NCBI GenBank assembly: GCA_008360955.1
Contig: LUCM01003804.1
Location: 216,957 to 280,956, forward strand
Direction: 5' to 3'
Origin: Fasciolopsis buskii
Lineage: Eukaryota; Platyhelminthes; Trematoda; Plagiorchiida; Fasciolidae
Length of the DNA: 64,000 bases
The notes beneath the pieces were generated by a model. It made no database searches. It was given only the letters and a program-made list of their open reading frames with translations, and was not told where the DNA came from. Position 1 is the first letter of the stretch. Every line of letters starts with the position of its first letter. A program made the position numbers and the translations under genes. Of this stretch, positions 1 to 64,000 are shown one piece after another.

Positions 1-2050
1 TTTGTTCAAAATCATATTAATCCAGGTGAAAACCGAAATCAGACACCCGGTACACGAGAAAAATCCTATCGAATCAGCAACTGAACAAAATCTGGATGGC
101 GTTTTGAAGTGACGTGAAAAGCTATCCGAAAGGTGTTTGATTTCCTACATGCCACAGTTATCGGAAGTAAATACAAAATTCCCAAACCTACCATTGACAA
201 TTAGGACGGTTTCGATGGTGGTCCAGTGAACTAGAAGTCCATCATCTCGAAAGTCGCATGGTTGAATCTTAGATCTGTCAGTCACGTTGACTACAGACAG
301 CAATGTGTTGTTGTCCTACTCATTACGACACATTTCCCATTGATGACTTTTATACAGCCGCAGCATAATTTGCGTATCAAGATTGCAGTCAGGAACAAAG
401 CAATTCATGAAATAGGGAAAGCATTTCCAATAAAACTAAGACCACAAAGCCGACTAAACTTATGACTGACGTTATTCACACTTATACAATAATTCAATGC
501 GGATGACAACCAGTGCAATATTTGAAATTTTTCACTATCACTAATTATGCGCAGAAGTGAGTTGTGTAAAAACCACGGGTGTAGCAGGCCGGCCTTTACA
601 AAATAAGCTGTATATGTTACCGTCCTATGTAAATCACGATCGATAACGGGCTTACTCATTAGTCCTAATTAGTCAGTCATCTGAGCATACATGTGGAGCG
701 CTTTAACGTCCGAATGCCCGGCTGGATAGTCATGCATATCAGGACTTCTTCATCACGAACGATCGTTCGACTGTCTTCAGATCACGTTTCAGCAAATGGG
801 GGAAAAGTGGAATTTTTTTAATGCTACACTCATCATTGTGCATAGTTTTGGGAACGGACCAGAACAATGGTTTTTGGTGATACGTTCAGGCGAAATGCTT
901 TATGTCGGGCGGATTACTGGAAATGTTTATTTTTTCAAATTTACCCATCCCTGAAATTTTTAATTCTGCTTGCTGTGCAAAAATGTGGACTGATCCCGGT
1001 GAAAAAAGTCAAGAGATTTTAGAATTCATTGGATGTTTGACAGATTGATCGAAATCGGTCGATGCGTCACTCTCTTGCCCGGCTGTCAGCCACCGAGCCC
1101 AAACGAGAGGTTTGACCCACCACCAATATTACCGTAAAACTGCAATCGGCGTTCTGGACGAGATTGGACCTTGGCCATGGATACCATTTCGCGATGTCAG
1201 AACACCTTCCTTGTGCGCGCAAAATTTCTGGTTTAATCAGGGCTGACGAGATCGACTTGGACTTATTGATTACTTATAAGATCCAGATCAAAAAATGACG
1301 AACTATTTTGTTCCAGTTCAAATTAGAGTAAATTAAAAGAGCCGCTTCCCAACAACATTTCGGTTTATAGCGCTGTTTCGAACATTTGAATAGCTTTTAT
1401 TTCCTCCATCTGATTGTCATAGGACACGTTTGAGTAGGTTTTTCATCGGGATTTGGGTGGGTGGGGGAGTTAAGAGGATTGTGATCAGTTATAACAGCTT
1501 GTCGTTCTTATTGTGAATGATTTTGATTGTAAAGCTTGTCGTTCTGTTCACGCACATATCCATTCTTTCTCTTTTCAGGTTAAAGTGAATCGGATGTGAA
1601 TGCAGTCGAACTGGTAGTGAAGACGTGAATCTAATTTTGTTTTGCAAAAAAAATTAGGGCATGGTTAAAAGCGAGAGACAACGATCACGAACTGAAAGTG
1701 GACATCAATGCGAGAAGTTGGACGGTTGATGATCGCCTCTTCTGAACCAGAATGGTTTGCTAAGAAAACAGAAAAGGAATGATTGACTGGAACAAAATAT
1801 CCCATTGCATGTGTCTGTTTGAAATAAGCGGTTAAAAACGAAGAAGCCCAAATGACTGGATAAAAGAACAGGTACTGGGACGCACTTGTGGAAGAAACCA
1901 CATCGAAGTGATTGAAAACAGCCATTCTGTTTGAGGCCTTAAAAGTTGAGGTTCTACGACTAGATTGCTAGCGGTACTCTCGAATAACTAGGAGGGGTAG
2001 AAGTTTAAATTCGTCTGTTGTACGATTCGCCGTACAAAGCGAGAGTTCCG
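1..2050. other. No gene seen
   Basis: AT-rich single-copy-looking DNA. The longest frames (67-86 codons) show no recognisable domain, and no tandem repeat or hairpin stands out. It could be intergenic or intronic. Confidence 0.6.
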
Positions 2051-2076
2051 AGGAGCATTAAAAGTATGAAAACAAA

Positions 2077-2124
2077 ACACTTTTGCACCTTTGTTAGGAA
2101 TCATCTACGCTACATACCGCGCCC
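2077..2124 (-). repeat. Short decayed relative of the hammerhead SINE
   Basis: Shares a 15-bp exact match with the 45.6-kb SINE (TTGTTAGGAATCATC, 2,091-2,105) followed, at similar spacing, by ACCGCGCCC (2,116-2,124). On the minus strand this gives GATGATTCCTAACAA, i.e. most of CTGATGA plus stem II 5' strand and loop. The GAAA block is degraded to GCAAA. No clear pol III boxes remain. Confidence 0.45.
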
Positions 2125-2374
2125 CCTCCCTCGAGTGCCCGGGAAAAATGTGATACGTGTCCGCTCCCGTCCGGCCCTTTCGTGCTGTTTCTACCCAACC
2201 TTCTAGTAGGCAAAACCCAAACAGTGACATCCCACACGATTATCGTCTATAACATGGTTCGGAAAAAATTCCGAGATATAAACCGCACTTGTAACATGCG
2301 TGAATTGCGAAGGTAGCATCTAACTTACGTTTGATGTTTATGCGGTGCAGAGTTCATTGAGATGTGTAACGTCT

Positions 2375-2440
2375 CCTGCTAGGGTGGGAATCGAAACGCA
2401 CATTTCCCGTCGTGCTCTTTGCCAGCTAAGCCTGGAAGTC
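2375..2440 (-). repeat. tRNA-like (pol III) sequence, probable SINE head
   Basis: Minus strand shows an A-box-like GCTTAGCTGGCAAAGAGC (2,414-2,431) and a B-box-like GTTTCGATTCCC (2,386-2,397) at tRNA-like spacing. The arms do not fold into a credible functional tRNA, so this is read as a tRNA-derived repeat or a pseudogene. Confidence 0.4.
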
Positions 2441-2444
2441 ACAC

Positions 2445-5400
2445 AGGAATTTACTGGCTGACGTCACTTGACGGTCAGTTGGTTTCGAGTCTTCAGTGCA
2501 TTAATAATGTGACTTGTGTAGTGTCCAAACGGAATCTCTATGTTCCTTAGTCCATTATATCGAAGCATCCAAAACTAAACCGTTAATGGGAGGTTCTGTG
2601 CCATTTCATCTATATAAAAATCAGGTCATGATTTTTTTCCATTTCCAGAACTAAATATTTTCTTTCGAGGAGTCCAACGTTCGTTTTCAGCCCCCTTAAT
2701 ATGTTGTTGGCTTGAACGACTCAATTCCCATAAAGTGGGAACTGTAGTTCTAAAGGTCTGTTTGCTATCTGATCCTTTGCACTGGATTGATTGTCATTCC
2801 TCGAGTACTTTCATGAAGATTAACGATACCGATATCATTTCTGTTACGCAGTAACTAGGCCTTTGGTAGTCTTCTAGCAAACTGTTGCTTTCTGTGGTTT
2901 CCATAGTACTACTAATTATCGAATATATGTATCGAATTTCGGAATGCCTTGGGTGTTTAGCAGATTGCTGTGATGTGGCCAGATTTGAGGATAGGACACT
3001 GTAATATGAGAGAAAACCAGTTTAGGTACCAGGCTATGAGCAATCTGTGGGACAGTCATTTTTTTTTGAGGTTGTCCAGCTTACGGGAGTTGTTGCACTG
3101 GTTTGGTCAGCATATCCACCGTCAAGTAATCAGATACTTGGTTGAATACTTAATTCGACTGGCCGATAAATCGATCTCGTTTTTTCTTGTTGCTTACGGA
3201 AAGCCTTTTTAGCCATCCGTCCTTTTCCTGCTTCTTTTGTCATGCTGCATATGTTTACCATGAACTACACAGACTTATCCTCTAGAAAGAATAGCGTATC
3301 CAACCTGATGACCGACTATCAACCTAAACGTACTTGTATTCCCCCTCACATGTGTTACTGAATCTATTGATGGGTTTTTTAACGAGTGGAACAGGTTTGC
3401 TGTTGATAAGCGATCGATGAGTATGCGCCTTTGATAGGCAAGTAAACAGGCGAAAGCTAAACGGCTTTGATCTAATCGTCTGAATTCAGGGCAGTATCAC
3501 GTGACGCAGTACCGAATGAGGAAGTCCGTTGTGTACCGGACAACGCTTGCGTGTGTGTGCGTGCATGTTTACTGAAAGAAGCACAGTAGCTTCAGACACC
3601 AGATTAAGATTTAGTTAAGATATGAATTGATAATGTCATGTAAAACGAATGTGGAGCATATTCAACACCTTACGAGCATAAGTGCAACATGAAATCAATG
3701 GTCTACAACAGTGCCATGGCATTACCCGAGTGCATGAAAAATGCACGTCACATGGAAAGGCCTATGGTGGCTAGGCTGTGGTTCATGTTGTCGTTAAATT
3801 TCAGCATCTCAGTTTAGTCATTAACATGAATAGATGAATTGAAAAATAATACAATACCAGTCATGTTCTCAGTACAAGACTGTTTGTTGGTGATCGTAGT
3901 CCACAATCCACAGGTGTAAAAAACAGGTGCATGAACCGAAAGACAGCAGCAAAAGGTAGTGATTATATTTTTTACAATTTCCTATTGAATAACTGTAATA
4001 TTTGTGACTCACTCCGGGCAGTGAGAAAATCAATATTTATAGGACCACATGATCGAAACTACCGATGTCCTAGTTTCAAATGCTGCGTTCGCAAATTGGC
4101 ATTCATTAGCCCTAATGGAGTAAATGAGACATAGGACAATAATCGTCTGACAATTGCTATTGTTCAACCTCGTAATTGAACTGATATGCGCTGTCTCCAT
4201 CTCTGCTACACACTCGAGTTTCCAATCCATCTCCAAAGTCCTGACCTCAACACCTCATTCAAAGCAAAATCTAGCCCGCGGTGATTGACCTGGGTTGTAA
4301 CCGATGTACATTAACCTCCATACTGTTTCGTTGAAATAGGATGTAAAATAGTAAGTTAAGAAACTAAAAAAATGATTTCAGTGGAAAACTCTGCAAATGC
4401 TTCAGGCCGCAAATGACCCGCATAAACTGTCAACCAGCATCACCGATGGCTGAACGGGGACTTGCACTCGCCTGATCATTGTAAGAATTGGGAAAAATTA
4501 GATCCCGTGCCACGCATGTCTCTTGCGCACTAAAGTTGTCCGATGGATTGGGAGCGGGTTGTCACATCTGAAGACTGACTGGTAATGCAAATTACGACAG
4601 CGGCCGGGGTACATTGCGAAGTGATTCCCTACAATCCTGTAATGACGTTTCACTTACTGTATGCAAACGCAATGTAATGCACCGAAACTCCAACAATGAA
4701 CCTGAGCTCAGGTTTTTAGGACAAGAAAAATCACACCGGAAAACTTCGGATTAACGAATGCACAAGAATGTCATCTCATAGCACGCATGGTCAACAAATA
4801 ACAACGGAAAAAGACCGTACTCAGTGTGAAACCCATTTAGATGGCAATATGTTAGGACAACAAAAGTACAATAACCGAAGTTGGAGCAGAAATATTGCAC
4901 GAGTAAGGCTTTTTACTTTTCGGTCTCATGGGAAGTGCATTAGGGAAAAATATGAGAGAGAATATGAATATAAGTTTATTCAAAGCATGACCTTGTCGGT
5001 GAAAATGTAATGATCGGAGTTTTCGTTTACCACGGAAGGTATCATTTAAGTCAGCAATCCATCACTTCGATCATTCGTTCTGTATATCGTGGTGACGTGA
5101 ACGGTCACACCAACGGTGCTAGTCGCCCGAAAAACAATCGTAGATGAGCTAAAACTCTGTCTGCTGATGAACAACTGTCTGTTTTCTCTCCTGTTTAGTA
5201 TCGTACGTGAATGATTAAGTGCTGTCCATCAAGTATGCGTGCCAAGTAATATCTTATTCCATCAATATCACCATACATATGTACTCCGATATCCATGTTG
5301 AAACCCAAAACTTATATCAATCACTCAGACCATGCACGGAAGGTGAGTTCATTTATGAACCACAACAATGATTTAGGCAGCCAGACTAGGTTGCCTCCGT

Positions 5401-7850
5401 GTATGCACTCTGGCCGGTTCGTTCGCCTTAACCAAGTAGCCGAGTGCACATATCACAGCATACTTTAAGAAAGGAGCTGAGTGACTATGTTCAAAATGAC
5501 AGAAGCCCATAGGGAGTCACGCTACTGTACAAGCAGCGAAAACGAGCTCGCATGGAATGGGCTGTTCTTCAGAGTGCATGACGTGGAATTATCATTAGAA
5601 GCCACAATTGCTGTCTTGTGAGTGAGGATTTCTGATGAGTCGTTTCAGGTTTTGACAATTAGGAGCAAACGACTAGCGATGTTCAGCCTAGTACATCTTT
5701 CCGGTCAAGTCTTGTCTCGGTTGGTCTTTTCCTAATCCAGTCGCGCTTTGACGGTAAAGGTTATTTCCACTAATTCTGTAACTTGTTCGTGCAAAACAGA
5801 GAAACTAAAATTTACTGGTTTCCGATTCTCAGCTACATATTCATTTGGTCAAAATTTCTGGTCATTATCATAGGTGAACGAGGAATTAAACAATTACCCG
5901 CCACAACTGGAAAAATGGGAATGTTGTTTGCAATCAATGGAAAAATCTCGACATAAGACATTCAAAAGAGTAGGAAAATAAAGAAATTTATAGAAATTCT
6001 TTGATCGAAATGCCCATTTAAAGAGTTGTGTTAAAATAAGTGAAACAAAAGTTGGCCAAAGCGCTCCAATACTCCAGTAGGGGCAAGTGGAATGACCTTT
6101 TCACAATGCACAGCCGGGCGAGAGTGGCCCAAATGGCCTAACACATTCTGTGTTTTGGCATTTTTCAACAGACAAAACATGGGCTATTTGCCCATCCTTT
6201 TTGCCTACTAGTTATAATAACACGACGAACCATTTGGCAGCCCTTGCCGTTATTACTTTTCGTGAATGGACCAACTTCGCAATGTCATTTTAAAGTTTGC
6301 GCACTCTCTCCGCACATACACATACACATACAGACGCACACACACATATAACAGAGTCTAACTCGGCAATAAACTAGGCGTACGATTATAAGTCAAACGT
6401 GTCTGTTGCGATATAGTCGACCAAAGGTTGTATTGCGTCGTATTGTACCACTACGGGCTACGAATTTGTGGATTCCTCTTCTGTCTCACTAATAAGGTCA
6501 TATGTAGCATTTCGCTAGGAAAGCTAAGCCGGAAAGTTGTACTGTCCACCGACAACCGTGTATTGCTGAACTTTGGAAATAGTACGTAGACAAGATCCGA
6601 TTACCCCAAGAATTCGTGTGAAACGAAAAGGGTTTCTCGATGAAACGGGGGAAAAAATATTCATTGGTTTTGAGGATTGCCACTCTGTGTCGTGAAACAG
6701 TACTCGTGACCGGTGAATTCAACAACACAAACCACTTGATTGCCTTAAGGGTGTCACTGATCAACGGACTGTGTATAAATCTAGTAAATTTCTTCAAATT
6801 AAAGTGAACGTTATTGTACTGGCCGCTCATCAGCTATCTACTACACTTTTACCGGGTGAAACCACAAATTACTGTTCTTTTGAATCACTGCCCAATCCAC
6901 TGGAACTGCGTGACAGATTTTAGTAATTCCTGTGGACTTCTACCACGGAAATAATTTTTCAGTTTGGTGTTTCTGACTAGGAAAAAAAACAATGAAACGG
7001 GATACATTGGACATCTGTTCAGTTGCCTGGAACGGACTTAATTTCCTTTAATTCTTGCCTTTTTGACTTACTATCTGAGTGAAAAAAGGACTCCACGCAT
7101 TTTCCCGAAAAGTTCACCATTTCCTTTTAGATAAAAAACATGTTGACAATTTATCAATAAAGATATTTGCCTTTGTGACCTAGCCATCAGACTGCGCCGT
7201 GCGGTTTGGTCGTCAATTGGAACTTCAACTGAATCTGGGTAGAAATGCGACAGCTGTATTGAAATAAGAACTATATTTGAGTGTGTGCTAATTTCCTTAT
7301 TGTTGAACATGTTATTATTATATTAGTAGTATTGCACGCTTCTCAATAAAGTTAACAGTTTTTGTCTAATCGGTGACAAAATAACGACGAGTGAGATATG
7401 CACCAAAAACACAAGAAGTAAGTCCTGAGCTGAATTTCGATGAAATAAAGGTTGCTTTTTGACGACCAAGTAGTTTGTTAGCGATTGCCGATCCGGAGTA
7501 ATTCGATGAACAGAATTGACCATTTGATACTAACGCGGTCGACATGAAATTTCACTAATATTTGGTTCTGGAAATTTGATGAATGCTATTATCTAAGCAC
7601 GGTTCATGCTTGATGGTAGATCCTTTTGGACGACACACTGAATGGGACTAGCCATATGTGGGCCGCTGTACCGGGACTGGGTACGCTTTCTGGTGACCAA
7701 ATAAGGGCTGAATGATAGCGAATGATGGATAGATGGAATTACGAACCGCAGAGGATGACGTGTTCTGTAACTTGTAAACGTGCAAGTAAAACGCTAAAGG
7801 TCTGTAAACATCAGGGCCGAATGACAAAAAATCGATGCGCCATGTATTGG
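2445..7850. other. No gene seen
   Basis: Only short frames are present (up to 110 codons at 6,498-6,830 minus, unrecognised). A CA/ACACAT-rich patch lies at about 6,312-6,350. Nothing else structured was found. Confidence 0.6.
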
Positions 7851-7855
7851 TTTTC

Positions 7856-8020
7856 ATTGTGAATGATATAATGTTAATAACACAGCGTTGTTAGTAAATG
7901 TAATACGCGAACGTTTCGATTGTAAAACTTGCCTTGTGAAAGACTACCCACCGTAGCCGAAACGTTGGCGCAATACACCTACCGACAACGCTGTGTTATT
8001 AACATTATATCATTCACAAT
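7856..8020. repeat. Fold-back with 63-bp arms and a hammerhead-like centre
   Basis: Arms 7,856-7,918 and 7,958-8,020 are inverted copies with 7 mismatches in 63 positions; the outer 36 bp are identical. The 39-bp centre plus inner arm reads on the plus strand CTTGTGA (7,933-7,939), GACTAC-ccacc-GTAGCC (7,942-7,958) and GAAACG (7,959-7,964). This is the layout of a hammerhead core with stem II, but with two substitutions from CTGATGA. Paired inverted terminal segments ending in GAAACGTT suggest a relic of Penelope-like terminal repeats. No RT or endonuclease frame is adjacent. Confidence 0.6.
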
Positions 8021-9834
8021 AAAAATGCTACAGGTTTTGAAATTACTGGCGAGACATGAAAATGCCAGTATCAAGTATACTATCGCAAATTGCACGTTTA
8101 TTTCATTCCGAGTGTCGGTGAAACGAAACCCTATTAGCGTTGATATTAATGTCTACTTATAATGACGGGACTGGGCTGAAAAATGATTGGATCGGATGGG
8201 AGAAGCTTTAGAAATGCGAATGGTTTCCGGAAGATTCATCAAAATCCATGCATCGGCTGGACGTGGGCCGAGCCCACGCAGCCACAACGGCGCAGGCTGA
8301 ATGGAATGGAAAATGACCCAATAGCTGAGTTAGTTTGTGTAAGACCATGTAGGTAAGCAGCGCCCTAAAGAATACGATCATCGTCTCTCGAAAAACACCT
8401 GAAAATGTTTTCCCCGAATTACAGATATTGAATTCTACCCCATGAATAGTCATCCACTTAAATAATTAGTATGGGCGAACCATTTGATCCACTTTTTTTC
8501 AAAAACTGTTGCTTTTCCCGCCGTGTAATCGGTACTTTAGATCATTCAACATAAAACATCGAACGCAAAAATGGGAAGTCTGATTGGCAAGGTGGCTATT
8601 GAAATATTCTGCTCCAAAGCTCTACATCAGAGGGGAGCGGTCTCAGTGATGCACGCAACCAGGGGTAGACTTACCGCACATTTATCCGGTGTTTTGATGT
8701 GCAACAGTTTGCCGGCAGGCAGAATATTGGAAGCAAATTTGTGTACCGTGCTGCTACTATTTTGACAATCGATGTGCTCTAGGGCCAAAAAGCGCACTCC
8801 ACAAATTCAAACTCATTAATGAGAATCGTGCTAGAAACAAATCAAGGATGAGGACAGTCGTTATGGCCGAAGGCAAACCCCAACTCATTGACAAAGAGCT
8901 GGTGGTGTTTTCAAATAGCATTTCAACATTTGGCGTGTCTGACGCATCCTGACAGGGGCAAACCCGCTACATTCTTTTTTACACCGTGGCCCCACAGTTA
9001 TGCCATCCTATCAAAAAGCGTGCATACGTGCCTAATCCACAAAGTATATGTGAAACGAAATAAAGTTGCGGAGAAGCAAGAAGACATGCGAGTAGCAAGA
9101 CCAAACTGTTTTGCTTACGTCACTGATATCTGAGGATAAACTGTGGCGTCGGTAGATACATATCAACCGCTCGAAATTACTGATCATGCGATATTAACGC
9201 TCAACTCGCCAAAAAACCCCAAGGTAACATGTTAAATTTGTTCTATCCAAATATGCATCAACAAACCGTTAGGTGCGTTCACAAACATGGAAAGCTGTGA
9301 ACAGCTTCTTTGGGAACATAGGTGGGAGCTCCCTGTGTGTTTGCGTGTGTAATTGTGTGGACACAGTCACCGGACAGTACGACTGGTCATTCTCTATAAA
9401 TGTCCTCCAGCACCCTATATTCACGGTGTCTTCCTACCGTCAGATTGTTTATGATTCCTTGCTGTCTATTGGGACAAACTTGTTCTACTCATTTTGGCTG
9501 CGTTAATTAGTCGATTGATCCGAACAATTCTACAATTACCCGATTGTTCATAGTGACTATCTCTATTAGGACGATTCAGACTAAACAGTCTTGGTGACCA
9601 ACTGTCCCAATTTCTATCGGTTCGGCTTCAATCATATTAGATCGTACATAACCTGTTGGATTGTTTCTGTTGTCATGCTGTTGATATCGCGAATTATAGA
9701 CGTGAAGGGCGCTGGTTCGAGCACTTGAAATATTTTTTTTGAATTTTACATTAAGCAGTCTTCCAATATCGGCAGCTCCTATGGAATGTCATACATTCAT
9801 TCTACGAAAAATGGAGAATGGCTTGGAAACTATG

Positions 9835-9862
9835 AATAATAATAATATTATTATTATTATTT
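9835..9862. repeat. AAT/ATT palindromic microsatellite
   Basis: Four AAT units run directly into five ATT units, making a perfect self-complementary 24-bp core (9,835-9,858). Confidence 0.95.
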
Positions 9863-11359
9863 TATCACAGTGATCATCATTGTTGGCAATATCATTGCCT
9901 CCCGGTCCTAACCGATCGTTCTTGGACGATACGGACAGCCCAGGCCAATTTGAGTGTGACACAGCCCGCAGGTGGATGATCCGTACAATGGAAGTTCACG
10001 CGATAAATCGCATCAGGTGAGACTGACAATAAAGACTATTCAACTAGAAACACAACCTCGGACAAAACAGGGAAAATTACACTGCAGCTGAATTCTAGTG
10101 TTGTGCATCATTTCCAAGATTGCTATCATACAAGAACCAGTGGCAACGTGAAGTCAGTCATGGGTAACTTGCTGTGTCTTTCGTACCCGGTTCAAGTCTC
10201 TTTTTGGTCTACATGGAACACTAGTGAAAAAAGGAAACGGTTGGTGGATGCGGTAGCCGTCAGCATAGTTGGCAACAACAAAACTGACAGTGATGTAATC
10301 CAATTGCAGTAGCATCAGTCTGAGCGTAGTGTTTAGACTTGAAGTCAGTATATAGAATTCGACCAGTCACATCTAAGAACGGATACGAACTGGCTCCGAT
10401 CTAAACTACACAAGCGATGACACTATATGAGAAACACGCTTGAGGGTTTTAATTATAGCTCATGCGCTTACATTACAAAACTGGAGATAATCCTGATTAG
10501 TGGGATACATTCAGTCCAATCGTGTTCAAGGAAAGTTTGGATTTCACGGGCGCCTATCGCCACGGTTTTCATTTACTGGTTGTCTGTGCAGCCAAGAGCG
10601 AACATGTACCGGGACGTATCACGTGACTTGCACTTGGACTCATCAGACGGGATGACGCGAAGCTATAAAAATACCTCTCGGCAACCCAATACATAGAAGA
10701 AAGAAGTTCTTCGATGGACCGGTCTGCAACAAAAGTACAATGATCGGGATATTCTACTGTCTGTTGATAACTGACATTGCGCAATTAGCCGCCCGTTTAC
10801 CGATTGCATTTATTATCCACGGACCGTGATGAAATCCCTCCTGACAAAGTATAAAGGCCGTGAAAAATTATCTTAAGGAACAGCGAATTCAGTTCACCCC
10901 AAGGAAGATAACTGCTGCTCCGTTAAATAACGTCCTTTATTTGCGTAGGGACTTCATTAAAGTTTAGGTTGATATCTTGAGATTATACAACAAACAGATA
11001 TGCACGCCTGCGTCTACATCATAATCTCCATATTGTTCTCAGACAAACAAATTACGGGGTTCATACATACAATTAACTTTTACGAGTTACCAGTTTGTGC
11101 AATTCAGACGCGGAATCCAGAAAATACCATTGTTCCTAGGTTTGAGAAGACTGATTTGCACAAAAGCTGAACGAGTTGACCACTTGATACGATAAACCCA
11201 TAAAGGAACTGATTGGGCAAAGTTACCTGGGATCGGTGCTATTTTGATCCTCGCATTTTTTCCCCTTAGTGTTACGGCAAAGTATGTTATTTCAAAAGAG
11301 AGGCCGCAATCGACTTGAAGCCGGAAAAGAATTAATCTGACTGGCTACCCGGGGGGAGT

Positions 11360-11391
11360 GTGTTGAATCCTAGACCGTCCAGATTCAACAC
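11360..11391. repeat. Perfect 10-bp hairpin
   Basis: GTGTTGAATC pairs with GATTCAACAC across 12 nt. About 180 bp further, GTCGGTC-TCTCG-GACCGAC (11,574-11,592) forms another perfect 7-bp stem. Both lie in a stretch visibly richer in G and C than its surroundings. Confidence 0.8.
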
Positions 11392-12302
11392 CACCGTGTT
11401 GGCCGATCACCCGGTATCAGTCCGCTTTTATTAGGGGTACTGTGTAGGCTTTATGGCAAGGGGTTTTAGGAACGACCCCAGGCACACACACGGCGGATTA
11501 GTAACTGGGACCCTAAAGATCTTATGCGGAGTAAACATCGAATAGCACTTCGATTAAATGCCCCAGGACAGTGGTCGGTCTCTCGGACCGACATACGGGG
11601 ATTCGCATACTGCATCCACGTTTCTTACCTCTGTGAATGTTGGAGGCAGCATAGAAATTTAGTATTATGACTAACAATGAAATCCCATTTTTCTCCAAAC
11701 CGATACGCCAGTTTATTCCAACCTCCTTGGTCCAGATTCAGTAAAGAGTAACAGATAAACCATCTTGCATCGAATTATCACACAAACCAGTCAGAAAGAC
11801 CGGGCCAAAATAGATCTGATGAGTTGGCTGCAATCAAGTTCAGTTATGAGTGCTTTTCTTGTGATTATTCACTGGAAACATTCTCTATTCCTGATCAATC
11901 AGTGAGTGAGAAGAACCGAGAGGAACAGTCTGATCAGTCAAGCAGGCAATAGAAGTTGAAAAAGCTACAAAGGATAAATTCACCCAAAATATTTTTGTTC
12001 GTGCCACAAATGAATTAGTACTTATCTTCCGTGATAAACGAGTATGAAAAAGGCTCCTATATGAAAAAAGCCGATCGGCGATCGATGTCACATGGACGGT
12101 GCACTTTCCGGAATGAACGTAGCCATCTTTTCCCTTGTTATCGCCATAGCTATCAATCATCGAAGTGCAGATTCGAAAACCCCGCTGAGTTAAGCTAAAT
12201 ACGGACATTCAAATTTGTTGCGTCCATTGTCGTGGATCACGTGATCGACAACAAGAAGCATGAAATCTGGTCACATCTTTTTTATCGTTTATCTTTTCCT
12301 TT

Positions 12303-12460
12303 CTCTGTGAATGAAACAACAATGTACATCGATTTTCAGGAAGGGGGCCGCGGCCAGCAGAGGGCTGCCAAGTGCGTAAGTTGACCGGCGGTGGGAGGAT
12401 TCGAACCCGCGACCTTTACGTCCAAACGCCACTACTCAAGTCATTTGACCACCGCCGGCC
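12303..12460 (-). mobile_element. tRNA-derived SINE, second family, copy 1
   Basis: The tRNA-like head at 12,385-12,458 is closed by a perfect 9-bp stem (CCGGCGGTG with CACCGCCGG). It has an A-box-like TGGTCAAATGACTTGAG and a canonical B box GGTTCGAATCC. The body runs leftwards to about 12,303. Its GGCAGCCCTCTGCTGG...CCCCCTTCCTGAAAAT motif order and its TGTACATTGTTGTTT end align with the copy at 54,171-54,310. No sensible anticodon arm is visible, so it is not called as a tRNA gene. Confidence 0.7.
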
Positions 12461-12464
12461 ATGC

Positions 12465-15400
12465 AAAGCAATTGATACCTGTGTTCTCCAATTGTAATCT
12501 TAATCCTTTGTCACTTTCGAAATTGTAAGGCCAAGATCATGCCAGTTTCCAATACCAGGTAGACATACAACAAACGTCAAAAAGCGAGTCTTTCGCACGT
12601 GGAGTTGTGAACATCTCTGACAGTAATGCCAAAACAATTATATTTCAATCGGTAGACGCTTGTTACTCCATTTTCTGTGGTACTGAATATCCTGATTTCC
12701 CAAAATTTTCGTATAAACTAGGATGGCAACGGCAGGGACAGAGAGGCTGCGTGGGGATACCAAAAGTACAAGGCCACTTTGCTTTGGTGTAATGTGTCAT
12801 GCAAAGGCGAAGCCCGAATACACAGAGAGGAACTGGACTGACGTTCAAACGGCTCTGACGACAATTGAATAACACGTGAGCTTGGAACTAGATCGTCTGC
12901 AAGCCCGAGGACAAGTATGGAATCAGCCAGCCCCTCTGGTCCGCGGATCGACTGAGAGTGGTCTGGTGTTGTGACAGGCTCCGAGGCGAGCATGGATCCG
13001 CATGTAAACCATCAATTTGGCTGTCCAGAGCCCATTTGACCGTTCTCGGTTAACTTAGTGGGATGGGATTGAATTGGGGTCGACACGGCCGATCGAAGTC
13101 ACTAGATTTAGCGAGCCCGATAAGCAGATTATGAAACAAAGAGAATGCACCGTAGATCTGAGATCAACACGAAATCAGTTGCATCTCTGAAGTTAATTGG
13201 GTATTTTAGTGAAATTCCGTAAGTTCGTTATAACATAATTGTGCTCCGAAAACCAGTTTGTGTTTGCGTTTGATCTGTAACCATTTGCCGATCCGTGAAA
13301 CCAAATAAATCAAGTGGCTTAATGAATCAGGTTATCCTACTGGGCGGTTGGAGAAGTATTGATCAGTTGTCGATCAAATAACAGGCTACTCATCGTTCAC
13401 CATTACCATTTCGGCTCTTTGTAAGAATGTGACGCGTTTAAAGTTATGGACCTAATGCTCAATCCCCGCTGCAATCGACTGAGGTAATTGGATGTCATGT
13501 GTAATATTGTTCCAAGTAGACGAATTAGTCAATAAATAAATTACCAGTCCAATTTCCATTTTGATTATTTTAATAGTTTTTATTTTCTTCAAGGTCGACG
13601 TAGGACAAATCGTACGCGGATGAGAGCCAAATCAAAGTGGTTTTTCTTTAACTTCTTCCGCCAATTTTCATACCAAATTGGTGTTTTTTTTCAGTCCCTT
13701 TACGAATCTAGTTTCAGGCTGTCTAAATAACGATTACCCCTTTTGGTGCTTGTTTGATTGCTTCTGTTCGGTTCTGTTGACTGATCACGAGTAAATAGTG
13801 ATTCAGGAATAAATTTGCAAAATCGAATATCCCTTTTGCACAATCTTCTCGACTAGGGCATGAGTTAGGCCAATCAAGGTTGGGGTACACGAAACGTACT
13901 GCATGCCCCAGATGCGAGAAGAATATGATTCTAATTAACGACAACCACTTTGGTCTTAGACATCGGACCACATTGGGTCTGGCCTGCCGGAAACACCGAC
14001 GACTTTCTCCAACCTCCATTTTCTCAGATTTGTGACTATCCATTAAGTCTTGGTAGAACAGTGAGTAATCAAATCGATGGGACTGGGTCTCTTTGGGAGA
14101 GTCAAACAAATACAAACAAACCGTGAATTAACTTTACATCAACAGCTGAATTTGTATAATTATTGCGCAATTCGCCGTCCCGTTGCTTGTCAATCTGGAT
14201 GGATTAGAATTTCCGCATTCTACTCAAAGAAAGCACTGACTGTCAAAACGTGGTTCTGCATTTTTCTAGCCCAACAAAAGTCGATATGAGGTAGCATTCA
14301 CTTGTGATATCGAGTTATCATTTGAACGCTGTCTTGCATAGAATTTATTCCAAAGCATTTTTACTAGTGAATGGAGTAGTAGTCTTGCTTATCCAAAAAG
14401 TATCGATGTATTGTCCCTTTACTCCCATGAGTTCACTTTTTATAACATTGAAGAGGTGTTTAATAACAGGAAGCAGACCGGCTTTCCTGCTTTCTCCTAG
14501 ACTTGAAGCAAACATGCTAGAACCAAGGGAGTAAAGCAAATCGATTGACGAGGAGGCAGTGTACGTCGATATGGTAACGAATATTTCAACAAAGATTGAA
14601 AAACTCCACCGAGTTTTTCCGGGACCACGAGTGTCACTTGAGAAGATGGAGAAAAGGAAACGGGTTTCAGAATCCATCGACAAGCGTATGAAGTACCATC
14701 CAGTGAAAATATGCCGCAAGCGATCAAGGAATGCAAGTCACAAATGCACTGTTGACCAGCTCGACAGAACCGCGTGTAGGAGAATTCAACACGATGGTCG
14801 CTTCGCGCCTGCTAGAACAAAAGTCCGGAAAGGTATGAAAATAGTTCACCATCAAAACTTTCGTTTTGTTTACCTCAGTGATAACGGTGGCAAAGTGTAA
14901 CTTTCGAGTAAGTTAATGTTAGTGAACCCAAAGAACCCGCTGAAATTGCCGCGTAGTTGAATCTGTCATGTGATTGGCTGGACTATCAACGCGTCTGGAT
15001 CAACCAAGTGAACGTACCTGCTTGTTTACATCTGTACCGGTATAATGGCACCGATATGAACCCTAGCAGTCTAAGACTGCGAGCTGTTTAACACCTGATC
15101 TATTTGAACACGTGGAACCTCTAATGGCTCCATTGTAAATTTTATCAGGCTTGCCAACTAGTAAACAAAGTATCTATGGTCTGGTCACCGGGCCACACAC
15201 AGTAGGAGCGAAAGTTTCTAGGTCAGAGAGAGTCTAATATACTCAATATTGTTAATTGTTAATTATTGTTAATTGTTAATTATTGTTAATTGTTAATCAT
15301 CCAATACAATTTTCGAGTGTTCACTTGTAGTTCAAGCCAAATTTCAACCGTTTGTATTGATACTTCTCCCATCCCCGCGGGCAACGCTGTGCCGTGAATA

Positions 15401-16970
15401 AAGCCTAGTTTGTGGTTTTGGACAAAGGTTAAATTCATCTGTGTGCACAGGTCGTACTCGCTGCGGACGATCTTCGTGAATGGGTAAGAGAACAAATCAC
15501 TCCATACATTTTGTTTTGTTTTTTTTTTTGATTTCAAGACTCACAGTTTCTGCACCGTCGCTCCTAATGTGATTTTTTCGTCCAAAATTGTGGCCAATTG
15601 ATAAGTCTTTCGCTTATTCATTCGCTTATTCATTTCTCCAATGGCTAACAATTCACAACAGCTGAATTCTTCTCAATTGTTGGTTTGCACAAGTGTTTAA
15701 ACGCTTGCTTGTTTCAGTGCCTAAGTATGATGACTATCTCAATACAGTTGATAAGATCATGTGACCTTTGGAAGTATTCAACTTTAATAAATCTGCGTCG
15801 ATAATTTTGCAATCTTTGAAGCGGATTATCGTATGTGGTGTTGATATCGTTATCTGATGATCAGTCCAAAAAAGGCTTGATAGATTTGTTTTTTACCTGA
15901 GATCGCCCGTTTTTCTGGGTTATTGGCACCCAATTCGGACATCGTCCAAGAGAGTAAGCACAATGAAAGAGCAGCGCGTCAAGTGTTTCTTTTTAGTCTC
16001 CACCGGTCATTATCACAATGGGGGAAATCGGATTCGTTCAGATTTTGCTGCTTGCATTTTGTTTAGTATGACTGATTTCATTTGTTCTCACGTTTCAAAT
16101 AAATGACTGGTCGATATCTATATGCGTTCGATTCACCTTCCGTTCAGAACCTAGATCTCATCTCCCCATCATTGTGAACCCTTGGCCGGACGTTAACCAG
16201 TGCTTCACACGGACAGCTTAACATCTCGCAGGGTGACTGAACAAGATGGAATAGAAACGACGGATATTTCACCAACTTTGAGAAATTTTCTCGACAAATG
16301 TGGCATTAAAGCTGGACTTTCTGCGGCCGTTCAGACTGCTTTTGGTCAGCGATCACACTCTGAAGTATTTTATTATTTTCCACTAGTGTGTCGGTAGAAT
16401 TCATGATCTGCGATTTCAAATAAGTGCACTTTGTTGTTGGTATTTCTTTCTACGGTATCGAATGCTGTAATGTTTACGGAGTATTGCCAAAATTCCAGTC
16501 GGAATATTGATTAGAAATAGACAAGCAAGCGCACTGTTACATGACAGCGAAGTTGTCCCTCATTAGGAAATTGTATTTAAGCTAAAAATTACTCCTCAAT
16601 GAACGATTCATTTTTTCTCACTTTGACTATTGATCGACAATACATTTTCCGTTAATCCCATGGTTCTGTTAACTCGTATTGATAAATTTTAGTTAATTTC
16701 GATCCAGACAGCTTTTTGTTTGGGATTTGGGCAAATAAATTCCAGGCTGTTTTTTCAGGTTCATTTTCACAACAACACACAAATTTTGAATCGGTTTTTC
16801 AAAAATCTTCCTTAAATGGACTAACAGCTCAGTGTTCACTATAGCTACTCAGCATTCGCCCACTTAAATGTATGAAGATTTCTCTTTAATTCGATTACAC
16901 TTCCGTTTTCTTTTACTTGCCTTAACAATGAAACGATAGGTTACGTTTTTCTAAAAACGAACATAAGGCT
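12465..16970. other. No gene seen apart from the 17-bp minisatellite
   Basis: Overlapping frames of 107-130 codons at 13,723-14,900 on both strands look like chance openings: they overlap antiparallel and show no motif. A 13-bp word (TTCGCTTATTCAT) is tandemly doubled at about 15,607-15,632. Confidence 0.6.
15248..15298. repeat. Minisatellite, three 17-bp units
   Basis: Exact tandem array of ATTGTTAATTGTTAATT at 15,248-15,264, 15,265-15,281 and 15,282-15,298, with only the last base of the third unit changed to C. Each unit is itself built from shorter ATTGTTA steps. Confidence 0.95.
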
Positions 16971-16977
16971 AACTGTG

Positions 16978-17080
16978 GACTGACAAGAGGGAAGATGAGC
17001 GACGGTAGGAGGACCCGAATCCGTGAACTTGAGGTTGAAGCATGTTGACGCTGATTGACTGACCATCGTTTCCCATCTGC
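16978..17080 (-). mobile_element. tRNA-derived SINE, second family, copy 3 (head only)
   Basis: On the minus strand CGATGGTCAGTCAATCAGCG, GCTTCAACCTCAAGTTCACG and a B-box variant GGATTCGGGTCC match, in order, the heads of the copies at 12.4 and 54.2 kb. CGATGGT pairs with ACCGTCG as an acceptor-like stem. The 3' body is not recognisable. Confidence 0.55.
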
Positions 17081-17658
17081 TAGTCCAAACAGCAACATGT
17101 GGTGTGGACAATAGGTCTACGCATGCAAACAATGTTTGGTAGAAATATCAAGCTTACTAAAGGCATTATTTGGCCAAATGGTCGACCGGTCAGCATCGTG
17201 GCTTTCCAGCAGGGAAATGCCATTCGTTCAAATTTTTCCACCACCGAATAAATTCTCCATTTGGCAGCACTTTGTTGGCCTTTATTTTGTACACGGTTGG
17301 AAAAAGCTGTGAAATAAAGTGGAGTAATATCAAGAGCTCAATGGAAAATTGTCATATGGAGCCAGATCACAGCTCCAGGGACAATAGTTAACTTCCTAGA
17401 TGAGCCATTTAGCCGGAAAACTGTAACGTAGGGCAGGTGTAGAAGCCAATTTTGAAGGCAAAACGACGTATCTCTTATTCTGGCCCGCGGACAAATTCCA
17501 GTCACGAGTTCGCACATTGACAACAAAAAATACTTGATCATTTGATCTCCGGTTGCTGAAACCTGTTGCACGGTCTGCTCATCGGAACTGGACAAGAGTA
17601 AGAAAGGAACAGTCTCAACACGCCCATGTGTGCAGACATGTCTGACCCAGATATCGTT

Positions 17659-17768
17659 CATTCAGAAAACAAGTTGGCGAACAAGCTCGTTTTCAGTGAT
17701 TCGCACTCATGCCATTATATCACTATATATATATCTTGACAAAATATTTTCACTATAGGAAGGATTGG
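17659..17768 (-). repeat. 3'-end arm of the Penelope-like element's inverted repeat
   Basis: These 110 bp are the reverse complement of 19,237-19,350 with few mismatches and a different length of an internal AT run. They begin with CATTCAGAAAACAAG and end with GGAAGGATTGG. In element direction this is the 3' terminal segment. The arm is open as protein on both sides, which explains spurious plus-strand frames here. Confidence 0.9.
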
Positions 17769-17810
17769 ATTAGTCAGATACAAATATGGGTGGGGAAGGG
17801 ATTTGTGGTG

Positions 17811-18476
17811 TTAACTGTTTTGTTGTCTGGGGTTTGTATTAGGACGGATTGCGACAGCTTCCGCAGTGCTCAAGGGGCGACACTTTGCCAACCTGGATTG
17901 TTGACCTCTGACCTTATACAGGGTCCGGAAAGCTTGCGTCACATTCACGGTGTGGTTAGTCTGTGCTAGATGTGAAACAACTGCGCTATCAGGTGACTTA
18001 ATTGTTCCAGTGCCTAACCATGCTGGGTGGCGCTCACGGATGCGTTCAGACAAGCACCTAGTCGTGCGGCCGATGTACATGGTCCCACAGGAACATGTGA
18101 AGGAATAGATACAAAACGAGGCTGCAGAATCAGGGACTTTGTCTTTCAACCATATTGACACTACGGGGCGGGATTTGAACAGGATACGAAGCTTGGCTTC
18201 GTAGAATGTCTTGTTGATAGCACTAGTCAGTCTTCGTCGTGCTATCTCTGCTAGCGTGTTACCTTTGAATGGCAGAGATATGTATACTGGCTTTCTCTCC
18301 ACCGTCGCCCTCCTAGGAACTTCCTGCTCTGTCTCCAACATCTTGTCGATTAATCTAATTGGGAAACTATTTTCAGTGAATACTCTTCTGAGCGTCTGCA
18401 GTTCAGCCTCAATAGTATCTTCTGTGCATATTCTTTTTGTCCTGGCAATCAGACATCTAATTAAGTTCCTCTTCAC
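17811..18476 (-). pseudogene. Penelope-like GIY-YIG endonuclease domain
   Basis: This is the 221-codon downstream part of the same broken polyprotein. Its frame stays open upstream to about 18,539, giving 21 more codons of the RT-endonuclease linker, so the ATG at 18,476 is unlikely to be a real start. The GIY-YIG nuclease lies at about residues 123-210. It shows the YSFTCSCGTMYIGRTTR core (C128 and C130 as a likely metal-binding pair, MYIG as the second half of the name motif), the helix arginines in CLSERIRERH, a downstream SxxxSHL...H segment, and the conserved acidic residue in STAEAVAI (about E206). This domain nicks target DNA for primed reverse transcription. The natural stop at 17,811-17,813 is followed by only about 40 bp before the terminal arm. 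Confidence 0.9.
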
Positions 18477-18477
18477 A

Positions 18478-19335
18478 TTAAGAGGTACAAAGCTGTGGAA
18501 GTTGATGTATTGCCCATTCCATGTGGCTTTCCTGTGTACTGGATCGCCGAATGGAGCCGTCTTCTCGACGACTTAGTCGTACATCTAAGAAAGCTATTTC
18601 ACTGTTCAGCTCCATCTCTGTTGTGAATTTCAAATTTGCGTGAGCCGATTTGAACATATTCAACAGTTGTTTAGTTTTCGTCGAGGGGTTGAGTACACAG
18701 AAGATGTCATCCACATAACGCTTGTATAGGTAGAGCGATTGTATTGACGACTCGAGTGGTCCACGTTCCAGCTTTGCCATGAAAATGTCAGCTAGTAGCG
18801 GACCGAGTGGGGATCCCATCGCCACGCCGTCCTTTTGACGGTAAATTTGATTATTAAATTTAAATTGGACGTTGTAGGTACAAAAGAGCAATAGTTGTTT
18901 CAAGTCTGCTATCGGGAGACTTGTCGCTAAGCCATTGTTCTCGATGTAGTCACAGAGGTATTCGATTGTCTCCGTGATCGGAACGTTGGTAAAAAGGGCG
19001 GTGACGTCTAAAGAAAGCATTCTTTGTCCCTTCATATTTAGTTCTTTCACGGAATCGATAAGCTCAAATGTGTCTTTGAGACTATGTTTTGCTACCTTCT
19101 GTCTAAAGGGTTCCAGTAACCTAGCTAACCATTTTGCCACAGCATGGTACGGCGAATTGCACATGTCGAGAATAGGCCTCAGAGGTGCTCCATTTTTATG
19201 TAATTTGGGTAGGCCGTACAAACTTGGAATAGTCGCCCAATCCTTCCTATAGTGAAAATATTTTGTTAAGATATATATATATATAGTGATGTAATGGCAT
19301 GAGTACGAATCCCTGAAAACGAGCTTGTTCGCCAA
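18478..19335 (-). pseudogene. Penelope-like reverse transcriptase (truncated, frameshifted)
   Basis: Open frame of 285 codons encoding the catalytic core of an RNA-dependent DNA polymerase. Visible motifs are GLPKLHK (residues 41-47), RPILD (53-57), the motif A block SLDVTALFTNVP with catalytic D110, motif B KDGVAMGSPLGPLLAD (168-183), the catalytic YVDD (207-210), and the downstream FLDVRLSR block (249-256) typical of this RT class. Residues 1-33 are encoded by the inverted terminal arm, not by RT. Genuine RT sequence starts at residue 34 (position 19,236), so the ATG at 19,335 is not a native start. The C-terminus after residue 265 is out of frame and ends in an early stop. Moving to the adjacent frame at about 18,540 restores the usual RT-to-endonuclease linker. 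The catalytic residues are intact, which suggests a fairly recent insertion. Confidence 0.93.
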
Positions 19336-19350
19336 CTTGTTTTCTCAATG
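19237..19350 (-). repeat. 5'-end arm of the Penelope-like element's inverted repeat
   Basis: Inverted partner of 17,659-17,768. It is fused at 19,236/19,237 directly to the truncated reverse transcriptase: the last arm codon is TGG (W33), and the next residues, ATIPSLYGLPKLHK, are RT. The arm includes a longer AT microsatellite (about 19,270-19,284) than its partner. Confidence 0.9.
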
Positions 19351-19354
19351 TGCT

Positions 19355-21585
19355 CAGTGGTAATTTTCAAAGAATCGTTCGTTCACTTCATTGCGTTAGA
19401 GCTATCATTGCATCTGCCAGTAATGGGACATTCGTACTCCATTTGTTTTCCTTCGCGTGCTTCATTGCCACCGACCTACTCAGGTGGGTTGGATTCTATA
19501 TTGAGAACAAATTTATGACTTAGATCTCATCACCAAAAGAACAGCAACTAGTCGGCCAGATTTTTCACGGGTTCCTAGTTCATGTTTTCCATATGTGACA
19601 TCTTTAAGCTGACCAAGACACGGTTGGCTGGACAGACGTCTCCCGGTTCCCGTGTAAGCCGGCCAAGGAAGGTCAGAAGTCCTTTAATTTTCTGTCATCC
19701 CGACATGATCGCTTATTTTGCCGGAGGTCGAAATAGGCAGCCGAGAGCAAAAACGTAAAATGTAACTTTAAACTTCAGATCAAACAACTGAAATTTGCAT
19801 AAAACTCGCTCATATTCTGTCGTATAGATGACAGGAAGATAATATTGATAGTTGAACGGAAACTGCAGGCTTCAAAAGAAACGATTAGTGGGCGGCAGCT
19901 GGTTGCTGGTCCACAGACCAACAGATCGATGATGTCTATTGCGATAGATGTTACCCATAGTTAAAAACAGAGAAAAAACATGACTAGAACGAGAGCGAGA
20001 ATGAAAGCCGGAGTAATTTGATCTAGTTGGGCAATTGTCAATGTTCTTGGTGGATGTGTTGTTGTAACAAATCTATTTGTGTGCTTACAAGGCAATTCGG
20101 AGGTAACAAAAACAAATGATTCTCACGTGGTTGTTTTGCCTTTAAAATAGTGCCACGAAAGCAATTAATAGATCACTGAAAAAGGGACATGGAGCTGGAA
20201 AGCTGATTCGGAAGCATAGTGTTAGGAAAGTTGTAACTTACTTATTGGCGAGCGGTTTTGCCTCTGAGTTAAATGTCCCTAGCTGAAGGATCGGAAGATG
20301 AATACTTCAAGCAACTCTAGTGTTCTTGTCCATCTGATTGCCAAATGGAATTCACTTGGGGTTTTTTGAGTCAATATTTTTTGCCATTTTACGCTGTGCG
20401 CTCTCAGTATTATATGTGCTACCTTAAACTATATCACAACATGCTATACTGGGCTACTCTATACTACATCACATGTTTCCTATTAGAAAATAAAATTATT
20501 GTCGCCTTCTAAGAAACATTTTAGTAGGTTACCTTTTTGATCTAAATAACTTCGTTGTTGGCGAATTGCATCAGAGAGCAAAAACCATCGAACGTATCAC
20601 ACTTTGGTCAGTTCTGGTCCACAGGGCATTTGGAACAGCTTTGTTCTAGTATATTGCCCATACAACAATCATATTCACTTGGAGAAGCTGGAAAACCGTT
20701 ATTCTCGTGCAGAATTACACGGAAAAATGTCGAAAACAGTCGAACATTAGACGAATAACTTCATAAAATGTTGTGCAACACGTAGATAAATCCAGGCTCG
20801 TCAATTTTGGTTTGTTATTACAGTAAGTAGATCTGTGGACACATAACTCCACCTATGAACGGATTTATCTTTCTGTGATTCAAATTCAAGCCACAGGTTC
20901 CAGGGCACAAACAAAACGGATGGTTTTTTTCTAACTGTAAAACTAGGGGGGGGGGCTGCCTATAGACCAAATGATCCATTACAGGACAAAGATATTTTCG
21001 ATCACCAGAATTGATTCACCACAATAATGAGAACATTTAGAATATCTGCTCGAAGGATTTCGGGACTCCGTGGGCAATATGTGCATGACTAAATACTGAG
21101 ATAGTGAAGGACGAAATAAAATGCTTTTGTTTATTAATTACATGTTTTCACGGCAGTTAATTTACCCAAGGTTTAACAATGATGCGAGTGCTCAGTTTGC
21201 CGAGGTTCAGGGAAACACCTTAATGGAGAGACGATTGCCGTTCATTGACCCCGGACGAAATGAAGTCGTTCGGATGGACTAGGTTGGAAAAATCTCGGTT
21301 GTACTAAGCAAAGTCAAAATCAAATAACTGATCAGATAAACCACGGAAACTACCACAAATACACTATCGCTAACAAAAAATAATAGTTTTATTAAATTTC
21401 TGACAGTAAGCAACGCACAAGCACACACTGAGTCCAAAAAACGCTGTGCCCATATCATTTGCTCATGCTATTCAACTATCCGTTTACAATAACATGCATA
21501 CAGTGTCCACATTTAACTTCAAATATACGTGTCTAAAACTTGGTAGAAAATGAATGCCCAGGTTGTCGACGGTGACCATAGCAAC
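19355..21585. other. No gene seen
   Basis: Flank of the Penelope-like element. A run of G preceded by CTAG near 20,945 and followed by GCTGCC, read on minus, faintly resembles the C-run of the second SINE family body; too short to call. Confidence 0.55.
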
Positions 21586-21589
21586 GAAA

Positions 21590-21763
21590 ACAACCACGAT
21601 AAGAACCACAACGGTGACAATAACAGTAACAACAACAATAAAAAACCAACATTACCGACAATAACAACAACAAAAGCAATAACGAAAACAGTAACAACAA
21701 CCACAACCACGACCACGACGAGAAAAGTAGTGCGAACATTGCCTAGATGGTTAGCAGACAGAC

Positions 21764-21796
<33 letters not shown>

Positions 21797-21920
21797 TGCA
21801 AAAAATAACCGTCCTAAACTAACATTTTGGCCTCGCAACTTTTCACATCTCTTGGAGGGGGGGGGGTGCGGGAGAAATTTGAGGTATTCATCACACACAC
21901 ATACACCCACACACGCACCT
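21590..21920. repeat. Microsatellite cluster (AAC-rich, GACA, G-run, CA)
   Basis: Successive low-complexity tracts: imperfect AAC/ACC-rich DNA to about 21,720, a GACA array at about 21,754-21,796, a run of nine G near 21,859, and CA-rich DNA at about 21,890-21,920. Long frames on both strands here (Val/Leu-rich on minus, Asn/Thr-rich on plus) are products of the repeats and are not annotated as genes. Confidence 0.9.
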
Positions 21921-23499
21921 CGGAAACTTGTTCACATAATGTCGAGGGCATTTGGTACTGTTGTCGTTGTCGTTGTTATTCGTTTGTCCGTTGTTTCCCG
22001 TTATTTTAGATGATCGTCTACGGTTTAAAATTCGACTCCGAATTACATAACAGTCTGAGTGATATCTGACCGACTGAGGGGTAATCTGGTGAGTTATTTC
22101 CTTTGGGATATATTCACCCACGAGGCCGTACTTGGTATGCATACAAGACACCGGAAGTACGGTTCCACTCAGGAAGTCTCATAACTATGCCCTAATTGTT
22201 GTATTGTTTCATATGGACAAAATAAGCCTTTATCTGACGCAGACTTAACTCCGATCAATATAACCTATACCGGACGTTTTACTTGAGTTTTTTCTTTTCC
22301 TATGCAAAGAAGACATTCTATTGATTTATGTGTTGTGTCAGCGAGCAAACCTTTGCATTTCTTCCTAACAAGCAACCTTGGATTGTCTCGTTCTTAGTGA
22401 AAAATTAACTATAAATAAGTATGGAAGCTGGGTGCAGACTAAGCCAGAAACAAACATCGCGAATAGCATGGAAAAAAAATATGAAAACACTGCTATTATT
22501 AACTGCACAACGGACTACACGAATGCAATTGGGTACTTTGCAGAACAACGTGCTGACGGCCGACTGGCAACCCATCTGTCATGAAAGGCGGGAATAATGT
22601 TATCAGTCATTCTTGAATGTGAATTTGGCATGCGTCGAAACGATTGGTTCACGAACAAGCAAGTTGTACTTGCACCCTGATGTGTAGAATATGCCGGCGT
22701 GCCGTTGGTTAGCGTTAGCAAAGCGGTTGCCTGTGGTCAGACTAAATGCTGACTGGAACTTGTCACTTGCGTACTTCCAAGGAGAACTTCGACGGGCAAA
22801 ATCGTGGCCTGAAGTTGGACAAGAAGAGATGGTAAATGGCAAGTAACAGCATCATCTTCATTATCCATCAAAGAAAAGTCACGTTATTAAATAGTCCACG
22901 AGTCTGCGCCATATTCCATCACCTCGGGATAGTCCAAAGTTATTAAATATGGATTACAATTTTTCCCTCCCGGATTGTGGGGAGGGGCGAACAGTATTAG
23001 ATTTGTGTTAGATTGACCAATTTGGTTGGGAAAAGCGACTCGTATGCAGTTAGGAACCGAGAAAATGTCGATTTGGACACCTGATACACATTTGCAACTG
23101 CAACATCGAATCAGGCAGGAGCATCCGGTGAATTGTCATCCTAATCGAACTTCATTCGTATTGTGCCACCGATTCGATGAACACAGTTGAATCAGGGCGG
23201 TGGATGCTCGTCGACCCAACGATTGAAAATCCTTGAAGGTTGCACCTAATGGATGAACGATAGTAGTCGATCTTGCGAACAGATGCATGAGTGTTTCATT
23301 AATCAATCAAGGTCAGTGAAGGTGTATTTAAGAAAGTTAATCATAAATTAGTAATCGTGACATGATAACAGTAATGGTGCAGCAGGTTGAAAATTCCATT
23401 TCGTCACGGTTCCACTATCCAAACTTTTAATGCTTGTCTTGCTACAGTAACCATCCGTCGCTGTTGGAAATATGTGAGAAGAAGGCCTACTCTCCGGAA

Positions 23500-23580
23500 A
23501 GCATCCGACAAGTAACGATCCACCGTCTACTGCCCAACGTTTTTGAAAGTGTTCGAGAACTTGCTTCTTAATCGTATAGT
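23500..23580 (+). other. Possible decayed non-LTR reverse-transcriptase scrap
   Basis: One frame reads TIHRLLPNV and the overlapping next frame reads LKVFENLLLNRI. Together they resemble the YRPISLLP...KVFE..L..R stretch at the start of LINE reverse-transcriptase domains. The resemblance does not continue downstream, so it may be accidental. Confidence 0.2.
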
Positions 23581-25291
23581 TACTGAATGCCAGTTCCGCG
23601 ATTCATCGCGGTTCCCTACTTTCCCACATTTCATTAGTTGCGAATATGAAGACGTTATTTTTGCTGGTTTTACTTTGTTGAAAACAGTCTTAGTCTTCTG
23701 TAATATAATATTAATGAACTCAGGAACTGGTCTTCTCCTAAATCCTTTGCAGTAAGTTTTCACAAATGTCTTGATGTTACCCTCACTTCTCAGCTTGGTT
23801 CGTGGTATCTTTCTATCTCCGGTAATCTCTCATCACTACTAATTAATAAAGAATGCGTCCGAAAAGATTCTTCTGCTGGTTGCTTATGGATGGATTTGAC
23901 TCACAACTTTCCTTGAACAAATCACTTTGAAGCTGCTGCTCAATTTGCTGTGATTTTGCCTTCTGTCATTTCGTCTGAGAAACTTCTGATTATCGTGTAC
24001 ACTTTTTGTTAACGTCAGTTCAGGCACTCACACCCCTTGTCTCTAATGCTCCCCAGCAATTCTTTCCTAGCCTGAAGCAGATAGATATTATTTTTACCAG
24101 TAAATCTATAAAATTACTTACATTATGCAATGGAGTTAACAAGGTTACACTTACCGAATTCCTGGTTACAAAATATTTTGAAGCCTGTGTCGGATTTTTA
24201 GATAGACTGTCCTACACTAACCACTGTCTTCAAACAGTTCTGTTCACGGTTCTTTGATTTTTTAACTCGCCCCACGCTTAGGTTTCTCTCTTTTAGTATC
24301 TCCATTTATGAGAAGAGTCTTATTCTTTACATTGTTCATCTATGCATAAACCACGAATTAATGATCAGTGATCTTAGTGCTCACCTCCAATTGCATGGTT
24401 AATGCATTATTCTCTTTCATTATTGTTTTTCCAGGTCGCTTTTTTGATCAAAATGGGCACTGAAACGTGTTTACATTTGCCCCAAACATTCGTTAAATCT
24501 TGTGCCTGTTCTAACGGAAAATTTCTCCGCATCCGAGCGTTGAAAAGCACCATTTGATCGAACCTGACTTGGCTTCCACGTCCCGAAAGCCGTTTGGTGG
24601 GAGGGAGAGAATGAGGTGGCTCTCAGCGGGCAAATTTACTTGGTATTTCCGGTCCGGCACATCCTGGCACCAAGGACCACAACTGTCAAAACCATTAACC
24701 AGAAGGGCAACGCAGCCAGATCTTGTTTCGAGAATTACACGTTTATTCGGGAACAAAAAAGCTTCCGATATGGGCAACAGTAGTCATAAGATTCAAAGGT
24801 GTGTAGACAATTTGTCAATGAAGGACAGTTAAGGGGCCTTCTGCTTATAACTAGATATTTTGACTTTTTCGAAGGATTTCAGCCCTACACGATGTTTTGT
24901 TTACTTTGAAGGGACAGGATATTCGCAACAGGGTACTGTGCTGAATCAAATGGAATGCATGGTGCACAGTGAATCGAGAACTACAGACGACCTTGGCGAA
25001 CGTGATAACGATCGTTACCTTCAAAGGGTTTTAAGAAATGACCAAAATAAAAAGTCGAAGAACGAAAAGTGGCACTTATCTAGTCATTCACATGTTTCAC
25101 AAGCTGCGAAGCACGTTTTGTGTATCTGTAATCCATCCATTCGTTGCTTCAATGCAGTTGCTGGCGATGTGGATAACAGCTAAATAATTCACCTACGCCT
25201 TCATGGGACAGCGTGTTAGACGTGTGTTGCGGTCGGGAGAAAAGCAAGCCTTCTTCTACCTCCAAAGTTCCTGATTTTAACACCATCTTCA

Positions 25292-25385
25292 TTCACTCCG
25301 TCACTCATTCATTCACTCATTCATTCAATTATTCAATTTTTCAATTATTCATCCATTCATTCATGCATTCGTTCATTCATTCAGC
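25292..25385. repeat. ATTC-type imperfect microsatellite
   Basis: Imperfect array of CATT/ATTC units with interruptions such as AATTATTCAA and CATCC. Confidence 0.9.
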
Positions 25386-27655
25386 CAACCACATCCATGC
25401 GCATACCACACGCTTCAACTGACGTCACGGGAATTAGACCCGTAGAAAAGTAGTAAGATTTGTGAATCGATCACCACCGTCTAGTTTATGGTTGAGGATG
25501 GTTCGGACGCTCTATCGTCGTTTGTCCAGAAATACGGTGCTTGGTCTTTGTTTGGAGTTCCATGTTCTCTGGCAAATAACTCCCTCCGGATTGACGAAAA
25601 GCAACAAAAGTTACTACTTATTCGAAAGAAAACAAAATCAAACAAAATCTCAAAAGAATTTCGTTCTGTCACCTTCAGGCTTGACCGTTCTGAAACCGAC
25701 TTTGTCTCAAGGAAACATTTCCGAGTCATACCTCAGGTCACTTACCGATAACCAAAGGTTTGCTTACTAGCGAGCTGTCTGTAAATATTTTCTCATTCAC
25801 ATCGCCTAGTCATAAATATTTTTACTGTCGCTTATGTTACGTGATGGGCACTCAAATCTCGACGCCTGCAAAGTCTAATGGTGCTCAATGTTCTGTTCCC
25901 GTCAGCACCACCCAACTGAAACAACAAGGTATGAAATAAAAGGTCGCATTTAGCGACAGTTTCTTGTCACTGTTCTCTTTAGGTTTCCTGTTGCTGAATA
26001 TGTGAACCAGGATCTAGTACAACAGGCTGCTTTCCCGTTTAAGACTCCGTAGTCATTGTGTATCGGTTCCCTGGCTGCGTTTAGTAGCCCCAAGAACTAC
26101 TCGTGGCGTTCATGACCCGGGTTGAACTAAACAAATCTGCTGACCGAAATTAGGATTATCGTCGAAATTTATACTGATTTGCGAAACCACGTTACTCGGT
26201 CACTGTGTGCAAATCTACGCGAAAGTCATGTGGTACAATTCGGTAAGGCTTTGCTGTACCCTGGGTTGCTAATGAGCCAACGGGAACCGCAGCTACAGAC
26301 GATAGTGACGTCGGACTATACCTCGGGTCCCATTGGAATGGGTTCATTCTACCAGTCGGAATTCTGCGCATGCTGCACACAAATACATGATTTGTAAACA
26401 GACCCTGAAGGCGAACGTGTTTTCCAGCTGCTGTGAATTTCTTGTTGTCTTCAGTGGCGTAGCTTGAATCGGAGTCATTCTAACAGGCATTGGTAGTCCG
26501 CATCCACGCGTTACTCCGAGAGGCTGAATTCCACAATCACGATCGCAAATCCAAATAATATAGTCATATCACGTGTACACGTGATGTACACATATGCCAC
26601 ACAGGATGTTCTGAAATGTGCACTTACTTCAACCCACTTCGTAGAGTAGCTAAAAACATTCCTAGGACAGAAAGTGATGGCTATCTGCTTTCAGACGGTA
26701 AGCGCAAGCTGCTCGACAGCGGAAGAACTTGCAAAAATTCCATTTCAAAATCTCCTTGTCACCACAGCAAACAGCAACTGCTATATTTCCCGTTTTCGCC
26801 ACACTCCATTGCCAAAAAGCCTTGGTTCTCGTGTTTCGGTTAATCTATCTCATGCTACACTTGACAGGGACTTCGTCGACCACAATGAGTTATCATTTGT
26901 GGACTGTAGACGTACTGAGGCGTGTGATATTCGGTTGGTCGGTCGGTCGGTTTGCCGTTTAATCGTCCGGTCTCCCTTTGGGTAGAGGGACTAAGTGAAT
27001 AGGAACGTTAGGTCATGGTTCAGTAAGTCAAGAGACCCCCATACCAAATGATTACGGACAGTTTACCCGGCATCCGACTAATAATATTTGATAGTAAAGA
27101 TTCACGAAAATATAAGTTTCATTTCGGCCTAAGTAGGGATTGGATCCTGTGGCCAATTAGAAAGAATTTAAGATTGATATCTGGCTGCCATAGAATGCCT
27201 GAAAAATTTAAGACTTTTCTTCTGAGCATAGATGTATTGCGCAAATGTACGTGTTCGATACTTCTAGATGTGGGTGTTAGTTTACGCATATTGCAAAAGT
27301 ACAATCCGGCAATTCCTCTTCGTATTCCATTTGAGACTTGTTAATCGTATCGGTGGAGTTCAAAGGAACGTTTACTTGTTGCAGTAGTTATTAGATAAAC
27401 ATTATTGCAGGAGTCTTAAGTTCCGTGAATGAGTCTCACGAATGCTTCGCGGTATTCAGCCTGATGCGGGAACCGGATAGATAACAAGAAGTTCTGAGCG
27501 CTTCTACCGATCGTGATTAGATTGAAATTGCACTCTGGAGAAACATTCCACACCTGAATAAGCAAAACAGCCAGCACAAATTCGTCCTCGAATGCCCTGT
27601 TGAATTTCCGTTAATCAAGGCACGGTCATTATGCGTGGGTGCGTAGTGGGCATTG

Positions 27656-27722
27656 GTATGTGTGTGTGTGTGTATGCGTACGTGCGTGCACGACGCACCT
27701 ATTTGGGTGTGTGTGTGTGTGT
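27656..27722. repeat. GT-rich microsatellite, two tracts
   Basis: Two pure GT runs separated by GTATGCGTACGTGCGTGC and about 20 bp of other sequence. Confidence 0.9.
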
Positions 27723-28474
27723 GACATATCTGACATTATTATACTCTCATTTTCGGTGTTTGAAATAAACCATTTCCGTACACACGTCTCCATCGCCTTG
27801 GTAGATAATTGATAAATTTCACAATAATTTGGTGTTTTTCACTCCTAACCTCTTTGTTCCCCCGGCCCGTGAGAACGTTACTTGACTTGACTTGATTAGA
27901 CTTGACTATTGATTTTTTCGAAACTGTTGATACAGTCAAGGAGTCGGCTTTTGAATGGGAAAAACATACCGTCTTTTCACTATCCGTAGATGGTAACAAT
28001 AAACAGAATTTAACCAAAATTGATCGATACTGCACCAAAGTAAATAGAAGCAAAAGATTAAAAATAGTTCTCAGCCATGTGTGAGTAAAATCAGATGCGA
28101 GCGAAAATTGATATCGAAAAGTTAGATCTATAAAACCGGTCGATGAAGTGTTTTCGATCGGGGATGTGTGTTGTACGAACGAGAATTGCTCTTTTCCAAC
28201 GTATCGTGAGCCCACAATGACCTTGGCATCAGATTTGGCTTAATTACCCAGGCGATTGGTTGTTTTCATAGAATTGTGCATTTTTAAGTGACATGAACTG
28301 TTGTCGTTCGTCCCAAACTTGAGGAAAATAGGGTAAATTACTAGAAATGAAAGCGTTTGAAGTATCAGCTTCTTTTTCTTATTTGATTTTATATCTGGTT
28401 CGTTTTATCCCCACTTTTTTGACCTGAACATTAATTGCGATGTGGACCGCGCAGCTGGGATTGAACCAATTTGC

Positions 28475-28497
28475 TGTGTGTGTGTGTGTGTGTGTGC
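28475..28497. repeat. GT microsatellite
   Basis: Uninterrupted GT dinucleotide run. A CA tract lies about 380 bp downstream at 28,866-28,882. Confidence 0.9.
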
Positions 28498-30709
28498 GTA
28501 TGTGCGTCTGTTTGTGTGGGTACAAACTTTTTTAATCGATTGGAAATCGGATGAAATTGGAAAACAATCACACATGCGGGATGGTTCAGAGAATTGGCTA
28601 GTTCTGTACATTGTGGAATTTGGCGGAATTTCTTCCCAAGCAATAATGACGCCCAACATTCACTAGTTCTTGTTTCCATGCCTTGGTTCTAATCGCGCAC
28701 TTAGATCTGGTCCGGATATGCAGCTTTCTTAGGATGACTTCAAGATGATCTGATATCGACCGACTTTTCACTGGTTCATAATATTCCAAACTTCAGGATC
28801 TTGGCCCCCGGTGCAAATATGTGCACACGGACAAGGTAGGACATCCACGGGCACACATAAACATGCACACACACACACACATGCACAAAGGCCATTGGCA
28901 TTGTAACTGTTGAGCGCAAATGCTCATTGGAAGCGTTTTGAATGAATTTTAAATGTATTTCATCCATTATCTACTGTCTTGTTGCACTCGGCTGACTTGT
29001 GACCCGACAACGTGCATCAGACGTACAGTTCCGTCACTAGGTTGAAGAGCTACTCTTTTTTTAGCAAATCAATCCCACGATTGCTTGTTAATTGTCTGAA
29101 ATACCCTTGAGCGAGTGACAAGTAAATTCAGTTTACGTCAGTTTTGTTGTGTTAAATTAATGAAGTCATGCCAAATGGTTTTGCCACTTCCTTCATTAAC
29201 CAATGTCCATTGATTAACCTCGAGCAGTTTCTATGTGTAAAGCTATTGGTAATCTGAAATGGCACAGTGCAGTTGTTCGCTAGACATGACTTGTTACTTT
29301 CTACTCACTGACAGATTCATGTGAACAAGCGACTAACAGATGGGAACCGGCTCTACCTATTTTCTTCTACCCCGGTTGGGCAATTCTGTTTACTTTAAGG
29401 GCAGATACTAAACTGGACTTGAAATTGTGTAGTGATAGACGGGTGCAGAATATTAACACCGTGGCAAACCGCTGAGCCTAGTTTTTCTTGCAAGATTCTG
29501 TACAATTTAGACCTGTAATTAGTATACGAAATTCCGTTAGTCACGGTGACGAACGATTACGAGTTACCAGCAAGTACTGAATTGGTTTCGACACAAGTCA
29601 CGCAAGCGAAGTCAACAGGAAGACTACAACACGACGGGAACAAGTTCAAGTTGTATTTACATCTCAAGCGTTTATGTGCAACACTGGAAACTTCGCGATT
29701 AGAGGAATACATTCCGTTTAGTAGCCTTCGCCTGTTGTTTGCATTTGACGACCGCTTGTCGTCACAGTTCCCATTGGTTGCTTGTTTACACAGACCAACT
29801 TGAAGGTGTAAGATACTTTATAATGTCCATGCGGGTAAACTCAACACGGATTCCTTCCTCGGTAAGCGAAGTTCTTTGATTTCTTCACTGATAGTTTCGT
29901 GGTAGTTCCTACTCTATGTAAATGTTATCTATTACTTATATACAGCGAGCCAGTACGTAATTTATTTCCGGTAATAACAAATCCATCGTTATTTTTATGA
30001 CATGTTCTACGCATGTGTGTGATGAAGGAGGCATGCTTCATAGCCATTAGATCCCGTAACATAGGAATAGAAGGAGGGAAACGGCCATCATGACCCTGGA
30101 ACTTGGAATGGTTTGAAACCGCACAAGGTCAGGCGTGGTGATGTGTCAAGTATCTGCCAAATGCCGTCTATCACCTTGTGGATGAATTAAGTGTTTCAGT
30201 TGGAGAGCTTTTCATAAATCTTGGTAAAGGGAAATAGGACAAAGTGGGTTGTGAATGCCGCCAAACAGAGTCTTCTTTTTGCACCCTCTAAGCTCATGAC
30301 AGTCTTGCAGGTGTTACTTTTGTGATCTGTTAGGGTACCGTGAGGTTTTAGCTTTAGTCATTGAATTCGGACCTGAGAAAGATTTGCACACGAGCGGATA
30401 ACCGCCATCCACGTAATTGCGAATTGAGGTCGTGTCATACATGTGCAATGGATACCACCTATGCACCTATCGTTATCTTATATCATCTGCATGCATCTCT
30501 AATTTAGGGCAGTTTAAATCATTCTTGAATTTGCCTAAAGTGGTGTCCAAATCCATTACACTACGGTTATTCATAACCGTCAGGTTTATGCTGTCAACCG
30601 GGTACCGGTCATGGTTTAAATAGTCTCGTCAATAGAACACTACTTATCCAACGGAGGGTCTTGTAGTTCTCATTCCCGTGTGAACCATCCACAGGTCAGT
30701 CGGTTCACT

Positions 30710-30752
30710 GTGCACGGCTATCATGTCTTTGAATGCACAAATAGCCGTGCAC
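30710..30752. repeat. Perfect 12-bp hairpin
   Basis: GTGCACGGCTAT (30,710-30,721) is exactly inverted as ATAGCCGTGCAC (30,741-30,752) across 19 nt. There is no T-run or adjacent gene to make it a terminator; role unknown. Confidence 0.85.
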
Positions 30753-31954
30753 AGGCACTCAGCCACGAGGCACATTCCCTGTCCGAAACTTACGCATTAT
30801 TCTAGGCAGTTTTACAGGCCTCGTCGCTGGACACGTGTGATCTCAGCGCACCCCACAGGATGCAGTTTGATACGACTTGCTGTGGACGGTTGTGTGCTGT
30901 TCATCTCAGCAAATTAGCTTCCATTCGAAATTTGATGTCCTCTGGTTTACAGGGCAGAGGTCAGACTAACCGCAAACCACAAAATTGTGTCAATTAGTAG
31001 CATTGTTTGTGACCAATAGCCTATTTGCCCTGCTCGGCCATATCAAGTTTCTACTTGGTAGGTATGGGGAATGTTGTCATCGACTCGGGTGACTTCTTTC
31101 ACCAGGTAGCGTGCAGACATTTGATTCACCGTGGATTGTTGGCCCTGTGGAATGTGGGTTCTAGTCTCAGTCCAAAATGTTCAATCAACCCTAGTTTTGA
31201 GATTTTATTTAGCTAGTGGTGACGAATTTTAAGGATGTTTGGTCCGAAAGAATACAGCTGAAGTGACATTCCAGTCGTTAGTAATATAATGATACAGAAC
31301 ACTTCTCAACATCCACGTGTATCGCACTTGGCTTTCTGGGCGGCTAATTGTAATTCTCTTCTCATAAACCATGAGTAGAAAGATACTCGATTTGTTTGGT
31401 TTCACAAAGGGTTTTAGGTTAAATCGAACAGTTCTCCTGGAGAATTTCTGCGGTTACTTTAGCGAATAATTTGAGCAGAAAATTGCATGCTATTGCCTAA
31501 ATTAAATTTTACACCTGAAGAATTGTAATCATCCCGTCGCCTTGACGGTGAACTGAGGCTAGAAATTGCATGCTCATAAACAAAGAAACAAATGAAATTC
31601 ACTTTAATTAGCAGGGGTAGTTCATAGGCTAAAAACATACGAAGCATGTTCAACTTTTTCGATAAATCAATATTAAACGATTGAGAAATAATTTAGCGGA
31701 ATGTGCTAGTTTTAACAAAGCTTTACTGTGTAGAATAGGGAGAAACTACTTGTGATATTGCATACAGTCCTGTAGATCAGAACCGTAACGGGGTTGTACA
31801 CTTCCCGGCAGGCGGAATGTCGTTGGATCGATTCCGGCCTGCGGGGTAGACTTTCGGGTTCATGCTACCTAGGTGGATTTTCTGTGTGATGTAACATCTG
31901 GCTCCACGTGCCATCGCAAAAAATACTGGTGATTTACAGGATAGAAAACGTACC

Positions 31955-32030
31955 AAAAGTCGAATCCGCGGCCCGGAAGTGACCATCTGCGTGCGTTGCA
32001 CACGATCTGACTAATCAGCTGGCGGGGATG
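31955..32030 (-). repeat. tRNA-like sequence, possible SINE head
   Basis: Minus strand CCAGCTGATTAGTCAGATCG resembles an A-box arm and is followed about 50 nt later by a B-box-like GCGGATTCGAC. Between them CGTGTGCAACGCACG makes a small hairpin where an anticodon arm would be. A further B-box-like GGATCGATTCC lies on the plus strand near 31,830. Both are too diverged for a firm family assignment. Confidence 0.3.
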
Positions 32031-32034
32031 CCGA

Positions 32035-35000
32035 TCTCAAAAGGGAAGTACGCAAGTGAGCATTCAGGTTTGGGAAGTCACTATTCCAGACAAGCACTGG
32101 CTTATTTGATTCTAACCAATGGATTAGCTTATTCGACCCAACCGTTGCGAACGAGAGAAATGAACAGAATTGTAAACAATTTGTGATCAGTGGATTGGTT
32201 TTCATGGGGTTCTGTTCGCTTAGTTTGGGGTTTAGGTGGCAAACGTTTTATTACCGGTCGAGGTAGCGATGTCACCAAGCTCAGCGATCGGAACCCCAAG
32301 CAAGCCAAGTCATAATCAGTTTTCTAGTTGCCTGATTTGACACCATCCGATTTCAAATGACGATTACCAAGTGAGTAATACGTGAGTGCAGTTTCTATTA
32401 TGTTTGCTATTTGACTGTCTGTCCTTGCTGTGGCCTATTGACTATCATCTGACTGTCACGGAAACTGACTTCGGGTAAGAATTAGCGAATAGTTAGAGTC
32501 ACGAAAGGCCGTTCAGATTATAAGTCTTTCTCATTATCAGAGAATTTTCTATCCATATAAATTTACTTTTTTTTGGTTCTTTTTGAAACCGGCAGTGGTC
32601 AACGCAGTGTAAATTGTTCTCTAATTCTCTCATTTGTATCTACCTGTCTTCGATCATTTCAAAAGTCACTTTTGACACGCCACGGAAGTCAGTTGGTTTG
32701 TATACCAACTTTGGACTTCGCTTTATCTAATCGATTCGTACCACGGTAGTTCCCTCCGATGTTGAACCCACCAAACAAATGGCTCACGTTAACAGGAAAT
32801 GATGAAAGTGACAGTGGCAATAAAAGTGATGATATGAATGAAACCTGTAGTTGAAAGTGAACGCAGCAGATAGGATAATTTGTGTTGATAACTTCGGCCG
32901 TCAGTAGTCCAATTTATTCATTCTTTTAAAACATTCGCCCGTTAGACTGACTATAACCGCGTACAGTTGCATGTTCGCTGCTGTGTGCAACTGCTCGTAA
33001 ACATGACAATAACTGTTCGGAAATCACGGCCACTAAAGTGTCGGTTAGACGACAATATGAACGTACAAATGGACACACAAACGGATACGTTAATGTGCAT
33101 CACGAAGGTGTCTGCCAGGCAGTTCGAGGAGGATAAGGATTTCGAAAGAATGAGATCGAGTGCGCATACATTTAGATCGTGTTACGTGCGGATCACGATA
33201 ACCGTGAGAGTCATGTCGAAATGCCGTCTGTACAGTTTGCGGGCATTTTGTTTAGTCCGACAGAAAAATCGGCATACTCTTATTGTACGTGAATCATGGA
33301 CTGATAGTGGCCGTAGGCACAACATCAACCAGGGTGGCGTGAATACCTGGTTGGACTAACTAACGTATTGGTAAGTGGCACAATCTCTGTTTTAGGCCAT
33401 TCATTGAATTCCGAGGTAAAGCGTTCTAAACAAAATTCATACCATCATGTGGACGTGTTTAATTTAAAATTGGTCGACGTTTTAGATATTAATAATCGGC
33501 AGATTTAAATTTTTCATCCTACAGCACGTCAGGATCTCTACCACTTGGGCTTTTTCGAAGTGTAGGGGCGAAAATTGGCCCTCTATTTGGAGAACAGATA
33601 GAAATAGTAGACGACGGACACGTGACGAGTTACACCCATATGTCCCAAATCAGTTTCAGGACGCGTGTGTATGGACTGGCGTGTAATTGCTGTGCCACGG
33701 TAAAGTGACAACACTCACATGCATCTGGGACCCAATTGGCCTAAGCACTTTCACATCTCGTGTTTCTTGGCTCTCAAGAACGATTGCACGATGATGACTC
33801 ATTGACGCATCAAATGGTCCAACCTCATCAGCCGGGAATAGTTCTGTTTTCTTCCCAGAAAAAAAAACTGTTTGGATAAAAAGCTCGACAATCACTGCTC
33901 CGAGAGACTCAACTCTGCATATAGTACAGAACCATTAACCTTTTAGAGTTCCCGTTTGACTGATTTATGCCAGCAGAAATGTGTTCATTCGTGCGTTTAT
34001 TCAGGCACCTGATTGTGTGGACAATGCATCCAGTCTCATCGGATTGAATGCATGAAAACACACAATAAGTAGTTACAAAATCCATCCATGTAGTGAGGCA
34101 TCGAAGGCCCAAGTAGGGTTTAGATGTGAATAGAATTTCAGAATGCCGAGGGCAGACTATTTCATTAGTTGGTCCTGGTAATCTTTTGCTAAGTTACTGC
34201 TGTCTCTACGTATTAGCTGTGTCGGATTTTCTTCTAACTGCCAGTATATTTTGTCTTTTTGTGTTTCCATCATTTTGTCGGTACATCCACTGGATCAGTT
34301 TATTCGCGCGAGAAAATGTTCCTTTTCTTCGAGCATGTTTTCCCCTTTTCTTTTCGTTTTGGACAAGAAAGTTGTACGAAAACCGAGATATGACATTTCA
34401 GCAAACAACCACACGAACACCTTTCCAGAGTAGTCGTGCGCTGAAACGTTACGCATGTAAAACCCACCTAATTATGACCAGCCTGGGCGCACATCATCTT
34501 CGAATGAATCCTAATCGTGACGCACATGTGGATTCGTCGAAAGCGTCCCCGATGAACGCGTATACTGTGAGGGAAAAAACGAACAATCAGTGTGATTAGA
34601 CGAGAAATAAACGATGAACTGATTCATCCGAATACTTTGATTAATTAGCACCTGATCGATAGTTTGTTTGGTGGACATGGATTCGTTTTGAAAAAAGTCA
34701 TTTGCCCAGACGATCGCAAGCCAACAGTACAGTGTTAACAACACACTTGAGCTCACCAGGCACTGTGACCGCAAGCTGGTGTGCGTTTGGATATGCAGTT
34801 TTTTCATGATCGAACAGATTAGCTTTTTTCAATGCCCGCGAAATACGCTACTTATAGGATAGGATTGTGCAGGTGATGAAATGTACTAACAAAAATGTTA
34901 GTGCTTCCAGCTCAACAAGCCATGAGTTTTTTCCAGGATCCTGATTTTATTGGGTTGCTATTCCGAAAATTTGATTCGGAAAGCTAACCCCGGATGGGTC

Positions 35001-38000
35001 GCGTTTTTGTTTTCTTGACAATGCCTTAGATCACCGAGATCCGAGTGACACCGTATCGGCACATGACTACCTAATTAATTTCTCCCAATAACCAACAAGT
35101 CCGTCCAATCGACAGGAGCTTGCGGAATTTATGGGAGTAAAGGTTTATTCAAAGAAATCAAAGTGTGAGAAAAATAAGATCACAATGCAGTTGATGAATT
35201 GTAAACGCGTAATCGATCAAATTTCGCACTGTGCATATAGAAAGGTTGACATTTTCATTAAGAACATTGAACCTATCCTGACCTAGGTGTAAATTAGTTC
35301 GAAATGTGGTCTTCAGAAGTACCGGGTTGGGCGAATGAAAATAACCACGTTCAGTAAAAATGGAATTCGGACAATTTGAAGTGGAAAAGGAATAGAATTC
35401 ATATACTTGCTCAACACAGAATAGGGGTGTATACATGTATTTGTAAGCAAGTAAGTAAGCATGTGTGTATCAAAAAATTGAGCATTTATACGTGTATGGT
35501 TTGTATTTTGCATACCTCAACATCCGGAAAACGAGATGACTAAATGATTTTAGAGCACTGCATATAGCACGTGCTAACTTATTCAAGCAATTAGAAAAAA
35601 ATGCGATTGTGTTGTACAAGTGTCCAAATCAAGAATTCTTTGCAAAATTCAAATATTAACACGTCACGTGAATAGGTCAAGATAAATCTGATATTACGTG
35701 TTGTGTGCCATAAATATGTTGGGAGCAATTGTTTATTCTATCCTAGCCCGTAAACAAAGTTAGTCACAAGGACTGAGTGATGACAGGAAGTGCAGTAACT
35801 TTGTAAAATAGGTACCATCTACGGGTAACCTGGATTAAAAAGATTCCAGTTATTTGTAATACAATATTTAGAATTTATTTCGTTTTCGGTCCCGTCAAAA
35901 TGATTCTAAATAACGAGACTTCTGATCACTTTAATCTTTAGTTAGCAGATGGATACGTGTGGGTGTTTGAGGTAGGGGCTGCCCCTCTGTCTTATCGATC
36001 CTTAGATATCAAAGGGTCTGTGACCTCGGGACTCCATATTCCATGATATGTTCCGCATATCAGTGACAAACACGGTGTAGGAATCTTGTGAGAAATGTGA
36101 ACAGTCTAGTACCGCAGTTTAGGCATTTCGCTTACCAGTTTAATCGACTTGGATTTTTACCTTAGTGAGGAGCTTGGATATTAAATATGACTCATGGATT
36201 TCTAACTGTCGTGACTGCTGCAGTGTGTGCTGAAAACAATTACGTAAAGAGTATTGTTGGTCGTGGTACAGAAAATGCACCAGTCAATCGAAACGTAAGC
36301 TGTATAAAAAAACCGCTTATGTAAAACACATGCTCCCTGTATGTCCTGCTGCATATGTTCAAACGCTGTTCCCACTTCGCAACGTACGGAACATTTGGAC
36401 AAGCTACTCTAATCCTCGCATTTAAATGCATCAGACCATCAGGACAGACAAAATCGAAGCGAAAAGTAAAATGCCAATGTAAGGAAACTTAAATTCCCAA
36501 AAGGTTCTCACTTCATTTCTGCTGTCCGTGATCAAGGGTGCTGTTCATGTACTTCCCATCCAACATGTGCAGCGCGATTGCAAATTTTTCACGACCCAAA
36601 CGCGAACAAACAGACGAATTCCTGGCACCGTGCCAACCAACGTTCCGTCAACCGTTGGTTCTCTGAGTTTGATCTGGCCCTGATGGGATAAAATAAAAGC
36701 TATGGTGATCCGGACAAACGAAGCTTTCTACTCCATGGAGGACGGTGCATTTACCTACTGACTACAGTAAAGCTAATGCGGAGGCCAGAGAAGCAGTTTC
36801 ATTTCTACGTCCACCAAGTTTCCTGGATCTGAACTCCAAGGGACGGTTTGATAAAAACATTATGTTGGCGGAATACCCACGAATACCTCTTGTTTAATAT
36901 TTGTTCTCTAAACTGAAACAAGGTACAAAGAGCATTCATGTACCGGATGGCTGTAAACGTGTCTCTGTTTGCACACGAAACGCTAATGCATAAGCAGATA
37001 ATTTGAACGCAACATATTACTAATTGTGTCGTAATTAGCTACAATCCACAAAGTCACCATTTAAGCGGGTACCTATGCTGTTAAACAAAAGATTTAAGCA
37101 ATTTGAGGCTGGAAGAGTGAGGTTGGCGGTAAAAATTTCTTGTTCCTAGAGATGTTTGATGCATAGTTCATATTGTTACACGAAAAGTAACTTGTATACC
37201 TGGGTACTAAAACCAAGGCGGTATCGAGACGAAAATAAAGTGATCTCGGTTCTCAGACAAACATATGACATTCAAATGACTAGAAACAAAAAGAAAATTC
37301 GTACATTTTTAGCACAGTGGAACCGTGCGACGGAAAACTTGGCACAAAAATTATCAGGTGCCAGAGCAAATCACAAGGGAAATTAGCATGAAAAAGAACT
37401 GTTAAAAAGTGGTTTATTCTCCTCCAGTTCGTCGCATTCGAGCGATCATTGCCTCGGTAAATCGGCGCAGGCGGACCACGGGGGGCGCCCTTTTTGACTG
37501 TCTGTGCTACAGTTCCATCCCGGCTGCCGCGGCCTGATCAATTTAAAGGATTTGTGAATCAAATTTGAATCTTTGGGTACGCAAAAGTCCAATGCAATAC
37601 AATACTTGCGTAAATTAGGGAAATTGATTTCTCAAAACAAAAACGATCTAAGCAACGGTATAATTTATCCACCTACCGAATCCAACGGTATTCACCGTAA
37701 TACGTGTTAGTTTTCGTGCACATCCAGTTCCTGAACTTGACGTTTGGATCCCAAACGCCTAATCCCTAACCGCGCGGTGTGTGTGTGTTTGTGTGTAAAT
37801 CGTGGTATTCTGTACTAATCAGGTTTGCTAGCTAAATGCCAAGCGCAGATATTAGAACTTTGTGAGAAAAACAAACTGAGCTACGACCAGCACAAAGTTT
37901 CAAAATCAGCAAGATGCATAGCAACAACTGTCGTCTTGATGAATGGCGTGACTAAAATTTATTCGGATTTGCACGGTGTTTCTTATCGCTAGCAAGATTG

Positions 38001-41000
38001 CTCACAGATTGCCACACTTGGGTAATTATGATCCAGAACAAGCGGTAGCCTCCATATTCAATAGTATGGTAAATGAGGAGCGTTTGGAACCAATAATTGT
38101 TTGATCGTTGTGACTGTCATTTGTCTTTACTCAGTGATACTCACATTCATCAAGGTTAGTGATGGAATCGTTGTAACATTCTTGAGTGGTATTTGATCTC
38201 TTGCCATTCTGTTACTCAGACCTCGGCTGACGTTTTGCCAGACTAAACACTAATGTATGATCAAGTGGGATCTAAAATCCGAATGCAGCTGAGTCCGATT
38301 CCAACGTATTGAACGCGTTGGAGTTCGGATGGACATGGCGATTAAACCAAACTCAAGACGGTTTCACGGAAATTATAGGTACTGAAATCACACTGTAATG
38401 CCAGAAAAAGCAGAGATGGAAAATTTTCACACGTCACCACTCGGCAGTTTATGTTTAAAACTTGATAGTGGTCAAATACCTCGTTCAGTATCACTCAAGG
38501 ACAGGAGCTTATGAAACACTTATAAACACACACAGTAGAAGACTGGTGCATGGATGACATGTACTTCGGGAGTTTTCTATTCAGTTCACACTCAATAAAA
38601 GTCTAATACCCGTGTTGTGGTGCATTTCACCTAAGCTTTGCCTTTGTATTTGTGGTCATTGTTTTTCCTTTCGGATACCTTTCTAGTCTCAATAATGATC
38701 TGACTGTCCCGACTGATATCTTACACGTTAGTTCACTGCTCAACTGTGCTGTGAACCCGATGACTAGCCATGGTATCGTTAATGCCAATCCCAGTACAAT
38801 ACAGAAGGGATATAAAAACCTCGACTGTTCAGACAAATTGGAAAAGTTTCCTTTCGGTTTTCATAATTGGATTTGTTGTGAAATTCTGTTAGTTCCGTAA
38901 TAACCTGTTTCACGGTGAACTGCCAATTGATAGGCGGAATGCATGATCAACAATCAAGGTGATATCAGAAAAAAACTTATATGTAAATGTAGTAAGGAAA
39001 ATTGTAGTTTGGTATGAAGAAAAAAAGTTACTCCTAACGGAAGTGAAGCATTTTCACCAAAATGCGTGGACAAGATGAACCAATCTCATTTGAAGACTTG
39101 TGGTCAGGTGGAAACGACGTTGAAGCTTTTGTGAGAGCTAAGTTCAGAGAAGAAATGATGAACCAAATGACCAATGAAAAGAGATGCGGTAAAGCTGCAA
39201 AGTAGACCTTACCTTCAGCCGCCAAATGACGGCCTGGCCGATACGAATTGTCATAAGAGATCACGAAATTGTCTATCGATTTACGGAAAAATCACAAGAC
39301 CTTTTCTTGACTGACCATGTTTGTCGTGCGCACCAAATCCAATAAATTAACAGTGCATGTCGCTATGGGCGAAATCTCTCGGCTACTTTCAATTTTTCAA
39401 GAGATGGATACAAAAAGTAAAATAGTATACCTTCGCAGAATGGTGAATTTAATCTCTAGAAAACGTACATTTACTTGTGGACTTGTGATAAGCATGAAAT
39501 CGCCCCAAATGTACGAAGACGGTTTTTTTTAACCTTCTATTGTTTGTTTTAGTCGGAACTTTGGGTCTCCTCTACTGGGAATTTGGCATTCGCAATGGAA
39601 GGATAAACTGATCATATTGACCATCCACTTAGTTATGTGAATTAATCAGTGGATACGATGTGTATTGTGTTATGTGTCTGGGTTACGTGAAATCTTTTAC
39701 CTTACCCATGGTTACTAAACAGTCGCCAGCGGACAAAACGTCTCCCGAAGTTGCTAACGGATTATGAGAAAACTGGTGGTGAATCTCATATACATGTCCA
39801 TGTCTACCATACGGTGATAAGTATTACTTCTCCCCACCAAATGTCTAGTAGGAACCTTTTGGTTTGGTGGAAAATGTCAGTTTCCCATTGCTGTCCGTGT
39901 TTCGGCAACTTGTCTTTTCTGCAGCTCATTGTCTGATAAACTTCGCTGGATTGCATCTTTACTGGCAAGAGAATACCGTTCGTTGGTTGTTCTACTGGTC
40001 TGTTGGCATAGCTAGATATCAAGCGATATCGAGATCAATCCATTGCTTGTTTTTTCCAAAACTACAAACGGGTCGATTGGCTTAATGGAGGGTTAACGTG
40101 GGTGGCTGGGTTGAGAAGGGAACTGAGGATAAGAAAGCCAGTAAATGGTAAGAACTTTTCTTGTTCGAATAAAAAGCCCGATAGTAATCAGAGATGGACT
40201 TTATCACAAAAAAATCGCAACGCCAAGATGGGAAGCCCAAGCAAGTGTCATTTGGCTTTGAAACTCGTCGATTTGTTTTAAAACCAGGTGAGTAACAACC
40301 TTGCAATGAAACGAGAGACCATGAAGCTCCAGGAGTCAATCATGATGCCTGTGCTGATTTACTCCCATGTAATACCGGAATAATATTAATCTGTCTGTGT
40401 CATTCTCTGGTGCCAATTTACCACATTTTGATGCACCCGCAGTTCAAGGCGTGGTGGACCACTTGGCGATTGAGACATCCAAGTACAACTTGTGTTTTGC
40501 GTCTAATTTTCGTTCTTCAAAAACTGTAATTCGAGTACGGATACAAAGTGGAACAGCAAAACCTCGACGATTGTTAAATAAACAATAGTTTAAAAAATCC
40601 GATGCATTAGTCCGATACCTTTGTAAGAAAGCAGCAATCAAAATTTTTTATGAACCATCCAGAAGACGAAATTGATGCAGTAAAACAAAATCACATCGTG
40701 CACTGTTCACCTTTAAAGTGCACAGTGTTTCTTTGAACCTAACAGTAGCATATGTTTGCATCTCTGCAATTTGGTTATTAGTAAGAGGTAACCATTTGGC
40801 TGAGGTACCTCGGGAATTTTAGTACGACTGTTGGTGATAATGAAGAGGTGATAATAACGAGCTATGAACGCCATATCAGCATTTTCAAACAAATGACACT
40901 TGTGCTCCAACGACGACATCCGGATTCCCCCCTCCCTGTGGGTTAAAAGCCTGAGGTTTTTTGCACTGAAGAGCCCCGTTGACCAACTATATTCGATCAC

Positions 41001-44000
41001 CGATGTCACAGACGCAATTCTCGAATTTGACTTGAACATCGAATGATCGATGGCGAAGTTGGCCATCGATTCGCATTGCCTTTGGTGGTTCCGGCACGTT
41101 TCGCATACCGCTACCCGTTGTCTGACTTTTCATAACTGCTTTGCCAGGCCGCTAGAAGTGCCACGGCGATCAGGCTATAACATGGCTCAGAGATATGAGG
41201 AAACTGGTTTCGAGTTCGGCTCCGTTATCAGGTGGTGCTTCCAATCTTTCTGGTTAGGATCGGAGAGATAAGAGTTGTTGTTTTCGGTTGGAGATGCTGA
41301 CAGGCGTGTCTCAGAATCGAATTCAGCGGCAAGAATGTTATGTGAGCTGTCTGTAGAACTCGCGCCTCTCAAAGACACCGAAAGCAGAACAAGCAAAATA
41401 TGTACTATGGAAACAAAAATTTGCTTGATTTCATGCGGTTTACTGGTTTCCCATGTTGATTCCTTTTGCTATATATCTATAAATGGGATAAGTGGGTTGA
41501 GTATGCCTTTTGAAATTTTAGCGGTTTGAGTCCCATATCCACTGGTCGGTTTGTTGGTAGATTAGATCTTACCGTCACCCGGCTGGTTACCACATCTGAC
41601 CGCAGCAGAGTTCATATGGTTCTATGCCACTCGAATTTTCTTGGCCATGGTCATCGGTCTACTCCGTCGTATGGTGGGCCCTAGCGGCTGTGGAGCCTGC
41701 TCCTCCCATTATACTCATGTGCAAAGCATATCAAAAATATATGAATAACTAAAAATATGGTAAAAAGAATGTTATTTCTTTATGTGGCACTTAAAGCTGT
41801 AATATTAGTAATAGGAAAGTTTGTACTAATGAAGAAAGGTCAACGTTCATGTATATTGCTGAATCATAAAGAAGTCGATCAGTTTTGCCAATCGGGTCAA
41901 AACTGGCTTGCGGTGCTTTATTTGGTAAGACCGGGGATCGGTAGTGAATGTTCGGAACAGAATTACCCCAGTGCTTATGAAATGGTACCAAGAACGGCAT
42001 TCACCTTGATTTGTATCAGAGACTTTTAGAAAACTGAACAACAACGCAGTAAAGAAACAGTGGAGTTACACGGATTACGGTGCAAAGATCCCGGAGTTGA
42101 CAGGGATGACGTATTACGTTCAACAGTGGAATCGAGACGCGTGCCGCTCAGATCATGAGGATAGCGATGGCGAGCACAGAATCATGTGGGAACTGAAATA
42201 CAGTAAACTCGGTGATGAATGGGAGTTAATTCAGTAGTTATGGATGCCTCTGCGTGTGAATGCTTTTTTGAATCGGACACCACCTTACCTCAGTTAGCTC
42301 CTCCTCACTGTGATTTACTTGTCGTGAACAAGTCGACACAAAAATCCTTAGTTTTTGATTGCCAAAGAACTGGTTAACTTTAGACCACCTACGGTGTCCC
42401 GGTATTCTACCAAAATGCAGAACATAAATTTGGTAGTGTAAACAAAATTTGTGTACTCTGTTTTGGGCGTCCCTCATTAAATTAATGCGTGCGTATTGGA
42501 ACACTCAAAAATAAGTGTGTACTTAAATTTCGGTTTGTGTGCGCGAGCGAATGAAATATATGAGTCGTGTTTCAAATATTACTATTTTCTACTGATTGTG
42601 CTGAAATCTCCATCTTCGTTTCATCTACCAATCTCAGTCACTTACGCAGACACCCAAGTTAATCAGTCATTCAGTCAGTCATTCATTCACCAGATTTAGT
42701 TAATCAGTCACCAAAATCAGTCAATCGGTCCACTACCAAATGTAATCGGTCAGTCATTCATTAAAATTTGTCCTTCTATGGGTCGGTCGCAACTCAATTC
42801 GTCAGATATGCGTAGTTTTTCAAGTTGAACGATAGATTTCAATTAAAGCCATGTTGTATTTATCATGACAACAAACATCCATCGGATATTCTGGGTAGAT
42901 TGTTTCGGCCTTTTTAAGTGGTCATGTGATCACTGGGTCAGTAGACATCTGGTGGTCACAATTTGTTAATACACGACAAATAATCATTGTTCTATTCAAA
43001 TTAATTCACGTAGGTAGCCATCTTGCCGAATGAGAACAAATCGTGTTGTTCTCCTCGTTTCAGAAGCGAGTGCAAACGTAGGCAAAATCAAGATCGGCAA
43101 ATGTGTAGCCATCAGTCAGCAATAAAAAATTCGTAAAAAGAGAGATATTTGTCATTACAAAACCGAGGGTTACTTGACGAAAGTGATTAGAAAAAAATCG
43201 AGCTGAGGGAAGATGGACTTTATGTCTACTAAACTAGCTTGCCTAGACGAGAGTAGCTTTCAGTTAATTGTCGTATTCCCGATGGAGAGTACTGACTGGT
43301 GTGAACGGAATTCGGTTTGTTAATTTGCAATACCTCATACGTGCGACGACTCGATTTTCTCGACCAATTACGGTTTCTCTGGATACAAGAATAATATAAG
43401 CAACGGGGGTAGTATTGACATCATTGATAGCAGTAGTAGTTGTAGCAGAGGAATGGGAATGTTCCCAATAAACTTTCATTTGCCAACCTATCAGAAAACT
43501 ACGCATGCAAAATCAGTGTCCGTAGAACTGGACTTTCCTCAATATTCCTTCCAGCGGTCAAACCAGTTTTGGAATTGGTGTACCATCGGAGCTTTGGAGA
43601 GAAATCAATGCTGTCAGTGACAAAATTCAACTCATAGCCAGTTATGAACCGCTAGTCAAGTGTATTTACACACGCAACGCTCATAAAGAGTGTTAACCCA
43701 TACCACTTCCCAGATTAGTTAGGGGCAATGTATTGGGAATCCCGTCACACCTATTCGGAAAAGTCGTTTGACTGACTTTTTGAGAACTCGTCATTCTTTC
43801 TAGCTGGAACTACATGTTGACATGACTACACGGTGTCCGTTGCATCGTTACGCTTTATTCTGTATCATGTTGCTGCAAGGAAATCAGCCCTTGTAAACAG
43901 TTCAAGTTGTACGTCTCCGTGCACGGGTAACTCCAGCGTTTTTAGGTTCTTCGAGATGGTAGATCATACTACCTCAGTGGATGGGTCTTCCAAGCCTGAT

Positions 44001-44240
44001 CTCCGGTCTACATGAATTAATCGCATTATCAGGTGACTGAATTCAGTCTTTCTGTTTACCCACTTAAAACTTCGAATCGACACCGAATTTCATCAAGCAA
44101 CGGTCATTCTGCAGATTCTGTAATAATGTGATAACGCGTAATCCGAGCACCTTGATTCGTGGTTACTTCGTATTAGGGAAGCGTACCAGTTCTTCTTTAT
44201 TTCAACAGCAAAAAACTTAGATTGAATTTGTAAACACTGG
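32035..44240. other. No gene seen
   Basis: Long featureless stretch with a short GT run at about 37,776-37,798. The 157-codon plus frame at 34,126-34,599 and the 130-codon frame at 32,967-33,359 have no recognisable domain. A tRNA-like GGATAAGTGGGTTGAG...GGTTTGAGTCCC occurs near 41,487-41,540 (plus), with GGATA/TATCC ends, but is weak. Confidence 0.55.
42655..42770. repeat. CAGT/CATT imperfect microsatellite
   Basis: Imperfect tetranucleotide array (CAGT, CATT, AATC) degrading to the right; it continues as scattered CAGTCA words to about 42,770. Confidence 0.85.
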
Positions 44241-44242
44241 TT

Positions 44243-44299
44243 CAACTAGCCATTGAGAACCACGGAAGCACTGTGTCGTTGCTTCTTATAAAGTGTTTC
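44243..44299 (-). repeat. Decayed relative of the hammerhead-SINE body
   Basis: In plus-strand view, 44,243-44,274 aligns with 45,598-45,630 at most positions, including an exact GGAAGCACTGT. Reading minus, upstream of this lies GGACCGAAAC (44,293-44,302), corresponding to the stem II-GAAAC part of a hammerhead, but no intact CTGATGA. The DNA between GAAAC and the shared body is longer than in the 45.6-kb copy. A B-box-like GGGTTCAATCTCC at about 44,347-44,359 lies on the other strand, so the tRNA head of this copy is unclear. Confidence 0.55.
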
Positions 44300-44399
44300 G
44301 GTCCACCAATATGGATCTGGATGCTGACTCAGAGTCATATTTGTCGGGTTCAATCTCCGGCTAGAGGATTTAGTCAATACGTGGAGTTAATGAATCCAA

Positions 44400-45525
44400 A
44401 CTAGTCAAATGAAACAGGTCTACAGCGCTTCAGTGCATTTCAACGCTGAGTTACAGTTTCCTATGGTACATTGAGTTAGCGGATCATCACGAAGTTTTTG
44501 AAGAAGTAAACATGCATTGTTTGGTTTGTTTTCAATTCTGTAAAAGAAACATCTAATTCCATCTGGTGCAATTTACTAAACTGGCACAAATTGAACTGAG
44601 GATCCAGGGATTCACTGATACTTGTGATCAGACTGCATTCGCACCTAATTACATTTACGAAATCCACCAGTCTCCCGTGGGATTGTCTGGTCTCGTTGAC
44701 GGGTTCACACAACCAAACCATGATAGTTTTCTTCAAACACATCGAAAGAAATGACTTCCAACTCTCGCATGTGATTGACCCATGTGAAAATTAGGCTGAA
44801 CAAGATATTTGCTACAAGCACAATCGAAAGACTTGATGGATTGCACGGAGCCTGAGTGATTCTCGGCGTACCCGAATACCATACAGTACAACTTACATAG
44901 AGGAATAGAGACATAGAGACAGAGACATCATACCTGGGATCATCGTGAAACCGATCAAGTGATCTGCGGTTAATTACAAGCGATGCAACCCATATTGCAT
45001 TCAGCATTGAGGACAGACAAATTCGGGCTAGAGAATGACCGATCAAAGTAAACTTATTCTCCGAAATGAATGGCGGCCAATGGGAAGCAGGGGTACGAAT
45101 TCGAGCTAAGTTGGGAACGTATCTCGAGTTGATGGACCAATTGAACTGGTTGACGTAGAACCTGTCCGGAAAACGTTATTGGGGGTGGATAAAACGTCGA
45201 CCAATTGACAAACATAAGGGTTGATATATCATAGGATGGGAAAACCCAAACTCAGAAGGAATAACGCAGCAAAAGACTGTAATGAGATTTCACAGGTGCA
45301 TATTAAAAAAATACATAAGCGATGAGTTGAGATGACGGGTGTTTTGTGTTGTATTTCACTCAGTTGAGAATCAGTAATTTTCAGCCGCTACTTTCTGTCA
45401 CACGTAACTCAAGTAATTTAAGACTAGGTATTTGCTCCAAGCTAAGCAATGAGTATTTAGCAGTTAGACAGAAACCAATTATTTCACAAGGAATGACTGG
45501 ATTTTGCGGTTTCTATAAACAAATG
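44400..45525. other. No gene seen
   Basis: Between the decayed and the intact-core SINE copies. Only short unrecognised frames (60-113 codons) and no repeats I could match. Confidence 0.55.
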
Positions 45526-45581
45526 CAGTATTGGTACATTTTAGTAGTAGGAGATTGAATGTTTTCATGAAATAATTCACC

Positions 45582-45756
45582 ATGTGATATCATCGCCCAA
45601 CTCACCATTAAGAAACGATGGAAGCACTGTACACCTGTTTCATCCTTGTTAGGAATCATCAGGAGTGCATATGCACCGCGCCCGGACTGGGACGCGAACC
45701 CGAACAAGGACAAACGATTCTGAATCGAACGCCTTAGCCATTACGCTACCGGGCAG
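45582..45756 (-). mobile_element. tRNA-headed SINE carrying a hammerhead-ribozyme-like core
   Basis: On the minus strand the element begins near GCCCGGTAGCGTAATGGC. It has an A box (TAGCGTAATGGC at 45,737-45,748) and a B box (GGTTCGCGTCC at 45,690-45,700), so it can be read as a pol III-transcribed, tRNA-derived SINE head of about 75 nt. The ends of the head, GCCCGG and CCGGGC, pair as an acceptor-like stem. Downstream comes the hammerhead-like core, then a body ending near 45,582 that is shared with 44,243-44,299. It sits inside a fold-back DNA element and is absent from the opposite arm. The Sm-alpha repeats of schistosomes are a known precedent for pol III promoter plus hammerhead; similarity here is in architecture and core motif, as judged by eye. 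Confidence 0.75.
45624..45668 (-). ncRNA. Hammerhead-ribozyme-like core (type I topology)
   Basis: Read on the minus strand, the order is stem I strand GCACT (45,664-45,668), CTGATGA (45,656-45,662), stem II TTCC-TAACAA-GGAT (45,642-45,655), GAAAC (45,637-45,641), a very short stem III (AC...GT around the loop AGGT), the putative cleavage triplet GTA (45,630-45,632), and the other stem I strand AGTGC (45,624-45,628). All invariant core blocks are present in the correct order. Defects are a T-T mismatch at the base of stem II, where G-C is usual, and a C-C mismatch at the base of stem I. Very short stem III is usual for hammerheads in Penelope-like elements and retrozymes, which tend to cleave best as dimers. 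Activity of this copy is uncertain. Confidence 0.65.
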
Positions 45757-47429
45757 GCTCTGAACGGTTTGTTAAACTTCACCACATGATGTTGCACCTA
45801 TCCGTCACTGATTTGCACAGTTACTGTCCGCTAGCTCACAGCGATCGACCCCTACTGATAGATGACTTCTCTGCAGGTAGCCTAAGTACGACGAAGGCTT
45901 TGGATGTGACCTACTACTAAAATGTACCAAGTATTCAAGTTCTGTAGGTCATATCCAAAGTCTTCATCGTACTTAGGCTACCTGCAGAGAAGTCATCCAT
46001 CAAGAGGGGTTGATCGCTTGAGCTAGCGGACATTACCCGTGCAAATCAGTGACGGATAGGCGCAACGTGCTCATGTGGTGAAGTTCAATAAACCGTTCAG
46101 AGCCTGTCCGGTGAATTATTTCATGAAAATGCAGCATTATCGTTCGAAATAGAGACGTCAATTGTGTTCGATCGTAGTGAGGCACCCGTATGAATACTGA
46201 CTACGTATCGGAATGGCTCCGGTCACGGAATATGCAACCCTAAACTTTAAGGAGATCTCGTCAACTGTAAATCACGTGAAGGTTTGTCTGGAAGACATTC
46301 GTGTATACAAGAGTGAGATATAAACATCATTGGCGAAATAATTTAAGTCAAACGATCGTCGCCGAATGTTCACTTTTCATTTCTATAAATCACAACCCTT
46401 CTCAGTGGTTGTTTGTAATTTCTGGCGCTAGCCAAGCTGTATTAGACTGTCATGTGACTTGCACATAGACTAATCATAGTGAATGCATTCCGGACATAAT
46501 TGAACATTATGATCCATATGGGACTCAGCTGATCTTCTTTGTCATGGGCTCTTAGCTCATTAGGTGGAACACGTTCAAGTTGTCAAATCATGCATTCCAT
46601 GCGTACAAACTGAACCCATGGCGGGCGAGGGGCAGAGAGGGAAATTTGACAAATAGCCAATCATTTGGAAGCACACCATTGTCAGTTGTTGGAACTCGAA
46701 GAATAGTGGTCGCAATTTGGTTCCCTCAAAGTAGCGAAGAAATTCTTGCGCTATGATTCAGTGATGCGAGTTTGGGAAAGGACGAGGAAAACTGGATATT
46801 CAGAATGCAATCATCGTTTTGTGATAACCAATAAGATGCTTTACCAAAGTGCGAGAGAACATAATGAAAATTGCATCATCCCACTGAGTATCTGGTAGGA
46901 AAATTGTAAGGATATTGATCTAGTCAGCGCCCCAGAATAGCTCGTCTGTTCTGGCTAAATGTCTTGCCAGACTTGTGACTCGTCAGAATCACCTGTCGTT
47001 AAATGGTAACAAATCGGGAGCTAACTTCATCGTGTTTTGAGGAACAGATGAACAAGTGTTTATCAACCGGTAGGAAATTTGTTTACAGAATACATATTTT
47101 TTGCATCTATCTGATGAATTGCCGAATGTATCATTCAAACTAATTCCTGGGATGACAATAATTACGTAACCCAGTTGTTTTCCAGCTCACAGGTTTTATA
47201 AACTTCAGCAAACTCGGCTACAGTTTAGCTGCATAGGATTGTAAAATCGAGGAATAATAGAGTGAAAGTCCATAACTTTTCAAGAAAAGCATGGGAGGAG
47301 TGCACACTTTGGAGACAAAGTCTGGCTCGATATGAGTACATATAGCATTCACGTGTAGTATTCTCTTAACCGAATTACAACCTTGACCCTGGGAAATTCA
47401 CAGTTGTCGTGGTAATACTACACGAACCA

Positions 47430-47503
47430 TTGTTGTTGTTGTTGTTTTTGTTGTTATTGTTGCTATTATTGTTGTTGTTTTTGTTGTTGTTGTTGTTGTT
47501 GTG
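47430..47503. repeat. TTG trinucleotide microsatellite
   Basis: Near-continuous TTG array with a few TTTT and ATT interruptions. On the minus strand it reads as a poly-Gln tail at the end of a 77-codon frame, which is not supported as a gene. Confidence 0.95.
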
Positions 47504-48644
47504 CGTTATTTCTATTTTCAAATTCGTGCCGAGACAGCAACGTTGCCTTGAAGTTCGACTGATTTAATATTTGGCTTTTATCGTGCTCTCCGTCAGGTAC
47601 GCCCGAATTCGCAGCAAGGTTAATGGTCGGTTTTATTAGCTGCGACGATGAATGGTGTTGAATGTTTGATGAACATGACCTCAGAGAACATGTTCTCATG
47701 TCCGGCTGTCATCAACTGGGCCCGGTTAAGGGAAACATAGGGACGCCGGTGGGTAAACAACCATACGGTTGGCTAGGTCCCCCTGCTGGAGGAAAAAATT
47801 TCATTTCTCAACTTCCAAGCTTCCGAGATTTTTGCTACTCTTGACAGAATTTTTCTCTTGGATGAGGTCAGCTCTTTCACAAACTAACTGGTAGATAGCA
47901 AACTGAAATGGAAGATGGTGTGAACCGTACGGAAACTGGAAAGAATAATGCATTTATTTCCGCCATAAACGGTAGGGCGTGGTCCACGGAAAAGAGACAA
48001 CTTTTTAGAGGTTGTTCGTAAACATAGGGAGTGAGACAGAGGAAAGTGATAATCAATAATAGGTAGATCTTATTGTTTTGCGGTTACTCCCCCTCCTTCC
48101 CATTGAGAGGACTCACTAGGACTTATCGCGAAGCTGAATGTCACTTATTTTGACCACAAATAAGCCAACATATCTCAAACCTTTCTGAGCTTTTTAGGTG
48201 CGCGTAAGTGAACGATCAACGTTTTCAACCTGCCGGTGTACCTTTGACTCTGGGTCGTGGAGTAACTTATTTGGTCACGTCGCGATCATATGAGAAATGC
48301 GTGTTATATCGGTGTGTCGCTGTTCTAGGTAATCACAGCCTATGATCAGCGCATGAACAAAGTGATCAGTCAACGGCCAATGATACAAAATACATTATTT
48401 GTCTTTCAGCACGGGCATGTCCAGGTTCCAAGGCAGTTCACTTGTGATCCAACCCAATGTCCATCATGGCGTTCAAACTACCTTCCGAATGGTCTTCTTG
48501 ATCAGTTAGACTGTCTCATCTGAGTTCCTCACGGTCCAGTGCATTTCGGGTACCCCGGAAGCGAAAAGATATGAACAGATATTGGGATATGTTCATTTTG
48601 AATGTCTTGTTGTCAATACGTTCGAGTGAGATTGCCACGCAACT

Positions 48645-48690
48645 TCTGCAGAAGCACTGTCCTCAGTGTTCCTACTGGACATAAGTACAT
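48645..48690 (-). repeat. Possible further decayed hammerhead-SINE fragment
   Basis: Minus strand reads GTCCAGTAGGA, then ACACTGAGGACAGTGCTTC. This keeps a stem II-like hairpin and the GACAGTGCTTC junction seen at 44.27 kb, but the CTGATGA and GAAA blocks are missing. Confidence 0.3.
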
Positions 48691-50455
48691 CCAGAACTGT
48701 AATGTGCATGCGGCCAGGCTTATTCCGAGAGGTTTGCAAATGCCCACGGGAAAAATAAGAGGAAACCTTGTAAGCCTAAGCCCCGCAGAGTTGACCAACT
48801 TTATGCGTTAATTACGCACTCACAAACAAGCTAACGACTAGCGGGTTGCATATTTAAAAACCTATTATTTTTAAAAATTAACCTGGGAATATTGATTGCC
48901 ATGGGTTCCGCCATTATGAGTATGCAGGTATTGCTAGTTGTAATGCATTCGAAAATTTTGCTTGTCAGCACTTGCGAGACAAAAATTTAACAACAACTAT
49001 CATACATTTATTCACAGCTTGTTCATTTTACATCTGTTTATTGATCGTGATACAACCAGTTGAACGTGAATGACCTCGATCGACAAAGCAAGCTTGTCAT
49101 AACGCGGAAAAAGGAATCATAATGGAGCGTGAATGTTTGTTAAATTTAGTTAAATTGGACCTCGAATTCACCCTAATTTGTATTCTTAAATGCTGGATGA
49201 CCCACTTGTCTAACAAAAGTACTCAGTTTATCGACTATTCTATTCACGATTATACACGTATTTGCAAACTGAATTTAATTCATTAAGAACTAGAATGTTT
49301 TACGTTAACTGAGCGCTAATAGTCATTGTCGACTTGCAAAAGAAAAGAGTATTCATTTAGAAAGATTCCTGATCTGTATCAAAGTTGGACTTGTATCAGA
49401 TGTACCCAAGCTCATCTCGAGATAGTCACAATGAAACAGTAAGCTAGGAACAGTGACATCTTTCGGTACCACAAAGCAGAAGATAATGAGTTGGCTAGGA
49501 AACCTAGCTTAAGTTACACATTTTGTTACAACTTTTTCAGTTTTAAACTAAGCAAAACCGCCATCTACACAAAGTAAAACGAATAAACAACACGAGGCGC
49601 GTCTTTTATGTAGAAGATTATTCACATTCACAAGCGAGCATAGATTTATAGTTCTGGTAAAATTTTAAGATTGCAGTTCTGTTTTGTTGATGTGGATCAA
49701 ATTATTTCCAATATTTCATGCATCCTTCGCCTGATAACGACGAAAATATTTAGATAGTTCAAATGGCAGTGGATACGAAGTGTGGATTAATTGCATAGAA
49801 AATATAATTCTCTTGCGCAGTGGTGGAAAGTGCCGATGGTTGTAATTCGGCGACCCGTTAATTTTGTTGGTAGATGCATGATATTTGGTGGCCAGCAAAA
49901 GAATTTCAAACAGATTTTTCTATGGTCAGTGTCTCCGAAAGGGCTGCCAAAGTGGATCATCCTTACACGAATAAAATGACAGAAGTCCTAAAAAGGTATC
50001 AAACTGAAAGATACTGTGGATATGAGGGAATCTGTTGCTGTGATCACCAGAATGTTCTGGTTGTTTTAAGAAAATGGACAGTATGTGAATATAGTGGTTC
50101 TCCAAAAGAAACTCGTAATGCTCTACGCCAGAAGTTAGTAAGCATGTCACCTCGAGTAGGGTGGTTTCCTTCCAGCTTGACTACAATCTTGTGAAGTCAA
50201 GTCTAGGCTTAGAGTACCTGTTTTGCTGTCCAAGATGTATTTAATTTTCTGGAGTGATAATTCAACTAGCTGTCTGCAGAGTGGATACTAACTTCGAAAT
50301 TCCAGAATCCTATGACACATGAAGTATAAGTAATTTCGTACTCCAGTTACTGGATGCCATGTCAAAACGATCAAAAACTACTGAAAAACGGTGATGGCGC
50401 TTCAGATGACCATATTTACTGATTTTCTACTTCTAGCACAACTAATAGTAAGCTG

Positions 50456-50571
50456 ATATATATATATATTTAGAGTTGAGAAGGCGTACACTGAGTTAAT
50501 ACGCTTATCGTGACGTTTCGATCCAAACTAGGACTCGTTGTCAAACATATATATATATATATATATATATA
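50456..50571 (-). repeat. AT-microsatellite-bounded segment with hammerhead-like motif
   Basis: Two AT runs (50,456-50,469 and 50,547-50,571) enclose about 77 bp. On the minus strand these read TTGACAACGAGTCC, loop TAGTTT, GGATCGAAACGTC (GAAAC at 50,515-50,519; stem II strands 50,531-50,534 and 50,521-50,524). A GCGTA/TACGC hairpin follows. The CTGANGA block is interrupted by extra bases, so a functional ribozyme is unlikely. The AT-run context recalls the arms of the Penelope-like element at 17.7-19.3 kb, but the sequence between the AT runs is not the same. Confidence 0.45.
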
Positions 50572-50579
50572 AATTCCAA

Positions 50580-53500
50580 GCAACGGTGTTTGGATTAAGG
50601 AACCATCGCTAGGAATGGACAGAGCGGGAAAGTAAAATGCTGTGTAATCAGCATAAATACGGTAACTCCGTGTAATGATTTCATATGCAACCCCTCTGGA
50701 TTTGAGTAACATTAGCACATTTGCCCTTTATTGCATTCATTTTGTGCTGTAATTCGTGTTTCATTTATATTCACGATACTTGTTTTTGTTCACTCGGCCG
50801 ACTTGTCCAGTTAACCAGATATGGATGCCCCATTTCTGTCCGCGGCCGGGATTTTCCAGTAAGCATCCTTAAAATTTCCTATTCCCCGACCGAAATGGGT
50901 CGGCTGAGAAAATTGGAGAAATATTCGGGAAAAAGCAAAGCCTAGTTGAACACGTGTGAGGCGGGGGAAGTAAGATCACTATTTTGCTGACTACTTTTGG
51001 AAGTTTGTTTGCTCGGTCACTAAGGGCCTGACACTTGCACAGGTATCTACACCTTTAAAATATAAAAACTTTACGAAAACTGCACTGCTTACTGTTCAGA
51101 CGACACGGTTTTATCGGCTACAATAAAAGAGATGCAAAATATCCCTGAGTTTAGTTTGGCGATCATTTGGAACAGGAAATTGATTCCAGTTTTATAGATA
51201 CAATTAACTTCCTCGAACTTGAACGAATTCTCCCATTACTTTCTAACCCTACTGTACATGGTATTCCATGAGGCCGTGACTAATAGATTGATTAAGTCCC
51301 TGCAGTTATCTCGTTGTTTTGGTAACCACGATTATGTGCTACCTAACTGCCACCAAATGACTCCCGTCAACTTAATATGCGAAATTGAACAAACCTGTTC
51401 TTTTGGTATTTTTAAAACGTGCAACTCTTGGGACCGCCGGTCTTTATGTGAAACACCAATGAAGATCTGCTTTCATTTTCTGGGGACATAGATCATTTTA
51501 GAGGTGATCTGGACCACTCGGAATTGCACTTAATTCCTGTCACTCAGCAAAGTTCGTTTGGTTTTCGTGGGGAAATAAGTCCTGAGAGTCGTAGTCTGAA
51601 CAACAGTACAAAGTAGAAAATACACATCGACCCGATTTCTCACGACATATTCAATGTCCCGGTTGATGACGCAATTTCCACGACAAGTCTGGCGGTCAGT
51701 GTTCAGCAAAAGAAGTAAACTACCATGTGGGGAGTATAGACAATTGCGAATCTACTTAAGCTGTAGTAGATGCTATCCGTACGTTGAGCTTGAGTTGTGC
51801 GATTACATTCTTCTGGTTCCAAGTTCAGTTTCTATTGTTCTTTATACTCCATTTGTATTAGGGGTATTCATTTCTGTTCATTCGGTTGGCCAACCTGACT
51901 ATGCATATTCAGATGACACTGTTCGATTCTGCACTTCTGTGTTATCGGTTATCTACCGGAATCCTTTGCTTTTGAGTTCGGTTCATGCTACCCGATTTCC
52001 TAGACTAAACTAGAGTGCGGTCTAAGAGGGTCTTGTCCACAGCCTTTCACCGAGGGGAGGGGTCAGCCATCAGGGTAGCAGGAATATTTGGGGTCCGGTA
52101 ATGCACCGTGGTCCGGGGACTGACTGCTAAGTTTTGTATGAGGCCAGACATCCAGGGTGCCTAGTTCGTCTCTGAGCCACACCCCAAATGAGGTATACGT
52201 TATAAGCTGTCCGTTTCTGGCTTAGAAGAAGGGTTAATCCAAAAACCAGTCTGTGCCCGCAAAATTCAATGGGGACACCTTAACGAAAAGGTTTTGGGTA
52301 GGACTTCTTAAGGTGAGGTCGATTGATACTTACGGTCATTTGCAGATATCTCTAGGGGCCTTTAGGGTAGGTATCTACCTCTAAGCCTGAGAGATTATCC
52401 AGAGTACATAATCAGCGCCCGAAAGATCCAAGGATTCCCGAAGATACAAACATATTAATACCAGTAGTAATAGCAGAATCAGAACAGAGTTCGGTACAAA
52501 GCATACTGAAAATCTGATGCGCCTTGTGCATTGTAACACGAGAAGTTCAACACGACTTATTCAAAAGAGCGGGCAAGTTATGCGCATGCTGAATGTCATA
52601 CGTAACCTTCTACAAGACTTTTCAATGACTTGAAACACCAATCTTGAAACAGATTACGCGTGAAAACCAGAACAGTAATAATTTGCCAACTATTTCCATT
52701 GTGCAGATGTTTTCCGATCGCCTTTTCAGCTTTAATGAGATATTTTAAAAAATTTCCGAAAGTGAACCGCGTTCACTGAAATGGATTTGAAAGTTCAGCG
52801 CACTCAGAGGTGCGCTTTTTCAGTCGCAAGTTAAGCATTAGCTAACCTCCAGTTTTGGAATCTCAGAAAGACAACACCTAGAAAACAGTAGTACAAAATT
52901 GGGCTGGTTGTATACGATCGAAGTTTTGAACTGTGATGTCACGGGATCAGAGCTTTCCTAATCCCATCGTCATTATTGTAAAAAGCACTTCCCATCAGAA
53001 AGATTATACGATAAGTTGTACGTGAATGGATGAAACGCAACCATGTCAGCAGCCGTTGGACGTGACAAATAACCAGGCGGTATTCAACCCAGATGAAGCT
53101 CCTATGTCTATGGCCTCTAGTAATGAGTTAGGCATTTCATGCTGGAAATTATTGTATAATTAGCAATGACAATGAATTTCTGAAATATCATGGTAGTTGT
53201 GGCCAGCAAATGATGGAGACCGATAGGAGGATGAAAGATATAAGAATGAGTGATTTCGAGGCTCATAGCTCGGTCGCTATTTTACAGCCGAACAATCATG
53301 TGAATCATGCCACTTCTGACATTCACCTCGGTCTACGACAAACGGCTGATTTTTACCTCACTCTCACGCTTGTATTCGGTCGGAGTCTTGATTCGTGAGT
53401 CATTCGTTCAGTCCATTCGAGATTTACCAGCCTGGTCTGATTTTTGATTGGTGGATCACTCAAAATCCTTTCTCCACGCTGGTTCAGAGCTACGGCTGAA

Positions 53501-54165
53501 CGAAACCCGACAGAAGAGATCTTCCGGAAGATCCAATCTGACTGAAATCCAACCACATTCGTACTCGTCAGCTCCACGACTGACTATGCTACAAAATTTC
53601 GCCTTAGGCTACAGCACTACAAGTTGCTCGGAGATATTTCTAATTTGGCCCTAGGAAGGTATGCAGCACACTGTTCTAACAGATTTGGAGTTCCTGACGA
53701 TCCGAGAGATAGCCTTCGGGAATAAAACTTCGACAGTGTTTTTAGTACAATGGAATTTACGAACTCACCACCAGCTGATGGGAGGATGATTTGCTGATTC
53801 CCATTTCAAGGGAACCACTGAACTTGCAAAGCAAGCGATTTGTGAAACAGGTTTACTCTCTGTTACATATTCGTGAGTGCGACAATCCCGATATCATTTT
53901 GGATCGAACGATAGCTGTAAGATAACTCTGATGACATTTTCATTTTGCGAATGTGTGTTTCAAGATTTTGTTGTAGAGACTGTCGTTCTAGTTCTGTTGT
54001 CATTCTCGTTCGCTATACGGGTCATTCCTTTGATCAGGTCCCATTTTTACACGCAATTCCATATCACCGCATTTTATTTCCACCAGTAATCTCGGCAAAT
54101 TTATATATTTGGTGAGCAGATTTCATAAAATTTGTCTTGCATAGTAAATTGTAACTATCTTTTTC
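50580..54165. other. No gene seen
   Basis: Includes the GC-richer block at 52.0-52.4 kb. The frame at 51,654-52,013 (119 codons) ends just as that block begins and shows no known domain. Confidence 0.55.
52015..52440. other. GC-richer non-coding block, possible transposon fragment
   Basis: This block is visibly richer in G and C than its flanks and dense in words such as CCGAGGGGAGGGG, GGGGTCCGG and GGGGCCTTTAGGG. It has no long frame, no pol III boxes and no terminal repeats that I could find. An untranslated part of a non-LTR retrotransposon is one possibility; not shown. Confidence 0.3.
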
Positions 54166-54170
54166 ATTTT

Positions 54171-54310
54171 ATTTATTCACAAAACCACAATACACACCAT
54201 TTTTAGGAGGGGGGTTGCATCCGGCAGAAGGTTGTCAGGTGAAGTTAGGGATTCGAACCCGTCACCTTCAGGTTGAAACGCCATGGTGTTGACTGCTTGA
54301 CTACTTCCGG
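54171..54310 (-). mobile_element. tRNA-derived SINE, second family, copy 2
   Basis: The minus-strand head runs from GGAAGTAGTCAAGCAGTC through GGCGTTTCAACCTGAAGG to a canonical B box GGGTTCGAATCCC (about 54,249-54,262). GAAGT and ACTTC can pair as part of an acceptor-like stem. The body has TGACAACCTTCTGCCGG, then a C-run (CCCCCCTCCTAAAAATG) and GTGTATTGTGGTTTT before an A-rich end near 54,171. It is the best partner of the 12.4-kb copy. Confidence 0.7.
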
Positions 54311-55454
54311 ATCGATGTCAGCAGCCATAATCTGTGGAAAGTGAGAGGTATTGACAAAATTCACATCATGTTGCCACAAACAGTTCACGCACAGTTCACG
54401 CTCGTTTATGCTATAAATTGTCGGAAAACACGTTTGTTTCACTCGAGTTTAGAGATGGCAGTACAATCCGGGACTATCAAATGATAGCCGAAGGTTAATA
54501 AACGACAGAAGAACATGTAAAATGTACCTTTGGTAAACATGAACTTTTCTAACGCATTTCTTGAATGCGACTTTCATTCTGCATGGCCATAAATTTGGTG
54601 CCGAATGAATTACTCCAAGAGGGAGATCAAAATGACTCCTAATTCGCTGACATCAATTTCCAGTACAGTCAGCGGGCGAAATCATGGAACCGGTGAACAT
54701 GTACTGTCATACAACGAAGTTGTCACTGCCCAGATTGATCCTGTACTAATCGAACTAGTCGATCGATTACCCAACCTAGCTTGAGGTGCTCGGTATTAGG
54801 TAGAAAGCTCCCTGGGCTCACGGAAGTCGACCTCATGACACCTCCACGGCCGAACACATTTTGGAAACAAAGGATGATGTATCAATCACTTTCAGCCTAA
54901 TATTCTTCTTCAAAGAGGAATAACGAAACCCACCCATACTTCATCTGATGGAGAAAAAAGACGAACAACATGACTATGAGGTTCACAACACGTCAGATTC
55001 GTGAATAAATGAAATTCAGATTTATTTGCAGAGAAGAGTACTATGTGCTCAGGAGATGGGAAATGATTAGTGGGACCGTTCTCCCTGATGAATATATGAT
55101 GTCTACATATAATTGTTCACTTTCCAACGACATCATGATCTCCATTTCTTTAGTTTCTACGTTGGATCCACTTCCATCGAGTTCCTTTATATCCAGGACT
55201 CGGATGTCTATGGGCCCTAATTAATGACCAGACCACCAGGTACGACAGCCGAGGACCGGAAATTTTCACATTCATCATGCAAGCAGAATGGCTTATCTCG
55301 TCATTTTCTATTCCGCAGTCACTTCGTTCCTTATTTGCCTTTCCGAGCGTAACCCGGAAATTTCCATTGCATCAATTTTGTTCATCGGTTTGTGAACAAA
55401 TCGAGCTATTTCCAACTGACCATCCCCGTCATTCAGTGTCACAGCTTTGTGATC

Positions 55455-55585
55455 GATCGTGCTCAAGTGGTCAATGTCGTGGCATTTCAGCTTCACTAGT
55501 TCGAATCCTCTAAGGGCCAGTCAACTTCCTCGCTTAGCCGTACTCTTTTGGCAGCAACCCCTTTCATGGAAATGATCTACACACT
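55455..55585 (+). mobile_element. tRNA-derived SINE, second family, copy 4
   Basis: Plus-strand copy with an A-box region GTGCTCAAGTGGTCAATG (from 55,459), GTGGCATTTCAGCTTCAC, and a B box AGTTCGAATCC (55,498-55,508). Downstream, TTTTGGCAGCAACCCCTTTC then GGAAATGATCTACA (to about 55,585) follow the body order of the other copies. It is more diverged and in the opposite orientation to the copy 1.1 kb upstream. Confidence 0.5.
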
Positions 55586-55707
55586 AGTTTCATTAAAAAA
55601 CTGAAAGCTATGGGTTTTCACGCAAGCTCTGTCTATATATCCAGTTCCACATCAATTTTTTCGTCCGCATCACGCTAGCGAAATTCAAAGCTAATTCCCA
55701 AGCAGCA

Positions 55708-55763
55708 GTCACACAAACACAAACACAAACACACACACATGCACACACACACACACACTTGCG
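55708..55763. repeat. CA-rich microsatellite
   Basis: Runs of CACAAA giving way to pure CA with ATG and TTG interruptions. A similar, more broken CA-rich stretch lies at about 55,930-55,970. Confidence 0.9.
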
Positions 55764-55979
55764 CACCCTTTCTCCGTGATTGTGAACGACAGTTACTATT
55801 ATATTTATTCTTGATCTCTGTTCGCCTCCGAATAATCCTAACCAAACACGTGAATCCAGCTTTATGCTAACATCTTGTTCTCAGTTTTGAACGCAAAGGG
55901 CCGTAAAAACACCACAGAACATTGGAGGCTCACATACGCACACATGCACACAAACACATCTACACACGTACGCTTGAAT

Positions 55980-58900
55980 GTGCAACTCAAGACCACCCAG
56001 CAGGCTGGGTCCTAGCAATGCTGGTTCACATCATCATGATTAGATTTGGGGCTATCTTATTGAATTTGCTTTTTTGCTAACCTATGTGACCAATTTATTT
56101 GGACAATCCCAGCCCATATACATTCACACGGTAATCCCGATGTGACAGTGAATCATGCTGTCAAACTGTGCACTTTGAATTATTTGTGTGGAAGGAATCA
56201 GTGTTGTACATTGTTCACTCACGATCCAGTTCAAGGGAAATTGCGTATGGCTTTGTTTGTGAGGGGTCAATGTCGAGTACTGGCACAACTGTTATTAGTT
56301 AAAATGGGATTCGTAATCTCCAGCTATGTACTGAGATCATGTGATCATAGGGTGCAATGTGAAGAAAACACTACTGAGGCTACTGTGCCAAATGAACGAA
56401 TCGCATTCTACTGACTGGTGGTACAAATGAAATCCGAAGACCAATGTGATTATATGAATCGGTTATTGTTTGTACTAGCCAGGTTGTGGGCCTCATTTTT
56501 CAGTTCTTTCGAATACCACTGAACAACCTCAAAGTTAAGTTATTGCACTTAAAATCCTGGCCACAAGAAGCAAAACTTATCGCATTCAGCAAGTCCATCG
56601 ATGACGAGTCAAGGTACGTAGCACTTAACCGCACGCAATTTTAAATGTTTGATTATCGTTGATTGCGTATGCATTACTACTGTTCTGATTGTTTGATTTG
56701 GTCAAACTTATTCTCACCGCAATTGTACTCGAAATCGGCAAGTGAATTCGTGTTGGAAAGTCTGGTAATGGAGAAGGTGAGTAAGCAAACACGAGAATAC
56801 TCTCAATGCTCCAGACAATTTTGTTTAGGTGTAGAGTAGATTTGTGGATCAAGTGAAATTGCACTGATTTCCTGGTCTCGCTTGGACTTTCGGTGATCGA
56901 TGGCTGATGCTCGATTCGACATCAAACGACAGGGGGTGTTTCCAACAAGTCTTCCATTGTTGGTCTCGTATACCTGCCATAAACGACAATTCTCACATGC
57001 AGATCTATTCGAACAATTCTGATGGATCTACTAAAAACCCTTAACATAATTACATATAAGCTTTTTTTGGACGGATTGTAATATCATCACAATACCCACT
57101 CATAGATGGAATGCAGTCGTTCACACACACACATATACACTCAAACTATAAATAACTAGCCAAGTAACATGTTCCTTGACCCTTTCAGGCCAATTGTGGG
57201 ACAACAGGACTTGGCATACGTTTCAGAGGTCTTTCGGAAAAACTTAATAACGAAATATACATGTCCTCCAGGTTAGTGCAACCTATCTACACTTTTCTCC
57301 TCCTCCCTGTCTCTCTCCTTTGCCCCGGTCTCTAGATTTTGACAACCGGCACATGATGCGAACCTCAAATTAGTTCGTCCGCGCCTAAAGCTTGCTAATA
57401 TGTGGAACCCATCGGTGCTGGCTGGCATGACCTGATGGGGTTAAGACTGGGCGAATAAAGACACAGGACGAGAGCGAATGATACGTGTCGCACTCATGAC
57501 AAGCTCCACGTAACCCCACTACTTTCATAAGGACATGACCGAGTTTGAACCATTAACGGCCCACAGATGATGATCGGTTTAACAAACGCAAATATTAACC
57601 GACGAAAATGGTAACTTGTAAAATATCGATACACGAGATCAGCCCAGTCGATTCCCTTTGATAGTTTATATGCACTTAAATTACCTGTACACACTGTTTG
57701 TTCGAATCTGTGCGAAATTCAGGGCTCATTGTCATTCATTCCTTTGCGTACATGTGTCCGTATTTTGGGGTTAAGTAGAGAAACGGAGATAAAAATACAC
57801 TGCCCTGTAATGATGTTAGTCAAATGTTCACATTGACGGTTTTTATTATCAAGCAAACGCTATATCATTGCCTTAGGAAAGCTTAACGTAAATCGTGTTC
57901 TCCTTGACTACCAGCCATCACAAAAAGACAAAACGTAACTTCGTAGTCGCTAATCGGTATCTACGACTCATTGCTTTTCTCCTACGTGGCTGTTTGCCAT
58001 CCAAAATGCAAGATCGATGTGTGACAGGATGACTGATGATACAATGCGGTAAAACACAAAACCAATGGGGCTTAAATCAACCAATCAACGTCAGCGACAT
58101 ACCAGTGCCGTTGGCTAAATTAGATTGGGAAATTGAGGCGCAAGGTGGGAAAATCGGCTAGGCCGTGGATTCAAACATTCGATTACTAAATGGGTTTTTT
58201 GTTAAAGCAACATTTCGTATGGAACTGACTTTGAGATTGTCGCCCCAAGGGGCTAGGAAAAGGATGATTACTGATTGACAGCTATTTTGACGGACGAACA
58301 AGAACCGAGACCGAGCAGACCTATTTTCGTTCTTTGACAGTGTACTATCGAATTTAAGGATTTCTTGAACACAGTGTCGGTGACTTCATTGGTGAATACT
58401 GAAGATGTCGAAAAGATTGCCAATTCCAGCTTGAAACCGCACTTCCAAGAAGCGTTGCTAGTCTTTCAGAATTTATCAAACGGATTTTCATGTCAGGTAC
58501 CGTGCAGACCTGAAAGTTCATTCAAACATATATATTCACCCGGATTTCTAACTAAGAGTAAAATCTGGCAATTATTTACATTTATGCCCATTGATATATT
58601 GCAGGTAGATCGATAACTTCAGATTTTTTTTATCGGAACAGCATTTGTTCTGGATTATGAATAAAATACAGTCGATGAGACGGTGATGTGGGCCGTGGGA
58701 ATTTGTTCAGTGAAGTGTAACTGTCATAAAATTTCTCGGATTTCGTTTGCTTTTGCTATAGTCTAATGTCAATTTGAGTGAATCAGACATATAAAGAAGT
58801 AAACTGTGAAGTAAAAGAAAAGGAATGTCAGATTAAAAACAATAAAAATAATGATTTTGCTAATGATATTACCAGTTTAATTGCAGGGTAGTTTAATGAC

Positions 58901-61900
58901 GAATGATACACACGGTGGAGGACGGCTGACCGTGACACTGAAACTTGAACTGTCATGGATACAACCATATAAAGTCTCAACGAGTCAAGCGAGAAAACGA
59001 GCCCCGTGAAAACGGACTAATCTTCATTACCAATAAGTGGAATTTCAATTAAAGTCCTCATATCCTATTTTGGAGTTGCGCATATTTGGATGTAACATTC
59101 ACCTGACTAATTGGTCACATGAGATGCATGCTTTAGCACTTTGGAAAAATTTGCACCGTTTATCTGTCAAAGTGATCATACAGTTAAACAACATTCCATG
59201 TTCTGTATTGAAGTGTTTACGTTATTGAATGTATGACTCACAAATATCTTACCTGATTCCACCGACTCACGGAAGTTGGAATTCACAAAAGCATTCATTT
59301 ATTTCCGTCAAACAGTGTGAAATGGTTCACCTTAATACCGAAACAATGGAGTGTATATGATTTTCTTTTCCCCATCTCGATCTAGTTCACAATAAGCATA
59401 GTTCTTCTACTGAAAGCATTTGAAGGCAGACGAAATAAATCCGATTACTTAAAGATTGTGAAATCATGGTATTCTATTTTACTGTTGGGGAGCTGTATAA
59501 ATTATATGCATCTTCAATGCTCGCAGAGTCATGTACCGTCCCGATCCAGTGGCCTTCTGCGAATGGTCTATTCAGACGGACAAGAACCTGATAGATCAGT
59601 GAATCTCAGGGATTCATATTTGATCCATAACCCTTCTGTTTTCGTCTCGATAGTAGATCAATCCTGGACAGGTGACGGGCTGTATCGTTAGACACGGGTT
59701 ACGACCCATGAAAACTTAACAGAGATCAATCGTAACAATCCCGAACAACGAAGACATGCGTTGTGGTAAGAGTACGTGTGTATTGTACCAGAGACGACCA
59801 AACATCGAAATTGATCAATAACGGTCAGTTCACACGATTGTTCGGAGGGGGAGCGTTTAGGGAACGGCTTTGCTAGTCGCCTTTTTCTGATGTTCGACGA
59901 GTTAGTGCCAATCTGGAATGAAAAAGAGTGAGATTCAGCAAACAACATTTGTGATACAGTTTGAATCTCGTAGCGCGCGCAAGTCTGTTTTCAGATCGAT
60001 CGGTCGTATTTCCATAGGACTGAGCCACGAGGTACAATATTAGCCGATTATTAATTTTGGATAAACTTGGAAAATTAGTTGTGATCAAATCAGCCACAAT
60101 TGGCGATTATTATTGTATGGAATAAAAGTTTTATTTCGAACTACTCGTGCAAGCAACACCTTAAAATCAATATTTCTAATCAGCAAGTATTCTAAACACC
60201 AGTACTGATGAAAGTTCATCCTTCGGATGAGTAGAACCTAGGCTTAATTTTGACATTGTCTTAGCGTTGGATTTTCAATAAGAACCAACAAGCGTGTTAG
60301 CAACCTCTACCAGATAATGCCGTCTAGACAACAATGCAAACTCGGGTTGAACTACTGCTAATCAAATACCCCGGCCGTTCAACAGTACGTCCGGTTTGGC
60401 TACCAACGGTTTATCGAACATCACCAGTACACAAATTAGTTCACGCCAGTCATCAGTAAAACCGCGGTTTATGTGGTGCATTGATTCGGAACAGCCACAC
60501 AATAGCCCCGTTATAGTTTTCAAGGATAAGTTGAACGAAATAAGTCAGCTTTCATTGGCTTCTGAGATCCTTTGGTATCGGATTGCTTTGATGAAATGGA
60601 AGTAAACGGGCGTCTTGAACAGCCATAGTTTGATTTTCCATTGACATCTCTCAAATTATGTTTATCAGACTGAATCGTATCGTGTGCAAATTATGCATTG
60701 CATTTTTTTAATGAACATTTAAATAGCACAATCTGTCTATCGTGAACCGACAGTGCCAACAATAACTCTCAGTTCATTGCACATATAATTAGGCAGCAAA
60801 AAATGAATACTGGTAGATCAAAAGAAAACTGAACCGAAAGATACCAGTCCAGGAACGAAATAAATACCGGTCACACTAGAGGCACACTGCCACCGTGTCC
60901 GCAGTCTACGTAAACGGGTTTCGGAAAGTCCAAACTACTATCAACTCAACTAATCATATGATCTTTGATGCGTTTGCACTAGATTCTTTCTTATTCCTCC
61001 GCTATGCCTCCAAGTTAGGGATGGTATTATTCAACCGGCTTGATACAAAATTCGTTTTCACTCCCCACCAGCAAGCCGAAAGCAGTTCGACTTTCACTTG
61101 TTATCCCTAGACTCCCCTGTACATACACTATTAGTTAAAATTCATGTCACCAGTACCTTAACGAAGAAACCACTGCATAGTAGAATAAACGCTTTGTAAA
61201 ATTATTGATTAGAATTAAATTGTTCTTTTCAAAATCCTACCTGATTGATGCCCAATCAGTTACGGCCTTCTGTACATCCCGGTCAGTGACCTGCTTTGTT
61301 CCAATAAATGAGACTCTGTACACATGGGAGCTAACCATCACCGAGTAAGGGAACGTCGACAAAGCGCATATGCGGATGTTCATGTTCATGTTCATGTGAT
61401 AGCCCAAATCGAGCAGCAGACCGATGAGCACGTTGGTGTGGGCAAGACAAAGAGTTGTGTAGCTTATTGTGCAAGGTCATAACACGGGCACTGTCTGCAA
61501 ACATCCATGTTGTGTGAATTGCGCGAGTTGGACCATGAGGTTAAACACGATGACCGCGAAGCCGGTCGTGTCGTTCCGGAGAAATTTTGTTCATCTATCC
61601 ATATGCGAAACATAATACTGAGAAGATAAACACGTATAACTTTGGAAAATCACGGTATTTATCCTTTAGAGAAACCGAAATGCCATGCACGTAAACATCC
61701 ATTAAATCAAATTTCTGTTCGAATTTCCAATCGATCCTTCCTCGTGTTGGTTAATTTCACTGTTTAGAGCACGGCTTTGTACAATGGGAACGCCCATCCT
61801 GAAATGACACTTAACCGTGACATTATGATTTAACAGCATGGACTTCTGTAAAATATGCCAGTCTATTCTAGGAGTTCTATAGTTTTGAAAGTTAGTGATT

Positions 61901-64000
61901 AAATTCCAGATATCTATTCTCTTCTTTAATGTCCATTTGTAAAATGATCAGGTAGAACAGTTGCACCAATGAAAATGTTCAACGACAGACGAACTGGTAT
62001 TGCATTGTCATGGACTGAATGCTCAATTTCAGAAATAGGCAATCTACGCTTGTTGGTATGATAGCTTGCTTGTACACACAGAGTCAGGCACCAGTGGAGG
62101 AAGGTAAATATTGTACAGAAAGCCCATGTATATATGTATGTATGGGAAGAGGGATATGCAAGCATTTTTCTCGCCTCATTCGATCGTCAGCGTAAAACAA
62201 TGCTATCCTTTTACGGCCCGGTGAGACAGTTACAATGGATTTAGCTGACCTAGAAGTTTTTCATCCGCGGAAAGTTCTGCGAGAGGCCAAATCACGAAGG
62301 CATAAAATGGCTTTCCAAAGAACTCCAGACTTGTGGATTTTTGGTAATCGTTGTGAAGATAATGTTTCCCGCCAAATTGTTTCTTCACGTATAAGTAATT
62401 TAACTGAAGAATATAGCACTAAAATAAAAATATCGCGTTAATTAAAGAGCATAGGACCAATTAGACAAAGGTAATATTTGACTGTCACTGACCTCTAAAG
62501 TTTTGTAGTATTCTGTGAGGTAGTGGCTTAATTACCAATCACGGGAAACCAGCTTGCCGATCGATGTGTTCCGCCTCATTCTGTTCCGAATAAATTTTCC
62601 TACACAAATACAGTTCGCCAATTTAACGTGAGTCTTCAAGGACTTGTAATAGGTCATATATTCAATTGGGTCAGAATTTCGAACAATTTGCAACGCTAGA
62701 ATAAGAATATTAATCGGGTATACTGAAAGTTGCTCACATGTGATCTCAGTTCCTGACAAAATTAAAACACAGGACAATATTCATAAGAATCTTCTATTCC
62801 GGATTTGGTGCTCCCCTGTTTGCGCGTTCAATTTGCCTATTCCTATGACGTAATTCACATAACATCCGCATGACGAAGGTCTGGGATAAGATCACTAGCA
62901 TTGCCAGAAATAGTTCACATATTGGTCCGATTAAAATTCGCAAATCCGTGTGAAGAAACTGAAAGAGTAGTGAACAACTTGGGCAGGCGAGTAGAGCGTT
63001 ATGATGTGCAAAAATCGGTTAGATAACCGGACATTCATTTGAGGGGCTACTGACCGAATCGGAAATCTAGTATACAATGGCGATTTTCGAACATGAAAAG
63101 AATAGAAAGTTGCTCTTCGTGATTAAAAATCAGAATAAATCAGAAACAAACAAATGCCTCACTAAAATTGTACAGTTTTCAGGATTAGTATTTGGTCTGA
63201 ATTGTTTTTGATCACGCTGTATTGAATCTATCTCTAAATTGCACGAATTACTCAGCATAACCACAGGATTGCACCATTATTTTGTAGGGGCTACAGTAAT
63301 TTTCTTTTATGTTAGAGTTCGATAGCTTCATCTCAAGATATTGGCAGCTAAGCGGAGTAGGAAGTACCGCCACGAATGATCAGGTAGTTTCTATCTGAAC
63401 GAGCCGGCCTCGTTGAAGAATGCGCGGACGTGATCCATAACCCAGAGCGAATCAGCGTTTGTAGTTCATTAACTTGTCCAAGAGGAAGAGCATATTGCAA
63501 CCCAGTGGGAAAAGCCAGTCATAATCAGCTGACACGAGGACCGGACCCCACGATGCAGGTTCTCCTGTTTGCGAGATTCGGGGTCTTGTTAGATTGACAA
63601 TGTTCATCACTGTTTGGGTGAAGATATTGGCCGAGTATTCACAGTGTTCGCACGATAGCGCTCACAACGAGTGACGTTATTAATTGTAATAATGTAAATG
63701 AACATTCACTTTTGCAAGTCCAAAAACGAGAAATAATTTTTCCCATCATCCGGCCCCGTTCGATATGTACTCAGAAATTAAGTCGTTTTGGGAAACACAT
63801 CAGCCAACCAATGGAGACTATGGCCGAAGGCAATTTTGGCACCCACCAAGAACTTGAAAATAGAAACTGTTAATTTGACCGGTTGCGTCCCTACTACTTA
63901 CCTAATTAGAAGACAAAGTGACAGAGTAATTTCATGCTTGCATACAGTTTCTTGTGAACGGGCCTAACTGGTTACTGTGTCCTAGTGTCAGTCTTTGAGG
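55980..64000. other. No gene seen to the window end
   Basis: Short CA tract near 57,122-57,140 and three GTTCAT units near 61,380-61,398. A few short frames look mildly coding-like (59,458-59,691; 61,237-61,431 minus; 62,235-62,441) but none has a domain or a complete exon context. Confidence 0.55.

Follow-up and report, generated by a model that had tools for sequence, protein, structure and literature searches.

Short interspersed elements (SINEs) in which a tRNA-like head is joined to a hammerhead ribozyme have been published from schistosomes, where Sm-alpha and Sj-alpha are the described cases (PMC2770079, PMC8490949). Sm-alpha is W36.2 in the schistosome W-element classification, and the available passages of these papers depict both as SINE-like elements of a few hundred base pairs that contain A and B boxes for pol III as well as a type I hammerhead and are present in thousands of copies (PMC2770079, PMC8490949, PMC2576457). 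For the S. mansoni element, an origin from tRNA-Gln(TTG) has been reported (PMC2770079). Metazoan non-LTR retrozymes are described, in the accessible text, with type I hammerheads, units of 150-450 bp, tandem copies, GC content below 50% and target-site duplications (TSDs) of more than 4 bp, and Penelope-like elements are regarded by the same authors as strong candidates for their mobilisation, on the indirect evidence that both carry hammerheads, form tandem copies and occur together (PMC7229834). The Penelope elements themselves appear, in the available parts of their description, with pLTRs, an adjoining inverted pLTR, an optional 31-bp tail on one inverted end, TSDs of 8-9 bp and head-to-head as the commonest arrangement (PMC3846280). 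According to an excerpt of a review, every available Penelope sequence carries hammerhead motifs (PMC6155905). Hammerheads with a minimal stem III that pair as dimers are reported, in the passages at hand, from amphibians, Penelope and W-elements (PMC7761336, PMC8490949).

Here, we describe an element of this kind in Fasciolopsis buski, the giant intestinal fluke, which is a fasciolid and no schistosome. A divergent HSP70 encoded in the assembly is 100% identical, over 99% of its length, to a protein of this species, and the next match, from Fasciola hepatica, is at 64%. As far as published descriptions go, it shares with Sm-alpha and Sj-alpha the traits listed above, but differs in its host and in its head, in which ARAGORN recognises tRNA-Leu(CAG) once its setting is lowered. 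With the retrozymes, it has in common the hammerhead type, unit length, tandem copies, GC content and TSDs, whereas its pol III-type tRNA head and the anatomy of its inserts set it apart (the word "inverted" has no occurrence in the retrozyme paper's text as available, PMC7229834). Its head-to-head inverted inserts, with a tail of ~26-31 nt on one end and a short TSD, are like those of Penelope elements and their pLTRs (PMC3846280), but the SINE has no reverse transcriptase (RT) and no sequence in common with them beyond chance. An extremely short stem III, here a self-complementary octamer, is also found in the hammerheads of newts, Penelope and schistosome W-elements as described in the passages available (PMC7761336, PMC8490949), although dimer action in the fluke SINEs is predicted from sequence. 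No report of tRNA-hammerhead SINEs from Fasciolidae was found in open-access titles, the beginnings of abstracts and passages, a body of text that leaves most subscription papers outside. Elements of this kind are already known. What is new here, provisionally, is that the host belongs to the fasciolids, that stem III is of the dimer type and that the inserts follow a Penelope-type anatomy.

The window copy and its family

The window (the whole 64,000-nucleotide stretch analysed) contains, on its minus strand, one copy of a high-copy, tRNA-headed SINE of ~400 bp with a type I hammerhead (copy A, Table 1). An earlier note on this DNA had listed an A box, a B box, CTGATGA, a stem-loop, GAAAC, a GTA triplet and a closing stem I, in this order, and all of the blocks were found so on the minus strand. 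The extent that it assigned to the element (45582-45756) was too small, since copy A spans 45531-45914 and faces a second copy, B, the two being flanked by a 12-bp TSD with one mismatch. Copy B (45910-46129) has lost consensus positions R168-333, that is, the whole tRNA and hammerhead block, by a deletion located at a GGT repeat; the resulting junction is found twice genome-wide, in copy B and in one other place. From the hammerhead consensus, cleavage is predicted between A45630 and C45629 (after R285), about 60-115 nt upstream of the insertion ends. The head-to-head layout also disposes of several weaker candidates. A 21-bp exact inverted pair (45531-45551 and 45910-45930) that could be read as a MITE is in both arms the tail R364-384 of two opposed copies, and the same cause underlies a 5-bp ATACT duplication that flanks just copy A. 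Weak matches to mir-266, mir-192 and MIR8024 at 45889-45967 are the centre of the palindrome.

Table 1. Coordinates of the features in the window (R, position in the SINE consensus)
Feature	Position	Strand	Details
SINE copy A, R1 (45914) to R384 (45531)	45531..45914	-	96.9% identity to family consensus over 384 nt
Copy A outer 3' end, long (tailed) class	45531-45533	-	
tRNA-like head with pol III A and B boxes	45678..45754	-	Rfam tRNA 18.6 bits, below cut-off 29; boxes seen in sequence
Type I hammerhead, weakened copy	45607..45681	-	Hammerhead_HH9 23.6 bits, E 0.0022, below cut-off 52
Stem I 5' arm GCACTC (family GCACTG)	45663..45668	-	Last C faces C, a mismatch adjoining the core
Hammerhead core CTGATGA	45656..45662	-	
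Hammerhead stem-loop TTCCTAACAAGGAT	between CTGATGA and GAAAC	-	
Hammerhead core GAAAC	45637..45641	-	
Stem III loop AGGT	45633..45636	-	Family AGCT, giving self-complementary ACAGCTGT
Cleavage triplet GTA	45632-45630	-	
Stem I 3' arm CAGTGC	45624..45629	-	
SINE copy B part 1, R364-397 then R1-167	45910..46112	+	Across unit boundary; head-to-head with copy A
SINE copy B part 2, R334-353	46110..46129	+	Short outer 3' end
Target-site duplication, left, AAATGCAGTATT	45521..45532	+	
Target-site duplication, right, AAATGCAGCATT	46127..46138	+	
Penelope-like insert, including an RT gene on this strand	17653..19385	-	Pfam RVT_1 E 3.8e-13
Penelope-like insert, inverted 3'-end copy	19237-19373	+	
Penelope-like insert, target-site duplications	17653-17664 and 19374-19385		12 bp, 11/12 match

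A 195-base query was searched against the whole genome assembly (703,196,239 bases in 6974 contigs), and scoring of the best 40 of 2973 first-look candidates yielded 40 near-full matches (93-100% identity) plus 5 partial ones (81-97%). Thirty loci of this family (family 1, L009-L038) were cut out; they were chosen as spanning the R285/286 cut site and represent the best-scoring places, not a random sample. The family 1 consensus has 397 nt and a GC content of 47.1%, and the units of one tandem array (L028) are spaced at 400 bp. In the consensus, ARAGORN recognised a tRNA-Leu(CAG) of 77 nt (R161-237) when set to 95%, and no tRNA at its default setting. Conservation along the unit, calculated per bin, is among the best at the A box (0.985-0.989) and average at the B box (0.936-0.959).

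Hammerhead core, stem III palindrome and a second family

Taken alone, the window copy is weak evidence for a hammerhead. The pattern CTGATGA-N6..20-GAAAC occurs once in the window versus 0.15 expected (13 of 100 shuffles have one), and the looser CTGATGA-N4..24-GAAA, with one occurrence versus 1.41 expected, is at the level of chance. At Rfam gathering thresholds, there was no match anywhere in the window. A search with Rfam models, as the earlier note had proposed for Hammerhead_1, gave Hammerhead_HH9 at an E value of 0.0022 (this and the tRNA match were computed on 701 bases) and a score of 23.6 bits, under the cut-off of 52. Free folding of the region was no better than that of shuffled sequences (z -0.58), and the energy of the hammerhead structure is -7.8 kcal/mol in the consensus and -5.6 kcal/mol in the window copy. 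A model of the family 1 hammerhead gives the window copy 95.7 bits, this copy being one of the 25 sequences used to build the model. Elsewhere in the window, the hammerhead model gives a weak score to 2057-2120 on the minus strand, at 22.6 bits and E 0.0013; this stretch has GATGATTCCTAACAA in common and is probably a decayed copy. Pattern matches in viral and prokaryote contigs (L001-L008) were set aside as hits of a loose pattern in the DNA of other organisms.

It is the family, and not the window copy by itself, that establishes the hammerhead, because the exact 45-nt consensus (from GCACTG to CAGTGC) is present 1009 times in the genome (519 + 490), while the reversed control gave 0. Conservation of the blocks across copies, by which the earlier note had proposed to judge the element, was counted in the 52 hammerhead-spanning copies of the 30 loci: CTGATGA is kept in 40 and GAAA in 50, stem I has all of its six pairs in 45 if G-T is accepted as a pair, and 33 copies combine the three features. 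These conserved blocks, with the 1009 exact copies, uphold the view of a SINE family related or parallel to Sm-alpha whose hammerhead is weakened in the window. The hammerhead bins show no extra conservation relative to the rest of the unit (majority share 0.916-0.975 versus 0.864-0.990 overall), which speaks against a special constraint. In 7 of the 52 copies, at four loci (L020, L031, L032 and L034), CTCATGA replaces CTGATGA, a core change that is expected to kill cleavage. None of 21 family 1 sources (the window and 20 loci) exceeds the Rfam cut-off, and matches with E values no higher than 1 were obtained for just 15 of the 20 loci. When the genome was searched with Rfam Hammerhead_1 (73 of 111,921 first-look candidates scored), there were 8 matches, only one of them over the cut-off, and family 1 reached at best 33.9 bits versus the required 34.

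Two mismatches next to the core had been taken as signs that the window copy is weakened, and this holds for one of them. The C-C mismatch is derived and rare: in its 24-nt context, the C beside the core is found 3 times genome-wide, and the window copy is therefore a weakened derivative. The T-T mismatch at the foot of stem II is instead the majority state of the aligned family 1 copies, and five copies found through Rfam (L060-L064) have CTGATGAG and a G-T at this position. In 40 of the 52 family 1 copies, stem III consists of ACAGCTGT, a perfect palindrome, whereas the window copy has ACAGGTGT. As a hairpin, stem III has 2 bp only; as a self-dimer, its energy is -11.1 kcal/mol in family 1 and -1.6 kcal/mol in the window copy, compared to -10.7 kcal/mol in the second family described below. 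With a C-C mismatch adjoining the core and a broken palindrome, the window copy probably cleaves poorly or not at all.

The one Hammerhead_1 match over the cut-off (35.4 versus 34 bits, L059) belongs to a different element, in which a tRNA-like head with GGGTTCAAATCC is followed by the hammerhead. Its relatives are 70-81% identical to it (best 40 of 205 candidates scored), and we analysed it with 20 of the 39 others, fetched as short stretches (L070-L089). This family 2 is another tRNA-hammerhead SINE family, older than the first and unlike it in the head. The consensus hammerhead has GCACCA/TGGTGC as stem I, GCTC/GAGC as stem II, ACTCGAGT as stem III and GTC as the triplet. The tRNA-like head was seen by eye, and so was the resemblance of its anticodon arm to that of Gly(CCC); a Thr call by ARAGORN on the consensus (80% setting) is implausible and was rejected. 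Among the family 2 places, L081/L085 form one head-to-head pair.

Covariance in stems I and II, which the earlier note had expected across copies, is absent within family 1, where 0 of 16 pairs changed on both sides, a result that is uninformative because the alignment is too uniform. It emerged after the second family was added. In an alignment of 8 family 1 and 21 family 2 sequences, tested against 500 shuffles, 83.3% of the cells pair (73.5% in the shuffled sets) and 11 of 14 pairs changed on both sides (7.9 in the shuffled sets; 14 of the 500 reached 11). The covariation score was 0.392 versus 0.229, a value that 0 of the 500 shuffles reached, and slid versions gave at most 0.14. There was no excess of further pair types (23 versus 22.7 shuffled). 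It should be noted that relatedness inflates these counts, which amount to a single comparison of the ancestors of the two families, with compensation at about six pairs. Judged on this alignment, stems I and II have undergone compensatory changes between the families. The self-complementary octamer of stem III is kept in spite of its change in sequence, as dimer-type hammerheads need. Its innermost pairs, 45-48 and 46-47, are standard in 26 and 22 of the 29 sequences, respectively, and since they are impossible in a hairpin yet complementary in most sequences, stem III points to pairing between two hammerheads.

Insertion anatomy of the SINE and of a Penelope-like element

At 20 of the 30 family 1 loci, the inserts are head-to-head; both 3' ends face outward, and the position of the inner breakpoints varies. 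Two classes of outer ends were set after looking at the ends, a short one (raw R344-356, plus L023 at raw 366, which the TSD puts at 351) and a long one (raw R374-388, with one at 400), at a median spacing of 27.5 nt (with L023 at 351), and a short end was paired with a long end in all 20 head-to-head inserts (P 7.6e-6 if 20 ends of each class are combined at random). These 20 retain a four-part composite (L025) and a locus with an assembly gap (L036). Allowing one mismatch, a TSD was scored in 15 of the 20 and, over all 30 loci, in 17, with lengths of 9-17 bp; at least two of the 15, those of L017 and L036, overlap element sequence, are doubtful and may be due to chance. The ten single-orientation loci comprise 8 short ends, 1 long end and 1 array with an unclear end. 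Copies that cross the junction between the end of one unit and the start of the next are frequent: in 16 of the 30 loci, one extends 20 nt or more to each side of it, and the number rises to 18 if any length is accepted. The RNA template must therefore have been circular or multimeric, and the boundary-crossing copies would be compatible with, at most, the expression of circular RNA.

The window also harbours a Penelope-like insert with an RT gene and an inverted copy of its 3' end (Table 1), in which a tail of ~24 nt is present on the right end only. A GIY-YIG endonuclease was recognised by eye in this copy, in which Pfam gave no GIY-YIG match, and in another copy there was a sub-threshold match (16.0 bits, cut-off 22.6). 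Twenty loci of the family were fetched (best 40 of 3644 candidates scored). Over 1.1 kb, the identity between some of these copies is as high as 99.9%, so the element moved recently. There are two main 3' ends, ~26 nt apart. Within a partner search limited to the 1.5-kb flank, which misses more distant partners, 6 of the 20 loci are head-to-head with the 3'-end regions outward, and all 6 have one long end (2537-2538) and one shorter end, the latter falling in the main short class (2506-2513) in 3 of them and at 2446-2482 in the other 3. With six inserts, this pairing alone gives P 0.07. Counted among the 14 single loci, of which 6 have a short end and 8 a long one, is a locus with an inverted internal piece (L046), and the same score found a TSD at 11 of the 20 loci. 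The bodies of three Penelope copies (L067, L068 and L069) contain no CTGANGA...GAAA hammerhead core. Between the SINE and two copies of one Penelope family, the shared pieces were 13-15 nt long (E 3.3) and in reverse orientation, which is the level of chance. A further locus (L090, G000:C753) is a damaged copy of mitochondrial COX1, probably nuclear. In the arrangement of their ends, the SINE inserts resemble those of a Penelope element in their own genome, and this arrangement of copies suggests that Penelope-type elements move the hammerhead SINE; the comparison of end pairing covers the SINE and one Penelope family.

Mode of movement and its alternatives

The element is probably a hammerhead SINE of the Sm-alpha/retrozyme kind whose circular or multimeric RNA is copied into DNA by the machinery of Penelope elements. 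In such a cycle, pol III would transcribe the unit plus neighbouring units, and hammerheads acting two by two, paired through their palindromic stem III, would cut the multimers into ~400-nt monomers that might then be closed into circles. A Penelope-like reverse transcriptase/endonuclease would open the target; both of its strands would then act as primers for reverse transcription, starting preferentially at two sites separated by ~27 nt, and the joining of the two cDNAs in the middle would give rise to head-to-head inserts. The multi-unit templates could, instead of circles, be run-through transcripts of genomic tandem arrays like L028. Several results speak against Penelope machinery: the SINE and the Penelope copies compared have no more sequence in common than chance allows, three Penelope bodies lack a hammerhead core, and the paired Penelope inserts are few, with half of them having a shorter end outside the main short class.

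Most tRNA SINEs are mobilised by LINEs, and the same could apply here, with the head-to-head inserts produced by twin priming. In twin priming, a single RNA is split in two, and the 5' portion is inverted relative to the 3' portion. The TSDs of 9-17 bp would fit this origin too; schistosome Sm-alpha is filed as a SINE in the passages available (PMC8293314, PMC2770079) and, of 16 hammerhead-like small-RNA clusters of S. haematobium mentioned in an accessible part of another paper, 7 overlap SINE/tRNA and 2 LINE/RTE-BovB (PMC5993326). We nevertheless consider LINE mobilisation unlikely, because the SINE inserts, unlike those of twin priming, are bounded by a 3' end on either side and often consist of two overlapping copies, and because the invariable pairing of short and long ends (20/20) is paralleled by the Penelope element of the same genome. 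It is still harder to see the unit as a non-LTR retrozyme driven by the hammerhead and circular RNA, in which the tRNA head would be a dead relic. Its size, GC content, tandem copies and type I hammerhead do match the metazoan retrozymes as described in the available text (PMC7229834), and both the failure of ARAGORN at its default setting and the average B-box bins agree with a decaying head, but the A-box bins are among the best conserved of the unit, a tRNA-Leu(CAG) is recovered at the 95% setting, and family 2 likewise has a tRNA-like head, by eye.

Whatever moves the element, the hammerhead might be a decayed passenger, inactive in every living copy, as the Rfam scores of family 1 under the cut-offs, the CTCATGA copies, the T-T pair of stem II in most copies and the folding without preference for the hammerhead would allow. 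This we hold to be improbable in view of the 1009 identical 45-nt cores, the compensatory changes between families and the palindrome that each family has as its stem III. An origin as a MITE-like or foldback DNA transposon, with the arms and TSD as terminal inverted repeats, is disfavoured to the point of being scarcely credible: a direct repeat does flank inverted arms, but the inner breakpoints vary, 10 of the 30 loci have a single orientation, some copies are in tandem, and the outer ends are ~27 nt apart.

For a Penelope-mobilised SINE, the insert anatomy described here provides structural evidence of this mobilisation in a tRNA-headed element. The paired short and long ends are a countable signature that can be scored in any assembly, and therefore, the question of mobilisation becomes directly testable. 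The two fluke families, in turn, represent a natural covariation test of palindromic, dimer-type hammerheads. More broadly, and tentatively, trematode hammerhead SINEs may be obligate parasites of Penelope elements, a SINE class with these instead of LINEs as partners, that use a circular or multimeric RNA template made by the hammerhead and in which the dimer-type hammerhead would be the conserved central module, while the tRNA head would be freely exchanged (Leu-like here, different in family 2 and reported as Gln for Sm-alpha).
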